This document shows positions 1-64,000 of a DNA stretch of 64,000 nucleotides, piece by piece (positions within the stretch are counted from its first letter, which is position 1; the number at the start of each line of letters is the position of its first letter). Source of the DNA: Isoetes taiwanensis (taxonomy: Eukaryota > Streptophyta > Lycopodiopsida > Isoetales > Isoetaceae); assembly GCA_021234155.1 (NCBI GenBank), contig JAJEKV010000013.1:18164746-18228745 (forward strand), written 5' to 3'. Position numbers and translations under genes: made by a program. The notes below the pieces were generated by a model. That model was not told where the DNA came from, ran no database searches, and was given only the letters and a program-made list of their open reading frames with translations.

Positions 1-400
1 TTGTAGGCACCCCGAAGATCAATCTCCATAAAATAGTGCACATGCTGGAGCGGCTCTAACAACTATGAAATTAGTGAAAGCGGATAGCAATTCGGCGGTG
101 TGATCTTGTTGGGGCCACGATAATCAACGACGAGGTGCAGAGAATCGTCCTTCTTTTTGAGGAAGAATATGGGTGCTTCAGCAGGGGACTGAGAATGTCG
201 AATGAAGCCAGTATATAATTTTCCTCAATATAATCTCGCAAAACCTTCAACTCAGCAAGAGATAGACCATATATCAGACCATATGACAGTATTGTCTCGG
301 GCTATAAATCAATAGGACAAGCATTAGAGGACTATATATATAATCATCCCTTCCGTCAGAGTACTGTGTAATTATTATGGTCCGATCCTTAATTTTCAAT
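1..400 (-). pseudogene. Ty3/gypsy reverse transcriptase relic, partial copy
   Basis: This stretch is nearly identical to 8960-9360, where the minus strand encodes the start of a Ty3-type reverse transcriptase. Here only the N-terminal part lies in the window and the rest would continue to the left of base 1. The minus-strand reading is broken by several small insertions and deletions, for example around 35-50 and 80-100 when compared with the other copy. It is a dead fragment. The copy relation is seen directly; the family assignment rests on the better-preserved second copy. Confidence 0.6.
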
Positions 401-552
401 GTTATCCCCTATGTTGGAATCAACCTTCAATACGCTTCAATAAAATAAATATAAAGTAGATCAAAATATAAAGATACAAATGGAACAATTTGCTCTAGCC
501 TCAAAGGGTTTATCCATTTGCCGATAATGTCGACATGTGGCACCTAAATGCG

Positions 553-697
553 GTGATTCTATGACGCCAAATATGGCGTGGTGATCTCGCCAAAACAAAT
601 ACCCACGGGCGTGATTCCACGGGAGGGGATAATGGCATAAGATATTCCATCCGGCAAAATAGTTATGTGGTGATTCCCTTGGCAAAATCCCAGAATC
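553..697 (+). repeat. 29-bp GTGATTCC minisatellite, about 5 units
   Basis: Units starting GTGATTCT, GTGATCTC, GTGATTCC, a diverged GATATTCC and GTGATTCC begin near 553, 581, 611, 641 and 670, a spacing of 28-30 bases. The third unit continues ACGGGAGGGGATAATGG, close to the fuller units at 39683-39940. The same five-unit array is present at 9515-9660. Open frames across it on the minus strand arise from the repeat and are not a conserved protein. Confidence 0.65.
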
Positions 698-775
698 AAC
701 GGCTCGATTACCTAGTTAAGCGCATCTAATCGAGATGGACTAAAAGTATTTGGCAAGTGTCATGTACCGCTACCA

Positions 776-2435
776 TGATCCCCCGTGGTAGAACGGGGAT
801 CGCGCCACTAGGGTCGGTGACGCTAGGTTGGCGATGCCCCTAGAGTTGCCCCCAGGATCCCAAAACTTCCTCAAGGTGGGATTTAATCCACGCTACAAAG
901 TGTGCATGTATGGCCAAAGTTTTGCCCAACGGATGTGTGGTGAGTTGGTATAGGCCTAGTAATGCCAAAATAAATGTGCACTTGGTGGGGGTTCAAACCC
1001 TCGCGGTGTATGTTTATATTTGGGAGTTGGTTCTTGGGGTTATCTGGCCATGATCCCCCCATGTGGTAGAACTTAAAAAGCCTATACATGTCCTCCACTT
1101 TGGCTGCTTTCGTTGGCGATGGGACAAAAACTAGCTAGATGCGTCAAAAGACTAGTCTAGACCGATAAAAGTTGGTTTTACATTCTTTGTGGCTGGTTTT
1201 TTCAGTTCTTGTCTAAAAAACCCTCACGGTCCTAAAAGTCATATGTGGCGGTGACACTAGGTGGTGGACGCTAGGTTGGCGATGCCCCTAGAGTTGCCCC
1301 TAGGATCGAAAAACTTCCTCAAGGTGGGATTTAATCCTGCCTACAAAGTGTGCATGTATGGCCAAAGTTTTGCCCAATCGGATGTGTGGTGAGTTGGTAT
1401 AGGCCTAGTAATGCCAAAATAAATGTGCATTTGGTCGGGGTTCAAACCCGGCCGGTGTATGTTTATATTTGGGAGTTGGTTCTTGGGGTTATCTGGCCAT
1501 GATCCCCGGCGTGGTAGAACTTAAAAAGCCTATACATGTCCTCCACTTTGGCTGCTTCGTTAGCGATGGGACAAAAACTAGCTAGTCTGTCAAAAGACTA
1601 GTCTAGACCAAGATAAAAGTTGGTTTACTGATTAAACGTGGCTGGTTTTTATCTTGTCTAAAAGCCCTCCTGGTCCTAGGATGCCCAAAAGTCATATGTG
1701 CAAAAGGCGGCACTAGGCTGGTGACGCTTAGGTTCGGGCGATGCCCCAGAGTTGCCCCCCAGGATCCTAAAACTTCCTCAAGGTGGGATTTAATCCACGC
1801 CTACAAAGTGTGCATGTATGGCCAAAGTTTTGCCCAATGGATGTGGTGAGTTGGTATAGGCCTAGTAATGCCAAAATAAATGTGCACTTGGTCGGGGTTC
1901 AAACCCGGCCCGGTGTATGTTTATATTTGGGAGTTGGTTCTTGGGGTTATACGGCCATGATCCCCACGTGGTAGAACTTAAACGCCTATACATGTCCTCC
2001 ACTTTGGCTTTCGTTGGCAGTGGGACAAAAACTAGCTAGTCTGTCAAAAGACTAGTCTAGACCAGATAAAAGTTGGTTTCTGGTCGTACCGCTGGTTTAA
2101 TTAAAGTTTCTTTGTCTAAAAGCCCTCCCGGTCCTAGGATGCCCAAAAGTCATATGTGGCGAGGCGCACTAGGCTGGTGGCGCTTAGGTTCGGGCGATAC
2201 CCCTAGAGTTGCCCCTAGGATCCGAAAACTTCCTCAAGGTGGGATTTAATCCTGCCTACAAAGTGTGCATGTATGGCCAAAGTTTTGCCCAACGGATGTG
2301 TGGTGAGTTGGTATAGGCCTAGTAATGCCAAAATAAATGTGCACTTGGTCGGGGGTTCAAACCCGGCCAGTGTATATTTATATTTGGGAGTTGGTTACTG
2401 GGGTTATACGGCCATGATCCTAATTGCCTATCTAA
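776..2435 (+). repeat. Tandem array of a ~456-bp unit with tRNA-like Pol III boxes
   Basis: The sequence AAAACTTCCTCAAGGTGGGA recurs at about 862, 1310, 1769 and 2225, giving periods of 448, 459 and 456 bases and roughly 3.5 units. Each unit contains a D-arm-like segment (TGGTGAGTTGGTATAGG, first at 938-953) and, about 50 bases later, a B-box match GGTTCAAACCC (990-1000, 1439-1449, 1896-1906, 2354-2364). That spacing fits an internal RNA polymerase III promoter, as in tRNA genes and tRNA-derived SINEs. Units differ by scattered substitutions and small indels. The array ends abruptly after the fourth T-arm-like segment, near 2430. No protein is supported: the short frames inside it are repeats of one another. 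Confidence 0.75.
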
Positions 2436-5400
2436 TGGTTAAACTAGATATGCTTAACATGATGTTTTTGCTTCAAACTTCAATTAATCTTGTTAATTAG
2501 AGTTGTATGTCCAAGTACCCAAATGAAACAATTCTTCTCATGAATACAATTCTCCAAAATCATTCTTGCTATAAAGCTCCAATGTTCTATAACCACTCCA
2601 TAAAGCTCATCAAATCATCACAAATCTGCACCTATGATAATGAATGATAGGTCTTGCATCTACATGGATGCCAAGTGGTTTCTGCTTAAAATGGCCATTC
2701 CTAGTTCTTATTTTAAGCAAATGCTATTGTTGCATCAGACCAAGTGGTAACATAGTTCCCATGGCCATTCTAAATCTTCTTTTTTAAAATGGTAAGGCAT
2801 TGGTATTTATGCCAGGAACGCCGCAGTGCAGACACATGCGGCGTTCCCTTTGCCCCTTGTGGGAGTATTTTGGGTGTATGTGTTTTCTCTGCTACCTCGG
2901 TACCTCCACAGGTTCAAATCGTGTTTGTTTTGCCGAAGAATGGTGTTCATTCTTTGCGATGGGTTATGGCTTATCTCGATTTCTCCCTCCGATGCTGGCG
3001 CTTTCCTTTCCCCGATGCGGGGCGATGGCGGCTTTGAGGATGCTAGATCACCGTTTTTCCCCAGCAATGCGGCTCCCGAGGTTCGCTCAACCTCTTGGAT
3101 CCCGGTTTGGGCTATTTATGTCCCTTAGACCCGCGACTTGGTGCTTTAAGCGTCAGGATCATAGCTGGGGCTGGAGCATTCATGCAAGATTAAGGTAACT
3201 CTTTTCTTCTCTCTTTTTGTTTTCTTTTCTAATATTTTGCAAATGTCTAAGCAAATAAGAATGTTCCCATTGTATCAGATACGCAATTAATGCTTTATCA
3301 AGGCGAGCATTCTCTGGTTATAAAGTCTGAGATGGTAAATGCATATTATGTTTTGATTTTTTTTTCATTTGTGGAAGGTACCAGGAGCATCTACCGAGTG
3401 TTTTGCAAGTATGTGCTTAACCTTGGGTAATTGCCATGTGAATCGTCCGACACTACATGCTGTAATGGCTCCAAATTTTGTTGAATTTTAAAGCTTCAAA
3501 TTCTTATTTAAGGTTTGTATAGACAACCTTCTCTGCTATAGTTGTGACTGGGGCCAAGTGCAATTTGTCCAAATGGTAGAAAAAACATATAATTCCTGGT
3601 TTGAGTCATCGTTGGAATGCACTCCTATATATCCATTATATTATCTCTACAGGCCAAACATGGGTGATCTACATGAAGAGAGAAAAAGAGTAAAGTGGAA
3701 GCTTATTCTTCAATCTCCAGCTCCACTGTAACAACTTCTAGCATTTGAAACATGGTACCAACTTCTAGCATTTGAAACATGGTACTGGCGTGTATTTTTT
3801 TAAGTCTCTTTGTTTTTTTGAAGCCCTTTACCCAAACATGTAATGCGCTATAGCATCCAAAGACATGAGAATTCCTTTCAAAATTCGTTTTGCATGCCTT
3901 AATATATTAATATTTATGTTCTAAAATCTACGTGATTTTTTCTTCCTTTGTAAATTTGGTGCGAGGAACGGGGCGGTGGCACCTTCTTGTACAACCCATC
4001 TTCCCAGCTATATTATTCGTATGTTCCTCCTATTATTTGCTTAGTTGAAGGGCTCATAAGAGCTTTACCATAACAAGGTCTTCATTTCAACGCTAATCCT
4101 TTCTTCCTTTGTAAATTTTGTGCAGAATGAGGGAGAGGAGGCATCTTATTTTTGCAGCCCATCCCGGCCAGGCCTTACATTTGCAAGATGGTTCAATCTT
4201 TCAACATGACTGGAGGTGAGGATTTTATCAAACATATGATTGTACCTATGGTCAAAAGCAAATGAGCTCTCTCAAATGGAGATGATAAACTTCGTGAAAG
4301 GAGCATTCATTAAATATCTATTCCCTATAAAAAGCAGACACTATCCAGCCATAGTTTTTGGGTTTTTATTGTTTAAAGCTCAAGACTCAAAGTACGTAAA
4401 AGTAGAGCATTTAGCATTAGCATCAGGTTCTTATCCAGATTCTCTGAGATATTCTACTAGCTTGACCGTGAATTCGAGAGAGAAGGTACTTTGCGACTAT
4501 TATTTGCACCCTAAGGGCATATAACGACTTTACCATGCAAAGGTCTCCACAACATACATTACACGAAAGTATTAGAAAGGACCCTCTTAAAAGAAACTAC
4601 ATCATCCACACGCAAATTGTTGCCTTAAAAACTTGTTCCGACCTTTTGTGAACACATTGAACTATGCTCAATAACTAGCCCTGCTCAATATTCCAATATG
4701 GACTGCATGCGATGTAAGTTAGAATGAGCATTTTGGGCATATGGGCTCACTTTTCAAGAACATGAATCTAGACAAGCTGTCCCAGTTATGCGAATCCAGC
4801 CTAATGTAGGTTGTTAACGAAATTTTCAGTTCAATTTCTCTTTGGCCTCATGTAGCATTATAACATTGCTTCATTTTTGTTTAGGATTCTCAATTTCTTT
4901 GGCCTTTCTCGTGAATAACATCTTAACTTTGCATAGAACTTCGGGTTTTAGCAGTTAGCATTTTTTTTCTACCTTTTGTCTTTTGAAAGAAGATGCATTG
5001 ATAATTACTTGCCTTTACCGATTCTTCTAGCCTTTTGTAAACGTAAGGGTAGCTATAAACGATTGCATATTTGTTGTAGCCGGGAGCTCCATAAGTTTGA
5101 TATTGTAAGTTTTCTTCATTTCAGTTTGTTGATCAATTCAATCCTTATCATTCAAGACAAGATATCATGTTCTATCCTTAGAACCAGATTTCATGTTCTA
5201 TTCATTTTGAAAGCAAGCATGTAATCCTTGCGGTACACTAAATTTCCAAGCTCAAGTCTTTATGATTTGTTATCTGAGGTTTATTGTGCCCGATCCTTGC
5301 GGAAGTACAGGTTTGAGGAGTATTGTCATTTTGGTTGATGCCTCATGTTGATATAAGTTAGACCTGATGTTTGTTCCTATTCCCGCCGGGTTTAAGCGCA

Positions 5401-5639
5401 ATTAAAAGGTAGCATAAAGAGTTACCCGACAAGCAAGACATAACTCTTTGATTACGGATGCTGTAACAAACCCCAAGCTTTTTGTTTTTGAATGCCCACC
5501 CTCTTGCAATAAAAACATTAAGCTTCTTTTGCATCAACAACTGTTATGTTAATGTAATCATTCCATCAATCCGGCGGTGGCAAAGTTCCTCTTCATAAGT
5601 AAGCAAGCAGTTGAGGGATCTGCTTGGTCAATAATTTCA
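2436..5639. other. Unassigned region with short internal repeats
   Basis: I recognise no gene here. Between 2789 and 3198 three overlapping frames of 82-132 codons are open on both strands; this looks like a GC-rich effect rather than coding. A perfect 11-bp inverted repeat (GGAACGCCGCA and its complement, loop of 11) lies at 2815-2847. A 27-bp direct duplication lies at 3732-3785. A degenerate repeat beginning TTTCTTCCTTTGTAAATTT occurs near 3940 and 4098, and a related segment containing TATTATTTGC and TTTACCAT occurs near 4030 and 4498. This suggests old local duplication. Confidence 0.5.
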
Positions 5640-6400
5640 AAGTCTTATTGGTTGGAAGTCTTATCTGAGGAACCAAGTGTGTATGGGGCAGAGGTGTAGG
5701 GTGCGGTCATATCCCTCAACACTGGAATGACCTCGGCAGGCTGACGAAGGCCTTCTTGGCATGGGCCCCGGGGTGAAGTCCACAGCCCATACAGATCCTA
5801 CTCCAGAGAGACAAGCTACCCCTTCAACGGGCCGCATTGGAACGCCATCGTTTACTTCCAAAAGGTGGTCGCTATGGGCGATACACGCTTGCCTCACCTT
5901 TGCTTTGGCCACTTGATGGGTCCCCGGCCAAGTCCCTTGGAAAGACAAGCAAGCTCAATGGTTCTCACCGTTAGGGTGCAAACAAACAGATGCGTCTAGG
6001 TCGACAAAGAAAGATTGCAAGGCACTTAAGTCAGTACCGGATGCTACTTTCCTTCGCAAGCTTTCACGGGATGCGATGCTCGGACGCCGCGTTAAGGCTG
6101 GCGCACTATCAGCAAACAAGTCAATCCTAGGCTCACAAGAGGCCCACACGCATTTTGTACACCCAGTCGCCCATGAAGAAGCCAGTACTTATAGCTTCCA
6201 TTCGCGACGGTGCACATCGCCTCGATTGAAACAGGCGTTGGGCTCGGAAGCACGAGAGCAAAGACTTTGCCAGTGTTGCCACCAGGGCGCCATTGAGGAT
6301 GAATGTCATGCCCTCCAGGTCTGCCCAAAGCATTTGCCCATATCCGAGAGCGATATATTCGATTACTAGTGTACGGCCACCGTTGCATCGGTTATTGGCT
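5640..6400 (+). pseudogene. LINE-type C-terminal zinc-finger relic
   Basis: On the plus strand at 6258-6327 a frame reads RLCQCCHQGAIEDECHALQ followed by VCP. This fits the C-terminal Cys/His finger found after the reverse transcriptase of many non-LTR retrotransposons (CxxC, then EDExH, then CP). After one frameshift the adjacent frame gives FAHIRERYIRLL, the usual continuation of that domain. Upstream coding is too decayed to follow; the GC content from 5640 is higher than the surroundings. The 3' tail module at 6551-6680 lies downstream on the same strand and probably belongs to this element. An antisense Ty3 integrase was considered for 5661-5948 but is weaker. Confidence 0.5.
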
Positions 6401-6550
6401 ACGGCGTCGTTGGGTTTGTTGGGGTCATACCTCCGGGGAGGTTATGGATGCCGCGACTCATTTGTGTCCTGGCTGTGGGATTGGTATTGAACTGTCCCTA
6501 TACAATTTATGCGGTGTGCGGCATACTTATTACTTGCCAAGATTTTTCCC

Positions 6551-6680
6551 TCAAGACCGCTTCCGGTGGGGTTTTAAATCACGGGTAATACGCTTTGCTT
6601 TGCTCTCTTTTTGTTTGGGTCCCATAGGCCAATTGGTCTCCGTGGACGCTAAAAATCTATTCTATTCTTTTATCATGAAT
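6551..6680 (+). repeat. Non-LTR retrotransposon 3' end, copy 1
   Basis: The core GGGTCCCATAGGCCAATTGG, then TCTCCGTGGACGCTAAAAA, is followed by a short tail of TCTAT/TATTC repeats. The same module recurs at 7029-7145 on plus and at 8070-8165 on minus, each time ending in a simple repeat. That is the usual 3' end of RTE-like elements or SINEs. Confidence 0.55.
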
Positions 6681-6805
6681 AGAAAATGCATGTCTTGCCT
6701 CACTTTCATCTTCAAGTTCTTCCTTTTTATTATTTTCTTGCTCTCTTGCAATATAAATGCCAGTAGATCTTTCTCATTGTGTACTTGCATTTGTTCCTCC
6801 TCCTC

Positions 6806-6828
6806 TATTATTATTATTATTATTATTT
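6806..6828. repeat. (TTA)n microsatellite
   Basis: About seven and a half tandem TTA/TAT units are visible directly. The overlapping 185-codon plus-strand frame gets its Ile-rich tract from this and is not a protein. Confidence 0.9.
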
Positions 6829-7028
6829 TCCCTTCCTGTGCTTTTACTATAATCTTTTGATGTTGGACATTCTGCAGCTGCATGGCCTTTGCCATCAAGA
6901 GGTCATGGACCACCGGGATCAGCTCGGTCCTCGAGCACTTGCTTGATATATGTACATATTTATTTCTTTCTCCTCATAATAGATGCCTGTACAGTTTGAT
7001 AGCACTCTTATTCCTGTCATGGTTTTCC

Positions 7029-7145
7029 CCCCGAAAATCCTTCAGGGTGGGAGTTTTATAAACCGGGCAGTAATGCCTTTTTGGGTCCCATAGGCCGATT
7101 GGTCTCCGTGAACGATAAAAACTCTATTCTATTCTATAAATATTA
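7029..7145 (+). repeat. Non-LTR retrotransposon 3' end, copy 2
   Basis: The segment contains GGGTCCCATAGGCCGATTGG, TCTCCGTGAACGATAAAAA and a CTATTCTATTC tail, matching the module at 6551-6680. It stops where the antisense Copia Gag relic begins, so it may have inserted beside or into that relic. Confidence 0.55.
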
Positions 7146-7148
7146 AAC

Positions 7149-7880
7149 TTAGAGTTTAGTTTTGGAACAATTGTTTTTGAAATGACCAGATCTATAGCAA
7201 CACAAATATTTTCTATTTTCACTTGCATTTCTGCTCTTTTTTTCAGGTTGAGTCACATCATTTTCCTTCATGACTTTTCTTTGTTCAACTTCTGTTCTTA
7301 GAATATTTTCAGCTTCTTCTCTAGATTTGGCTTCATTTTTAAAAATAGGCCAGGTGTTCATTTTCAATCACTGACTTAGCAATGGAAGAACTTGATACCC
7401 TTTTGTTATGTTAATACCAACTGCTCCTGGATCTGTCATCGATGTCGTCGTCATCATGCAAATTTAGCTTGCCCCAGCCCTTCTTCAAGCAAATTTGAGA
7501 GGATATTCATTCCTCAAAATGTTTAAGAAATTTTGCATCTTCCTAGAAGATATATTTTTCAACCACAATAGAATAGTAGGACTAACCTTTGCCATAATAT
7601 CTCAAGCTTCGTTAAGCTTTTTAAAGTTAGACCCCCACTCCATCAATTGCAACTAACTATTGCAGAAGATCTTTCTGAACTTATATCATCCGAACTGATG
7701 GCTGCAATATTAATTTGAGCATTAGAAGATCATTTTATAATAGGCCTTATTGTAATGCTAATTTCAATTCTCGAATGTGCATAATCTCCTCCAGAAGGAT
7801 CAATAAGATCCCATAAATCTTCCACCTGCAGAATGTATGGCATCTTTTCAAATATGAAAGACTGACCCTTCCTTATACAC
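7149..7880 (-). pseudogene. Copia Gag relic
   Basis: The minus-strand frame 7367-7149 reads AKSREEAENILRTEVEQRK and later CCYRSGHFKNNC. This is a zinc knuckle whose first Cys position is Tyr, so the metal site is broken. The block before the knuckle matches the equivalent part of the Copia Gag at 62274-63000, so it belongs to the same lineage. Farther upstream, near 7830-7790, minus-strand VEDLWDLIDPSG resembles the Gag N-terminal region. The part between is too decayed to read. Protease and everything downstream are absent. Confidence 0.6.
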
Positions 7881-8064
7881 AACCGTGCTGCTGCTCAGTA
7901 AGTTAGCATCAAACATGCTTGACATATTAAAAAGAGAAACAAAAATAGCTATAATACCAAATATTGAATTCAGTATGCACTTCAATAACTCAAGTTATAA
8001 CAAAATCTATGTAGTTAGCACTTCTAGTTAGAACAACTCGACAAATAATATTCAATATACGTTT

Positions 8065-8065
<1 letters not shown>

Positions 8066-8116
<51 letters not shown>

Positions 8117-8165
8117 GGTTTTTATCATCCACTGAGACCTAATTGGCCATGGAACCCAAATATTA
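8066..8165 (-). repeat. Non-LTR 3' end, copy 3, with (TATC)n tail
   Basis: On the minus strand 8165-8116 carries GGGTTCCATGGCCAATTAGG, TCTCAGTGGATGATAAAAA, a diverged copy of the module at 6551. It runs directly into the GATA/TATC microsatellite at 8066-8115, about 12 units. The microsatellite is therefore most simply the expanded 3' tail of this retroelement fragment. Confidence 0.6.
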
Positions 8166-8204
8166 AAAGGGGCATGAAAGTCGAAAAAACACAAAGAAAA
8201 TATT

Positions 8205-8410
8205 TTTCTTTTTTTTTGAAGGATGACAAGCTTTATTTACCAATCAAAATTAAAACAACATAAAGTGCAAAGACAGGATTATAACCCTAGTGGACAAACT
8301 GATCCAACTGAGCATAACCACCTGTCTATGCATAAAAATGAATCTGAAGATAAGTATGTCAAATCAGTTTTTTCTTCTATTGATCAAGAGAAGAACAATT
8401 ATAAGCTGTA
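8205..8410 (-). mobile_element. 5'-truncated LINE/SINE 3' end with poly(A)
   Basis: On plus a T-run at 8206-8217 is followed by GAAGGATGACAAGCTTTATT. On minus this reads as a 3' end with an AATAAA-type signal, CTTGTCATCCTTC, then poly(A). The same ending, CCTTC followed by A-run, closes the antisense LINE at 30495-33190. It is a short 5'-truncated copy abutting the Ty3 relic; its left boundary beyond the T-run and its target duplication are not clear. Confidence 0.45.
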
Positions 8411-9400
8411 ATGTTTCATGGTAACGAAAGCAGTTTCTGCTTCCATACTCAATTCAAATGGCACATCCTTTGCCGTGTGGCGTGTCAAAGGAAGGATGAT
8501 CTCTGAATAATCCCGAATAAAACGTCAATAGAAGTTGGCAAATCCAAGAAAACACTGAACATCTCGGACGAAAGAAGGTGTTTGCCACTCCAAATTAGTG
8601 TGACCTTTTCGGGATCCATAGAGACTCCATGAGGAGTGATACGATAGCCAAGAAACTCCACAATATCCTCATCGAACTGACACTTTTCGAGTTTGGTATA
8701 CAACCCATGCTCACGAAACCTCTGGAGGACCCATCAAATAAGCCTTTCATGCTCTTCAAGAGTCTTAGAATAAATAAGAATATCATCCAAATAGATGATA
8801 AAAAAAATATCCAAGACCTCCCGGAAGACATCATTGGCCATATCTTTGGAATATCATTGAGCATTGGTGCTTGCCAAAGGACCTCAAACGTGTACTCAAA
8901 ATGGCCATATCTAGTATGAAATGCCGCTCTTCCACTCATCACCCTCTTGGATCCGGATGAGATTGTAGGCACCCGAAGATCAATCTCCATAAAATAGTGC
9001 ACATCTTTGCCGGAGGGCGGCTCTAACAACTATGAAATTAGTGAAAGGATAGCAATTCGGTGTGATCTTGTTGGGGCCCGATAATCAACGGCGGGTCAAG
9101 AGAGAATCGTCCTTCTTTTGAGGAAGAATATGGGTGCTTCAAATAGGGACCCAGAATGTCGAATGAAGCCGAAGATATAATTTTCCTCAATATAATCTCG
9201 CAAAAACCTTCAACTCGAGAGAGATAGACCATATATCAGACCATATGACAGTATTGTCTCGGGCTATAAATCAATAGGACAAGCATTAGAGGACTATATA
9301 TATAATCATCCCTTCCGTCAGAGTACTGTGTAATTATTATGGTCCGATCCTTAATTTTCAATGTTATCCCCTATGTTGGAATCAACCTTCAATACGCTTC
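8411..9400 (-). pseudogene. Ty3/gypsy reverse transcriptase relic
   Basis: Reading the minus strand from about 9240, short frames give AELK, then LREYI, then IFFLKK; then AYNLIRIQEGDEWK and RYGHFEYTFEVL; then, after a frameshift, a region that would encode YLDDI (the catalytic motif, disrupted here). After that come KLEKCQFDEDIVEFLGYRIT and DPEKV, and the downstream block LTRHTAKDVPFEL near 8500. These are the ordered blocks of a Ty3 reverse transcriptase and the start of its RNase H region. At least four frameshifts and several stops interrupt it. Region 8960-9680 is duplicated at 1-720. Confidence 0.8.
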
Positions 9401-9514
9401 AATAAAATAAATATAAAGTAGATCAAAATATAAAGATACAAATGGAACAATTTGCTCTAGCCTCAAAGGGTTTATCCATTTGCCCGATAATCTGACATGT
9501 GGCACCTCTGTCTG

Positions 9515-9830
9515 GTGATTCTATGACGCGAAATATGACGTGGTGATCTCGCCAAAACAAATACCCACGGACGTGATTCCACGGGAGGGGATAATGGCAT
9601 AAGATATTCCTTCTGGCAAAATAGTTATGTGGTGATTCCCTTGGCAAAAATCCCAGAATCAACGGCTCTGATTACCTAGTTGGGCAGACGACCGAGATGG
9701 ACTAAAAGTATTTGGCAAGTGTCATGTACCCGCCTACCTTTCTGTATTGTGGGGTGATTCCTTCTTAGAAGATTACGAGTGTGTGATTCTGTCTCGAGGA
9801 ATCACTTCCAAGTGATTCCTTGTGACGAAG
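9515..9830 (+). repeat. 29-bp GTGATTCC minisatellite, two clusters
   Basis: Unit starts are at about 9515, 9543, 9573, 9602 and 9632 (the same five units as at 553-697) and again at 9754, 9783 and 9812, spaced exactly 29. The second cluster is followed by two GGTATCAC motifs. The unit 9783 contains the inverted motif GAATCAC, so parts can fold back. Confidence 0.65.
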
Positions 9831-10030
9831 GTATCACTTTGAAGGTATCACCACATTCAGGGTATTCTAGGTTCATGAACCTAAGACAATATTGGGAACG
9901 ATTGATTGCTTTGTAAAATGCTAGTTGTTCCGCGAAGAACTCATATGTTGACAATTGAATAAAGACATTTCGTGACGGTGGAAATGTAAAGAACCTTCTT
10001 CTCGTAGGCAACATCACATTTATGGCCACT

Positions 10031-10705
10031 TATAACACGACAGCACGGCACCCATTTTCTGCAAACATAAATTTAGCTCCAGACTTCCGGCCACTAGTTT
10101 AGCTGCAAAGCCAAGCATTTGAAGGGTCTTCCTCGAATTCGACCAAAATATAATTTTCTCAGTTAGGAGATACATGATTGGAGGTATTTGTTAGATTAGA
10201 AGGCTCTCATTTTCTATAGCCTTCTAGCTTAGTTCTACTTAGCTCGCCATGTTTATATTTACATCATCCGTAGCTTTACTTTGTTGTTTCAGGCTCCATG
10301 GACGCAGTATTTCTAAAGTGCCTATTTTAGTACATTTCTGATTGCATTCCATGCGCACAAAATATAAGTATTATAAAATGCACTGCGTCTGCCAGAATTG
10401 CAATTGCTTGCTTTATCAGTGGTCCAACCCTAAGTATTTATCTTCTTATTGATGCCACATATTGTTCAATCGCCAAACCTAAGGATTTTAACTGCTTATT
10501 AAGGCCATATATTCACATACCAATGTTTGGTTTACACCATACCACATTTTTCAGCGTCTCGCTGGACATATCAAGGTTTTTTATTGCAGCACTTTTCTGA
10601 ATTTTCCTATAAGTGGGTTTATGGCATGCATATGAGGCAGGCAGAAGCAGCATATGCTGGATTACTTGCCTTTCTTTCTCAATGACTTCCTGCAGTGCAG
10701 AAGCA
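10031..10705. other. Region upstream of the SWIM gene
   Basis: Nothing coding is recognised. It is AT-rich and presumably holds the promoter and 5' UTR of the gene at 10706. A pyrimidine stretch ending in TTCCTGCAG at 10690-10698 would serve as a splice acceptor just before the start codon, so an untranslated 5' exon may exist farther left. I could not place it. Confidence 0.4.
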
Positions 10706-13437
10706 ATGCAAGGCCAGAAATTGCCTGTTCAGCATCCAAAGACAGGGCCTTTCTCCTTTCATGATATTACCTGGCATGATTTTGATACTCCAACAAATAC
10801 AATTGGAAAAGTGAAGTGTGCATATATTCCTTATGATCGTGTTGGAGATTTCATCAAGGGCGAAGAGGCCAATAGTGATTGCCCAACCTATTTTCACAAA
10901 CGTAGCCAGCTGAAGAATGAATCTGGATCACTTTCCAGACCAAAAGCAGACTCATGGATATCAAACACTGTGTGAGCTCCATCTCAATTTTTTACATTTC
11001 TTTAGATCTCGTCTTTATGCAGCATGAACTAATTGCTGGATGTTTGTTAGTTATTGGTGCTCCTACGGTCCAACAGATAACAGGGGGGCAATATCTGCCA
11101 TGGTGATAAGTGAGGATAGACCCAAGGCTGGCCCAGGAAGTAGGCCTAAGCGTCTGAACAGCTCCATTAAAAGAGGTTGCCAATGTCACTTTGCAGTAAA
11201 GCGTTTATATCTGCATCCGAATGTTGCACTCATCTCATATCAGCAGGTTTTGCATGTTGACAAAAACACACAGCCTTGTCATGGGAGGTTAGATGCAAGT
11301 GTCTTAGGGATGCGGCCAATGCTAGCACCTAGAATATCTGACACACTTAGGCAGTGGGTTTTGTCAATGCTCTATGTAGGTCTACCTCCATCAGAAATTT
11401 TAGATGCACATATCAAAGTCGTTCGAGAAAGACAAGCAAGAGATGCTGGTTCTTTAAACAGAGATGACCTTCTACGTTCCAAGGATGTATTTAACCTTGC
11501 CCGGAAGGTGCAAAAAGGCACATTCCAATTACATGTTAATGACGAGGAAAGTGTTCGGCTATGGAGAGAGCAAAATGAGGATATGATATTTTTTTATCAG
11601 GACTGTGAGGGTTGTCTAGGCCCATTCACTTTGGGAATTCAGTCCATCTGGCAGCGAGAGATGCTTATTCAGTATGGCCACAATGGTATTATAGCATGTG
11701 ACTCCACATTTGGGGCAAAAGATATTAAGGTGAGATTTTACTGTGAGACGTTGATTCGTTAAAAAAGAATGCATTTAAGAGTTTATAAGTCTTATACATT
11801 TAATAATTTTGAATCAATGGCACTATCTGGTGCAGTATCCTCTGTACAGTTTGCTGGTATTTGATGAGTTTCAAAGTGCCCTGCCTGTAGCTTGGGTTAT
11901 AACATCAAGCTCAAAGGAAAAGGACATTGAAAACTGGATGGAAGCTTTAAGAGCACGTGCACTAGAACATTCACCTGATTGGTCGCCAAAAGCATTCATG
12001 ATTGACAATCCAACTTTTGACAGCAGTGTTATACGGTCTTGTTTCTGCACCCTTAGTATTATTTTGCAATCATAAACTCAACTCGTTTTGCCTTCTTCCA
12101 GGCGCGTCTTTGCCGTGGAAATGTATATCTGCTTGTGGACTGTAAGGGCAAGCTGGCTAAGACATCTCATGACAATGGTAAATTCTTGGAGTGCAAGAGC
12201 AGACATGCTAAAGAAGCTAGGTGAAATAATGTGCATGCACAAAGTCGCTTAGTCTTCGGAAAGCAGGCATCTATTTTGGTTCAAAGTTTTATGCAGCTTT
12301 ACCAACATGAAAATGCATTTTTGGTTTACTTTATGCAAGAATGGCTTCCTAATAATGGTGAGATATCATTAGCTATTGTTACCTACAGATGTTGAAGATC
12401 ATTCTAATAATGTTAACATATGTTTAAATGTCATAGAGCAATGGATTGAAACTGCAAGAAAGCTGAGACATGCAAGTCAAGGTGTCAATGCATCTGTAGA
12501 GGCATATCATAACACCATGGAGCAGCGATTTCTAGAGATAGGCCATATACAAGAGCATAGAGTAGATTGGTTGGTCTACAAGTTGACAACTGAAATACAA
12601 AGCTGCTACAGATACTTCCAGTTCCAAAAACAGCATGGTTTAATTTGCAGTTTGCAGCTGGATGGGATTATTGAAAATTCTTATAGGAGGGCATTGCAAA
12701 TATTGGATAATCAGGTCGAATTCTTAGATCTGGATGGGTCAATCGCTCGAGTTAGTAGCTGCTCGAAGCAGCATGTCATCTATACTGTTTATAATGTTGG
12801 ATCAGAATGCTCTTTCTGCGATTGTTTGTGGTCGCAGAAGGGCAACATATGCAAGCATGTTTTGAAGACCTACATGATGCTATATGGATCAACATGGCAC
12901 ATTTTTGATACACTGTCTCAGCCATTAACAAAAGCTGATAACAATCTTCCAATGTTTTTATCAGAAAACGTGGAGGGTGAACTTGCAATAGCCGGTGATA
13001 CAGTTCACTCAAACATGAATGCGAAATTGCTCTACGAAAAACTAGATTTGGAGTTGGAAATGTTCCGTTTAGAGTATTCAAATGATGTTGTTCTCATGGA
13101 AAGCATGCTCACAATGCTTCGGCAAGTCCGACATGAATTTCAGCAACTAAAATCAAAACGGGGTTTTAGCATGGTGCCATCCAAAGCTATAAGGCAACGG
13201 AGAGCAGATGAAATTAGTTCAAGGTTGAAACCAAAATCAGGAATAAGTAAATTTTCAGGGCGAAGACAAAAGGAAGTTATGATTAATGGTAGCCATCCAG
13301 GAATTATGCAATGGACCAGGTCACGGGCTCAAAAGAAAAGAACTATGCAACACGAAATAGATGTGGGCTTGGGGCAATGTCAAGGTTCATTCGATTGCTC
13401 TCTTGTTGATTATACAGATAGTTATTGTGGTACTTAA
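10706..13437 (+). CDS. SWIM zinc-finger protein derived from a MULE transposase
   Basis: The coding exons I infer are 10706-10971, 11051-11729, 11836-12035, 12102-12357 and 12437-13437, all with GT-AG borders and phases that join. The protein is about 800 residues. It has an N-terminal region with IPYDRVGDFIKGE and CPTYFH, then YWCSYGP and RGCQCHFAVKRLY, then a MULE-type transposase core (ACDSTFGAKDIK, YPLYSLLVFDE, ALPVAWVI, FMIDN, ICLWTVRASWLRHL). It ends in a SWIM finger, CDC...CKH, at 12817-12858, and a basic tail. The layout matches the plant family of single-copy SWIM proteins that includes Arabidopsis At1g60560 (from memory), thought to be domesticated transposases acting in the nucleus; their role is not settled. 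One problem: exon 4 changes frame near 12240-12250, equal to one lost base. No terminal inverted repeats were seen. The start codon follows an acceptor-like TTCCTGCAG, but an upstream in-frame ATG exists at 10613. Confidence 0.8.
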
Positions 13438-14632
13438 CTGCCACGCTATACATATCCACTCTAAACACCATTTTTTCTCTTTTAATATGGGGGTTGGTCC
13501 GCATTATACTAGTTGCATCCTTGTCAAAGCTTTGGATGGTGCAATCTTTGCAAACATGTACCTTGATTCATGGCCTGCCAGATCTGAGTTGGTCTCAAAA
13601 GTAAAAAGGATACAACACTTGGTGAGGTCAAGGGCTGAAGGGCAACTGCAAATTGAGACTCCGGATCTGAATCTATCAGCCATACATATCGAGGGCATGC
13701 CTGGGAAGGCAGAAGAGTCCAATTAAAGTTGCCTGTTCCTGCGTCCTTATACATCTGGTGGAAAGGGAAGCAGTTTAATACATACGTCTAGTTTACAACT
13801 CTTGGGTATTGGATCTGCAATTTTTGTAGATATACACATACAATCATTTATAGATCCAGCCTATATGCATGACAACGATGGAGATTCTTTTGTGGATTCC
13901 GTTTTATAGTATGCCACTGATTCTACAGGAGCGGAGCGGGCTACAGACTTCAACAGTTTCCATGTCTTCATTGAGATTGGGCTCCTTCGGAGCGGGCTAC
14001 AGACTTCAACAGTTTCCATGTCTTCATTGAGATTGGGCTCCTTCAAATGTTTTCTTCTTGTACATTAAGCATGCAGCAGAAAAAGGAACTCTAAATACCA
14101 CCACGCTCATTTCTTTTATTCTTGAGGGTGTACCTTGCAGTACTCACTACTTTACCATCAACTTCTTTGTTGTGTCCATTGAAGTAGTTTTGCTGCAAAA
14201 TGCCTCACAGCAGCCCTTGTGTTCGATTTACTTGTAACTCCTGAGCGCCCTTAGCCGCAGCGCCCTTGTTTAAATGTGGCATAGCAATGTCTCTTTAACA
14301 TATCTATGTTTGAATTTATGAATTAACCTTTATGTGTATTGACTCACCATTTCAATGGAAAATGGATTGGCTGTAATATTTGGGGATGAGCGGAAACAAG
14401 TGTAATAAGTCAGGTTTTCAAAGCTCGAGCAACAGTACATGTGCACTCTATTGCACTTGAGAACTAAGTCAAGAAGAGTGTTGCTGACCTGTGTAAGATT
14501 AGATGCCTGTTTGTGGGGTTGACGCAACTTGCATATAGACCTGGTTCTCTGATTAGGCAAGTGTCATGATACGGTTTCTACATATTGTCAGTTTATGCAT
14601 TAAATTGAGCTGTATGTATAGGCAATTTAGTT
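13438..14632. other. 3' flank of the SWIM gene with a 56-bp tandem duplication
   Basis: No further gene is recognised; the first few hundred bases are probably 3' UTR. A 56-bp unit beginning GGAGCGGGCTACAGACTTCA is present twice, head to tail, at 13933-13988 and 13989-14044, and the two units look identical. Frames of 60-120 codons here have no recognisable content. Confidence 0.5.
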
Positions 14633-17600
14633 AGATAGTTAAAGAACAGGTTTTAAATCTCTATATACATGGAATCATTGGTTTGTATACTAATGTCATT
14701 ACTTGTGAGAATGTGGTATTTTCACGCATTCCCCTTTTTGCTTTTTTTTTTTTTTTTTTTTATAGATAGATGGGGCATCACACCGGAGGGTTCTGGCGAG
14801 CCAGGCAAAATTGCCTATCCTGGTACATTTTCACATTTTTTAACGTATTGGGGCAGAGGTTATTCAGGTTAGGATAGATTCCATAGGACAACAGTAGCAA
14901 AGTATAAAAATTTCAAGAAATTTCTTGTGTCCTTGAAGAGCTCAGGAAGAGGAGGCCACTATCACTTATAATCTGGGTCTGTAATTGCTCGAACATTACG
15001 TGGATGTTTCTAGAGGTCATTATCATCTGGTGAAATAAAGTACCTATCTATATATAATACTAAGATGATAGCTTGTACAAGATCTTGCCCGTTCATTTTG
15101 TTGTGTGTGAAAACTTTCATTGAGTCGTTAAATGATCAGTAATACACACCAGGCCAAGATTACTGTATTTTTAGCTTAAAATTATATGACGCACTTTTCC
15201 GCCTCGCTTTCTCATTCACGCCAATGTAAATCGTTTGTCTGCCCAAAGAAATTATTTTCCGCCGCCATTGTAGTTAGCCACGAGTTCAAGCATCTCCTCC
15301 GACCATCTTAAGGAGATCACCGATCTAAAGCAGTAGACCATCTAAAAAAAAACCACCGATCTAAAGCAGAGGCCATCTAAAAAACAAAGGGAAATAGAGG
15401 CCGAAATATGATGATGCGCCTATTTTTGTCCATTCACCATCTCGGCATACACCACTGTAATCGAAGCACCCGCAGCATCTCCATTCGAATCGTAGCACCG
15501 CAAGCATCTCGACCGGAATCAAGACACACCAACTGCTCGCAATCTTGGCCTCGAGGACTACGCCCTTCACGGGAGCAGCATCACGCCCGGTAGGGCTGGC
15601 GGCGCCAGCCAGGCGGCTGGCACTCTCGCCCGGGCCGTCGCCCGCCTCGGCTAGCTACAAGGCGCCGCCGAAGCCCTACTTCGGGGCGAATGTCTCTCTC
15701 CCGGAATTAATACGTAGTCCGTTATTATTTTGCCCCTATTGAGTGGGGAATATTTTCGTGAAAATCAGAAAAGCATTCTGGAAATGATGCACGATCTTTA
15801 CTATAGAATGTTTCCTGGTGCAGATTGTCTAGTTACCGGAACAGCCAGAGATAAGTTGATTTTGCTACTTTATTTTTATATGTCAAATGCGGCCGTTATT
15901 TTATGCCATTTGATTTCTTCCCTTTTTGGTTTGTTAGATGGAAAAAAGATCGGGTCTGTGCTTTCGGATGGATATCCCAGTCCACGCATCTAGCTTTAGA
16001 AGTTAGGTATTGCTCCACTTGTTGTTATTCATTGCTTTAGGTTTCCATAGCATCTGCACATTGATTTATACATGGAACAGACCCTTTTTGGGAGATAGGT
16101 CGACATCTTCTAATTGATTAGTGCCAGGGTTGTTAACGGCTAAATGTTCAATCCACCCATTTGAATTTGGGTCTTTACATATGTCGTCTGATCCTCTTCT
16201 TAAAATTATCGAAGCTTTATGTGATCTGGTGATGCTTATACGCTCATGAACTGCTGGTCCTCTATGGCAGTAACACAGAAGAATCTTGGCAAGTCCTTCT
16301 GATTCATGTAGCTATAATCAGTTGGTTCCTGAGCTCTTCCAGATTCTAAACTTGATCATGTTTACTAAATTACTTAATTTCTGATACATAACTCATGGTT
16401 TGGCACTCTGCAACAATCATTTTCTTATTAGCAACAACCATTTGCATGTAAGATGTTACAGATTAAGATGTTGTTGTAGTCTTTGTGTTTTTATTATTTC
16501 TATTTGTACGATTTGTTTCCTTAACGATTCTCCTTTGGATTAGCGGATCCAATGCAGAGTGGATGTACAGCATGAGAACTCAGATTTTGGCTACAACATT
16601 TTTATGCATTTAAGAGCTCACTATGATTTTGGGATATGTATTTAGATCGGGTCTGTGCTTTCGGATATATATCCCACTCCATGCATTGCTTCCTCACAAA
16701 ACACTGCGATTGCATTATCTGGCGCCAGCCAAGACATTATCCATTATTTTAGATGGTTGTGCAAAGGATGGTTGTGTATGCCTTTGCAATAGATGGAGAA
16801 TGGTAATGGCAATGGGTAGATTGTGAACAGAGGTTGAGTCCTTTACTAGAGGTTGCATACTGGAGGTTGAGTTGCAACGGGTCTCCGTCAGCAAATTTGG
16901 AAACAAGCAATGACCTAATTTTAGTAGGTAATGTTGTTTCACCAATGATGTAGGCAATAGTCTTTATTAAACACCTGGCAAGTTTGGCGTCTGCATGAGC
17001 ATCGGAAATGTAATTTGTCTTGACGACACTAGAAAGTCGAAGTCATTACACAGGCTTGTTATTTCCTAACAATGCAATGGAAGCTTTAGTAGGATAACAT
17101 ATATCATTAAAAACAATAAATGTAAACCCCTCATATCCACCATGCAAACAACCAAATTGCAGAGTTTTAGGTGGAATTAACAGCAGAAGCAGCTGATCCA
17201 AGCATATAACTTCAGACAAGATATAGTTGCTTGGTCAATTCTCAAATGTTGAAACCAAATGGTAGGTTAATGCACGTCTTTGGGATAGCCATATGCCCAT
17301 CTTGCATGCATCTTCCAGCACATTTCCCAGCACCTTGCAACATATTTGAAGAAAGAAGAAGCAAATATGTCCAAGAATGATTGTTGGCTCATGATTTGAA
17401 GAAAGAAGAAGCAAATATGTACAAGAGTGATTGGTGGCTCGGGCTTTTTTTTTTGCTTTAAAACATTTTTCCCGCCTTTCGTCAAGATAGCTATCATGGA
17501 TCCACCGTGGTGTTGGAAATCGGTAAATGATTTTCACTTTCGAGCTTCAGGCGCAGAAAAAGAGTACGTATGCTGGAGCCATGTATGCAACCATTTCACT

Positions 17601-17855
17601 TTGTTTTTGAGTAAGGTTGTTTCTTATTTTCTATTTGTTTATGCTGCTACCTTTCAGAATGCAGATGTTTATTCTTTTGCTACTTCATTTGCAGGTCCTC
17701 TCGAAGTTGTGAATATGACAGATTGAATATTGGATCAAACTAGACAGATTACTTTTACCATCAGCAAAGCCCTTTCTGTGGCCATATTTCTATCTTTTGT
17801 ACCAGAAAGCATGTGTTGGTATTTTGAGTTCAAAAAATGTCCAACTTACTTTGTA

Positions 17856-20800
17856 CAAGAAATTTATCGCGGCGGCCTTGGCCGCCGCGAACATTTCTCT
17901 TTCCCACTTCCCTTGCATTTAGGGAAGTGAGTAGTACATAGGGATATTTGTGGCATAGGATTTGAACCTAATTCTTTTGTTCGACTTGTTGGGATGTTTG
18001 TGGCATAGGATTTGAACCTATGCTAATTCTTTTGTTCGACTTGTTTTCTAGTTTGAACTGTGATTATTGATTATCCAAGGTATTGCGAAGAAGTCTTAGT
18101 ATCAAGGATAACTAGTTTGAGAGCATTGTTGTGGTATAGCTTTTAGAATCTTTGGCTTCTATATGGCTCATGCATTATATGCAAGAAAGATAGACTATGG
18201 ATTTATATTTCACTAGGTAAGCAATATTGTTTCTTAGAGGTGGGTTATTATGCTTATCCATTGCCTAAGCATTATTGTTTTCTAAGCGTGGGTTATTAGG
18301 CTCATCGAGGACCAAGGGAAATGAAGCATTGGGATACCAAGGTACAACAATAGCCTTTAGATAATGGGTACCACGAGGTATTAAAAAGAAACAATGGTTG
18401 AAACCATTAAATAAATTTGTTATAAGAAAAAAACAATGGTTCCGAAACACTAAATAAGAATTTTGATTTATCTCTGGACTCATGACTTCCCTGTTATTCT
18501 GTTCTTCTTCACAATCGCTTGATTTCTTGCTAACCTCAGCTTCGTGGGTCAAATCGCTAAAACAATTGCTCTGAGAAGTAGAATTCACTCGCAGTATGCC
18601 CACTGGATCCCCTCGCATGCCATGTAGATGTATCATGCCATATGTGTTTCTCTAGGCCTATAGTCTATATGGTACATGGATTGTTAATAAGTATGAAATG
18701 GAGGCACGTGTACTCAAAATCAAGTCGGTGGAGATACAGCTATAAAATAAACAAATGTAACGAAGGAAAAAGGCAGAGGTGCAGCAGTAGAAGTCGACGT
18801 CCGGATTCGGCTTGTCAGAGGTGCAGAAGCCGACGTTGCTTTGTCGGCTGATCGGTTTTGCTGGTTTAACCTGCCGTGCAGGTATCGTGATTGCTTGTAG
18901 GCACATCTGAGCGAAGATCTTTCATGTCGGGTTTGTGTAAAGCGATGTTCTGAATCTGCTGTTCAGTACATCGGTTGCTTGTGCAGTACATCAGAAGCTT
19001 GGTTGCAGTTATCCAGAGTTTGCTGAGAGTTTGCTGAGCCTTGTAAACCTTGCTGGCCATTTGTTGCTCCGGTTTTTTTAACTGGAAGAGATTGTATTGC
19101 GGTGAATCACCTTGCTCTGGCTTTTCTAGCCAGAAAGTTATTTGTGCAGCGAATTGCTAATCACTGGTCCACAAAGGTTTGAAGTGATATTACAGTTGCT
19201 TTATTGCATCTTGTTATTTCTGTTTTCATAAAATGAAAGAGGGACGAACAGTGATGAGGAGATGAAGAAGTCGGAGAAAACATGATATCGCTGATAATCT
19301 AGCAAGTAAGAAATGATATCGCTGATAATCTAGCAAGTAAGAAATACAAAAGCACGTTATGTAGTCCATGTCATCTTTGTTGTACCATGCTCTTTCTATA
19401 TCTAGTATGACTTTCATAACAGATCAGATATATATTATGTACTCATGTTTCCCAGTAGTTCCGAGCTAAAATTATACACAGTTGCAAATATAGAAAAAAA
19501 ATGATGTTTACCATTTGGAGCAGCGATAAAATGAATTACAGCAGAAATAATGCTTGATGGATAAAAAACAACAGAAGACCCAATGAGAAACCTGATATGG
19601 AAAAATTAAAAACTTACATGGGATTTCTGAGTCGTTTCTGGTTAAAGAAACGCCTCCCTTAATGACTTTGCTTCGTTTTAATGTATAGGGGAACTGCAGT
19701 TGGGATGGCATTCCGACACTTAGGGAGGGGCCCCGCGACCGGCCGGAATGCCAGACCAACTGCAGTTCCCGTGTGCCGGAATGCCAGACCAACTGCAGTT
19801 CCCCTACAATATAGAAGTTGGGGATTGATTTTGCTACAAGAACTCTGCTACAAGAAAAATTGAAGAAGTCGAACTTTGCAGCACTGCCGGAGTTGCATTT
19901 ACCTGTACTTTGAAGCACTGCCCGATTTGCATTTGCCAGGATCTGCTCGGATTTGCCCGGATCTGCCCGGTTTTGCTTGGTGTGTTTGCTCGGATCTGCT
20001 CGGCTTCTTATGCTGCTCGGATCTGCTCGGCTTCCTATGCTGCTCGAACTGGCATGCATTCTCTGTTTGCTCGGATCTTAGGCTTCCTCTTGCGGCAAAC
20101 AAGCCGTTTCCTCTTGCGGCGGTCGAAACCCTAACACAAGCCAGCCGGTCAGAACCCTAAAATAAAACACTGAAGAAAACCGGCAGAGCAGGTAACGCGG
20201 AATCAGGGGACCCGAATGGCATTCCGCGATATTGGCGTCGCCACGTGTCGTCGCCAAAATGCACCGTTGAGCAAAATTAAGACCCAACTTCTATATTGTC
20301 TTTGCTTCGTTTCTTTCCTCCATAGCCAGTACCCATTTCCGATCTTAACAGCCCCTAATTCCTACTGTAAATCTTCATCAAGGCCAAAATGCAAGTGAAT
20401 CGAGCCTTCAATTTCGAAATCCCTGAGAACTATAGAGAGCTATATTGCCACCAAACAGGGCCTTCAAATCCTGGACATTTGCGTGCACGAAGCTATTAAT
20501 TATGGGTTTCGAGGCTCTGCCATCCTCTTCAGAGATGAATTTTCAAGCTTTAGGCACCCCATCGGGGTGGGAAATCATGGATACCGAATATTGAATAGAG
20601 GATACCAAAGGATACCGAAGGTTTAAACAGCTGTACCACGCCGGAACTAACTCGACCATTACAGATACATCACACTTGAAACCTTCGGCTACATCTGTTA
20701 CACTTGAAAGCTGCATCTGTACATTTCACATCACAGAGGTTGCTGGCCGCATCCAATTCATCACGGATCTAAATCCGATTGTTTTTTATTTGAACCACAA

Positions 20801-20934
20801 GTATTTGAGGACACGTGTTAAAAATTTAGCTTAAATGTGTTACAAACAGATAAGGTAACGTGTCAATAAATCAAATGAGAATTTGTATAGCATATTCTAA
20901 AAGAATCTTGCCTATCACAATTATATAGTTTAGA
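17856..20934 (-). mobile_element. Helitron 2 (non-autonomous, minus strand)
   Basis: Copy 2 of the duplication reads CTTTGTA then TAATTC with nothing between (51191-51203). Here the same bases are separated by 3,079 bp. On the minus strand the insert starts TCTAAACTATATAATTG and ends in a perfect 10-bp hairpin (17868-17889) followed by 12 bases ending CTTG. It lies between host A and host T with no target duplication. These are Helitron hallmarks: 5' TC, a 3' hairpin 10-12 bases from the end, and A/T insertion. The terminal CTTG departs from the common CTRR. No Rep or helicase coding is present. The inside is rich in short duplications: a 50-60-bp unit at 17941-18043, a 31-bp unit at 19282-19343, and GGATCTGCTCGG repeats at 19935-20045. 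Confidence 0.85.
19689..19803 (+). repeat. Long imperfect hairpin with a duplicated 3' arm
   Basis: A 27-base arm at 19689-19715 (GGGAACTGCAGTTGG...) pairs with 19744-19770 with only two mismatches across a 28-base loop. The 3' arm is repeated at 19777-19803. An outer pair, CAATATAGAAGTTGGG at about 19807-19822 with its complement at 20282-20297, encloses a larger fold. The geometry resembles a small-RNA precursor or a decayed fold-back element; the sequence alone cannot decide. It lies inside Helitron 2. Confidence 0.5.
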
Positions 20935-20969
20935 TAATTATTTTATTGAAGTGCGTTACTACTTTTATG

Positions 20970-21249
20970 GGCCTTGGAGCATTTCTACTCCAATGTGGTG
21001 TTTTCAGCTTTTGCAAAGTTGCTCTCTCTTTTATAACGATGATTGTGGAGCATCGTTGTTAGCGAATGACATGTGACACGCCACTACTCTTAGATGACTA
21101 GATATGCCACATATGTTGCTGACATGGCTCTTCTATAAAGCCATAGTCATGCTTTATAGTTCTTTATCCAGTTTACTCATAGCCTAGCTATATCAATCTC
21201 TTTCATTCTAGCATATATGGATACAAGATTTCTTCATGGTATCAGAGCT
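20970..21249 (+). mobile_element. LTR end and primer-binding site of a Copia-type relic, copy 1
   Basis: The sequence ends GATTTCTTCA at 21236 and is followed at 21237 by TGGTATCAGAGCT, the standard primer-binding site complementary to initiator tRNA-Met. This is how an LTR joins the internal region in plant Copia elements. A TATA-like TCTATAAAGCC lies near 21135. The left LTR edge is uncertain. Sequence after the binding site, up to 21990, is retained in both duplicate copies but encodes no recognisable Gag, so it may come from a non-autonomous element. Confidence 0.55.
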
Positions 21250-22248
21250 AGAATGCAGGATGAAATGAGCGTAGGAGATAGGATCAGTTAATGGTATCAG
21301 GTCTGATCAGAGGAATTGGCATCATTTCTCTTGCATTGTGCAAGAATTAGTCTAGAACGGGTCTAGAATGTGTTGCGGGTCTAGAATGGGTCTAGAATGA
21401 AAGCTCGAGAAATCTTTGCAGAGATTCCTCTAATCTTTCAAGATTCTTCGTCTGATTAGGTTGGGGTTGTGTTTGTGGTTTAATTGGTTTGGTCGAATCC
21501 GAAGATTGGTGAAGATCTGACGATTGGTAATCTGTTGGATATTTTCGGCCGGATTGATGCTTGACTGTTCAAAGTTGGATCGTGAGATTTGGGTATATTG
21601 CAGCCTCAGTTTTTCTTATTCTTTCTTTTCTTAACTTGCCCAGGCTCTCTGCAACCAGTATCAGCCCACGGAGCTCTTAACTTTTCCCTTCCCAACCTCA
21701 ACCATCGAATTTGAGCTCTGTTGCACCACACACCTCGGCTATTTTTGGACATCACAACAGCGAATTATCCTGGACCTGTATTTTTATTGCAAATCGGCAT
21801 CATTCCAGTTCTTTTCGGTCAGATATAGTTTTTTCATGCTAAAGTCTGTATAAGCATTTCTATTGATGTAGGGCTTCGTGAGGATGTTGGGCTTTTGTGG
21901 TATAGATCCATGTTCAAATTTGCTGTGGGGCAGTTTTAGTTTCCATTTGAATCATCTGCATATTTTTCTTGACACTTTTAGTTCTGATTGAATGCCCGTC
22001 TTTCCTATATATATGATTAGTAGGAAAGAAAAGAAGTTTTCAGGCAAAAAAAAAATCCAAAAATCTTTTGGATGGTTCCTTTTGGCATTTATTTGGTAAG
22101 TTAATCCTTCTAGCTTCAAGTTAATCTCTTTCCTTGATTTCTTGTTTCTTGCTTAATTTCCATCATTTGCCTTTCTGTCATCTGCTCTGCTTTTTCTCCC
22201 CTTTCTTTCTCAGTTTCTCATTTTCACCTTTATCTTTTAATTGCATTA

Positions 22249-24931
22249 ATGGCTAAAATTCCTCAAAAAATTCAAATTTCTCCTTTAAACACCTCGGCTA
22301 CCCTAAACTTGCAATCTTTGGCTCTTCTTCATAACTATATGCTTCTTCCTGCTGATCAGAGATCCGAGCTCCTCACACAGTTAAGTTCTTTTAATTCTGA
22401 TCCCTCCAAAGTTTGGAAATTTGGAGATTTCTCTTACTTGGTTTACTCTGCCAAAGATATGCATCATTTCAGCACCTCTCCTCCTCAATGGGACAATCTT
22501 TCTAATGATCCTCCACTGGATGCCAATGGAGCTCCTTTACAAATGGTCCCGAGGCCTGCTGCTCCATTAATCTCTGATCAGGATCTTGCTGAAGAATTCG
22601 CCTTCCAGCAATCAAGGTCTCCAGTTAACACCCAACCATTCAGAGGTATTCAACTAAATTCCCCTCTGATTTCCTCCAGAATTGATTGTCTTTCAAAATG
22701 TGATGTTATCATCAAAGTCGATTCAGTGGGATTAAGGGTTGAAAAGCTTTGGGATCATTTGCTTAGGCTTCACAAAGGGATCATCATTAACTCTATCTAT
22801 TGGCTCAACTACCCTTATCTTCTAGCTGAATGTGGCTGTGAGAGAACCTCCAATTATTTTCTTAAGCTTGGCAAATCTACCTGTGACACCTATCAGCTTA
22901 CATTTCTTAAATGGTATCCCACCTTGCCTTTGAATGAATTCAGTAAATTTCATGTTGCCTCTGTTACCATGAGTGATCTCAATCCCATCTACTGGAATGT
23001 AGACTGCTTTTCAAAAATTTTCAACTCAATTGGCACATACTTGACAACTGAATTCTCACCTTACAGACCTCCAAAATGCTTTGCTCAAATTGATATATCC
23101 AAAACTGTCCCAACTTCTATAGCTATCACTGATTACTTTGGGAAACAAATTAACTTGCAGCTTAATTAGGTTGGTTTACCAAGTATTTGCCAAAAGTGTA
23201 ACCATAGACATAATCATCTTGAACAATGTGACAACGTGGTTGTTAACACAAGTGTGAAGGAGAACATCACCAATCAGACTGGTCTCCCTCAAGTCAAATC
23301 AATCTCAGGGAATCAGGAAAATAGGCAATCCACTCCTTGGAAAAGAATTAATGGGAGTCAGAAGAGAATCTCTAAGCAAAGAGAACTAAAAGCTAGGGAA
23401 GTTTCTCCCAAGGGTCTTGATGCTGCTCTACCTCAAAATTTCTCATATGCTCTTGACAGTCAGTCAAAGGTCAAGATTCTCAACAAAGGCATTCTTATAA
23501 AAGAAAATTCTGCAGCTCCACAAAATAACACAGGTGGTTCTGACACAAGCAAGAATTCCTTATATAATAGATCAGATTCTCTGAATTCTAGATTACTGAA
23601 AGAAAAGATGCCTTTGACTACAAAGAATTTTGATCTTCACGGTACTTTGAAGAATATTCTCAGCCATTCTAATTCAAAACGAGAAATATCAACAATTAAA
23701 ATATCGCCACTTTACGTAAATGGCAAGAAAAACTTTATTTCAAGATATTCTACAGGTACATCTTCAGATACAGATTATGAAGTTCCATTAATTATGGAAG
23801 GAAATACCAATATTTCTACTGATAAACAATGTAATTACACTATCAAGCTGGATAGCCAAATCAAAAACACAAGCTAGTATGGCAAAAGCAAATCTGACAA
23901 ATCTGGAATTTAAGTTTTGTCAATGTCTTCTGAGGAGGATCATGATATTATTTGCTCCAACAACTTCAGTGTTCTTGCAGACCTAAATGAAGACTACTTG
24001 GATGGTAATTTGGAATCAAACTTGGATCCAAATTTGTTCCCAAATAAGACTGTTCACCCCCCAGACCCTTCTCATATTATTTCCAAGAAAATTGATCTCC
24101 CCGAACCTTCAATTGCTCAATTACCTCAAGTTGACCTTATTGACCTCTCTCCCTCTTTTTCCACTGAACCAAATATCCTTCCTTGCCATAAACAGGATGA
24201 GATTATTTCCCCATACACTGAATCTTTGTTAAAAGAGTTAATTGTACCATCAGTTGGATATGAGGTTACAATCTCAACAGATCAGGCATATCAAACAAAA
24301 ATGGAAAATTTGAAAAGTTTTTTGGACAAAGAACCAGCAAAGGTTTCAGATTCAGCATGTGACAATCATATAAGCCAGGAGTTACTTATGGACACTTTCG
24401 AATATCTGAAAACAATCCTGCCTCAAGGAATTCTGAAGAAATTCAACATCAGAATATGCAGACTCAACTTTGTTCCAGGCAAGATCTTTCCTCTATAGAC
24501 TTTAATTCCTTTCATTCTCAAGGTAAAAGCAAGTTTAATGCTATTAACTCTTGTGATAATTCTGAGTTAAATCCTAATATGGTTTCTTCTGATCCTAAAG
24601 CTTGCTGTAACTCTAAATTTTGGACTTGTCCTCATGCTACTAATACTGAATCTGACACTGATCTGGAAAAAGAAAATCTATGCCCTCAAGGTAACATATC
24701 TACTGATTCTTGGGATGATGATTCCTATTTAATCAATAATTCTATTCATACAACTCTGATAACCCGCAAAGGTAATCGATCACTTCTTCTACTTCTATTT
24801 CTCAAAGAAGACATAATAAAAGGAAAAAGAAATTGAAATCAGGCAAGCTCAAAGGGACCTCATATCTCTCAAGTACTCCAGCTGCTAATACAAGAAATAG
24901 CTTGAGAAGGATCACTAGGAGCCACTGCTCT
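22249..24931 (+). pseudogene. LINE ORF1 (Gag-like RNA-binding protein), broken
   Basis: From the ATG at 22249 one frame runs to 23877, interrupted by a TAG at 23167. It resumes at 23917 after TAG and TAA codons and continues to 24498 without any frame change. Near 24400 the frame shifts and the rest follows at 24456-24836, ending near NTRNSLRRITRSHCS. Typical plant L1 ORF1 parts are visible: an N-terminal RNA-binding region with KWYPTLPLNEF, then GLPSICQKC with HNHLEQC, a diverged CCHC knuckle, then a low-complexity region and FSVLADLNED. In this family the protein coats the LINE RNA. The stop at 23167 lies directly before the knuckle, at a position that would normally be Tyr or similar. Confidence 0.8.
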
Positions 24932-24982
24932 TAATTTGTCTTTGGATCTGTCCTCCTCGACTTTATCTCCCTATCTTTCTTA

Positions 24983-27900
24983 ATGAAGATTCTCTCTTGG
25001 AATCTCAGGGGAATCAAAGGCCCTCTTAAGAGGAGAAGGGCAATTTCTCAAATCAGATCCTACAACTCAAGATATCATTCTTCTTGGGAGCTCGGGCTCC
25101 CAAACTTTGAGTGCTCAATCTTGGTGATTGGATTGGTCAAAGCTACTCCTCAATTTGATTGAGGCCTCGCACATTATCACAGGTATTTGTATTATTTGGA
25201 GGAATTTCATTCATGAAAATGTTTACAATAGTCCTTGCAGAACTTGGCAGTCTGTCATTCTTAAGCATGGTGATCTCTCCTTTGGTATTATCAACATCTA
25301 TGCCTCCACTGATTCTAGAGCTCGAGAAAAAACTTGGCTGGAACTCAATACATGGCTTCTCTCTCAAACCTGTCAAACATGGATTTTAGGTTTCAACAAT
25401 ACCCCTACTTGGGATCTTAAATGTGGCAAGAATCTTAACATGTTTGTTTCTGAGAGGACCAACTGGGATTATTTTCTGGATCAACATCTTTTTAATTATA
25501 TCCCCTCATCTACTGCAAGATTTACCTGGCCCAATAAGCAAACTGGAAATGCTAGAGTATTCTGCACCCTAGACAGATTCTATATAAATAATATTTCTAA
25601 TTCTTTCTGGGATAATTGTGTAGTTTTTTTTTTTTTTTTTTTTTTTGAAGAAATGGCAGATTTTTGTATTCATTAGATCATGAAATACATTAGGCTAGCT
25701 ATATAGTAGTAGCTAGTATAAAAAAGTAGTACCTCTCCTTTATAATATAGGAGTATGTAGTTACTGTTAAACAAAAACCTCATAGGCACTCGCCTTGAGT
25801 TTTGCAAAATATCTAACTTAATATAGACTATAAATAGAAGTCCCAATAAAAGATAAAAGATAAGTACTAAACTGTTTTAGTATCAGACTGTTTTATGCTG
25901 TTGCAAATAAAGAGTCCTGAGGTTGGCTTTTAAGACATGTCGACCTCTGCCTGCATAAGATCATCAACGGTGAACTCAGCAATAACCTGTCTCCCAAAGA
26001 TCTGCAACCAATCATCCAGCTCCTGTTGTTCAGTAGACTCATTGCTATTTCAATCCTCTGTCCTTGTTCCTTCTCGTACAATTTTTTGAAGATAGGTTTC
26101 AGTGTATTGTGTTCCCACACAGCCTCAGTTTTCAGAATCCTCTTGACTACCTTTGTGTAGTTTTCAGTGATGAATCCACATCTATATCTGACCACCAACC
26201 TCAATTCTTGTCTACCAAGCATAATATTATCATGAAAAGGTCAGGAAATATCCCCTTCAAGCTAAATTGTTCTCTTCTTGACTCTGACACATTCACTGCT
26301 GAATTTACATCATTCTACAATTCCTTGCCAAGAGTGAGAGCAGAAAACTCCATGAAAGCCTTTTATTCTAATATCAAGCTCTCTAAATCTTGGATAAAAA
26401 GCTGGTCCAAGAATCTTCATGACTCCAAAATTGCTGAGAAGAACAATTATCTCCAGAGAATGAAAGAAGTAAGATTAAATCTCCAAACTGATCCTTTGAA
26501 TTCTAATCTCCATAGGCTAGAGGAAAATCTTGAAATGTCCATTAGAGCTATAGAAGAACATGATGCCAAAGGTGCTGTTATCAGGAGTAAACTTAAATAC
26601 CATTCTTGTATGGACAGCAGTAATTCAAAAATTTTCTACAAGGTGGCCAAAAATAGGATCCTGAAAACCCAGTTATCTCATATTGTCAAGGATGATGGAT
26701 CCTCAATCTCAGATCATTCTGATATCTCCAATTTCTTCCATGACAAGTATAAGGATATCTTTGCTAAGCCATCTGATAATATTGCTCAATCTATCTAGGG
26801 AAATAATTTCAAAGACTTCTTGAGCAATCTGCCAAACACATATCCTATTTCCACTTCTCCTGACATTGAGAATCTCCCTCCGAAGGCGAGAAAATTCTAC
26901 TATACAATCTCTTGGGAAAAAAAAAAGCCACAGGTCTGATGGTGCGCCTATTGAATTCTACATTAAATTTTGGGATATCATTAAATGGACTGTTGCACAT
27001 GATTCATGGTTTTTGGAATCTCAATCACTTACATCCCTCTATCTGCTCTGGATTTATCACCATGATCCCAAAAGTTGACAACCCTTCCAAATTTATTCAC
27101 TGGAGGCCTATTTCCTTAACTAATTCTTCCTATAAGATCTGTGCTAAAATAGTTGCCAAATCTTGAGAAAGTTATCAGCTCATGCCAATACGCTTTCCTC
27201 CCTAATAGATTTATTCTTGATAACTATATTGCGACTATGGAGGGTCTTCACTTTGAATTCCTTGACTAAACAGCAATTGCATTTTGTTAAAGCCGGATTT
27301 CTCCAAAGCATTCGATCTTGTCGGATGGGGACTTCCTAGAATTTGCCTTAATTAAGCTTGGCTATCTCCGAAAGATTATTAAGCTCATTATTGGTCTCAA
27401 TCAAAGATCTCAATATGCCATCTTAATAAATGGATCTCCTCTAAATTCTTCCCTTTGGCAGAGGTGTTAGGGGTGTCCATTAGCTCCTATATTTATTTAT
27501 TGCGGTGGTGAAATGCTTACCTTTGCCATTCACTATTACCGAGAATGCATGCAATCTACATGGTCTCACTCTTCGACGACAATTCAACACTCACTATATC
27601 TCAATATGCGATGATACCTTCATTTGTTAAAAAATGATCCAATAAACATTGATTCTTTCTTCGGGATCATTGACTCTTTCGATCTTTGCCGGGGTTTATT
27701 TAAAACGAGGGGACAAGTGTGTCATAATTGGGGATATTTCGTGGATAGCATCTCCGGAATTAAATGCATTCATTCAAATGACTCTACCAAACTTTTGGCA
27801 TGCCCCCTATCCTCGAATCCATCTATTAAAGGTCTTTGGTCCCCAATTATTTCTGGATCAAGAAGAAGTTGTCAAATTATGGTTCTTGTCTTTCCTTAGT

Positions 27901-29720
27901 AGCTAGCGAACTATCATTGCCAACTTTCGGCCATTACCCGACTCCACATCTATTTTCATCTCAGCCCTCCTTGCCCCCAAAAATCTATCTATCAACAACT
28001 TGAAAGGATTATCGGGAATTTTATCCGGGGCAAACATCATATGGTAAATTGGAAATCTGTTTCTAAAAAGTAAAATTCATGGGGGGGCTTGGTTGCAAAA
28101 TCTTCTTCTCCAAGGTTATGCATTAGCGGTAAGTATGTATGGAGATCCCTGTTTCAATCAAATAACCACTCAATATTTATTAAACACGGCTATCTTTGTA
28201 GTTTTATAAAGGGCATCCCTCTGTGTCTCATCACCGCCTTCTTCGCGCCTTCTTCAATCTTTCTCGGCTCCAACACATCTCCTCCTGATGAGAACATTAT
28301 TCTAGCCCTGGAACCTATCTCATAGAGCCTTCAAACATGTTGACCTTCAAGCTTGCCATCTTAGATCTCTATTTTTACGGAATCCGCTTTATCCAATGAT
28401 ACTTCATCCCTCCGGCTATAATTCATCCTAGAATTTACAAGAAATGGAGTGAATTCAATTTCCTCACTTTGGGGATCTCGAGAGTCAACAACGGATGGAT
28501 CACTTGGACCCGCCTTCAAGAAAATTAGGGGAACAATTTCGTCCGGAATCTTTTCAAGCATATCTTTTTCGGAAAATTAATGAATCTAATTTAGACTCTA
28601 ATTCCATTTCCTCTCATGATTGGACCTTGAACAACAAACATACATACAAAAAGTTTCCCGATATACAAATTTAGAGTAAATCTGATTCAGCTTCCAAAGC
28701 TAAAATTTCCCGGAATATCTCCACTGACATCGAGCATAAATTGTTTCAAAGTGTTTGGAAATCCTTCTTATCTCCAAAGGTCAAATACTTTATTTGGCTT
28801 ATTGCAAATGGTAGTGTTCCAAACCTTCAATCTCTTGCCAGACATCAGTCTAGAAATGCAGTTCCTATTGATTCTCATTGTCCCTTGCAATGTAATGAAA
28901 TTGAAGATTTGAATCATATTTCTTATGTCCCAAGTTAAATTCCTTTTTTGCCTTTGTTTCCTCGCCAGAATTTACAATTCCCAAGCCCAATTGCCTTCTA
29001 AATTCCCTTCTAAATGATGATGCTTTTATTAACTCTTTAAATTTTATAGCATTATGGAACATTTGGAAACATAGGAATAGATGCTTACATGGCAAGCATT
29101 CAGTTTCATGTACCTGGATCAAATTGCATTTTATTTATGATCTAGAGCTGTCAGCCACTTATAACAAAAGGGAAACACATTTCGAGGAGAGATGGAATCA
29201 TTTGGGAGTCTTCAATGGTCACTTTAATTTGTTTAGATTACATTGTCATGATGAATTTGCTAACAGTGACATTTTATCTATCAGATTACATGATCAATTC
29301 AGGAGGGATCTAGAACATGAATATCAGATTTATGTTGAACAGCTGATGGACAATGATATTGAATCTTTGGACAGGTCTAGTTAGGGGCAGAACTGAGGTG
29401 GACATCCTTGATATTCCTGATAGTGAGCTTGATTGGACCATTGAATTCTGCAGAGGCACTTATCTAATGCATGAGTTATGGTGGTTCTTAGATAGATTTG
29501 GCAAAACAACATGTCGAAAGGCGGTTTGATTTCTACAGGGGATGCTACTATTATCATAGAGGAATGGCAGATGCTTATGGTTCTCTCATCCTTATGAGGG
29601 CCACTATTAACTCTGATACTCTGATTCAGGAACTTAACTGGGGGAACAATCGAATCCTCATCATTAAGCCAGATTACCCAGCTCATTTCAACTATCTTAA
29701 CTTTTACCATTTTTAACTTA
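24983..29720 (+). pseudogene. LINE ORF2 (endonuclease, reverse transcriptase, RNase H-like tail), broken
   Basis: The start MKILSWNLRGIKGP at 24983 is the usual beginning of a plant LINE endonuclease. The endonuclease continues through INIYAST and ILGFNNTP, where GDFN has lost its Asp. After the nested insertion come SDHQPQF and the linker helix region to 26798. The reverse transcriptase then follows in pieces: IEFYIKFW, MIPKVDNPSKF, WRPISLTN, a decayed KADFSKAFD (27290-27320), GCPLAPIF (27474) and CDDTFIC (27605), where FADD is expected. A zinc-binding RT domain (SPKVKYFIWLIANGSVP, CPLQC..IEDLNH) lies at 28741-28930, and IWKHRNRCLHGKHS near 29060-29100. Frameshifts are frequent between 26800 and 28700, so this part is more damaged than ORF1. 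Confidence 0.8.
25616..26164 (-). mobile_element. Retroposed insertion nested in the LINE, 12-bp TSD
   Basis: The 12-mer TTGTGTAGTTTT occurs at 25616-25627 and again at 26153-26164, flanking a 525-bp insert. Its T-run at the left marks the poly(A) tail of a minus-strand retroposon, and the LINE reading resumes correctly after the second repeat. On the minus strand the insert begins within a coding stretch (KTEAVWEHNTLKPIFKK, then in a shifted frame QELDDWLQIFGRQV and FTVDDLMQAEVDMS, stop). About 300 bases of AT-rich 3' UTR follow, then a T/A-rich end CTTCAAAA. The parent is not recognised: it could be a 5'-truncated LINE or a retrocopy of a host mRNA. Confidence 0.85.
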
Positions 29721-30085
29721 GCCTTCCCAATCCTATCTTCTACCACTTTCCTTTTGTCTATCTTTTGGCTCCATAATTTACCATCTAAGCATCCTCTCAT
29801 GGTTTGAAATCCACTTGAATCTCGACTATCGGTTCTATTGCAGGTCTTCTATTATTCAAGCGTGGTTTTATCATGTTTTACCTTCATATCACTATTTCAC
29901 TCACTGTTGCTCCAGCAGACTCTTTGTGGATCCTCAATCCACATCTATGTTATAATTATTGTAATTACTGCTATTACCTACAGTTCTTTTGTCATGTTCC
30001 CACATTGACAATGAACTTTATTGTACTTTTCTTCTATAATTAATGGAAAAAACTTCATTCTCTCAAAAAAAAAAAAAAACCCGTC

Positions 30086-30494
30086 ACCAACTAGCATACG
30101 CTAGACCAGCATCTACCTCGGTCAATCCCTTGGTAGTATTATCATCCTACTATCTAAACTGAACAAGCCAGTCTAGACTAGTACCTCTTTTTCCAAAGCC
30201 TAAATAATTTGAAGACCATTGATAACTGACTACAACTTAAAGCATATGCCTGATGAGACTGAAACTCTTTTCCATATATTTAGACTGAGCCAAAAAGAAG
30301 AACTACATCTTTTAGACCTTTATCAACGTGTCACATCATATCTTGAATCATGTCATCTTTACGGATGAAATTAGATCATTCACCCTAAATACCTTCAATC
30401 ATATTTCATGTTTGAAATACAGAAGTATAAAAGCATTCTAGAAATGAAAGTTGACAATAATAACCGGTTTTGACTCTGTTTTACGTCATTAAGA
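30086..30494. other. Unassigned spacer between two LINEs
   Basis: About 400 bases with no recognisable coding or repeat structure. If the target duplication CCCGTC is right, this is the original right flank of the LINE insertion site. Confidence 0.4.
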
Positions 30495-33200
30495 TTTTTT
30501 TTTTTTTTTTTTTGAAGGACGAAAGCCAAAAAGTTTATTAATCGAGGAAAAAAGTACAAAATTTACATGTCTCATCTAACCGTGTAAGCACAGAGATGCC
30601 ATGGGAACACGAGCACGGAGCACAATGTACTTTACCCGTAATAGGAGACTAATGATAAGAATCAATTCAAGATATTGCCCGAATCCGATTATCGTTCCAC
30701 CGGTTTGTCAAAGGGGAAGAACACTTCGTGAGGGTCAATATCTTTTTCAGGCCACTATAATAACACTGCGGTAAAAAAATAAATGCCAACGGAACCAAGA
30801 TGAAATGCCCTTTGTTTAGCCGGAGGCCATGCGTTGGGATAGGGCGCCAAAGAATGCATCGGCCATCAATGTCTTATATTAAACAAACCTTTTTAGCCGA
30901 CCATCTTTGGGTTGAACCTCGGGACAATCAAAGCGACAATGCTCAAGAGTCTCAACGTCCGAAGGCTCCTCCCATCACTATGGGGATATGCGAGGGATCA
31001 TAAAGCGATGCCGAAGGCATGTCCCATGGACTTGTGGATAACACGCCACCCTACGGAGTATAGAGACTTTAGGTTGGAGCAACCTATCCCAAAGCCATCG
31101 CCATATTTCGACACAAAGTGGGTTGTGGAACATGTAGGTGCCACCCATCTGGCAACCAAGGGGTTGTGGTGCTAAAAAGAAGGCTTTATTCGATCGACAA
31201 ATTGCTTGCCTTTTGTGAATATTTTCATGAAATGATTTCATGGCACCCCTTCGAAGACCAACTTGCACTATGAGAGGCAAATTTTCATGCAACCTTCTCC
31301 CATAGAGATACATCCCAACGAGAGGCCTCGGACTTTGCCTGAAATTCAAAGCCAAGACAAGAAAACCCTCCTCATACCATGCTTTAAATAGAGACAACAC
31401 CGCAAGAACCCATCATCCTCTGTGTAGGGGATGAACCGGCTGCCAATGGAGTCTTGTGGGGAGAAGGCGGTGGTGCCACCACCATGGTCTCCATAGGGTG
31501 TGGATAGAGGGCAAGGCCGAAGAAAAGATGTCCGATCTGCCTCCCATTCTTTGCCAACAAGCCACGCTTTCCCGAGAAGCATGAAGGAAAAAGGCTCAAG
31601 TCCAAAATAAGGCCCAATTTAGGACTGGTTTGACGACCTTCTTGCCTAGAGGGACATGCGAGTGACCAAACTTGTCTAAGAAGGAACGTGAACCGAGTCA
31701 TCCTCACCATTCGAGTCTCAAAATGAACTTTGAAATAAGCACTTTGCTCTGCAGAAAGAAGTCCATCATACCCGGACCATCGCCCATTTTGGAAGGATGC
31801 GCCGACCAAGCCACCTTAACCATTAGACCTTCCATCCCCGATTCCTTAAATAAAGTTCGAACTATTGCAATAAGCTCAATGCACTTTGATTCGTGGTGCT
31901 AGCAAGATGGGATGCCATATAAACATGGGTACTACTAAGGACCGAATTTGGGCCTTTGTAATTTTACACTGCAAGAGACAACTTAGCAAAGTGGACCACC
32001 GAACAAGTGCTTCTCCAAACCCCTAATGATCTCCTCCCATGCAGCCCCCATGGTAACATGGATACCAACCGGAATCCCCAACAACTTGATGGCCTGTCCA
32101 TAAGTAATTTCCATGGATAATCGTTGAACACATGCGAACCGGATTATCCAATGTCCACAAAAATGTACATGCCTTGCCACCCACAAGAACAGGAAGCGAT
32201 GGAAAAGTGTCTAAAAAGCATTTTGGCAGCAACAAGATTTTCATCATTAGCGACTAGGAAGAGGAATGTCGTCACCGCATATTGATTGCAAACCTCTTGT
32301 GTGCGTTCTCCATTGAGACCATGGAGAAGTCCCTACGTGTCGTTGCAATGGTGAATAAGCTGTGACAAAGCCCTGCAACAATTGTGAAAACAATGGTGCT
32401 AAAGGGCATCCTAGCGAATACCACGACCAAGTGAAAGGCATGTGACGACTCACCATGGAGCAGGCGACGGTCGCCCCGCGTAGATATCTTCGACTTCATA
32501 ATATCGAGCGTGAATTGTTCCCCAAATCCCAATCTTAGCATACAACTTCGCATGAATTCCCGGTGACAAGTCATAAGCTTTTGCAAAATCAAAAGCTTAA
32601 GATATACAACCGGAAGGTTTTGCCCTACGTGCCCAATAAAATTCCCTCATAGCGCGGCGGCAACATTATTCAAAATGCCACCCGTTTGGAAGAAAAATCC
32701 ATGCGGGTTGTTGAGATGGACTTCTGCCAAGATGTCCTTTACCCGGCTGCAAAGCCTTGGAGAAGATCTTATATACGGATGACGCCAATCGAAATAGTCT
32801 GAGGATCCTTGACCTTGGGGATGAGTGAGATGGCACCTGTGTTTTAGAATTCTATCCAACGCGGGGACCTCTTTTTTTAAAGTCCGGAAAAGCATCATAC
32901 ACATATCTTAAAGCATTCCCAATACTCTTTTCCAACTCAATTGGCAAACCATCCAAAAACGGGCATTTGCCTCTTTTCGACCTCAAAGACTCCATGATTT
33001 TAAATCGTCACCGGTCATAACCACCTCTCTATTGACTTCATGTTGCTCACCGTAGATGATGGGGAAAATCCTAGATAAAACAGCATCTTGCATTTCTGAT
33101 TGAAAGGGAAGATGCTTCTCAGCAAAAAATGTCTGCTGACACCAAGCTTGTTTCCCAGCTACAGCTATAGTCTCTTTTCGAAATCTCCATCATTCTTGAA
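30495..33200 (-). pseudogene. Antisense LINE relic (reverse transcriptase region)
   Basis: A T-run at 30495-30514 marks the poly(A) end. Reading the minus strand from 33190: FAEKHLPFQSEMQDAV, then GKCPFLDGLPIE (the entry block of a LINE reverse transcriptase) near 32980-32930, then IPKVKDPQTIS-like sequence near 32810, then GCPLAPLF at about 32400 and CGDDIPL (for FADD) at about 32265. Downstream blocks to 30800 include SRRPCV-type short frames without clear domains. Many frameshifts break it and no ORF1 is visible. It is of the same general L1-type class as 22001-30079 but clearly diverged from it. Confidence 0.7.
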
Positions 33201-36200
33201 GCCTAGTCCAACTACAAAAGCAAAGGGAACAATGGGAAGAAAATCCCGCACTGCGATGTCAATCAAGACTCGTTAGCCGCGTAAAAGCAGATCAGGCAAG
33301 GGCCAAAAGGTACATTGGGATTTTCAGCTCTTCGCTGATTACCCATTGTGCCTTTTGCCCTGCCACTTAGAAAAAGCTAAAAGAATGAAAGGAGAAAAAA
33401 GCAACTGCGTAGACTCGTCCAATAAAAAATACAATGGCAAATTGACTTAGCTAAATTCTATGCCATTTCAGAAATATTTATGCATTTGCATATTAAATGA
33501 TGCCATCATGAGTATATAGGCCATCGAATCAGCTTATATCAATCTATCAAGATTTTTGAGTCTGGTACACTCAGCACCATCATCACACCATATGCACAAA
33601 CCTGTTCATAAAGATTACGTGACAATTTGAATATCCTCCCATGTAAGAGCAATGATAAGTCCATAAGACTTGTATAAGTAAAGGGTATTTTGCTGTAAGC
33701 TCATGTCACATGGACTTGGAAACAAATTTAACCTAAAAGTTCAGCTTGTAACATACTGCTGTAAGCAGAGATGCGAAGAAATAGAAGTATTATGGATGCA
33801 TTTTCCAGTATAAAGTCAAGTAACTGCATGCTAGAGTTTTATCTAACAACCAAAGCAGTAAGAAAATAGAAGGCTTTACTTAGCAAATCAATTGCATTCT
33901 CTGTATACATTTAGAAGACTGACTCCAAAAATATTTCATAAAACCTGAATGATTCTGGAAGTTGTCACTATGGGCAGTTGCAAGTCCTTCATGCAATTCG
34001 AACTGGAACTATGCTATACATGGCATCTGCACAGTCCTCCAAGCTTTCGCCTTGGATCTCTAGATGGTGAAGAAAAGCTGTCCAAAAAACTGGCTCTTCA
34101 TTTGAAGCGATAACCAGCTTATCGGCAAAAAACGTAGCTTATCCAGGCTTCTGTATTATGGAAAATTGGCTTTCATAACATGACCCAGAACTTGCTAAAG
34201 AACATGCTAAAGATCTGGCATAAGACTCATGCATCCCAACTTCGTACTTCCAAGGCATGAACTGTAGCTATAGAGTACAGTATTTCAGAGTTCTTTTTGG
34301 ATTGAAGTATTGCTACCAGAGAAGACATGAAGCAACAAAGCCTACTGCAAGAGAAGACATGAATCCGTGAGCCCATATTTGGGGCATATGTTTCGAGTCC
34401 TTGGAGATCCGGACTGGCTGTTGCATGTAGCCGCTCAAAACTAGGGCATCAGAGAAACTCTAAGACTTGCGTTTTCCGTTCAACCATTCCAGCTTTTCCC
34501 TAATACCTATTCTGGTCAAAGCACACTGCAAACTTGCAGCAAAAATTAAATTCAAAGCACCATTATAAATTTTGGCTGCCATTATTTATACCCATAGGGC
34601 TATCTTCACCATGTTGTACATAACCATAGCCAGTATTCCTTAGAAAGCCAAAGGAGAAACTTTCTATTAATATCAATCTATGCTCCATTCGAATATATCT
34701 ACCATGGTTTGAAAATACATCCGTATTTATCTAAAGAAGAACATTGCATTGTGTATCAAATAACTCCAATTGGTCCAAGTCTGGAATTTCTTAGGTCTCA
34801 ATTGCCTTAATGTGACCAAGGAACGTCCTAGTTCCAGCTTTTTGTCATAATTTTATTGCCATCACTTTGGCTCTAGCCAACACTTGGCTTACTCAAAAGC
34901 GTATATCCCACTGATCATAATTGCACACCATGTATCATTGCCATACAGTCTCCTAATGGATATTTGCTTTAGAATTGACAACAAAAAGACAAACATGCCT
35001 TGCTCAGTTGCCCATAATTGCAATAAAAAAAATAAATAAATAAATAAATAAATATTTCAGGCAAAAAAAAAAAACCAAAAATAATTACATTTGGCATCAG
35101 AAAGAGGGTTCTGGTGTGGACGCATGGGGATTGTTAGGAGCTCTAAATTCCAGGTTGTGGTCAGCGGCCAAATTTGGGCAGAAGCTTTGCTTTAGAGAGT
35201 CGCCTTCCAGGCCTCCAAAATTGTGGGCTATTTATCATATTTGGAAGCCCAAGTTCTGATTGATTCGGCCATTACACAGGGTTATAGAATCGGCTTCTGA
35301 GGAATTTTTTTCTGGGTATTCTTGCCCTCTTTGGTACTGGGATTTAGCTTCTTGAATCCTAATTGTGGAGCAACTCGTTTAGAATTTTGCACGCATCCAC
35401 GCAAAATCGGGGTAATCAACACTAATTGAGAGCTTTGGGGTGCTAAAATTTAAATGGAAACTAGTTAAGGCTTGCCAGGGCTAGTTTGAAGAATCAGCCC
35501 CCTCTATTATAGAATCCAAGCTTGTGCAACGGATTGAAGCAGATGGCCCTTCCCATTGAGCGAATCGGCCCCCCTGGCGCTGAGTACAGGAAAAAATACC
35601 AAAAATCTTGTGTAGTTTGTCTTATCACAGGCGTGGGGAGGGAGGCGGATTAGTTCAATGGAGGGACTCTACTGTAACTTTCCAGGCGGATACACTGATA
35701 GAGGGGGGCAGTTCAACCTCCCCCGTGAGCCAAACCCAAACAATTTAGTTTGGGAATTTCACTTCTTGAATTCTAGTTGTGGAACAGCTCTTTTAGAGTT
35801 TGATACGCATCTTGTCGTAGTCATTTGTCTCTAAATTCAAACTCTTTATTTGTTCTGGATTTGTATGGAATTAATTCTTTGTCAGTCAATTCAATTCAAG
35901 TCTTTGGATTGATTAAACAATTCCAGGTTCTTCACGCTTCCGATTTGCATGACATGGGTCCAAAGGATTAGTTCTATAAATTTGACGTCGGACTTCATTT
36001 GAAGCCCTGGCTATGCCCTGAGCACGCCCGCTCTGCACCAAAATTCCTGAGCAGCGGCTCAATTTCCGTCCTGACCCAGCTCTTCAAAGGCAAGCCGGAG
36101 CTCTATTATTTCCTTTTTGAAAGAAATGCCCCTGCTGGATTTCACATATGTCAAGGATATCGCTCCCGCTATACACAACTTTGCCGATTCGATTATGTTG

Positions 36201-36767
36201 ATAAAGAAAATAGCAAGCCCACGAATAGCTCTGCAGGCAAGGTTTTGCTGTGAAAAAGAAAAAAGGGGGCTCCGACGAGGATTTTATTAGGGTCTTTCTT
36301 TTATAGGTTCTTCTGCAATACCAATTTTCGCACATGGGAGCTCCAAATGCTCCTCACAAACTGAGGAATTCGAACCAAAACTCCAAATTGAGGTACAATC
36401 CTGTGCTCTGCCAAGAACAGGAAGTATAAAGATGGAGCCAAGTCCTGGGGCAAGATCATTCGACCAAATTTTGTAGCTCAGTTCTCTTTTCTGCCTTCCG
36501 GAATGCTTTAGAGAGCAGGTTTCAAGCCCTTTTCTGCTAAAAATCTTTTCTATTTGTTCATCACGTTTTTCTTGTGCAGAGAAGTGATTAAAGACAACTT
36601 ATTTTGTAATGGTAAGTGTCACTACTACTTTGACCTTCCTTAAATAAACTCTTACACCTCCTACAAACTAGATAACCTACAACTTTTTACTCTATGCTCA
36701 TTCAAACTTAGAGGAGACATATTAAAATTCAACTCCCATGGCGCGGGCTTCACCAGCCAAATTCTTG
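33201..36767. other. Unassigned AT-rich region
   Basis: No protein family, RNA gene or complete element is recognised. An (AAAT)n microsatellite lies at 35027-35052. The segment around 35055-35090 (TTTCAGGCAAAAAAAAAA, then CCAAAAAT and TTTGGCAT) resembles 22040-22090 in the LINE 5' UTR, so a related 5' UTR relic may be present. An 84-codon frame at 35999-36253 has no recognisable content. Confidence 0.4.
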
Positions 36768-37477
36768 TAAAGATATACAATTGTTGGGCCATACACAATT
36801 TATATGTTTTTCATCTTTCTTATGAATGTAAAATGTGTAGATTTCTAAAGGTATTTGATCCTATTCATAAATGACATATAAGACCTGAATCATTTCTAGA
36901 TTGTTCCTGAATCGTAGAGGAGGCCCGGGGGGTTCACCTATACTATAGGCGGATATGCCATCTGCGTTACTCATGTAACCCAAAAACCTATTGTATACGA
37001 CACATTTATATCAAAAACCCCTTGTAATACGACTAGTCAATGGTAAGGAAATGCAACCCATATCATACATTTACATGCCAAATATGCATTACAAAGTAGT
37101 CCTTTCCTTATATATACGTTCTTTCCCTCCCCCCCAATCTTATTCGTATTATTACTACTATATCCTTATTAACAATAAATATTTATGATCTAACGAACGT
37201 GAACTTGTGATAGAACATAAATGCATCTAGTGAAGACAGACATGTTTAAACTATATTCCTTATTTTTTGGTAAGTATACGATACGACTAAACTAATAAAA
37301 AACCCCATATAGTTCATGCAGATGGTTCGTACGGCATATACTTGGTGCACCCCCTTGAGAGGAGGTGCTAAATTATTCCTAGAAGCGGTCGTCTTCATTA
37401 TTTCTTGCATTTATGAGTCTAACTAACATGGTTGATGCACAATTCATGCTGTTAGACGTCAAATCCTATTTGTCAAG
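36768..37477 (+). repeat. Repeat X, copy interrupted by a MITE
   Basis: Segments 36768-36923 and 37366-37477 together match 52221-52497, for example AAAGATATACAATTGTTGGG and GAAGCGGTCGTCTTCATTAT. The uninterrupted copy defines the insertion 36924-37357. Repeat X therefore flanks copy 2 of the segmental duplication on both sides, in the same orientation. It encodes nothing recognisable and may be part of an LTR or a recombination partner. Confidence 0.6.
36924..37357. mobile_element. hAT-like MITE, 434 bp, 8-bp TSD
   Basis: The 8-mer AGAGGAGG stands on both sides (36916-36923 and 37358-37365), while the related empty site at about 52373-52382 has it once. The ends are imperfect inverted repeats: left CCCGGGGGGTTCACCTATA, right (reverse complement) CAAGGGGGTGCACCAAGTAT. 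Eight-base duplications are typical of hAT elements. There is no transposase, so it is non-autonomous. Confidence 0.6.
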
Positions 37478-37942
37478 GTTTATAGTTAAAGAACATGTTT
37501 TTTAATCTCTATATACATGGAATCATTAGTTTTTATACTATTGTCATTTCTTGTGAGAATGTGGTATTTTCACGCATCCCCACCCCACCCCTTTTTGTAT
37601 AGACAGGGCATACACTATCACACGGAGGGCTGGCGGCGAACCGGCAAAATTGGCTATCCTGATACATTTTCACATTTTTTAACGAATTGGGGCAGAGGTT
37701 ATTTAGGTTAGGATGGATTCCATTGGATAACAATAGGAAGGCAAATTCAAGAAATTTCTTGTGTCCTTGAAGAGCTCAGGAAGAGCCACTATCACTTATA
37801 ATCTGGGTCTGTAATTGCTCGAACATTATGTGGATGTTTCTAGAGGTCATTATCATCTGGTGAAATAAAGTAGCTATCTATATCCTTTATTATAAAATTT
37901 TACTGTATGTCTGTCGGGTGCAAATATTCTTACCCTGGTTTT

Positions 37943-38180
37943 GGTGATTCCGGTGAATACTCTCCCCATGGAATCACCAATCGTCAGCGGGATCCGTTCC
38001 GAGGCCCCCGGTATTCGTACTCGCAGTCCGCGTGTACCTTACGATGGATCCCAACCATCCGCTCTGCAGCAGAGGTCCATCTGGCCGTCTATTTTTTATA
38101 CCTTCCGGTGGAATCACACGTTGAAAAATACCGCGACGACGGAATCACCGCCCTTTTATTCCACGGGGCCCGAATCACCA
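37943..38180 (-). repeat. 29-bp minisatellite units in inverted orientation, Helitron 1 left end
   Basis: GTGATTCC at 37943 is followed by GGAATCAC at 37970, with TACTCTCCCC between, which is the complement of the unit body. More GGAATCAC/CGAATCAC motifs lie at 38110, 38141 and 38171, spaced 30-31 bases. Orientation is opposite to the array at 39683. Confidence 0.55.
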
Positions 38181-39682
38181 TTCAAATATCCTAGTAAAAT
38201 TCAAATTTTTGGCGTCCCGTTCTTCTTAAGAACTAGTGCGGCTATGGCGGTTTGTTCCGGCGATAGATGGCGATTGAAAAAAAAGCCATCAATGGAGCTT
38301 TAATCAGTTAAATCTTTTAGTATAAGGTCAGATTTGGCTCCTTTTTATTCTAACCCTTTTTTTTACTGCTTTCCGAATCTACCCTAGTTTGCGCCAAGCT
38401 TTGCGATGGCCGGTTCGACTTTCGGCCGAGGATCCGAAGAAGACCGGAAAGGTGAGGTGTTCCAACAACTGGAAGGATTTGGATTCATAACTTCCGGACG
38501 ACGAAGGGGAACGTGATGCAGGAGGCAGAGTTTCTATTGCAGGCTTTGATTCGCGAGGTTTTCTTGGTGCAATGAGGTTTCTGTTTCTCTGTTTCCTCTG
38601 TTTTCCCTCTGTTTTCCCAGGGTTATGCCCCCTCTCCCAAATCAAATAAGAATCCCCTGAAGGAGAAAGCAAACCAGGGCCGAGGGAGACCTCTTCAGCG
38701 GCTGACTTGGGCCGCTAAATCCTCTTCTACATTTGGGTTCCTTATGTACCAGGCCCCATTTCAAGCCGGTCGGTAAGACCCAAGCTGCTTTAACATTTCC
38801 ACTGTTTTGAGTAAGGTTCAAGCATTCATTTCTTATTATACTTTTAGAATGAGCATGAATAGCGGTAGCGGAACTGTTGAAGCCCTAGATAAAGATGCAA
38901 AGACTCCGCATATCATGCAAAATCGCCTCTTCATTCTCCTCGCCGGTGAAGAACCAAAATCGAGTTGATTTTAATATGGAAGCTCCATAACGGATGAAGA
39001 CCCTAATTCGTCACGGCGAGTTTTGGGGCGGGGATGATCTTTCTAGCTTTTGCCTTGGCTGTTGATGCCACCACAGATCTTGAGGCCTCCCTTGAGATGC
39101 ATGGAAATATGAAGAAAATGAAGTGTTGCAGGCTTTTTGATTGCGGAGAGGTTTTTACGTTTTACGGAAAGTGAAGGGATTCAATTCTTTCGGACGGCTA
39201 CCTCATTCCAAATTCTTGTATTCCATACAAAGAGCCTCTCATCTTTTGACATACCTGAACTAACTCCCCGTTTCTTAGCTCCATTCATGCGGGTTCTTTC
39301 ATTTTGTTACATAATTTGAGCAAGGTTAGGTCATGTCGACATGTTCGGAAATACGGGGGTTTAAGCGGTTTTGTTTCTTGTTTCCTCTTCTTGTTTTTTG
39401 AAGCGACCCATGGCATTGCCGATATTGGCAAGGGGTTCAAATCCCCAACCAGAAATGTTATGGGCAGTGCAGAACATAACAATGGACATGCACACACACA
39501 GCTTGTTTTTTTTTCACCATTGGTTTAGTATTAATTTCATTCAGGATCTTCAAGTAACGTAGGCTTCCTTAAACCATCCTCAACCATTTTTTATGGAATC
39601 GGGCATAACCTTCTTCTGGGATTGGACTATCTGCCAATTTTTCCTCCCTGCCTGTAGTTATTACATACTTAAAGGTCTCCAG

Positions 39683-39945
39683 GTGATTCCTTCTCGAGGA
39701 ATAGTACGAGGTGATTCCACGGCGGAGAATATTACCGCGGTGATTCCACGGGGGAGAATATTTACGTGGTGATTCCACAGGGGAGAATATTATCGTGCAT
39801 GATTCCACGGGGAAGAATATTACAGTATGCGGTGATTCCACCCCGCAGGATCAATTCCATGTGATTCCGTCGCGTAGAATAAAAGGTTGGTGATTCCATC
39901 CGGCAGTATTTCGCAGACGTGATTCCGCCGGAAGGTATAAAATGG
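39683..39945 (+). repeat. 29-bp GTGATTCC minisatellite, nine units, followed by a TATA box
   Basis: Unit starts lie at 39683, 39711, 39740, 39769, 39799, 39832, 39861, 39890 and 39919, spaced 28-33 bases. The consensus is close to GTGATTCCACGGGGGAGAAT followed by ATTACGCG. A further unit start is at 40022. The last unit runs into GGTATAAAATGG at 39934-39945, a good TATA-box match, then three GGTACGGATAACGGGGCA repeats (39955-40015) and a 76-codon frame from ATG 40049. This looks promoter-like, but there is no evidence of expression. Confidence 0.7.
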
Positions 39946-40048
39946 AGCCTGTCAGGTACGGATAACGGGGCAGGTACGGATAACGGGGCAAGAGGGTACG
40001 GATAACGGGGCAGGAGGGTTAGTGATTCCGCGGGAGAGTTTCACCGCG

Positions 40049-40279
40049 ATGGAATCAACCAAAACCAGGGTAAGGATATTTTCACCCATGTCTGTCTTGC
40101 GTGTTGCCCTAGATCGTGTGGCTGAGACTTACTACGACTCTGATCCACGGCGGCTACCGGACAAAAAAAGTCGTGGTTATGTCTTGAAGCATGTGGTTCT
40201 CACTTTCTACAATTTGGCGAGCCCTCCAGCGAGCATCAGCGCCACAGGAGATGCCGTAGAAACTGAAGCTTTCGGGTAG
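40049..40279 (+). CDS. Unrecognised 76-codon frame inside Helitron 1
   Basis: The frame begins at ATG 40049 and reads through VLRVALDRVAETYYDSDPRR to a TAG at 40277. I do not recognise it. It is listed only because it follows a TATA-box match by about 105 bases and the GTGATTCC array. It may be a captured exon (a possible donor site follows the conserved-looking part) or chance. A longer antisense frame overlaps at 40154-40495 and is equally unidentified. Confidence 0.2.
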   Translation: MESTKTRVRIFSPMSVLRVALDRVAETYYDSDPRRLPDKKSRGYVLKHVVLTFYNLASPPASISATGDAVETEAFG

Positions 40280-43200
40280 TAGCCAGGTGTGGCCTTGCCT
40301 TACGATGTCTTTTTTACACTGTGCTCTACAATCCCCCTTTGCATCCGTTTTACATACTTCAAATAGGAGGGCATACCCAGTGAGCACAACAAGCCCTTCT
40401 CCCTTATCTGTTTCGGAAGCTAAAGTAGGAGGAATGGTAGAGATGGGGCGCTTCTGTGTGGGTGCCCAGGAGTCTCTGGGAGATCCTTTCGCCATAGCCA
40501 GAAGCTAGAAAGCTTAATGAAAGCCAGAAAGATGTTCCAAGAAATATGATCCGGTTATGTTTTTAAGCTTTGGATCCGTTCCAGATATTGTTAGTTTCGA
40601 GTCCAAATGCAGCAAGGAGGTTTCTGCGATAAGCAGGTTATATCATGTTGAGTTTGCAGAAACTTCTACTATAAAGCTCGCCCATTGCAGTTTGTTAGGC
40701 AAGCCCATTAATCGCCCAAAAACCGAACTACTAATAAGGTAGTTCTGAGGTTGAAATTCTCTTCCTCTAAGCAGTTGAATGCTTCAGCAATGCTAAACTG
40801 ACACTTTAGGAACTCTCTGCATATATGTTACACCTGCAAGGCTGCTGTGTGTATGGAGCATAGTTGTGTATCAGAATTTAAGCTTCCAGAAGGAGGCATC
40901 ACAATGTGCATCTCAAATGTCTCCCCTCTCCGAGCAGAGTTTCTCTGTGGAGCATATCTGAGCCACTTACATACTTCAGTGTTTGGAGGAGTTCTGCTTT
41001 ATTTCCCTATCTCTCTTCTATCACGATCGAAGAGGCACAAGAAAGGGTTTAACCTCGAAAAGCAATCCTGAGGCACAAGAAAGGGTTTAACTTCAAAAAG
41101 CAATCCTTAGCAACTTCAAGTCCAAATCAAAGGCCACAAAATGTTGGGAAGATCATGCAGATCTCTGAAAGGTTTGTCATTTGTAGTTGTTTCCATTAAT
41201 TGTGTTCGAACTCCAGACAACATTGCTGAATGGAAACCTGTGATATCATTTTCAATGTGTTATCTTAAAGAGTATGATGAGTTTTGTTCTATGTTTGTTT
41301 GCAGTTATTAAAAGGATCTATTTGCAGGACCTAAGGCAAAGCTGCGCATGTCAGACTGGGCAAAACACGGGAGGAGCAGCTGGTTTATTAGCTTCATTGT
41401 CAACATGTTGATTGTGTCAATCTAGGAAACAGTCAAAAGATTACAGGAAGAGATATCTGAAGCATATCAGATCAAGGTGCATTTTGCACTTAGCATTTGA
41501 TGGACTCCACATGGAAATATGAAACTACGAAATGCACAATTTGCAAGCAACATCTTCATCAAGATGCAAAGTATTGTTAGTCATGTGCGTATAAAAAAGG
41601 TGAGAATTTTTTAATGTCTATATAATATTCTGCAAGAAGTCTACACAAATTGTCAAATGTATGCACATGGCCTTCACCACATTGAGAACATTATGCTGTA
41701 GATTTGATGCCTTTATCTGCACCTAATCCACCTCTGGCATTCCAACAGATAGAAGGCATCCTAGGTAAGAATTTTGGCAAGCTCTTTTTGTTGAAATGTG
41801 GCTTACCACAGATCCGAAGATGCACATATACTTCCCATATTTTTTCTTCTTGCATGGGTTCTTCTCATTCTGTGCAAATTCGATCTGTCTGCCATGGTTC
41901 CAAATTGTTCGAGATAAAGTTCAGCAATCTGTTCCAGCACTCAATGATATGAAAAGGGTCTCTGATCTTGCTGCCCATGGCCATGGCCAAAACTATAAGC
42001 TATTTGTTTTATGCTTTTGTTATATTTTGCTGGCAGTCTAAGAACTCATTTCTCTTTGCTGGCTCAGTATCTCATTTCTTGCATAAAAAAATCTTCAACA
42101 ATTGCTCGATTAGGTTTCATTTTGGGGTGATGTCCACATTTCCAGCATATGTGTTTGCCAATAGCTATGGGCTTCAAGTGTTTCGTGCTTCATATAGTTA
42201 GAGGTTTCTGTACACACACCTTTCAATCTCATCATCTCCTTCAACATTTCAGAGGCTTCCCTCTCTGTTTGTGAACGTGGAAATTGTTTTCTATATGACT
42301 GCATTTCTTGAAATCATCAATGTCCAGATCGTGCATGACAAGGCTGTGGAAGCCCAATTTGTTTCTGTCTGCTTAGACGAAGTATTCATTTAGAATCAAG
42401 AATAGAGATCTGTGGCTTTGTAACTGTAAGTTCTTTCTATATGCATCAGTATTTTTTTTTCCATATTTCCATGTCGTATGTGGATTCGCATTACAATTCC
42501 TGCATGTGTGAGGTGTTGGACAGAGTGAATATGGCAATGAAAACGATTGCCTGTTTAAATGTTTACGAAGAAATTCCAATACAGCAATAGTATTTCAGTG
42601 TCTTAGAGGCATCGCCATTTTGTAGGTTTGCTCTATAGATATAGATTGATATAGTGGTTGGATATAGTGGTTGGAGATGGCACCACCAGTTTCATAGTTG
42701 TTGCTGGTCGTCTGTCGAAACACTGCCTTTAAAAGGAAGTTCATCCTAGCATTAAATGTGAATATTATAAAGAGGACATTATAAAGAGTTTCTTCAAGAA
42801 GACACCATACAAATTACACATGCTAGGCATTTTTTCTCTTTAAGTGAGGCCATGCGAAGCCCATGCATTAGTTGATGGCTATAGTTGCAACTTAGATATT
42901 GATGCAAATAGAGCTATAGCAAATGGCAATGCTTCATGCATCACTTTTGCTATACTTTGACATTGTATGGTTATTCTATATAGATCCCTTGAACTTGACC
43001 ACCTATTTTTTAGATGGACAAGGGTTATGAGCACATCTCTACATATCTTATGCCTGACGAAAAGCGTTGTATGAAGATCTATATGAAAATTGGTATAGAA
43101 TTAATTATGAATCTTAGTTAGGTCATTCCAACCATAACACTTTTGAATTAGTTTTGGATTAAGACCCCTGTATGTTATTTATGTCTCTCAGTTAGGTCTA

Positions 43201-45612
43201 CATGTATATTAGATAGGGTTTAAAGCTGCATTTGTCATTGCCACTTCAAGGTTCAACTTCAGGGTTCTGCAACTTTCAGTTCCCTTCTACTGCCTCTTGA
43301 ACATTGCAAGCTGCCCAAAACGGCGTAGAAGTATAGCATCTACATCTTAAGGGGCTTCCAAACAACAAAAACTGTACCCCATACTTTAACGTCACTTACT
43401 CATAAACAACACATTAATATCCCAATCTTCATATCACATAGAAAGCCCACCAACGGTGGGCAATTTTCTAGTATAATACTAAGATGATAGCTTGTGCAAT
43501 ATCTTGCTTGTTCATTTTATTGTGTGTGACAACTTTCATTGAGTCGTTAAATGATCAGTTATTATTTTGCCCCCTATTGAGTGGGAATATTTTCGTGAAA
43601 ATCTGAAAAGCATTCTGGAAATGATGCACGATCTTTACTATAGAATGTTTCCTGGTGCAGATTGTCTAGTTACCGGAACAGCCAGAGATAAGTTGATTTT
43701 GCTACTTTATGTCAAATGCGGCAGTTATTTTATGGCATTTGATTTCGTCCCTTTTTGGTTTGTTAGATGGAAAAAAGATCGGGTTTGTGCTTTCGGATGG
43801 ATATCCGAGTCCATGCATCTAGCTTTAGAAGTTAGCTATTGCTCCACTTGTTGTTATCCGTTGCTTTAGATTTCCATGGCATCTGCATATTGATTTATAC
43901 ATGAAACGGACCCTTTTTGGGAGATAAGTCGACATCTTCTAATTGGTTAGTGCCATGGTTGTTAACAGCTAAATGTTCAATCCACCCGCTTGAATTTGGG
44001 CCTTTACATATGTCGTCTGATCCTCTTCTTAAAATTATCGAAGCTTTATGTAATCTGGCTGGTGATGCTTATATGCTCATGAAACTGCTGGTCCTCAATG
44101 GCATTAACACAGAAGAATCTTGGCAGGTCCTTCTGATTCATGTACCTATAATCAAAGCAGTTGGTTCCTGAGCTCTTCCAGGTTCTAAACTTGATCATGT
44201 TTACTAAATTACTAAATTTCTGATACATAACTCATGGTTTGGCACTTTGCAACAATCATTTTCTTATCAGCAACAACCATTTGCATGTAAGATGTTGCAG
44301 ATTAAGATGTTGCCGTAGTCTTTGTGTTTCTATTATTTCTATTTGTACGATTTGTTTCCTTACTGATTCTCCTTTGGATTGGCGGATCCAATGCAGAGTG
44401 GATACATTGTGAGAACCCAGATTTTAGCTACAACATTCTTATGCATTTAAGAGCTCACTATAATTTTGGGCATAAGTATTTAGATCGGGTCTGTGCTTTT
44501 GGATGTATATCCCACTCCATGCATTTCTTCCTCACGAAACATTGTGACTGCATTATCTGGCGCCTGTTATCCATTATTGTAGGCGGTTGTGCAAAGGACA
44601 GTTGTGTATGCCTTTGCAATAGATGGCGAATGGTAATGGCTATGGGTAGATTCTGAACAGAGGTTGAGTCCTTTACTAGAGGTTGCATACTAGAGGTTGA
44701 GTTGCAACGGGTCTCCGTCAGCGAATTGGGAAACGAGCAAATATGAGGTATACTTTCTTCTTTCGCATAGATTACCAGATTTAGAACTTAGATATTTTAG
44801 GTCCTTCTTTATGGGCAGCACCAGATGGGCGATTTTATGATTGTATCTTTTGGGTATCAATCTTTCTTATTAAATATCTTTCAATATGTTGAATTCTTCA
44901 TCACATGTTTCATGTTCTGATTTCTGGTTTTTTCTTAAAAAATGGTTAGTGCCATCCCCTGCGAATCGTGATTCATATTCTAACTTAATATATCTTGGAG
45001 AAAGTTTTGGTTGTCAGGTTTGAATTCACGAGACTTAATTCAGCACATTATAGTGCATTAGTAATATGCTTCATAGCACTCCTGCTCAACATATTTGCTT
45101 CAACGAATGGGGATGAAAAGTTCATTAATAGAGTAATAAGCTTCAATCCTCTGAATCTCATCAAGAAAAAAAAGGAAAAAAAAAACCATAATCCATTCAG
45201 CTGCTTCCTACCTAATTTTAGTTGGTAATGCCATCGATGCGAGCCATCGGATCGAGATTCTTGAATGGACGAGCATGCACCTCTCCCATGCATGCATGTA
45301 TTTTCTAGAGCTCTGGTTCGTTTAGGGATCGCTATTTCTTGCAGGTTCTTCATCGACTTTCCATCGGCGTTTTCTCCTCTCTCAGCAGTTCCTATGACTC
45401 CCACCCATCCTCTCTTAACTTGTATATTATTGTAAATGTTGTTTTTTGTCGCGTGGCACGCATGACCAGCCCCTCGCTTTTTTGACGTCTAAATATTGTT
45501 TTTTCGCGTGGCACGCGTAACCAGCCGCTTGCTTTTCGAGGTTTTTTCTCTATTGGTTTTTCGGTTGGTGATGTTCAGGTCCAGGGGTGACACTACAAGA
45601 GAATGATGGTTA

Positions 45613-45895
45613 AACGTCAGAATAATCGTCAGAGAGCCTTTATAAAATGGACAACCGCCTCAGCCCTTATTCCGATTCGAATATACCGACGAGTTTTAAT
45701 ATACCGACGAATAATAGTTTTATTTAGTGACATAGTCGATAATAGTCAGTTGAATAGTCAGAGAATTAGTCATTTAAATAGTCACAAAATTCGTCATTTT
45801 GTTAGTCAGATAGTTCGTCAGTTAATCATAATATTAGTCATCGTACTAGTCAATTTATTAGTCAATTCAATAGTTAGAATATTGGTCATTTTATT
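45613..45895. repeat. CACTA left subterminal repeat array
   Basis: TAGTCAG, TAGTCA and CGTCAG motifs recur at 12-15-base intervals, separated by AT-rich linkers. The 113-codon frame through this array is repeat-derived. Confidence 0.85.
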
Positions 45896-45952
45896 GAAAA
45901 TATTGCCAATACATAAAAATTGGTATTTTTCGTACTGCAAATAAATGAAAGG

Positions 45953-46015
45953 AGCTCCAAGGAATCGAACCTTGGTTAAACCATTATCTCCAACAACAAC
46001 TGATGTGTATAAAAG
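45953..46015 (-). other. tRNA-like B-box segment within the CACTA element
   Basis: On the minus strand CCAAGGTTCGATTCCTTGG is a perfect T-arm-like hairpin containing the B-box GGTTCGATTCC. A loose D-arm-like CAGTTGTTGTTGGAGATAAT lies about 30 bases upstream. No full cloverleaf can be drawn, so this is at best a tRNA relic or SINE head. Confidence 0.35.
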
Positions 46016-46464
46016 AATCATTTTTTCAGTCTACAAAAAAATCAATTTTTCAATTGCTCAGAACTTTGCTAGAAAAGAGAATTAACAAGATCAAGCTTTA
46101 ACTAATTATGATTACCTTGTTGATCTCCAATATGCATATACTCATTTTCGCACGTAAGAGGATCTTGTTGTAATTTCTATATATGACAGAGAGAGATTAT
46201 TAGAGAAAGAATGTACCAAGTACACATTTTCACCAAATCAAGTTGCACAAATCGTAAGAATAACATAAAATAATTAAAGCATCCAACAAACCTATCGTCA
46301 CTGTGGCTCACTCTTTTCTGCATTCCAATCAACTGCCAGCCAGAATTTAGGGATGCTGCGTCCCTGTTTTGCAGAAAATGCCCGGCCTGAAAATAGTCAA
46401 ATAATTTCTTGTTAGATCTTATGAACCTGCATTAAAGCGCAATATAATTTACTAATAAGATTAC

Positions 46465-47191
46465 CCAATCTACAAGCATGTCGCTTTCTTCACTGAAGGC
46501 CAGCTTTCCTGTTAAGATCTCAAGCAAGAGAACACCAAAAGAGTAAACATCTCCTGCTCGACTATATACTCCTTTGTGGACAACATCTGGATCCACGTAG
46601 CCACCAGTTTTCCGCACTACTGCAAGCTCTGAACTCTTTACAACAGGGACTCTCCCCAAGCCTGTCATCTGCAGAAATAATATGATATAATAGGTTTCAC
46701 GATTAAACTCTCAATAATTAATTGTTCTCCATACCGTGTAAGTTTTCAAAAAGAGACCCGTTTGGCGCATACTGAAAAATGAGCATTCTGAAGGAAAAAA
46801 ACTTCCAGATGAGTATATAAAGTTAGCCATAAACACGACCCTCAAAAGTAGACTAGACATAAACATGCATGTGGGTCTTCTCGTCACAAAATCCTATCAA
46901 GCTACTCAAGTGTTGATGATGAACACATGACATAAGTTCAACCTGTATTAACATTACTAACAAGAATTTTGACTCAAATGCACCCTTAAGGACACCTACA
47001 TACCTGAAATCTGAAACTGGCATCCACGTCTGAACTTTCAGCAATGCCTTTCTTTATGCTTTTTGTGGCAACCTCAGTTCCATCTCCTAAAATTCCCTTG
47101 TATACAAGATTAGTCGTGCCTTCTCCTATCAAATTACTGAATCCCTCACTCACCACTTCAATTTCCTGATACGTGAAACGGAAAACATGAC
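46465..47191 (-). pseudogene. Captured receptor-like kinase fragment (four exons)
   Basis: Minus-strand exons with GT-AG borders are visible. 47191-47004 is the N-lobe: FRFTYQEI, IGEGTTNLVYKG and the kinase Lys in EVATKSIKK. About 46942-46870 gives ELMSCVHHQHLSSLIGFCDE. 46787-46735 gives MLIFQYAPNGSLFENLH. 46668-46465 gives GYVDP and GDVYSFGVLLLEILTGK. Introns are kept, so it was copied from genomic DNA, not mRNA. The exon with the catalytic HRD loop and the DFG Asp is missing (the last exon starts MTGLGRVP where DFGLARV is expected), so it cannot be an active kinase. The donor gene would be a plasma-membrane receptor-like kinase of the plant. Confidence 0.85.
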
Positions 47192-47807
47192 CTGCAAAGA
47201 AATTTGAAACTTGTAAGTGCTCCTCTACAGGGGTAAGGAACACATTTCAAGGACATTTACCTCTTATAAGCCCCTTTGTGAAGACGGGTTTTCTAGCCTT
47301 CTGATGTGTAACAGGAAGCTTCTGTTTGCAAAACCGCTTGCGCAAAATCATAATCAGCCGCCTTGTCTGCAGTATTAAGCGGCCTCTGCCGCTTTGCCTC
47401 TACATATAATTAAAAATGCCATATCCTAATCCTGTCTTTTGCTGCATTCAAAAATTTGATAGTGCATTTCATTAGATTACTATGTAAAACATGTTACCTT
47501 GTGATCATGCGCCATATCGGTTTGCTGCTCTGCCAGACTCTGCAGTCCCTCCAAACCGCTCCGCCAGACTCTGCCGTTCCGGAACGAAAACTTAATGGCA
47601 ATGAAAACCTAAATCGAAATAATGGAAAGGGATTAAAAAACGAAATAGAAAATACTGAGGGAAAAAAGAACGGAGTTGAATGGGTATTTTGCACAGAGAT
47701 GCCTTGGATGTGGATAATCTCTACAAGCTACCTGTTCTAAGACCCATGATCAGACAACAATTCTTGTGTGCTATTATAAAGAAATTGCAAAGAAATCGCA
47801 AACTTAC

Positions 47808-48083
47808 AAATACTCGCTCTCCTGTCACAAACAGATCCATAGAATCATCTTTATGTAGCTCATCTGAGTTAATTTTACAGGGATCATCCTCTAATATATA
47901 GCAATCCAAATCGACATCAGTAGCTTCTAAGATTCGTTGTTTCTTGTTTCCAACTGCAATCTCTTCCGAGTACGACCGCTTACTGATGGTCTTTGGAGAC
48001 AAGCAAATTAAATCATCATCATCATCATCTTCACTTGAAGAACTAATCTCCCACACTTGGGGTTCTTGCGACACCATCTTCAA
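47808..48083 (-). pseudogene. Captured first exon of an acidic plant protein
   Basis: From the minus-strand ATG at 48077 (or 48083) the frame reads MVSQEPQVWEISSSSEDDDD, then a basic RSYSEE...NKKQR stretch. It continues with an alternating acidic region (DVDLDCYILEDD...DSMDLFVTGE) and meets a GTAAGT donor at 47807. It looks like the intact first exon of a nuclear-type protein. I do not recognise the parent; acidic N-termini of this kind occur in several uncharacterised plant proteins. Orientation matches the kinase fragment. Confidence 0.5.
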
Positions 48084-48807
48084 TTCAAATCCTTACCATG
48101 CCAAGATCTTTTTCACGAGCGAATAGCGGCAAGCAAATTATGCACTTCTACCATGCTTTCCTGAACTACATTAGGTCACATAACTCAAAACCACGAGAGA
48201 ACCCTCACTCTAATAAAAACAACTAGCTCATCAGGATCAATGTAGAAACCCTAAACCTGATACTTTGGAATTCTTCCGCCATAACAAACACCTCAAAATT
48301 CTGGACCTATCTGCGCTTGACCGTCGGACCTATTCTGGACCTTCACCGTCCGACCTAAATTTGCCGCTTGCAATTCAAACAACCCTGTTCAGCAACGAAG
48401 CCAAGCGTCCCAACAAATTTCCCGATCGGCTGGGGTTTTTTAGCTGGGGTTGAAAAGCTTAGGTAAGATGTAGTCTCTGTATGGGATACCGGGCCGATTT
48501 GCGTAAAAGTTGCTAAGCTTATAGTTGGTTTTTAGCAGGTTGCCTAACCCGAGGTGACCGATTTGCTGCCATTCTAGATGCCACGTGTTATGCCATGTCA
48601 GCTTTTTTTTTTTTTATCTCAGCCGTTAAGATTTAATTTATGAATCGACGGCTAGAAAAAATAGAAAACCCAGGTAATTCTTTCGGCCACCAGAAAAGCT
48701 ATGGAACTTAGTTACCGCCATTTCTACCAACGACAGTCTTCATTTCTGCCATGGAAATTGCTTCCTGCTCTTTGCTTGATTCAATCTAGAAGCTCTTTGA
48801 TTGCATT

Positions 48808-49053
48808 TTGGTGCTCTTCCTAACCATTATTTTGTTTAAGTTATATTTTGGACGGGATTGGGCTAGTGTTTATGGGGTCATAGCTGGTTATGCCCTAAGT
48901 GGTTTGTGTGTGGCTGTTGGTGGAGGGGTCTATACAGAAGCAGCAGATTTAGTTGGAAAGGTCGAGAAAGCCTCATATTTCATCGTTGAGTATGATAGGA
49001 AGTTTTGGATATGTTTGGAGCATGTGCTTGTAATTTCAAAAAATTGCATGTGA
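48808..49053 (+). pseudogene. Captured vacuolar H+-pyrophosphatase fragment
   Basis: The plus frame contains FKLYFGRDWASVYGVIAGYA and then [17 protein letters not shown]. In plant type-I vacuolar proton pyrophosphatases the conserved order is FKLYYGDDW, a GYGLGG helix, [21 protein letters not shown], the start of the substrate-binding region. Here four residues around DVGA are missing, and the DDPRNP Asp-rich motif that should follow is replaced by unrelated residues. Only this one short segment, opposite in orientation to the kinase, is present. It cannot act as a pump. Confidence 0.8.
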
Positions 49054-49324
49054 GAGGAGAAACAAATTGTAGTAAACAACACCTAAACAAACACAAAATT
49101 TACTACCAACTCCTATTTCTCCATTGCAATGGAGTTGGTGAAACATGATCTCCTCAAATTACAAAACATTTGGACTCGATTAAATAGAGATGTTATTTGA
49201 TAAATCAGAAAGTCTAGATGCTTAATATATCACTTACATCGTTATATTAATAAAGAAACTAGGGAATAGCAACAACTACAATAGATATTATGCATGACCA
49301 TTATTCTGACGAATATGGAAAGAT

Positions 49325-49650
49325 AGTCAGCATAATAGTCACAAAAGTAATCAGTGTAATCGTCCACTTGTAAGTCATCTAATTAGTCAGATATTTAGTC
49401 AAACATTTGGACAGACAGATAGTCAGGTTATTAGTCAGACTCTTAGTCAGAAAAATCGTCAGAATTGATTCGTCCGACTATTCGTCAGCTCATTAGTCAG
49501 ATTATTAGACAACTAATTAGTCAAGCTAAACGTTAGTTTAATGGTCAGGTAATTCGTCAGATGCTTATTAGTCAGTTTATTAGTCATATTTTTCGTCAGA
49601 TCCAAACGTCAGTTTGTTAGTCAGATAAAAGCGTCATATTTATAGTCAAA
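49325..49650. repeat. CACTA right subterminal repeat array
   Basis: More than twenty TAGTCAG/CGTCAG motifs at 12-15-base spacing precede the right terminal inverted repeat; they include TTAGTCAGA and TCGTCAGA variants. This mirrors the left array. Confidence 0.85.
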
Positions 49651-51214
49651 TACGCATTTGACAAACTATTTTAGACCCTTTGACGATTTTTCTGACGTTT
49701 AGCTGTCATTCTCTTGTAGTGTGATGCGCGAATTCGGTATTCTCTATGGAGCGTGGGTTTTTTTTGTGGGAACGTTTAGCAGCCTTGCGTTGTCTAAGTC
49801 CCTTGCAGAGATTTTATCACTAGGGTTTTTTCTCGAAAACACGAAAGGGCGAGGCTTTTTAATCCTGGCAATAAGCTCTTGGCAGGTACACTAGCTGACA
49901 TCAGTAGCACACAATTTTATTTGGGGTCCAGGTGTTATAACTGGATATTCCCTATGTTTTTCATTTTTTGGGTAGCCTGCGATGTGCAGCTACCCACTCT
50001 ATACCATTGTAGAAAAACTGCTGAGATGAATGAAAAGCTTAGCTATTTCTCCTCTCTTAGCAGTTCCCTTGTCTCTCTGTTTTTGATACCAGGCAGGGGA
50101 GGGGCTTCTTCCTGCTTGGTTTGCCAGTTTGACGTCTTTTTCTATATTGTGACATGTTCTTCCCCAATCTTGTACCTTCTTTGGCCATCCTTCAACCTTC
50201 GACCTCGATCCCGTTTTGATAATGAAGTTCTCTTTTTGTCGGGAGCTTTTGTCTGTTTTCATGCGAGCCCTTATTCAAGAATGTTGTTTCATCAATGACG
50301 TAGGCAATAGTCTTTATTAAACACCTGGCAAGTTTGGTGTCTGCATGCGCATCGGAAATGTAATTTGTCTTGACGACACTAGAAAGTCAAAGTCATTACA
50401 CATGCTTGTTATTTCCTAACAATGCAATGGAGGCTTTAGTAGGATAACATATATCATTAAAAACAATAAATGTAACCCCTCATATCCACCATGCAAACAG
50501 CCAAATTGCAGAGTTTTAGGTTAAATTAACAGCAGAAGCAGCTGATCTAAGCATATAACTTTAGACAAGATATAGTTTCTTGGTCAATTCTCAAATGTTG
50601 AAACCAAATGGTAGGCTAATGCACGTCTTTGGCATAGCCATATGCCCATCTTGCATGCATCTTCCAGCACATTTCCCAGCACCTTGCAACATATTTGAAG
50701 AAAGAAGACGCAAATATGTACAAAAATGATTGTTGGCTCATGAATTGAAGAAAGAAGAAGCAAATATATACAAGAGTGATTGGTGGCTCATGCGTTTTTT
50801 TGCGTTAAAACATTTTTCCAGTCTTGGTCAGTATAGTTATTATGGATCTGTGGTGTTGGAAACTGATAAATGATTTTCACTCGGAGCTCAGAGCAAAAAA
50901 GAGTAGGTATGCTGGAGCCATGTATGCAACCATTTCACTTTGTTTTTATGTAAGGTTGTTTCTTATTTTCTATTTCTTTATGCTGCTAACTTTTAGAATG
51001 CAGATGTTCATTCTTTTGCTACTATGTTTGCAGATCCTCTAGAAGTTGTGAACATGACAGATTGAATATTGGATCGAACTGGACAGATTATTTTTACCAC
51101 CAGCAAAGCCCTTTCTGTGGCCATATTTCTTTTTTATTTACCATAAAGCATGTGTTGGTATTTTGAGTTCAAAAAATGTCCATCTTACTTTGTATAATTC
51201 TTTTATTGAAGGGT

Positions 51215-51507
51215 GTTACTTCTTTTATTGGCCTTGGAGCATTTCTACTCCAACGTGGTGTTTTCAACTTTTGCAAAGTTGCTCTCTCTTTTATAACGAT
51301 GATTGTGGAGCATCGTTATTAACGAATGACATGTGACACGCCACTACTCTTAGATGACTAGATATGCCATATATGTTGCTGACATGGCTCTTCTATAAAG
51401 CCAGTCATGCTTTATAGTTCTTTATCCAATTTATTCATAGCCTAGCTATATCAATCTCTTCCATTCTAGCATATATGCATACAAGATTTCTTCATGGTAT
51501 CAGAGCT
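51215..51507 (+). mobile_element. LTR end and primer-binding site of a Copia-type relic, copy 2
   Basis: This is the duplicate of 20970-21249: GATTTCTTCA ends at 51494 and TGGTATCAGAGCTAGAA follows. The same downstream sequence continues to 52218, where similarity to copy 1 ends and repeat X begins. Confidence 0.55.
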
Positions 51508-52220
51508 AGAATGCAGGATGAAATGGGTGTAGGAGATAGGATCAAAACATGGTATCGGGTCTGATCAGAGGAATTGACATCATTTTTCTTGCATTGTGCA
51601 AGAATCAGTCTAGAACAGGTCTAGAATGTGTTGCGTGTCTAGAACTGGTCTAGAATGAAAGCTCGAGAAATCTTTGCAGAGATTCCTCTAATCTTGCAAG
51701 ATTCTTCGTCTGGTTAGGTTGGGGTTGTGTTTGTGGTTTGATTGATTTGTTCGAATCCGAAGATTGGTGAAGATCTGATGATTGGTGATCTGTTGGATCG
51801 TGAGATTTGGGTATATTGCAGCCTCAACTTTTTTTATTCTTCCCTTTCTTAACTTGCCCAGACTCTCCGCAACTAGTATCAGCCCACGGACCTCCTAACT
51901 TTTCCATTCCCAGCCTCAACCATCGAATTTGAGCTCAGTTGCACCACACACCTCGGCTATTTCTAGACATCACAACAGCAAATTGTCCTGGGACTTGGAC
52001 GTGTATTTTCATTGCAAGTCGGCATCATTCCAGTTCTTTTCGGTCAAATATAGTTTTTCATGCTAAAGTCTGTATAAGCGTTTCTATTGATGTAGGGCTT
52101 CGTGAGGATGTTAGGCTTTCGTGGTATAGATCCAGGTTCAACTTTGCTGTGGGGCAGTTTTAGTTTCCATTTGAATCATCTACATATTTTTCTTGCTATT
52201 TTTAGTTCTGATTGAATGCT

Positions 52221-52497
52221 TATAAAGATATACAATTGTTGGGCCATACATAATTTATATGTTTTTCATCTTTCTTATGAATGTAAAATGTGTAGATTTC
52301 TAAAGGTATTTGATCCTATTCATAAATGGCATATAGGACCTGAATCGTTTCTAGATTGTTCCCGAACCATTCGTAGAGGAGGTCCTAAATCATTCCTAGA
52401 AGCGGCCGTCTTCATTATTTCTTGCATTTATGAGTCCAACTAACATGATTGATGCACAATTCATGCTATTAGACATCGAATCCTATTTGTCCAAGTC
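52221..52497 (+). repeat. Repeat X, uninterrupted copy
   Basis: It matches 36768-36923 plus 37366-37477 and lacks the MITE, so it serves as the empty site for that insertion. Confidence 0.6.
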
Positions 52498-52739
52498 TGG
52501 CTCCACATTGTTGTCCAGAGGCTATGAGAAGGTCAATGGTAGCATTACCATTTTTAATATTAAATTCTAGGTTTGAACTTCTGTTGTTATACACGTCAAC
52601 CACTTAATGTTCAACTTACAATTAATTCCTACGTTATTGTCAACCACCTCATTTTCATTTTCAAAATCAACTCTTCCAGTTACTGTTGAATATATCATGT
52701 TGTAATGACACCAAGTTATAGTTGCATGTTCTGTGATGA

Positions 52740-53373
52740 TGATCACAAAGTCAGTATTTGATATTTGATGCATAAGTGATTATTAACCTATGTATAGAGG
52801 TTGATAACCTTAGGTTTTGGACTTGAAGACCATATGTGGTTCAGCATGTCAAACTACCTAAGGTCGAAGGGGTAAAATATATTATTAGAAAGGAAGCAGG
52901 ATATTGACACGAATGTAAAAGGTTAAGGGGGAAAACTCATTCAAAGTTTTGGATTGAAACTTCACGATAGGAAAGCTCGGAGGATTCGCCTTAACGGCCG
53001 GATCTGGGACTATATCTAAATTGAAGGAGTATAGACAGTTTATCTGCGCATTCTAACGGTGCTTGCAAAGAACGGAAGTGAAAGATCTGAGCATTTGAAT
53101 GTGAGTTGAAGGTCGGGTCAAACATGGTCAATGATCATAGCTACAGTAGATTCACTGTAGTAATTTCAATGGTTTAAGGATATATTATGTTTGAATGATT
53201 GAATGACTAGTAAATTGCTAAGTCATGTGAATGTGAGAATCATTGATTAAATGAAGTTGTGTAAAATTGCATAGTTAACATTGTAATCTGCCTAGTCTAT
53301 TGCATGCTTTATGATATTATAAAGTTGATTCTCTTAACTTGTGATTGTCTTAAATTCTTCATTGGTATCAGAG
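52740..53373 (+). mobile_element. 5' LTR and primer-binding site of Copia C
   Basis: The sequence ends AAATTCTTCA at 53361, followed by T and then TGGTATCAGAGCTAC (53363-), the initiator tRNA-Met binding site. An ATG with Gag-like residues follows at 53398. The left LTR edge is only a guess, because the 3' LTR lies beyond the window. Confidence 0.6.
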
Positions 53374-53397
53374 CTACAGATCCAAGGAAAACTCATC

Positions 53398-53430
53398 ATG
53401 TCTAGCAGATTTGGAGCAAATCTGCTTAAT
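53398..53430 (+). pseudogene. Copia C Gag, first eleven codons, cut by an insertion
   Basis: The frame MSSRFGANLLN parallels MASRLGASLL, the start of Gag in element A (minus strand at 58410). It stops exactly where the LTR of the antisense dimer begins at 53431. The rest of this Gag resumes at about 62280 after a loss of roughly 80 codons. Confidence 0.7.
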
Positions 53431-54098
53431 TGTGAGTTTTAAGGCCTGCTTAACTAAGAGAAATTCACTAAGTTTATACTTGAGTTATTATTGTATGAGA
53501 CTAGAAGAACTTCCTTAACCAATATTCGATATCCAATGGTGAAATTATCTCCTTAGTTAAAGCCAAATTTTCTGAGTTCTATTCACGATCTCTGCCTAGT
53601 TACAAGTCTGTATATACCCTTCGATAGCCCAAGCAGCTACAGCAATCACAATTCGGCCGTCTTCCACAACCTGCCTTCCAATCCAAGTGTTATTTTCATC
53701 TGTGGTTTTTCTGTTAATGTCACCGAGCTGCCGACTCCGGGTTTTCTGATATATCTATTCCGGAATCATTTAATCTCACTTCGCCACCTGGTATAACCAT
53801 AGGTCTTTTTAACCATTATACACAATGTCCATTTTATAGCTTCATTAGCCCAATATGTTCAAGGTCTGCAAAGCTTCCTCATCTCATATACTGTTATACA
53901 ACTTATACAACTCGAACCCTAGAGTCAACCTTGAAATACTGTAGCATTAGAATCAGTGTTGAAATACTGAACTGCATTAGCTGCATCATCTTCATATCCT
54001 CAATTACATGCAATGTTGCTGCATCATCTTCATATGCTCAACTACATGCAATATTTAATTACCTTAACATTCAACCTGCTCATTACAAATATGTAACA
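53431..54098 (-). repeat. 3' LTR of Copia A (left LTR of the dimer)
   Basis: This is a 668-bp LTR bounded by TG and CA (TGTGAG... on plus, ...ATGTAACA). It is nearly identical to 58442-59110, with about ten substitutions and one single-base indel by eye. On the minus strand a polypurine tract, AAGGGGGAGTGAAAGGAATG, directly precedes it (54118-54099). Confidence 0.9.
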
Positions 54099-54109
54099 TG
54101 ACATTCCTT

Positions 54110-55608
54110 TCACTCCCCCTTCATGTTACTATATTTACAATTTAGTTTCTCCTTCATATAGCTAAACCTCCTGTCTGACAACGGTTTGGTGAGGATGTCT
54201 GCAACCTGATCAGCCGTATTGACATATTGCAGTTTTATAAAGTTTCTGCTCACAACATCTCTAATAAAATGCATTTCTAATTCCACATGCTTGGTTCTTT
54301 CATGTAAAGTTGGATTCTTAGTCATTGAGATGCAGCTCATACTATCACATTTCAGAATTATTGGATCACTTTGCCTCATCCCACATTCTGGAAGCAACCT
54401 CCTGCTCCATATTATTTCCTTAACAGCTAACGTAGTGGCGGCATATTCTGCCTCAGCAGAAGACATGTCAATTGACTTTTGTTTTCTACATTTCCAAGAT
54501 ACTGGAGCACCTCCAAGCATCAGCACAAAACCTGGCGTAGATTTCCTCTCGTCCAAATCACCTCCTCAGTCGGCATCACAATAAGCATTCAAGTTTAAAT
54601 CTTCTGAATCAAATACTAAACCATGATCACTCGTACCCTTAAGATACCTGAGTATTCGATTGGCTGCAATCCAGTGACCTCTGCCAGGATTTGTATTGTA
54701 TCTGCTGAGTATATTAACAGAGAAAGCTATATCAGGCCTTGTACTGTTAGCAAGGTACAACACGCAACCAATTAATTTCCGATACGGTACTCCTTCCATT
54801 TCTTGTTTTTCTTCAACTGTACTAGGACATAACATATTTGAGATCTTATTTCCTGCTATCATTGGTGTCTTTACTGCCTTACAGTCAACCATATTAAATC
54901 GTTTGAGCATGCCTTCAATATTCTGCCTTTGTGACAAGATCAGCACTTTGTTCTCTGTATCTCTTGTCATTTCTATCCCTAGAAATTTCTTTAACAGTCC
55001 AAGATCTGTCATTTTGAATCTGTCTTGAAGTATTGATTTACACTTATTCAGGATGTCATTGCTGCTCGCTATCATAATGTTGTCGTCTACGTACAATGCT
55101 ATGTAACAGTACTGCTCTTCTAGTTTGAATAAATAGATGTTTCCATCGTCCTTCAATTTTATAAATCCTTGTTCTTTCAAATAAGAATCTATGCAGAGAT
55201 ACCACTGTCTAGGTGACTGTCTCAAACCATATACTGCTCTTCACAATTTCCAAACCATGTCTTTCCCTCGAACCCAGGAGCCTGTTTCATGTATATTTCT
55301 TCTTCTAGTTTTGCATTTAAGAAGGCAGTACTTACATCCATATGATGAATTTCTAAATCTTTTGCATTTGCCATAGCCAATAGCATTCTGATACTAGTTA
55401 GTTTAACCAGAGGCGAAAATGTATCTTCATAGTCTATACCATATTTTTGTGTAAAACCCTGTGCTACTAACCTGGCCTTAAATTTGGGCTTATCTCCATC
55501 AGCTCCTTGCTTGATTTTAAATATCCATTTACATCCAACAACATTTTTATTTTCTGATTTCTTAACTAGTTCATAGGTTCCATTTCTTCCTTCATGGCCA
55601 TTTTCCAA
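54110..55608 (-). pseudogene. Copia A reverse transcriptase and RNase H, broken
   Basis: In order on the minus strand: GCKWIFKIKQGADGDKPKFK and LVAQGFTQKYGIDYEDTFSP (55560-55420), DVSTAFLNAKLEEEIYMKQ, a frameshift near 55225-55245, then IALYVDDNIMIAS with the catalytic YVDD near 55100, and TRPDIAF near 54730. The RNase H part is interrupted by TGA at about 54566, where B has Trp after CDAD. It then continues through SWKCRKQKSIDMSSAEAEYA to the end at 54110. A short deletion near 55580 also removes residues present in B. The enzyme would copy the element RNA inside the particle; this copy cannot encode it whole. Confidence 0.9.
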
Positions 55609-55834
55609 GCTTCCGAATTAGGACTGTTCAAGGCATCATCAATATTCTGTGGTACATCGACATCCATTGTTGCTAAAATCTCTACTAGATCCATTTCTGA
55701 AACATCTATATGTTGCTGCTGCTGTAACCTTCTACTTTTACCGCTTGAACTTCTACCAAACAAGTCAACATTTACCTTTGATTCATCTTGAAGAATTTGT
55801 GCTTGACTTCTTCTTGTACGTACAGCTTTCTCAA

Positions 55835-57202
55835 CTAGAGCATGATCGTCTTCTCCCCTTTTGACTGCCCTTCACATCTCTCCATGTTATCTCCTTCTAA
55901 GACTGTTGGTTGCTCCTCAAACTCGTCTGCAGCAATCACATCATGGATTTTCTCATCTGTGACACCATTTTTTTCTAGTTCATCTACTTCACTATCTTCG
56001 TCCAATATTGCAGCTGGAATTTCAACCCCTTCCTTTTTAAAACAAGAATCATCTTGCTTGTTGATAGATACCGGTTGTTGTACTTCTCTCTTGTACAACT
56101 GTTTTTCGTCAAACAATACATCTCTACTTATTATTATCCGTCTTCTTGCAGGGTCATACAACCTGTATGCTTTTGCATTGTCATCGTATCCAACCAGGTA
56201 AGTGATCCATGATCTATTATCCAGTTTCAATCTCTTTTCTTCAGGTACATGAGTAAATGTCAAGCAACCATAAACTTTAAGTCTATTATAATACGGTTTC
56301 TTTCCCGACCATAACATTTCAGGAATTGCTCCATTTATACTAGCCGAGGGCAGCATATTCTGAACTTTAACAACAGTATTAACCGCTTCCTCCCACAAAA
56401 AATTCGGCAATCCTGTATGTTTTAACATGGATCTTACTGCGTTAAGAATCGTTCTATTCTTTCGTTCCGCCACTCCATTTTGTTGTGGCGTACCACTGCA
56501 AGTCAACTGTCTTTTGATTCCATGATCGAGGCAATACTGTTTGAATGCTCCTGACAGATATTCGCCACCTCTATCAGATCTGATACACTTAATTTTTCTG
56601 CCAGTTTCAAGCTCAACTTCCTTAGAAAAATATTTAAAAGCCTCAAAGGCTTGATCCTTTGTTCTTAAGCAGTAAACTTTGGTCTTTCTACTGAAATCAT
56701 CTATGAAAGTGATAAAATATCTCTTGCCCGTTAAGCTTCTAATGTTTAATGGACCACAAAGGTCAGTGTGTATCAGATTTAGTACTCCATTTGCTCTTTT
56801 GAATGATCTCTTGAACGGCAGCCTTGTTTGTTTTCCCAACATACACCCAATGCATGTAGAATTTTTAGATTTTGTTTGACAAGCATCAATCAATTTTTGC
56901 TTTGCCATTAGCTCGACATTTTTCATATTTGTGTGGCACAACCTCTCATGCCATATAGTCAAGTCAGCAACTGTCACAGCATTAATAAGTGGCAAAACAT
57001 TATTGTTTAATCCAAAAAGATTCCCGACTCGTTTTCCAATAAATTTAACTTCATTATTCATCAAAACAGTACATTGAAGGTTGTCAAATACAACTTTGTA
57101 ACCCAAATCTACCAACTGACTGACCGATATCAAATTTCTAACAAGGCTAGGTACGCAAAGTACATCTCTTAATTTTAAAGCCTTTCCTTCTAAATCAAAC
57201 AA
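55835..57202 (-). CDS. Copia A integrase region, open frame
   Basis: This 455-codon open segment has LCVPSLVRNLISVSQLVDLG (end of the protease-integrase spacer), the zinc site WHERLCHTN...CIGCMLGK, and the DDE core. The core has Asp in IHTDLCGPL, Asp in IRSDRGGEYL and Glu in NGVAERKNRT; all three are present. The family-specific VYGCLTFTHVPEEKR and an acidic linker follow. It inserts element cDNA into the genome. Upstream it is in frame with the Gag-protease segment but separated by a TGA at 57212-57214, where a Gly codon would be expected. Downstream a frameshift separates it from the reverse transcriptase. Confidence 0.9.
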   Translation of the reverse strand: MFDLEGKALKLRDVLCVPSLVRNLISVSQLVDLGYKVVFDNLQCTVLMNNEVKFIGKRVGNLFGLNNNVLPLINAVTVADLTIWHERLCHTNMKNVELMAKQKLIDACQTKSKNSTCIGCMLGKQTRLPFKRSFKRANGVLNLIHTDLCGPLNIRSLTGKRYFITFIDDFSRKTKVYCLRTKDQAFEAFKYFSKEVELETGRKIKCIRSDRGGEYLSGAFKQYCLDHGIKRQLTCSGTPQQNGVAERKNRTILNAVRSMLKHTGLPNFLWEEAVNTVVKVQNMLPSASINGAIPEMLWSGKKPYYNRLKVYGCLTFTHVPEEKRLKLDNRSWITYLVGYDDNAKAYRLYDPARRRIIISRDVLFDEKQLYKREVQQPVSINKQDDSCFKKEGVEIPAAILDEDSEVDELEKNGVTDEKIHDVIAADEFEEQPTVLEGDNMERCEGQSKGEKTIML

Positions 57203-57211
57203 CTCTAATAT

Positions 57212-58410
57212 TCATGTGTCTCTAACTGCTTGCAAGTCTCCATTTCCAAGTTTAACAAATCCTCCATTTCTTCCAGTGCATTCCTTCAGCAAGTTGCCTG
57301 ACTTAATCACTATCTTTTCTGCTCCACTATCTAGGATAAACATGTCATTATTATCAGTATCTCCATTTCCAATGGACAAAAGACTAAATTTACTTACCTC
57401 TGCATTTTCATCTTCCTCAACCAGCCCACCTTCAATTTCCTCAGTTAAGTTTACTGCTGTATTTTTGGCTGCCCCTCCTTGACTATAACCTTGTCTTCCT
57501 CGACCTCTTCCTCGGCCTCTCCCTGCACCTGCTGCTCTTCCTCTTCCAGCCTGTTTTGGACTAGAACACCTGCTTGCAAAGTGACCCCTCCCTCCACAAT
57601 TAAGGCACTCGTTATCTTTAAGTTTCGGACAATCGATCTTCAAGTGCCCTTGCATATTGCAATGAAAACATCTCCTGTCGTCCGACTGATATTTAAAGGT
57701 TCCCCCTCTAAACTTACCTTTGCTAGCATACATAATTTCCACATTTCTTGCATCTTCATCTTCAAATGCTTTCTTTTGTTCAAATTCCGTTCTAATCATT
57801 TCTTCTGCTGTCTCCCGTGTCTTTGCTACATTCCTAATTAATGTAGCTAATTGCTCATTATTGCCAACTGCCCTTGCAATGTAAAAACTTTCTCTTTGCT
57901 CAGAAGAAACACTCGAAACCCTCGAAATCAGCAACAACATTATCAAACTTAGAGAAAAAAGCTGTTAAATCATCATGTTCTCTGACCCTGAGCTTCCTCA
58001 GCTCTTTATCCAAAACATCAATTTGAGAAGAGGTTTTTTCCTCATAATGTTTAAGTATTTCCAAATCTCCTTTGGAGACTTACCTCTGACTTTCAAGAGA
58101 ATCGAAGATCCGACTTTGCTTGCCAGAATTGCATATGCTTCTCTAATCTTGGATTTATCCTCACTTTTCAAGCTCACACTTACACCACTAGTTGCAGTGG
58201 TATCAATTCCTCCCCAGCAAGGAGCCTTCTCCCCGCGTAGCACCCCTCCTTTGATGTATCTGTATCACCACTGTCCTCTTCACTTACCAATTCCCAAAGG
58301 TTCTCGTTCTCCAGTACATTTTTAATTTGTTCCTTCCAAATTTGAAACCCCGGTCCTCCTTGATACTCCTTCACATTGCTCAACAGTGAAGCTCCCAATC
58401 TGCTTGCCAT
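57212..58410 (-). pseudogene. Copia A Gag and protease, broken
   Basis: The start MASRLGASLL (58410) leads into FQIWKEQIKNVLENENLWEL. A frameshift near 58235 and more near 57960 break the capsid part (YAILASKVGSSILLKVRGKS lies between). From 57946 the frame carries two zinc knuckles, CFHCNMQGHLKIDC and CLNCGGRGHFASRC, then a Gly-Arg-rich stretch. The aspartic protease site FILDSGAEK follows, and the frame ends at a TGA at 57212. Two knuckles plus a GR tract are seen here and in element C; many Copia Gags have one. Confidence 0.88.
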
Positions 58411-58429
58411 TCTGAGATTGCAATACTAG

Positions 58430-58440
58430 TTCTGATACCA
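58430..58440 (-). other. Primer-binding site of Copia A
   Basis: On the minus strand TGGTATCAGAA follows the LTR after a single G. It is complementary to the 3' end of initiator tRNA-Met, the usual primer for plant Copia elements. Confidence 0.85.
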
Positions 58441-58441
58441 C

Positions 58442-59110
58442 TGTGCGTTTTAAGGCCTGCTTAACTAAGAGAAATTCACTAAGTTTATACTTGAGTTATT
58501 ATTGTATGAGACTAGAAGAACTTCCTTAACCAATATTCGATATCCAATGGTGAAATTATCTCCTTAGTTAAAGCCAAATTTTCTGAGTTCTATTCACGAT
58601 CTCTGCCTAGTTACAAGTCTGTATATACCCTTCGATAGCCCAAGCAGCTACAGCAATCACAATTCGGCCGTCTTCCACAACCTGCCTTCCGATCCAAGTG
58701 TAATTTTCATCTGTGGTTTTTTCTGTTAATGTCACCGAGCTGCCGACTCCGGATTTTTTGATATATCTATTCTGGAATCATTTAATCTCACTTCGCCACC
58801 TGGTATAACCATAGGTCTTTTTAACCATTATACACAATGTCCATTTTATAGCTTCATTAGCCCAATATGTTCAAGGTCTGCAAAGCTTCCTCATCTCATA
58901 TACCGTTATACAACTTATACAACTCGAACCCTAGAGTCAATCTTGAAATACTGTAGCATTAGAATCATTGTTGAAATACTGAACTGCATTAGCTGCATCA
59001 TCTTCATATCCTCAATTACATGCAATATTGCTGCATCATCTTCATATGCTCAACTACATGCAATATTTAATTACCTTAACATTCAACCTGCTCATTACAA
59101 ATATGTAACA
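58442..59110 (-). repeat. Shared LTR (5' LTR of A, 3' LTR of B)
   Basis: This 669-bp LTR with TG...CA ends separates internal regions A and B. On its left lies the primer-binding site of A, on its right the polypurine tract of B (59130-59111). Confidence 0.9.
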
Positions 59111-59121
59111 TGACATTCCTT

Positions 59122-60729
59122 TCACTCCCCCTTCATGTTACTATATTTACAATTTAGTTTCTCCTTCAGATAGCTAAACCTCCTGTCTGACAACGGTTTG
59201 GTGAGGATGTCTGCAACCTGATCAGTCGTATTGACATATTGCAGTTTTATAAAGTTTCTGCTCACAACATCTCTAATAAAATGCATTTCTAATTCCACAT
59301 GCTTGGTTCTTTCATGTAAAGTTGGATTCTTAGTCATTGAGATGCAGCTCATACTATCACATTTCAGAATTATTGGATCACTTTGCCTCATCCCACATTC
59401 TGGAAGCAACCTCCTGCTCCATATTATTTCCTTAGCAGCTAACGTAGTGGCGGCATATTCTGCCTCAGCAGAAGACATGGCAATTGACTTTTGTTTTCTA
59501 CATTTCCAAGATACTGGAGCACCTCCAAGCATCAGCACAAAACCTGACGTAGATTTCCCCTCGTCCAAATCACCTCCCCAGTCGGCATCACAATAAGCAT
59601 TCAAATTTAAATCTTCTGAATCAAATACTAAACCATGATCACTCGTACCCTTAAGATACCTGAGTATTCGATTGGCTGCAATCCAGTGACCTCTGCCAGG
59701 ATTTGTATTGTATCTGCCGAGTATATTAACAGAGAAAGCTATATCAGGCCTTGTACAGTTAGCAAGGTACAACAAGCAACCAATTAATTCCCGATACGGT
59801 ACTCCTTCCATTTCTTGTTTTTCTTCAACTGTACTAGGACATAACATATTTGAGATCTTATTTCCTGCTATCATTGGTGTCTTTACTGCCTTACAGTCAA
59901 CCATATTAAATCGTTTGAGCATGCCTTCAATATTCTGCCTTTGTGACAAGATCAGCACTTTGTTCTCTCTATCTCTTGTCATTTCTATCCCTAGAAATTT
60001 CTTTAACAGTCCAAGATCTGTCATTTTGAATCTGTCTTGAAGTATTGATTTACACTTATTTAGGATGTCATTGCTGCTCGCTATCATAATGTTGTCGTCT
60101 ACGTACAATGCTATGTAACAGTACTGCTCTTCTAGTTTGAATAAATAGATGTTTCCATCGTCCTTCAATTTTATAAATCCTTGTTCTTTCAAATAAGAAT
60201 CTATGCAGAGATACCACTGTCTAGGTGACTGTCTCAAACCATATACTGCTCTTCTCAATTTCCAAACCATGGCTTTCCCTTGTTCGAACCCATGAGCCTG
60301 TTTCATGTATATTTCTTCTTCTAATTTTGCATTTAAGAAGGCAGTACTTACATCCATATGATGAATTTCTAAATCTTTTGCATTTGCCATAGCCAATAGC
60401 ATTCTGATACTAGTTAGTTTAACCAGAGGCGAAAATGTATCTTCATAGTCTATACCATATTTTTGTGTAAAACCCTGTGCTACTAACCTGGCCTTAAATT
60501 TGGGCTTATCTCCATCAGCTCCTTGCTTGATTTTAAATATCCATTTACATCCAACAACATTTTTATTTTCTGGTTTCTTAACTAGTTCATAGGTTCCTGT
60601 TCTGTGGAAAGAATCCATTTCTTCCTTCATGGCCATTTTCCAAGCTTCCGAATTAGGACTGTTCAAGGCATCATCAATATTCTGTGGTACATCGACATCC
60701 ATTGTTGCTAAAATCTCTACTAGATCCAT
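59122..60729 (-). CDS. Copia B reverse transcriptase and RNase H, intact 535-codon segment
   Basis: This is an uninterrupted version of what is broken in A. GCKWIFKIK and DTFSPLVKLTSIRMLLAM begin the reverse transcriptase, YVDDNIMIASS is the catalytic motif (residues about 215-225), and the RNase H part has CDADWGGDLDEGKS and AMSSAEAEYAATTLAAKEI. It ends NCKYSNMKGE just before the polypurine tract. The ATG shown is internal: the natural polyprotein reads in from the integrase, but a 4-base loss near 60765 puts the two parts in different frames. It probably stayed intact because the insertion is young, not through function. Confidence 0.9.
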   Translation of the reverse strand: MDLVEILATMDVDVPQNIDDALNSPNSEAWKMAMKEEMDSFHRTGTYELVKKPENKNVVGCKWIFKIKQGADGDKPKFKARLVAQGFTQKYGIDYEDTFSPLVKLTSIRMLLAMANAKDLEIHHMDVSTAFLNAKLEEEIYMKQAHGFEQGKAMVWKLRRAVYGLRQSPRQWYLCIDSYLKEQGFIKLKDDGNIYLFKLEEQYCYIALYVDDNIMIASSNDILNKCKSILQDRFKMTDLGLLKKFLGIEMTRDRENKVLILSQRQNIEGMLKRFNMVDCKAVKTPMIAGNKISNMLCPSTVEEKQEMEGVPYRELIGCLLYLANCTRPDIAFSVNILGRYNTNPGRGHWIAANRILRYLKGTSDHGLVFDSEDLNLNAYCDADWGGDLDEGKSTSGFVLMLGGAPVSWKCRKQKSIAMSSAEAEYAATTLAAKEIIWSRRLLPECGMRQSDPIILKCDSMSCISMTKNPTLHERTKHVELEMHFIRDVVSRNFIKLQYVNTTDQVADILTKPLSDRRFSYLKEKLNCKYSNMKGE

Positions 60730-60740
60730 TTCTGAAACAT

Positions 60741-62255
60741 CTATATGTTGTTGCTGCTGTAACCTTCTACTTCGCTTGAACTTCTACCAAACAAGTCAAC
60801 ATTTACCTTTGATTCATCTTGAAGAATTTGTGCTTGACTTCTTCTTGTATGTACAGCTTTCTCAACTAGAGCATGATCGTCTTCTCCCCTTTTGACTGCC
60901 TCTTCACATCTCTCCATGTTATCTCCTTCTAAGGCTGTTGGTTGCTCCTCAAACTCGTCTGCAGCAATCACATCATGGATTTTCTCATCTGTGACACCAT
61001 TTTTTTCTAGTTCATCTACTTCACTATCTTCGTCCAATATTGCAGCTGGAATTTCAACCCCTTCCTTTTTAAAACAAGAATCATCTTGCTTGTTGATAGA
61101 TACCGGTTGTTGTACTTCTCTCTTGTACAACTGTTTTTCGTCAAACAATACATCTCTAATTATTATCCATTTTCTTGCAGGGTCATACAACCTGTATGCT
61201 TTTGCATTGTCATCGTATCCAACCAGGTAAGTGATCCATGATCTATTGTCCAGTTTCAATCTCTTTTCTTCAGGTACATGAGTAAATGTCAAGCAACCAT
61301 AAACTTTAAGTCTATTATAATCCGGTTTCTTTCCCGACCATAACATTTCAGGAATTGCTTTATTTATACTAGCCGAGGGCAGCATATTCTGAACTTTAAC
61401 AGCAGTATTAACCGCTTCCTCCCACAAAAACTTCGGCAATCCTGTATGTTTTAACATGGATCTTACTGCGTTAAGAATCGTTCTATTCTTTCGTTCCGCC
61501 ACTCCATTTTGTTGTGGCGTACCACTGCAAGTCAACTGTCTTTTGATTCCATGATCGAGGCAATACTGTTTGAATGCTCCTGACAGATATTCGCCACCTC
61601 TATCAGATCTGATACACTTAATTTTTCTGTCAGTTTCAAGCTCAACTTCTTTAGAAAAATATTTAAAAGCCTCAAAGGCTTGATCCTTTGTTCTTAAGCA
61701 GTAAACTTTGGTCTTTCTACTGAAATCATCTATGAAAGTGATAAAATATCTCTTGCCCGTTAAGCTTCTAATGTTTAATGGACCACAAAAGTCGATTATT
61801 GTATCAGATTTAGTACTCCATTTGCTCTTTTGAATGATCTCTTGAATGGCAGCCTTGTTTGTTTTCCCAACATACACTCAATGCATGTAGAATTTTCAGA
61901 TTTTGTTTGACAAGCATCAATCAATTTTTGCTTTGCCATTAGCTCGACATTTTTCATATTTGTGTGGCACAACCTCTCATGCCATATAGTCAAGTCAGCA
62001 ACTGTCACAACATTAATAAGTGGCAAAACATTACTGTTTAATCCAAAAAGATTCCCGACTCGTTTTCCAATAAATTTAACTTCATTATTCATCAAAACAG
62101 TACATTGAAGGTTGTCAAATACAACTTTGTAATCCAAATCTACCAACTGACTGACCGATATCAAATTTCTAATAAGGCTAGGTACGCAAAGTACATCTCT
62201 TAAATTTAAAGCCTTTCCTTCTAAATCAAACAACTCTAATATTCCAAGTCTCTAA
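60741..62255 (-). pseudogene. Copia B integrase region, frameshifted and 5'-truncated
   Basis: 62233-61796 gives LCVPSLIRNLISVSQLVD and the zinc site WHERLCHTN...CIECMLGK. Near 61790 a small rearrangement (two extra bases) replaces the segment that in A encodes LIHTDL, so the first catalytic Asp context is lost and the frame changes. 61877-60741 then gives RYFITFIDDFSRK, IRSDRGGEYL, NGVAERKNRT and the acidic linker. Homology to A stops near 62260, inside the protease-integrase spacer. Gag, protease and the 5' LTR of B are absent. Confidence 0.85.
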
Positions 62256-62282
62256 CTGCTTGCAAGTCTCTAACTGCTTGCA
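62256..62282. other. Junction between truncated Copia B and Copia C
   Basis: The segment TCTCTAACTGCTTGCA appears twice within 35 bases (62249-62264 and 62267-62282). The first belongs to B. After the second, the Gag of C begins. This looks like a deletion joint with a short templated duplication, as left by end-joining repair. Confidence 0.65.
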
Positions 62283-64000
62283 GCCATCATTTGTTGTAAA
62301 GTTGGACCAGTTATTAAGCTCAAGCTTAGAGGGCTAAGCCCTAGTGAAATGTGGTCATACATGGTGAAAAATTATGAAGCTAAAACGTCATCCCAGATAG
62401 ATGTTTTAGAGAAGCAGTTGAGAAAGTTGAAGCTGCATGACAAAGATAATATAACCGAATTCCTTGAAAAGTTTGATTCCATTGTAGCTGACTTAGAAGG
62501 AGCAGGGGTTATATTGAATGAGCAATATCAATTGCTGGCTATTTCCAGGGTTGTTTCTCACAATGCATACTTGGCAACTCTGCTAAGAAATATTGCCAGA
62601 ACTAAGGAACATGCCATACAAATGATAAGAATAGAATTTGAACAGAGGCAGATTGGCCAAGATGAAGATGAGCAAGCCACTAAAGTTCTTTTTGCAGGGA
62701 AACATAAAGAAAAGAGAGGTTTTAACAAGGCTGGCAGGGACAAAGTAGGACCTTGTTATAACTGCAATGCATATGGTCATTTAAAGGCTGAATGTCCAAA
62801 AGCAGGGAAGGAAATCATATGCTACAATTGTGATGGTAAAGGACACTTTGCTTCAAGCTGTCCTAGCCCGAGGGGTCAGAATTCTAAAGGGAAAAGCAGG
62901 GGCAGAGGTAGCAGGACATTTGTACAAAAGGGAAAAGGAAGTTCCAAAGATAATCCAACATTAAATCTAACTCAAGAGACTCGAAGTGAGGAGGACGAGC
63001 AAAATGAAGATGATGAGGTAAGTTATGCTAAATTATGCCATTTAATGCATGATAATGATCACAATATGATAATTATAGATTCAGGAGCTGAGAGGACAGT
63101 GACATCATCTTCAAAATTGCTTAAGGATTGCAAGGAAGTGAAAAAGGGGCATGTGCAACTAGGAAATGGAGAATTGCAAGAAATCAAAGACACAGGAATG
63201 CTCGAGCTTTATGATCTTGAAGGAAAAGCTGTCAAGTTAGAAAATGTGCTTTGTGTGCCAGGTTTAGTTAGAAACCTGATTTCAGTGTGTCAGTTAGTTG
63301 ATCTTGGGTATAAAGTTCTCTTTGAGAGATTGAAATGTAAAGTGTTCTTCAATAATAAATTAAAGTTTGTTGGAAAAAGAGTTGGCAACTTGTTTGGATT
63401 AGATTTAAATCACTATGTTCCAAGTGTTAATCTTGTGACATGCACAAGTACTAAAACATGGCACGAGAGAATGTGTCATGTAAATTCTAAAACAGTTCAA
63501 CTCATGATCAAGAAAGGACTGATTAAAGGCACTACTGAAGATAATGTGAAGCTTAAATGTGTTGGATGTATTTTGGGAAAACACAGTAAACTTCCTTTCA
63601 AGAAATCAGAAAAAAGGGCAAGAAATAAACTGGACTTGATACACACAGATTTGTGTGGGCCATTGAATGTAACCAGCATTTCTGGAAAAAGGTATTTTAT
63701 GACCTTTATTGATGATTATAGTAGAATGACCAGAGTTTACTGCCTAAGAACAAAGGACCTAGCTTTGGAAGCATTCAAGTTCAAACAGTACTGCTATACA
63801 CATGGCATCAAGAGACAATTGACATGTAGGTTTTCACCTCAGCAAAATGGAATTGCTGAAAGGAAAAATAGGACCATACTCAATGCAGTGAGAAGCATGC
63901 TCAAATACTCTGGTTTGCCAAACTTCCTTTGGGAAGAGGCTGTTAAGACAGCAGTATATGTACAAAATCAGTTGCCATCCATAAGCATTAAAGGAGAAAT
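62274..64000 (+). CDS. Copia C Gag-protease-integrase, open frame running off the window
   Basis: One frame stays open for about 575 codons, from just after a TAA at 62271-62273 to the window edge. No Met start is proposed: the true start is at 53398, before the interruption. It contains IKLKLRGLSPSEMWSYMVKN (capsid part), two zinc knuckles CYNCNAYGHLKAEC and CYNCDGKGHFASSC, protease IIDSGAERT, VPGLVRNLISVCQLVDLG, the zinc site WHERMCHVN...CVGCILGK, and integrase IHTDLCGPL, RYFMTFIDDYSRM and NGIAERKNRT. Between EAFKF and KQYCYTHGIK about 29 residues present in A and B are missing in frame, including the IRSDRGGEY block. The second catalytic Asp is therefore gone and the integrase should be dead. 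The lineage is the same as A/B but clearly diverged. Confidence 0.9.
   Translation, partial: MLAAIICCKVGPVIKLKLRGLSPSEMWSYMVKNYEAKTSSQIDVLEKQLRKLKLHDKDNITEFLEKFDSIVADLEGAGVILNEQYQLLAISRVVSHNAYLATLLRNIARTKEHAIQMIRIEFEQRQIGQDEDEQATKVLFAGKHKEKRGFNKAGRDKVGPCYNCNAYGHLKAECPKAGKEIICYNCDGKGHFASSCPSPRGQNSKGKSRGRGSRTFVQKGKGSSKDNPTLNLTQETRSEEDEQNEDDEVSYAKLCHLMHDNDHNMIIIDSGAERTVTSSSKLLKDCKEVKKGHVQLGNGELQEIKDTGMLELYDLEGKAVKLENVLCVPGLVRNLISVCQLVDLGYKVLFERLKCKVFFNNKLKFVGKRVGNLFGLDLNHYVPSVNLVTCTSTKTWHERMCHVNSKTVQLMIKKGLIKGTTEDNVKLKCVGCILGKHSKLPFKKSEKRARNKLDLIHTDLCGPLNVTSISGKRYFMTFIDDYSRMTRVYCLRTKDLALEAFKFKQYCYTHGIKRQLTCRFSPQQNGIAERKNRTILNAVRSMLKYSGLPNFLWEEAVKTAVYVQNQLPSISIKGE

Follow-up and report, generated by a model that had tools for sequence, protein, structure and literature searches.

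A probable non-autonomous Pack-CACTA element carrying two blocks of host DNA in Isoetes taiwanensis

Results

Structure of the element and its insertion site

A stretch of 4131 bp at positions 45591–49721 of the window (the whole 64,000-nucleotide stretch of Isoetes taiwanensis DNA analysed) is almost certainly a non-autonomous Pack-CACTA element, in which two blocks of host DNA occupy the place of family backbone and flank a 316 bp piece of it. The element is bounded by perfect 16 bp terminal inverted repeats beginning CACTA, CACTACAAGAGAATGA at 45591–45606 on the plus strand and its counterpart at 49706–49721 on the minus strand, and is flanked at both ends by a 3 bp target-site duplication, TGA (45588–45590 and 49722–49724), as expected of the CACTA superfamily. 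Also typical of the superfamily are subterminal arrays of [TC][AC]GTCA units, located at 45615–45864 (plus strand, spacing mostly 12 bp) and 49324–49648 (plus strand) and oriented in the same direction at both ends. Within 600 bp of the left and right termini there are 11 and 17 plus-strand units, respectively, with a commonest spacing of 12 bp, compared with a maximum of 2 in any 600 bp stretch of the rest of the window (10 bp steps). Sequence comparison with sibling elements identified backbone common to the family at 45591–46359 (5' end) and 49048–49721 (3' end), both on the plus strand. The perfect termini, TGA duplication and subterminal arrays had all been described in a sequence-only reading of the window and were confirmed here.

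That reading had also pointed out that unrepeated termini would speak against a transposon. Searching the 1.66 Gb genome for the exact terminal 16-mer gave 725 copies (372 + 353) compared with 23 for a reversed control, clearly demonstrating that the termini are repeated. When the element was removed from the sequence and its flanks joined, matches crossing the joint at 87–90% identity were observed at all 40 places scored of 3362 candidates, the element's own site being absent from the matches listed. Four of these 40 were read as empty sites and each had a single TGA at the insertion point. The element sits inside a copy of a high-copy repeat.

Captured host DNA

The first block, capture A (46361–47356, minus strand), is a receptor-like kinase fragment matching PF00069 and corresponding to 2049–2384 and 3501–4164 of the parent locus on contig C1061 (L001; C1061:252548–254664), from which it differs at 30 of 995 sites (3.0%). 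Four exons were mapped, none with a stop codon, and parts of two further exons were recognized by eye in translations; the earlier description of a four-exon minus-strand kinase piece with introns was correct for the mapped exons and incomplete as to the other two. The exon holding the catalytic loop in the parent (motif recognized by eye; PF07714) has been deleted from the capture. The scar of an internal deletion lies at 46695–46696, where 1116 bp of parent sequence have been lost with a 2 bp TT overlap as read by eye; a 5 bp overlap indicated by BLAST was discarded on inspection. Differences from the parent were present at 14 of 537 sites in the four mapped exons, 14 of 322 in introns and 2 of 136 in the two cut exons, the latter having been set apart by eye; if they are counted as non-coding, the comparison reads 2.6% coding versus 3.5% non-coding. 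The exon changes comprise 5 synonymous and 9 non-synonymous substitutions (pN/pS approximately 0.5 on 14 changes), and these site comparisons with the parent gave no clear sign of selection on the captured exons.

Comparison with siblings identified the 316 bp separating the two captures (47357–47672, plus strand) as family backbone. Capture B (47673–49044, minus strand) aligned as a single contiguous block to a donor on contig C1100, present there as two duplicate loci (L003 and L004), and differs from it at 34 of 1329 sites (2.6%) with gaps excluded, BLAST identity being 93% when gaps are counted; positions 49045–49047 can be aligned to it only if a small gap is allowed. The block consists of an acidic first exon (47808–48077, minus strand) with an ATG at 48077 and a likely splice donor after 47808, the same exon being recognized by eye in L004; the first part of exon 2 of that gene, truncated at the capture boundary (47673–47731, minus strand); upstream DNA; and a scrap of H+-pyrophosphatase exon (48522–49044, plus strand), which is part of a dispersed repeat and has two 12 bp deletions relative to L003 and L004. 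The acidic exon and the pyrophosphatase scrap, both of which had been noted on these strands from the sequence, form one uninterrupted, collinear stretch of 1.37 kb at each of the two C1100 loci. The acidic-exon gene may encode an RPM1-interacting-protein-13-like protein, and a literature search found no paper joining such a gene with CACTA elements.

A Pfam scan of the 26 open stretches in the element that reach 50 aa detected no transposase, with kinase and pyrophosphatase families the only ones found at a threshold of 0.01, and the interior is explained by backbone plus donor DNA. Lack of a transposase together with host gene fragments whose parent loci lie elsewhere, the kinase on C1061 and the acidic exon and pyrophosphatase scrap on C1100, characterizes Pack-CACTA elements. 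The proposal of a CACTA element with captured host DNA is upheld by the ends, target duplication, repeated termini and donor loci.

Sibling elements and the history of capture A

Sibling elements sharing the termini and backbone, a search for which the sequence-only reading had proposed, were found; counts of family members given here are lower bounds. Both ends were located in 12 of 14 sibling loci examined, with equal 3 bp duplications in 9 of the 12 and unequal ones, as read, in 3; both ends were also located in 3 of 5 larger siblings, all 3 with equal target duplications. Parts of capture A were present in five relatives and one relic, making seven loci with the element itself. Internal deletions of this capture differ by group (L017; L007, L009 and L019; L008; L002). 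The left junction is at the same point in L017 and L019 and also in L009, where the backbone side is 3 bases shorter, but is blurred in L007 and absent in L008, and the right junction is at the same point in L002. Since junctions are common to relatives despite different internal deletions, the simplest reading of these data is that capture A entered an ancestor a single time and then decayed differently in each copy; the junction being blurred in L007, a single origin there would rest on the shared stretch itself. Of 608 candidates for capture B, 40 were scored, and none of these was a further family member with that block. Other cargo included a phytochrome fragment in L012, named from a PDB match (3.8e-24), its ORFs giving weak Pfam matches below curated cut-offs, and PF02446 in L011 (1.3e-8). 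For a sibling ORF provisionally labelled an arginine methyltransferase fragment, no match was obtained in the PDB, and that label was dropped.

Search for a transposase-bearing partner

No transposase was detected in interior stretches of 64 aa or longer from two larger close siblings, on C1055 (L027) and C135 (L028); interiors of those on C345, C1072 and C68 were inspected by eye only. Seven long neighbouring pairs of the 16-mer, picked from the first 100 of the 725 places, were also examined, pairing being based solely on neighbouring 16-mers and the sequence read for the pair at C101:656677 ending 342 bp before the right terminus. Pieces of PF02992, as in En/Spm-type CACTA elements with a tnp2 transposase, were found in four long pairs with 16 bp ends identical to those of the element (L041, L043, L045 and L049) in a scan covering 20 of the 59 open stretches that reached 120 aa, none from C149 (L047/48). 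Ends of the long pairs are 65–77% alike to those of the element where they match, with no match over 90 bp for L047, L049 and L050, and no transposase-bearing member approximately 90% alike to the element was found among the long pairs and siblings examined. Arrays are one-way in L041, L043/44, L045/46 and L047/48 and mirrored in L040 and L049/50; since the L049/50 arrays mirror each other, the L049 transposase may belong to another family. The element would have been moved in trans by the transposase of related CACTA elements with the same 16 bp ends and similar arrays. The subterminal motif of En/Spm is 12 bp, a figure matched by the spacing in the present element, which differs from En/Spm in having no transposase and in the shared orientation of its two arrays.

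Discussion

Pack-CACTA elements are a known kind, of which this element is a further example. Those of Arabidopsis and maize likewise have CACTACAA ends, a target duplication, no transposase and host coding DNA inside (PMC8903248), whereas here several siblings have one capture in common but differ in the deletions that followed, a series that does not appear in the passages of PMC8903248 considered. Tgm-Express1 of soybean is similarly described (PMC1947982) as a CACTA element that contains multiple fragments of host genes and retains introns; it has five fragments in 5.7 kb, lies within an F3H intron and has been shown to produce chimeric transcripts. The present element, by comparison, has two captures and is inserted in a repeat.

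Host DNA was probably, though by no means certainly, copied into the element by template switching while an excision gap was being repaired, given that the donors are still in place without a family end in the stretches read and that capture junctions have either 0–2 bp in common or a single filler base. A tandem-insertion model, credited to Catoni et al. 2019 in the passages considered (PMC8903248; PMC13317346), has two family elements flank each donor stretch, lose their inner ends and move as one hybrid. Such a model predicts the observed backbone-host-backbone order and is a credible, if doubtful, alternative; however, it requires the event to have occurred twice, and no family CACTA end was found in the 8–9 kb stretches read at the C1061 donor and at each of the two C1100 loci.

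Any transcript of the element would most likely begin on the minus strand, within the captured upstream DNA, and yield a truncated product, and the element would now be without protein function. On paper, a splice between exon 1 and the kinase exon at 46668 is predicted to keep the frame and to give 168 aa, the last residues being derived from the next intron, whilst splicing to the cut exon 2 would give 122 aa and splicing to the kinase exon ending at 47004 would shift the frame and give 103 aa. The element may produce chimeric transcripts or small RNAs that target the parent genes, as proposed in the sequence-only reading. That it encodes a functional chimeric protein or a regulator maintained by selection is very unlikely: although acidic and kinase exons share a strand, one splice route is in frame, the mapped exons are stop-free and exons differ less from the parent than introns, this exon/intron gap is small and can be produced by constraint on the parent itself, and the pN/pS value decides nothing on so few changes. 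Moreover, the catalytic-loop exon is missing, block B was absent from the other family members scored and the two other splice routes lead to early stops.

The element had been described as carrying fragments of three unrelated host genes. Three distinct coding signatures are indeed present, but because the acidic exon and pyrophosphatase scrap adjoin in the C1100 donor the captures number two rather than three, and three independent captures of unrelated genes are highly improbable. The collinearity at both C1100 loci stands against them, and the lack of a family end in the 8–9 kb read at each stands against the C1100 arrangement being derived from the element. Continuity of the fragments at one host locus, raised from the outset as evidence against capture, therefore holds for two of the three, at a locus with no family CACTA end in the stretch read. 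That this is a host gene with CACTA-like ends by chance can be dismissed, the presence of exons being all that favours a reading already refuted by empty sites, target duplications and hundreds of end copies.

To our knowledge, few worked cases lie behind current understanding of how CACTA elements take up host DNA. The main value of the element is the sibling series recording capture and decay, in which capture A can be traced through seven loci with common junctions but subsequent deletions that differ; alongside it in the same element, a second capture of similar donor divergence (3.0% and 2.6%) is available for comparison. Since block B places upstream DNA, a start codon and a first exon on the strand of the kinase exons, one may speculate, as an improbable reading, that the element is a mobile gene starter (a 168 aa in-frame fusion of the acidic N-terminus with part of a kinase C-lobe) or gives rise to small RNAs that act on two parent loci approximately 97% alike, and with its siblings forms a natural time course of template-switching capture followed by deletion. 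If transcribed, it would represent one more natural experiment in exon shuffling; if not, its realistic-looking exons make it a cautionary case for gene annotation.

Element boundaries and family

The window (C941:18164746-18228745, in a genome of 1.66 Gb and 1110 contigs) contains a CACTA element of 4131 bp at 45591-49721, with the perfect 16-bp inverted ends and flanking TGA duplication that had been described from the sequence alone. The subterminal arrays, which that description had read as TAGTCAG, are present on the plus strand at both ends when scored as [TC][AC]GTCA, most commonly spaced at 12 bp. Plus-strand copies outnumbered minus-strand copies by 11 to 0 in the left outer 600 bp (45591-46190) and by 17 to 2 in the right (49122-49721), against a maximum of 2 plus-strand copies per 600-bp stretch in the rest of the window. 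The arrays are thus oriented equally at both ends and not mirrored like the inverted ends. When the flanks were joined with one TGA, matches across the joint were obtained at 40 of 40 scored places (3362 candidates; the element's own site absent) with 87-90% identity, and a single TGA was present at the joint in all four empty sites read. These data demonstrate that the element boundaries are exact and that its insertion site is itself part of a high-copy repeat.

The termini are repeated in the genome, with 725 exact copies of the 16-bp end compared with 23 for a reversed control. Queries with the left 600 bp and right 662 bp gave 407 and 363 candidates respectively, the best 40 of each being scored with the element included. 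Both ends were found in 12 of the first 14 sibling loci (equal 3-bp duplications in 9 of the 12) and in three of five larger siblings (duplications equal in all three). Siblings have a backbone in common, comprising a left portion of approximately 0.8-1.1 kb, an internal piece and the right terminus, whilst the DNA between these pieces differs from sibling to sibling. Of the 135 open stretches (64 aa or longer) taken from 11 siblings, four matched Glyco_hydro_77, including one in locus L011, and one matched strictosidine synthase, at a threshold of 0.001. The cargo of another sibling, L012, is a phytochrome piece matching a PDB phytochrome A entry at 3.8e-24, with weak Pfam support.

Origin of the captured host DNA

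Fragments of three unrelated host genes had been claimed. The coding pieces are present but do not represent three separate captures, since the segment at 47673-49044 (block B, minus strand) matches each of two duplicate loci 70 kb apart on contig C1100 (L003 and L004) in one piece. Two of the three "genes" therefore came as one, and the acidic exon and pyrophosphatase segment entered the element together. Block B runs from inside exon 2 through an intron, acidic exon 1 (ATG at 48077) and upstream DNA to a scrap of pyrophosphatase exon; in L004 the reading frame continues, as judged by eye, through apparent further exons. Besides the element, the two C1100 loci were the only places matching most of block B among the best 40 of 608 candidates. 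Block B differs by substitution from L003 at 34 of 1329 sites and from L004 at 39 of 1333, whilst L003 and L004 differ from each other at 5 of 1351 sites over this stretch. Because the element stands apart from L003 and L004 alike at 34 sites, and sites grouping it with either are few (5 with L003, 0 with L004), capture of block B would most simply predate the L003/L004 duplication; alternatively, the two loci may have exchanged sequence, or a third copy may have served as donor. This segmental duplication shows 96.55% identity across 8 kb with gaps included in the count.

The pyrophosphatase scrap is part of a dispersed repeat, as 8 of 10 other loci (L003, L004, L006, L033, L034, L035, L036 and, over 126 bp only, L039) match the L005 reference; no match to it was found in L037 or L038. 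A PF03030 profile search places the exon twice on C1100 and also on C985, C1033, C1054, C1041, C1103 and C1075, among others. Nine loci (L003-L006, L033-L036 and L039) bear pieces of one pyrophosphatase exon with its flanks, L036 being only partly exonic.

The segment at 46361-47356 (block A, minus strand) matches positions 2049-2384 and 3501-4164 of L001, a receptor-kinase gene on contig C1061, with 30 substitutions in 995 sites (12/336 and 18/659 for the two pieces). Since the intervening 1116 bp missing from block A takes in the catalytic-loop exon (by eye; PF07714), this segment cannot encode a whole kinase domain. Relatives keep other parts of the same 2.1-kb stretch, in L001 coordinates: L017 keeps 2049-2238 and 2914-3620; L007, L009 and L019 keep about 2049-2129 and 2940 to 3848-3868; L008 keeps 2954-3868; and L002 keeps 2304-3237 and 3659-4168. 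The left junction of block A falls at the same point in L017 and L019 and also in L009, where the backbone is 3 bases shorter; amongst these relatives, L007 shows it in blurred form and L008 lacks it. The right junction recurs at the same point in L002. The simplest history is a single capture followed by separate internal deletions. In the region common to five elements, all five are distinguished from L001 at two sites. In L017, 4.3 kb of sequence showed no far end, and L002, with no element ends within 6 kb, was classed as a relic. Beside this relic, a reverse-transcriptase stretch at L002:256-951 (PF00078, 1.3e-8) possibly marks an insertion that broke its end.

Blocks A and B are separated by a 316-bp backbone piece. 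By eye, a single filler base separates backbone position 46359 from the start of block A, 0-2 bases are shared at two further capture junctions, and the deletion scar in the kinase fragment has a 2-bp overlap; at the fourth junction (49045-49047) a small gap blurs the boundary. We favour, with slightly better than even confidence, a route in which host DNA would have been copied in by template switching during gap repair. The captures may instead be explained by the tandem-insertion model, described in PMC8903248 and PMC13317346, which we regard as the less likely route. At each donor locus, 8-9 kb of sequence revealed no end of the family.

Coding potential and transposase source

The captured kinase exons and acidic exon both lie on the minus strand, and a predicted splice from 47808 to 46668 gives an in-frame reading of 168 aa, its last residues derived from the next intron; two other predicted routes meet early stops. 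The four kinase exons differ from the parent at 14 of 537 sites and the introns at 14 of 322, with 5 synonymous and 9 non-synonymous changes. These counts are too small to claim selection on the element, and the parent's own constraint would lower the coding figure.

None of the element's 26 open stretches that reach 50 aa or more matched a transposase family. Transposase_21 domains are plentiful across the genome (2312 candidates, best 150 scored). Seven long pairs of neighbouring 16-mers identical to the element's end were retrieved; a scan of 20 of their 59 open stretches showed PF02992 pieces in L041, L043, L045 and L049, and DUF4218/DUF4216 pieces in L040 and, below curated cut-offs, in L042. 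Those ends of long pairs that match the element's are 65-77% alike, with no match over 90 bp for L047, L049 and L050. One-way arrays like the element's occur in three transposase-bearing pairs (L041, L043/44 and L045/46) and in L047/48; the single end read of L042 gave a strand count of 16 to 3, and the arrays of L040 and L049/50 mirror each other. A close transposase-bearing partner was not found among the seven pairs. The 12.3-kb pair L043:1-10000 plus L044:1-2341, with the same 16-bp ends, encloses PF02992 and leucine-rich-repeat receptor kinase pieces; this may reflect capture by an element that carries transposase, or a gene lying between two elements.

Elsewhere in the window, Copia-type retrotransposon domains (integrase and RVT_2) occur on the minus strand at 55838-57202 and 59125-60729, their similar translations suggesting two copies. 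An open reading frame at 12376-13434 carries a SWIM zinc finger, of the type found in MULE-type transposases.

Comparison with known elements

The closest described case found is Tgm-Express1 of soybean, a CACTA element with five gene fragments and, according to PMC1947982, proven chimeric transcripts. The element described here is a further instance of an already-described kind, CACTA elements with host gene fragments, and its main value lies in the sibling series, which documents one capture together with its subsequent decay.
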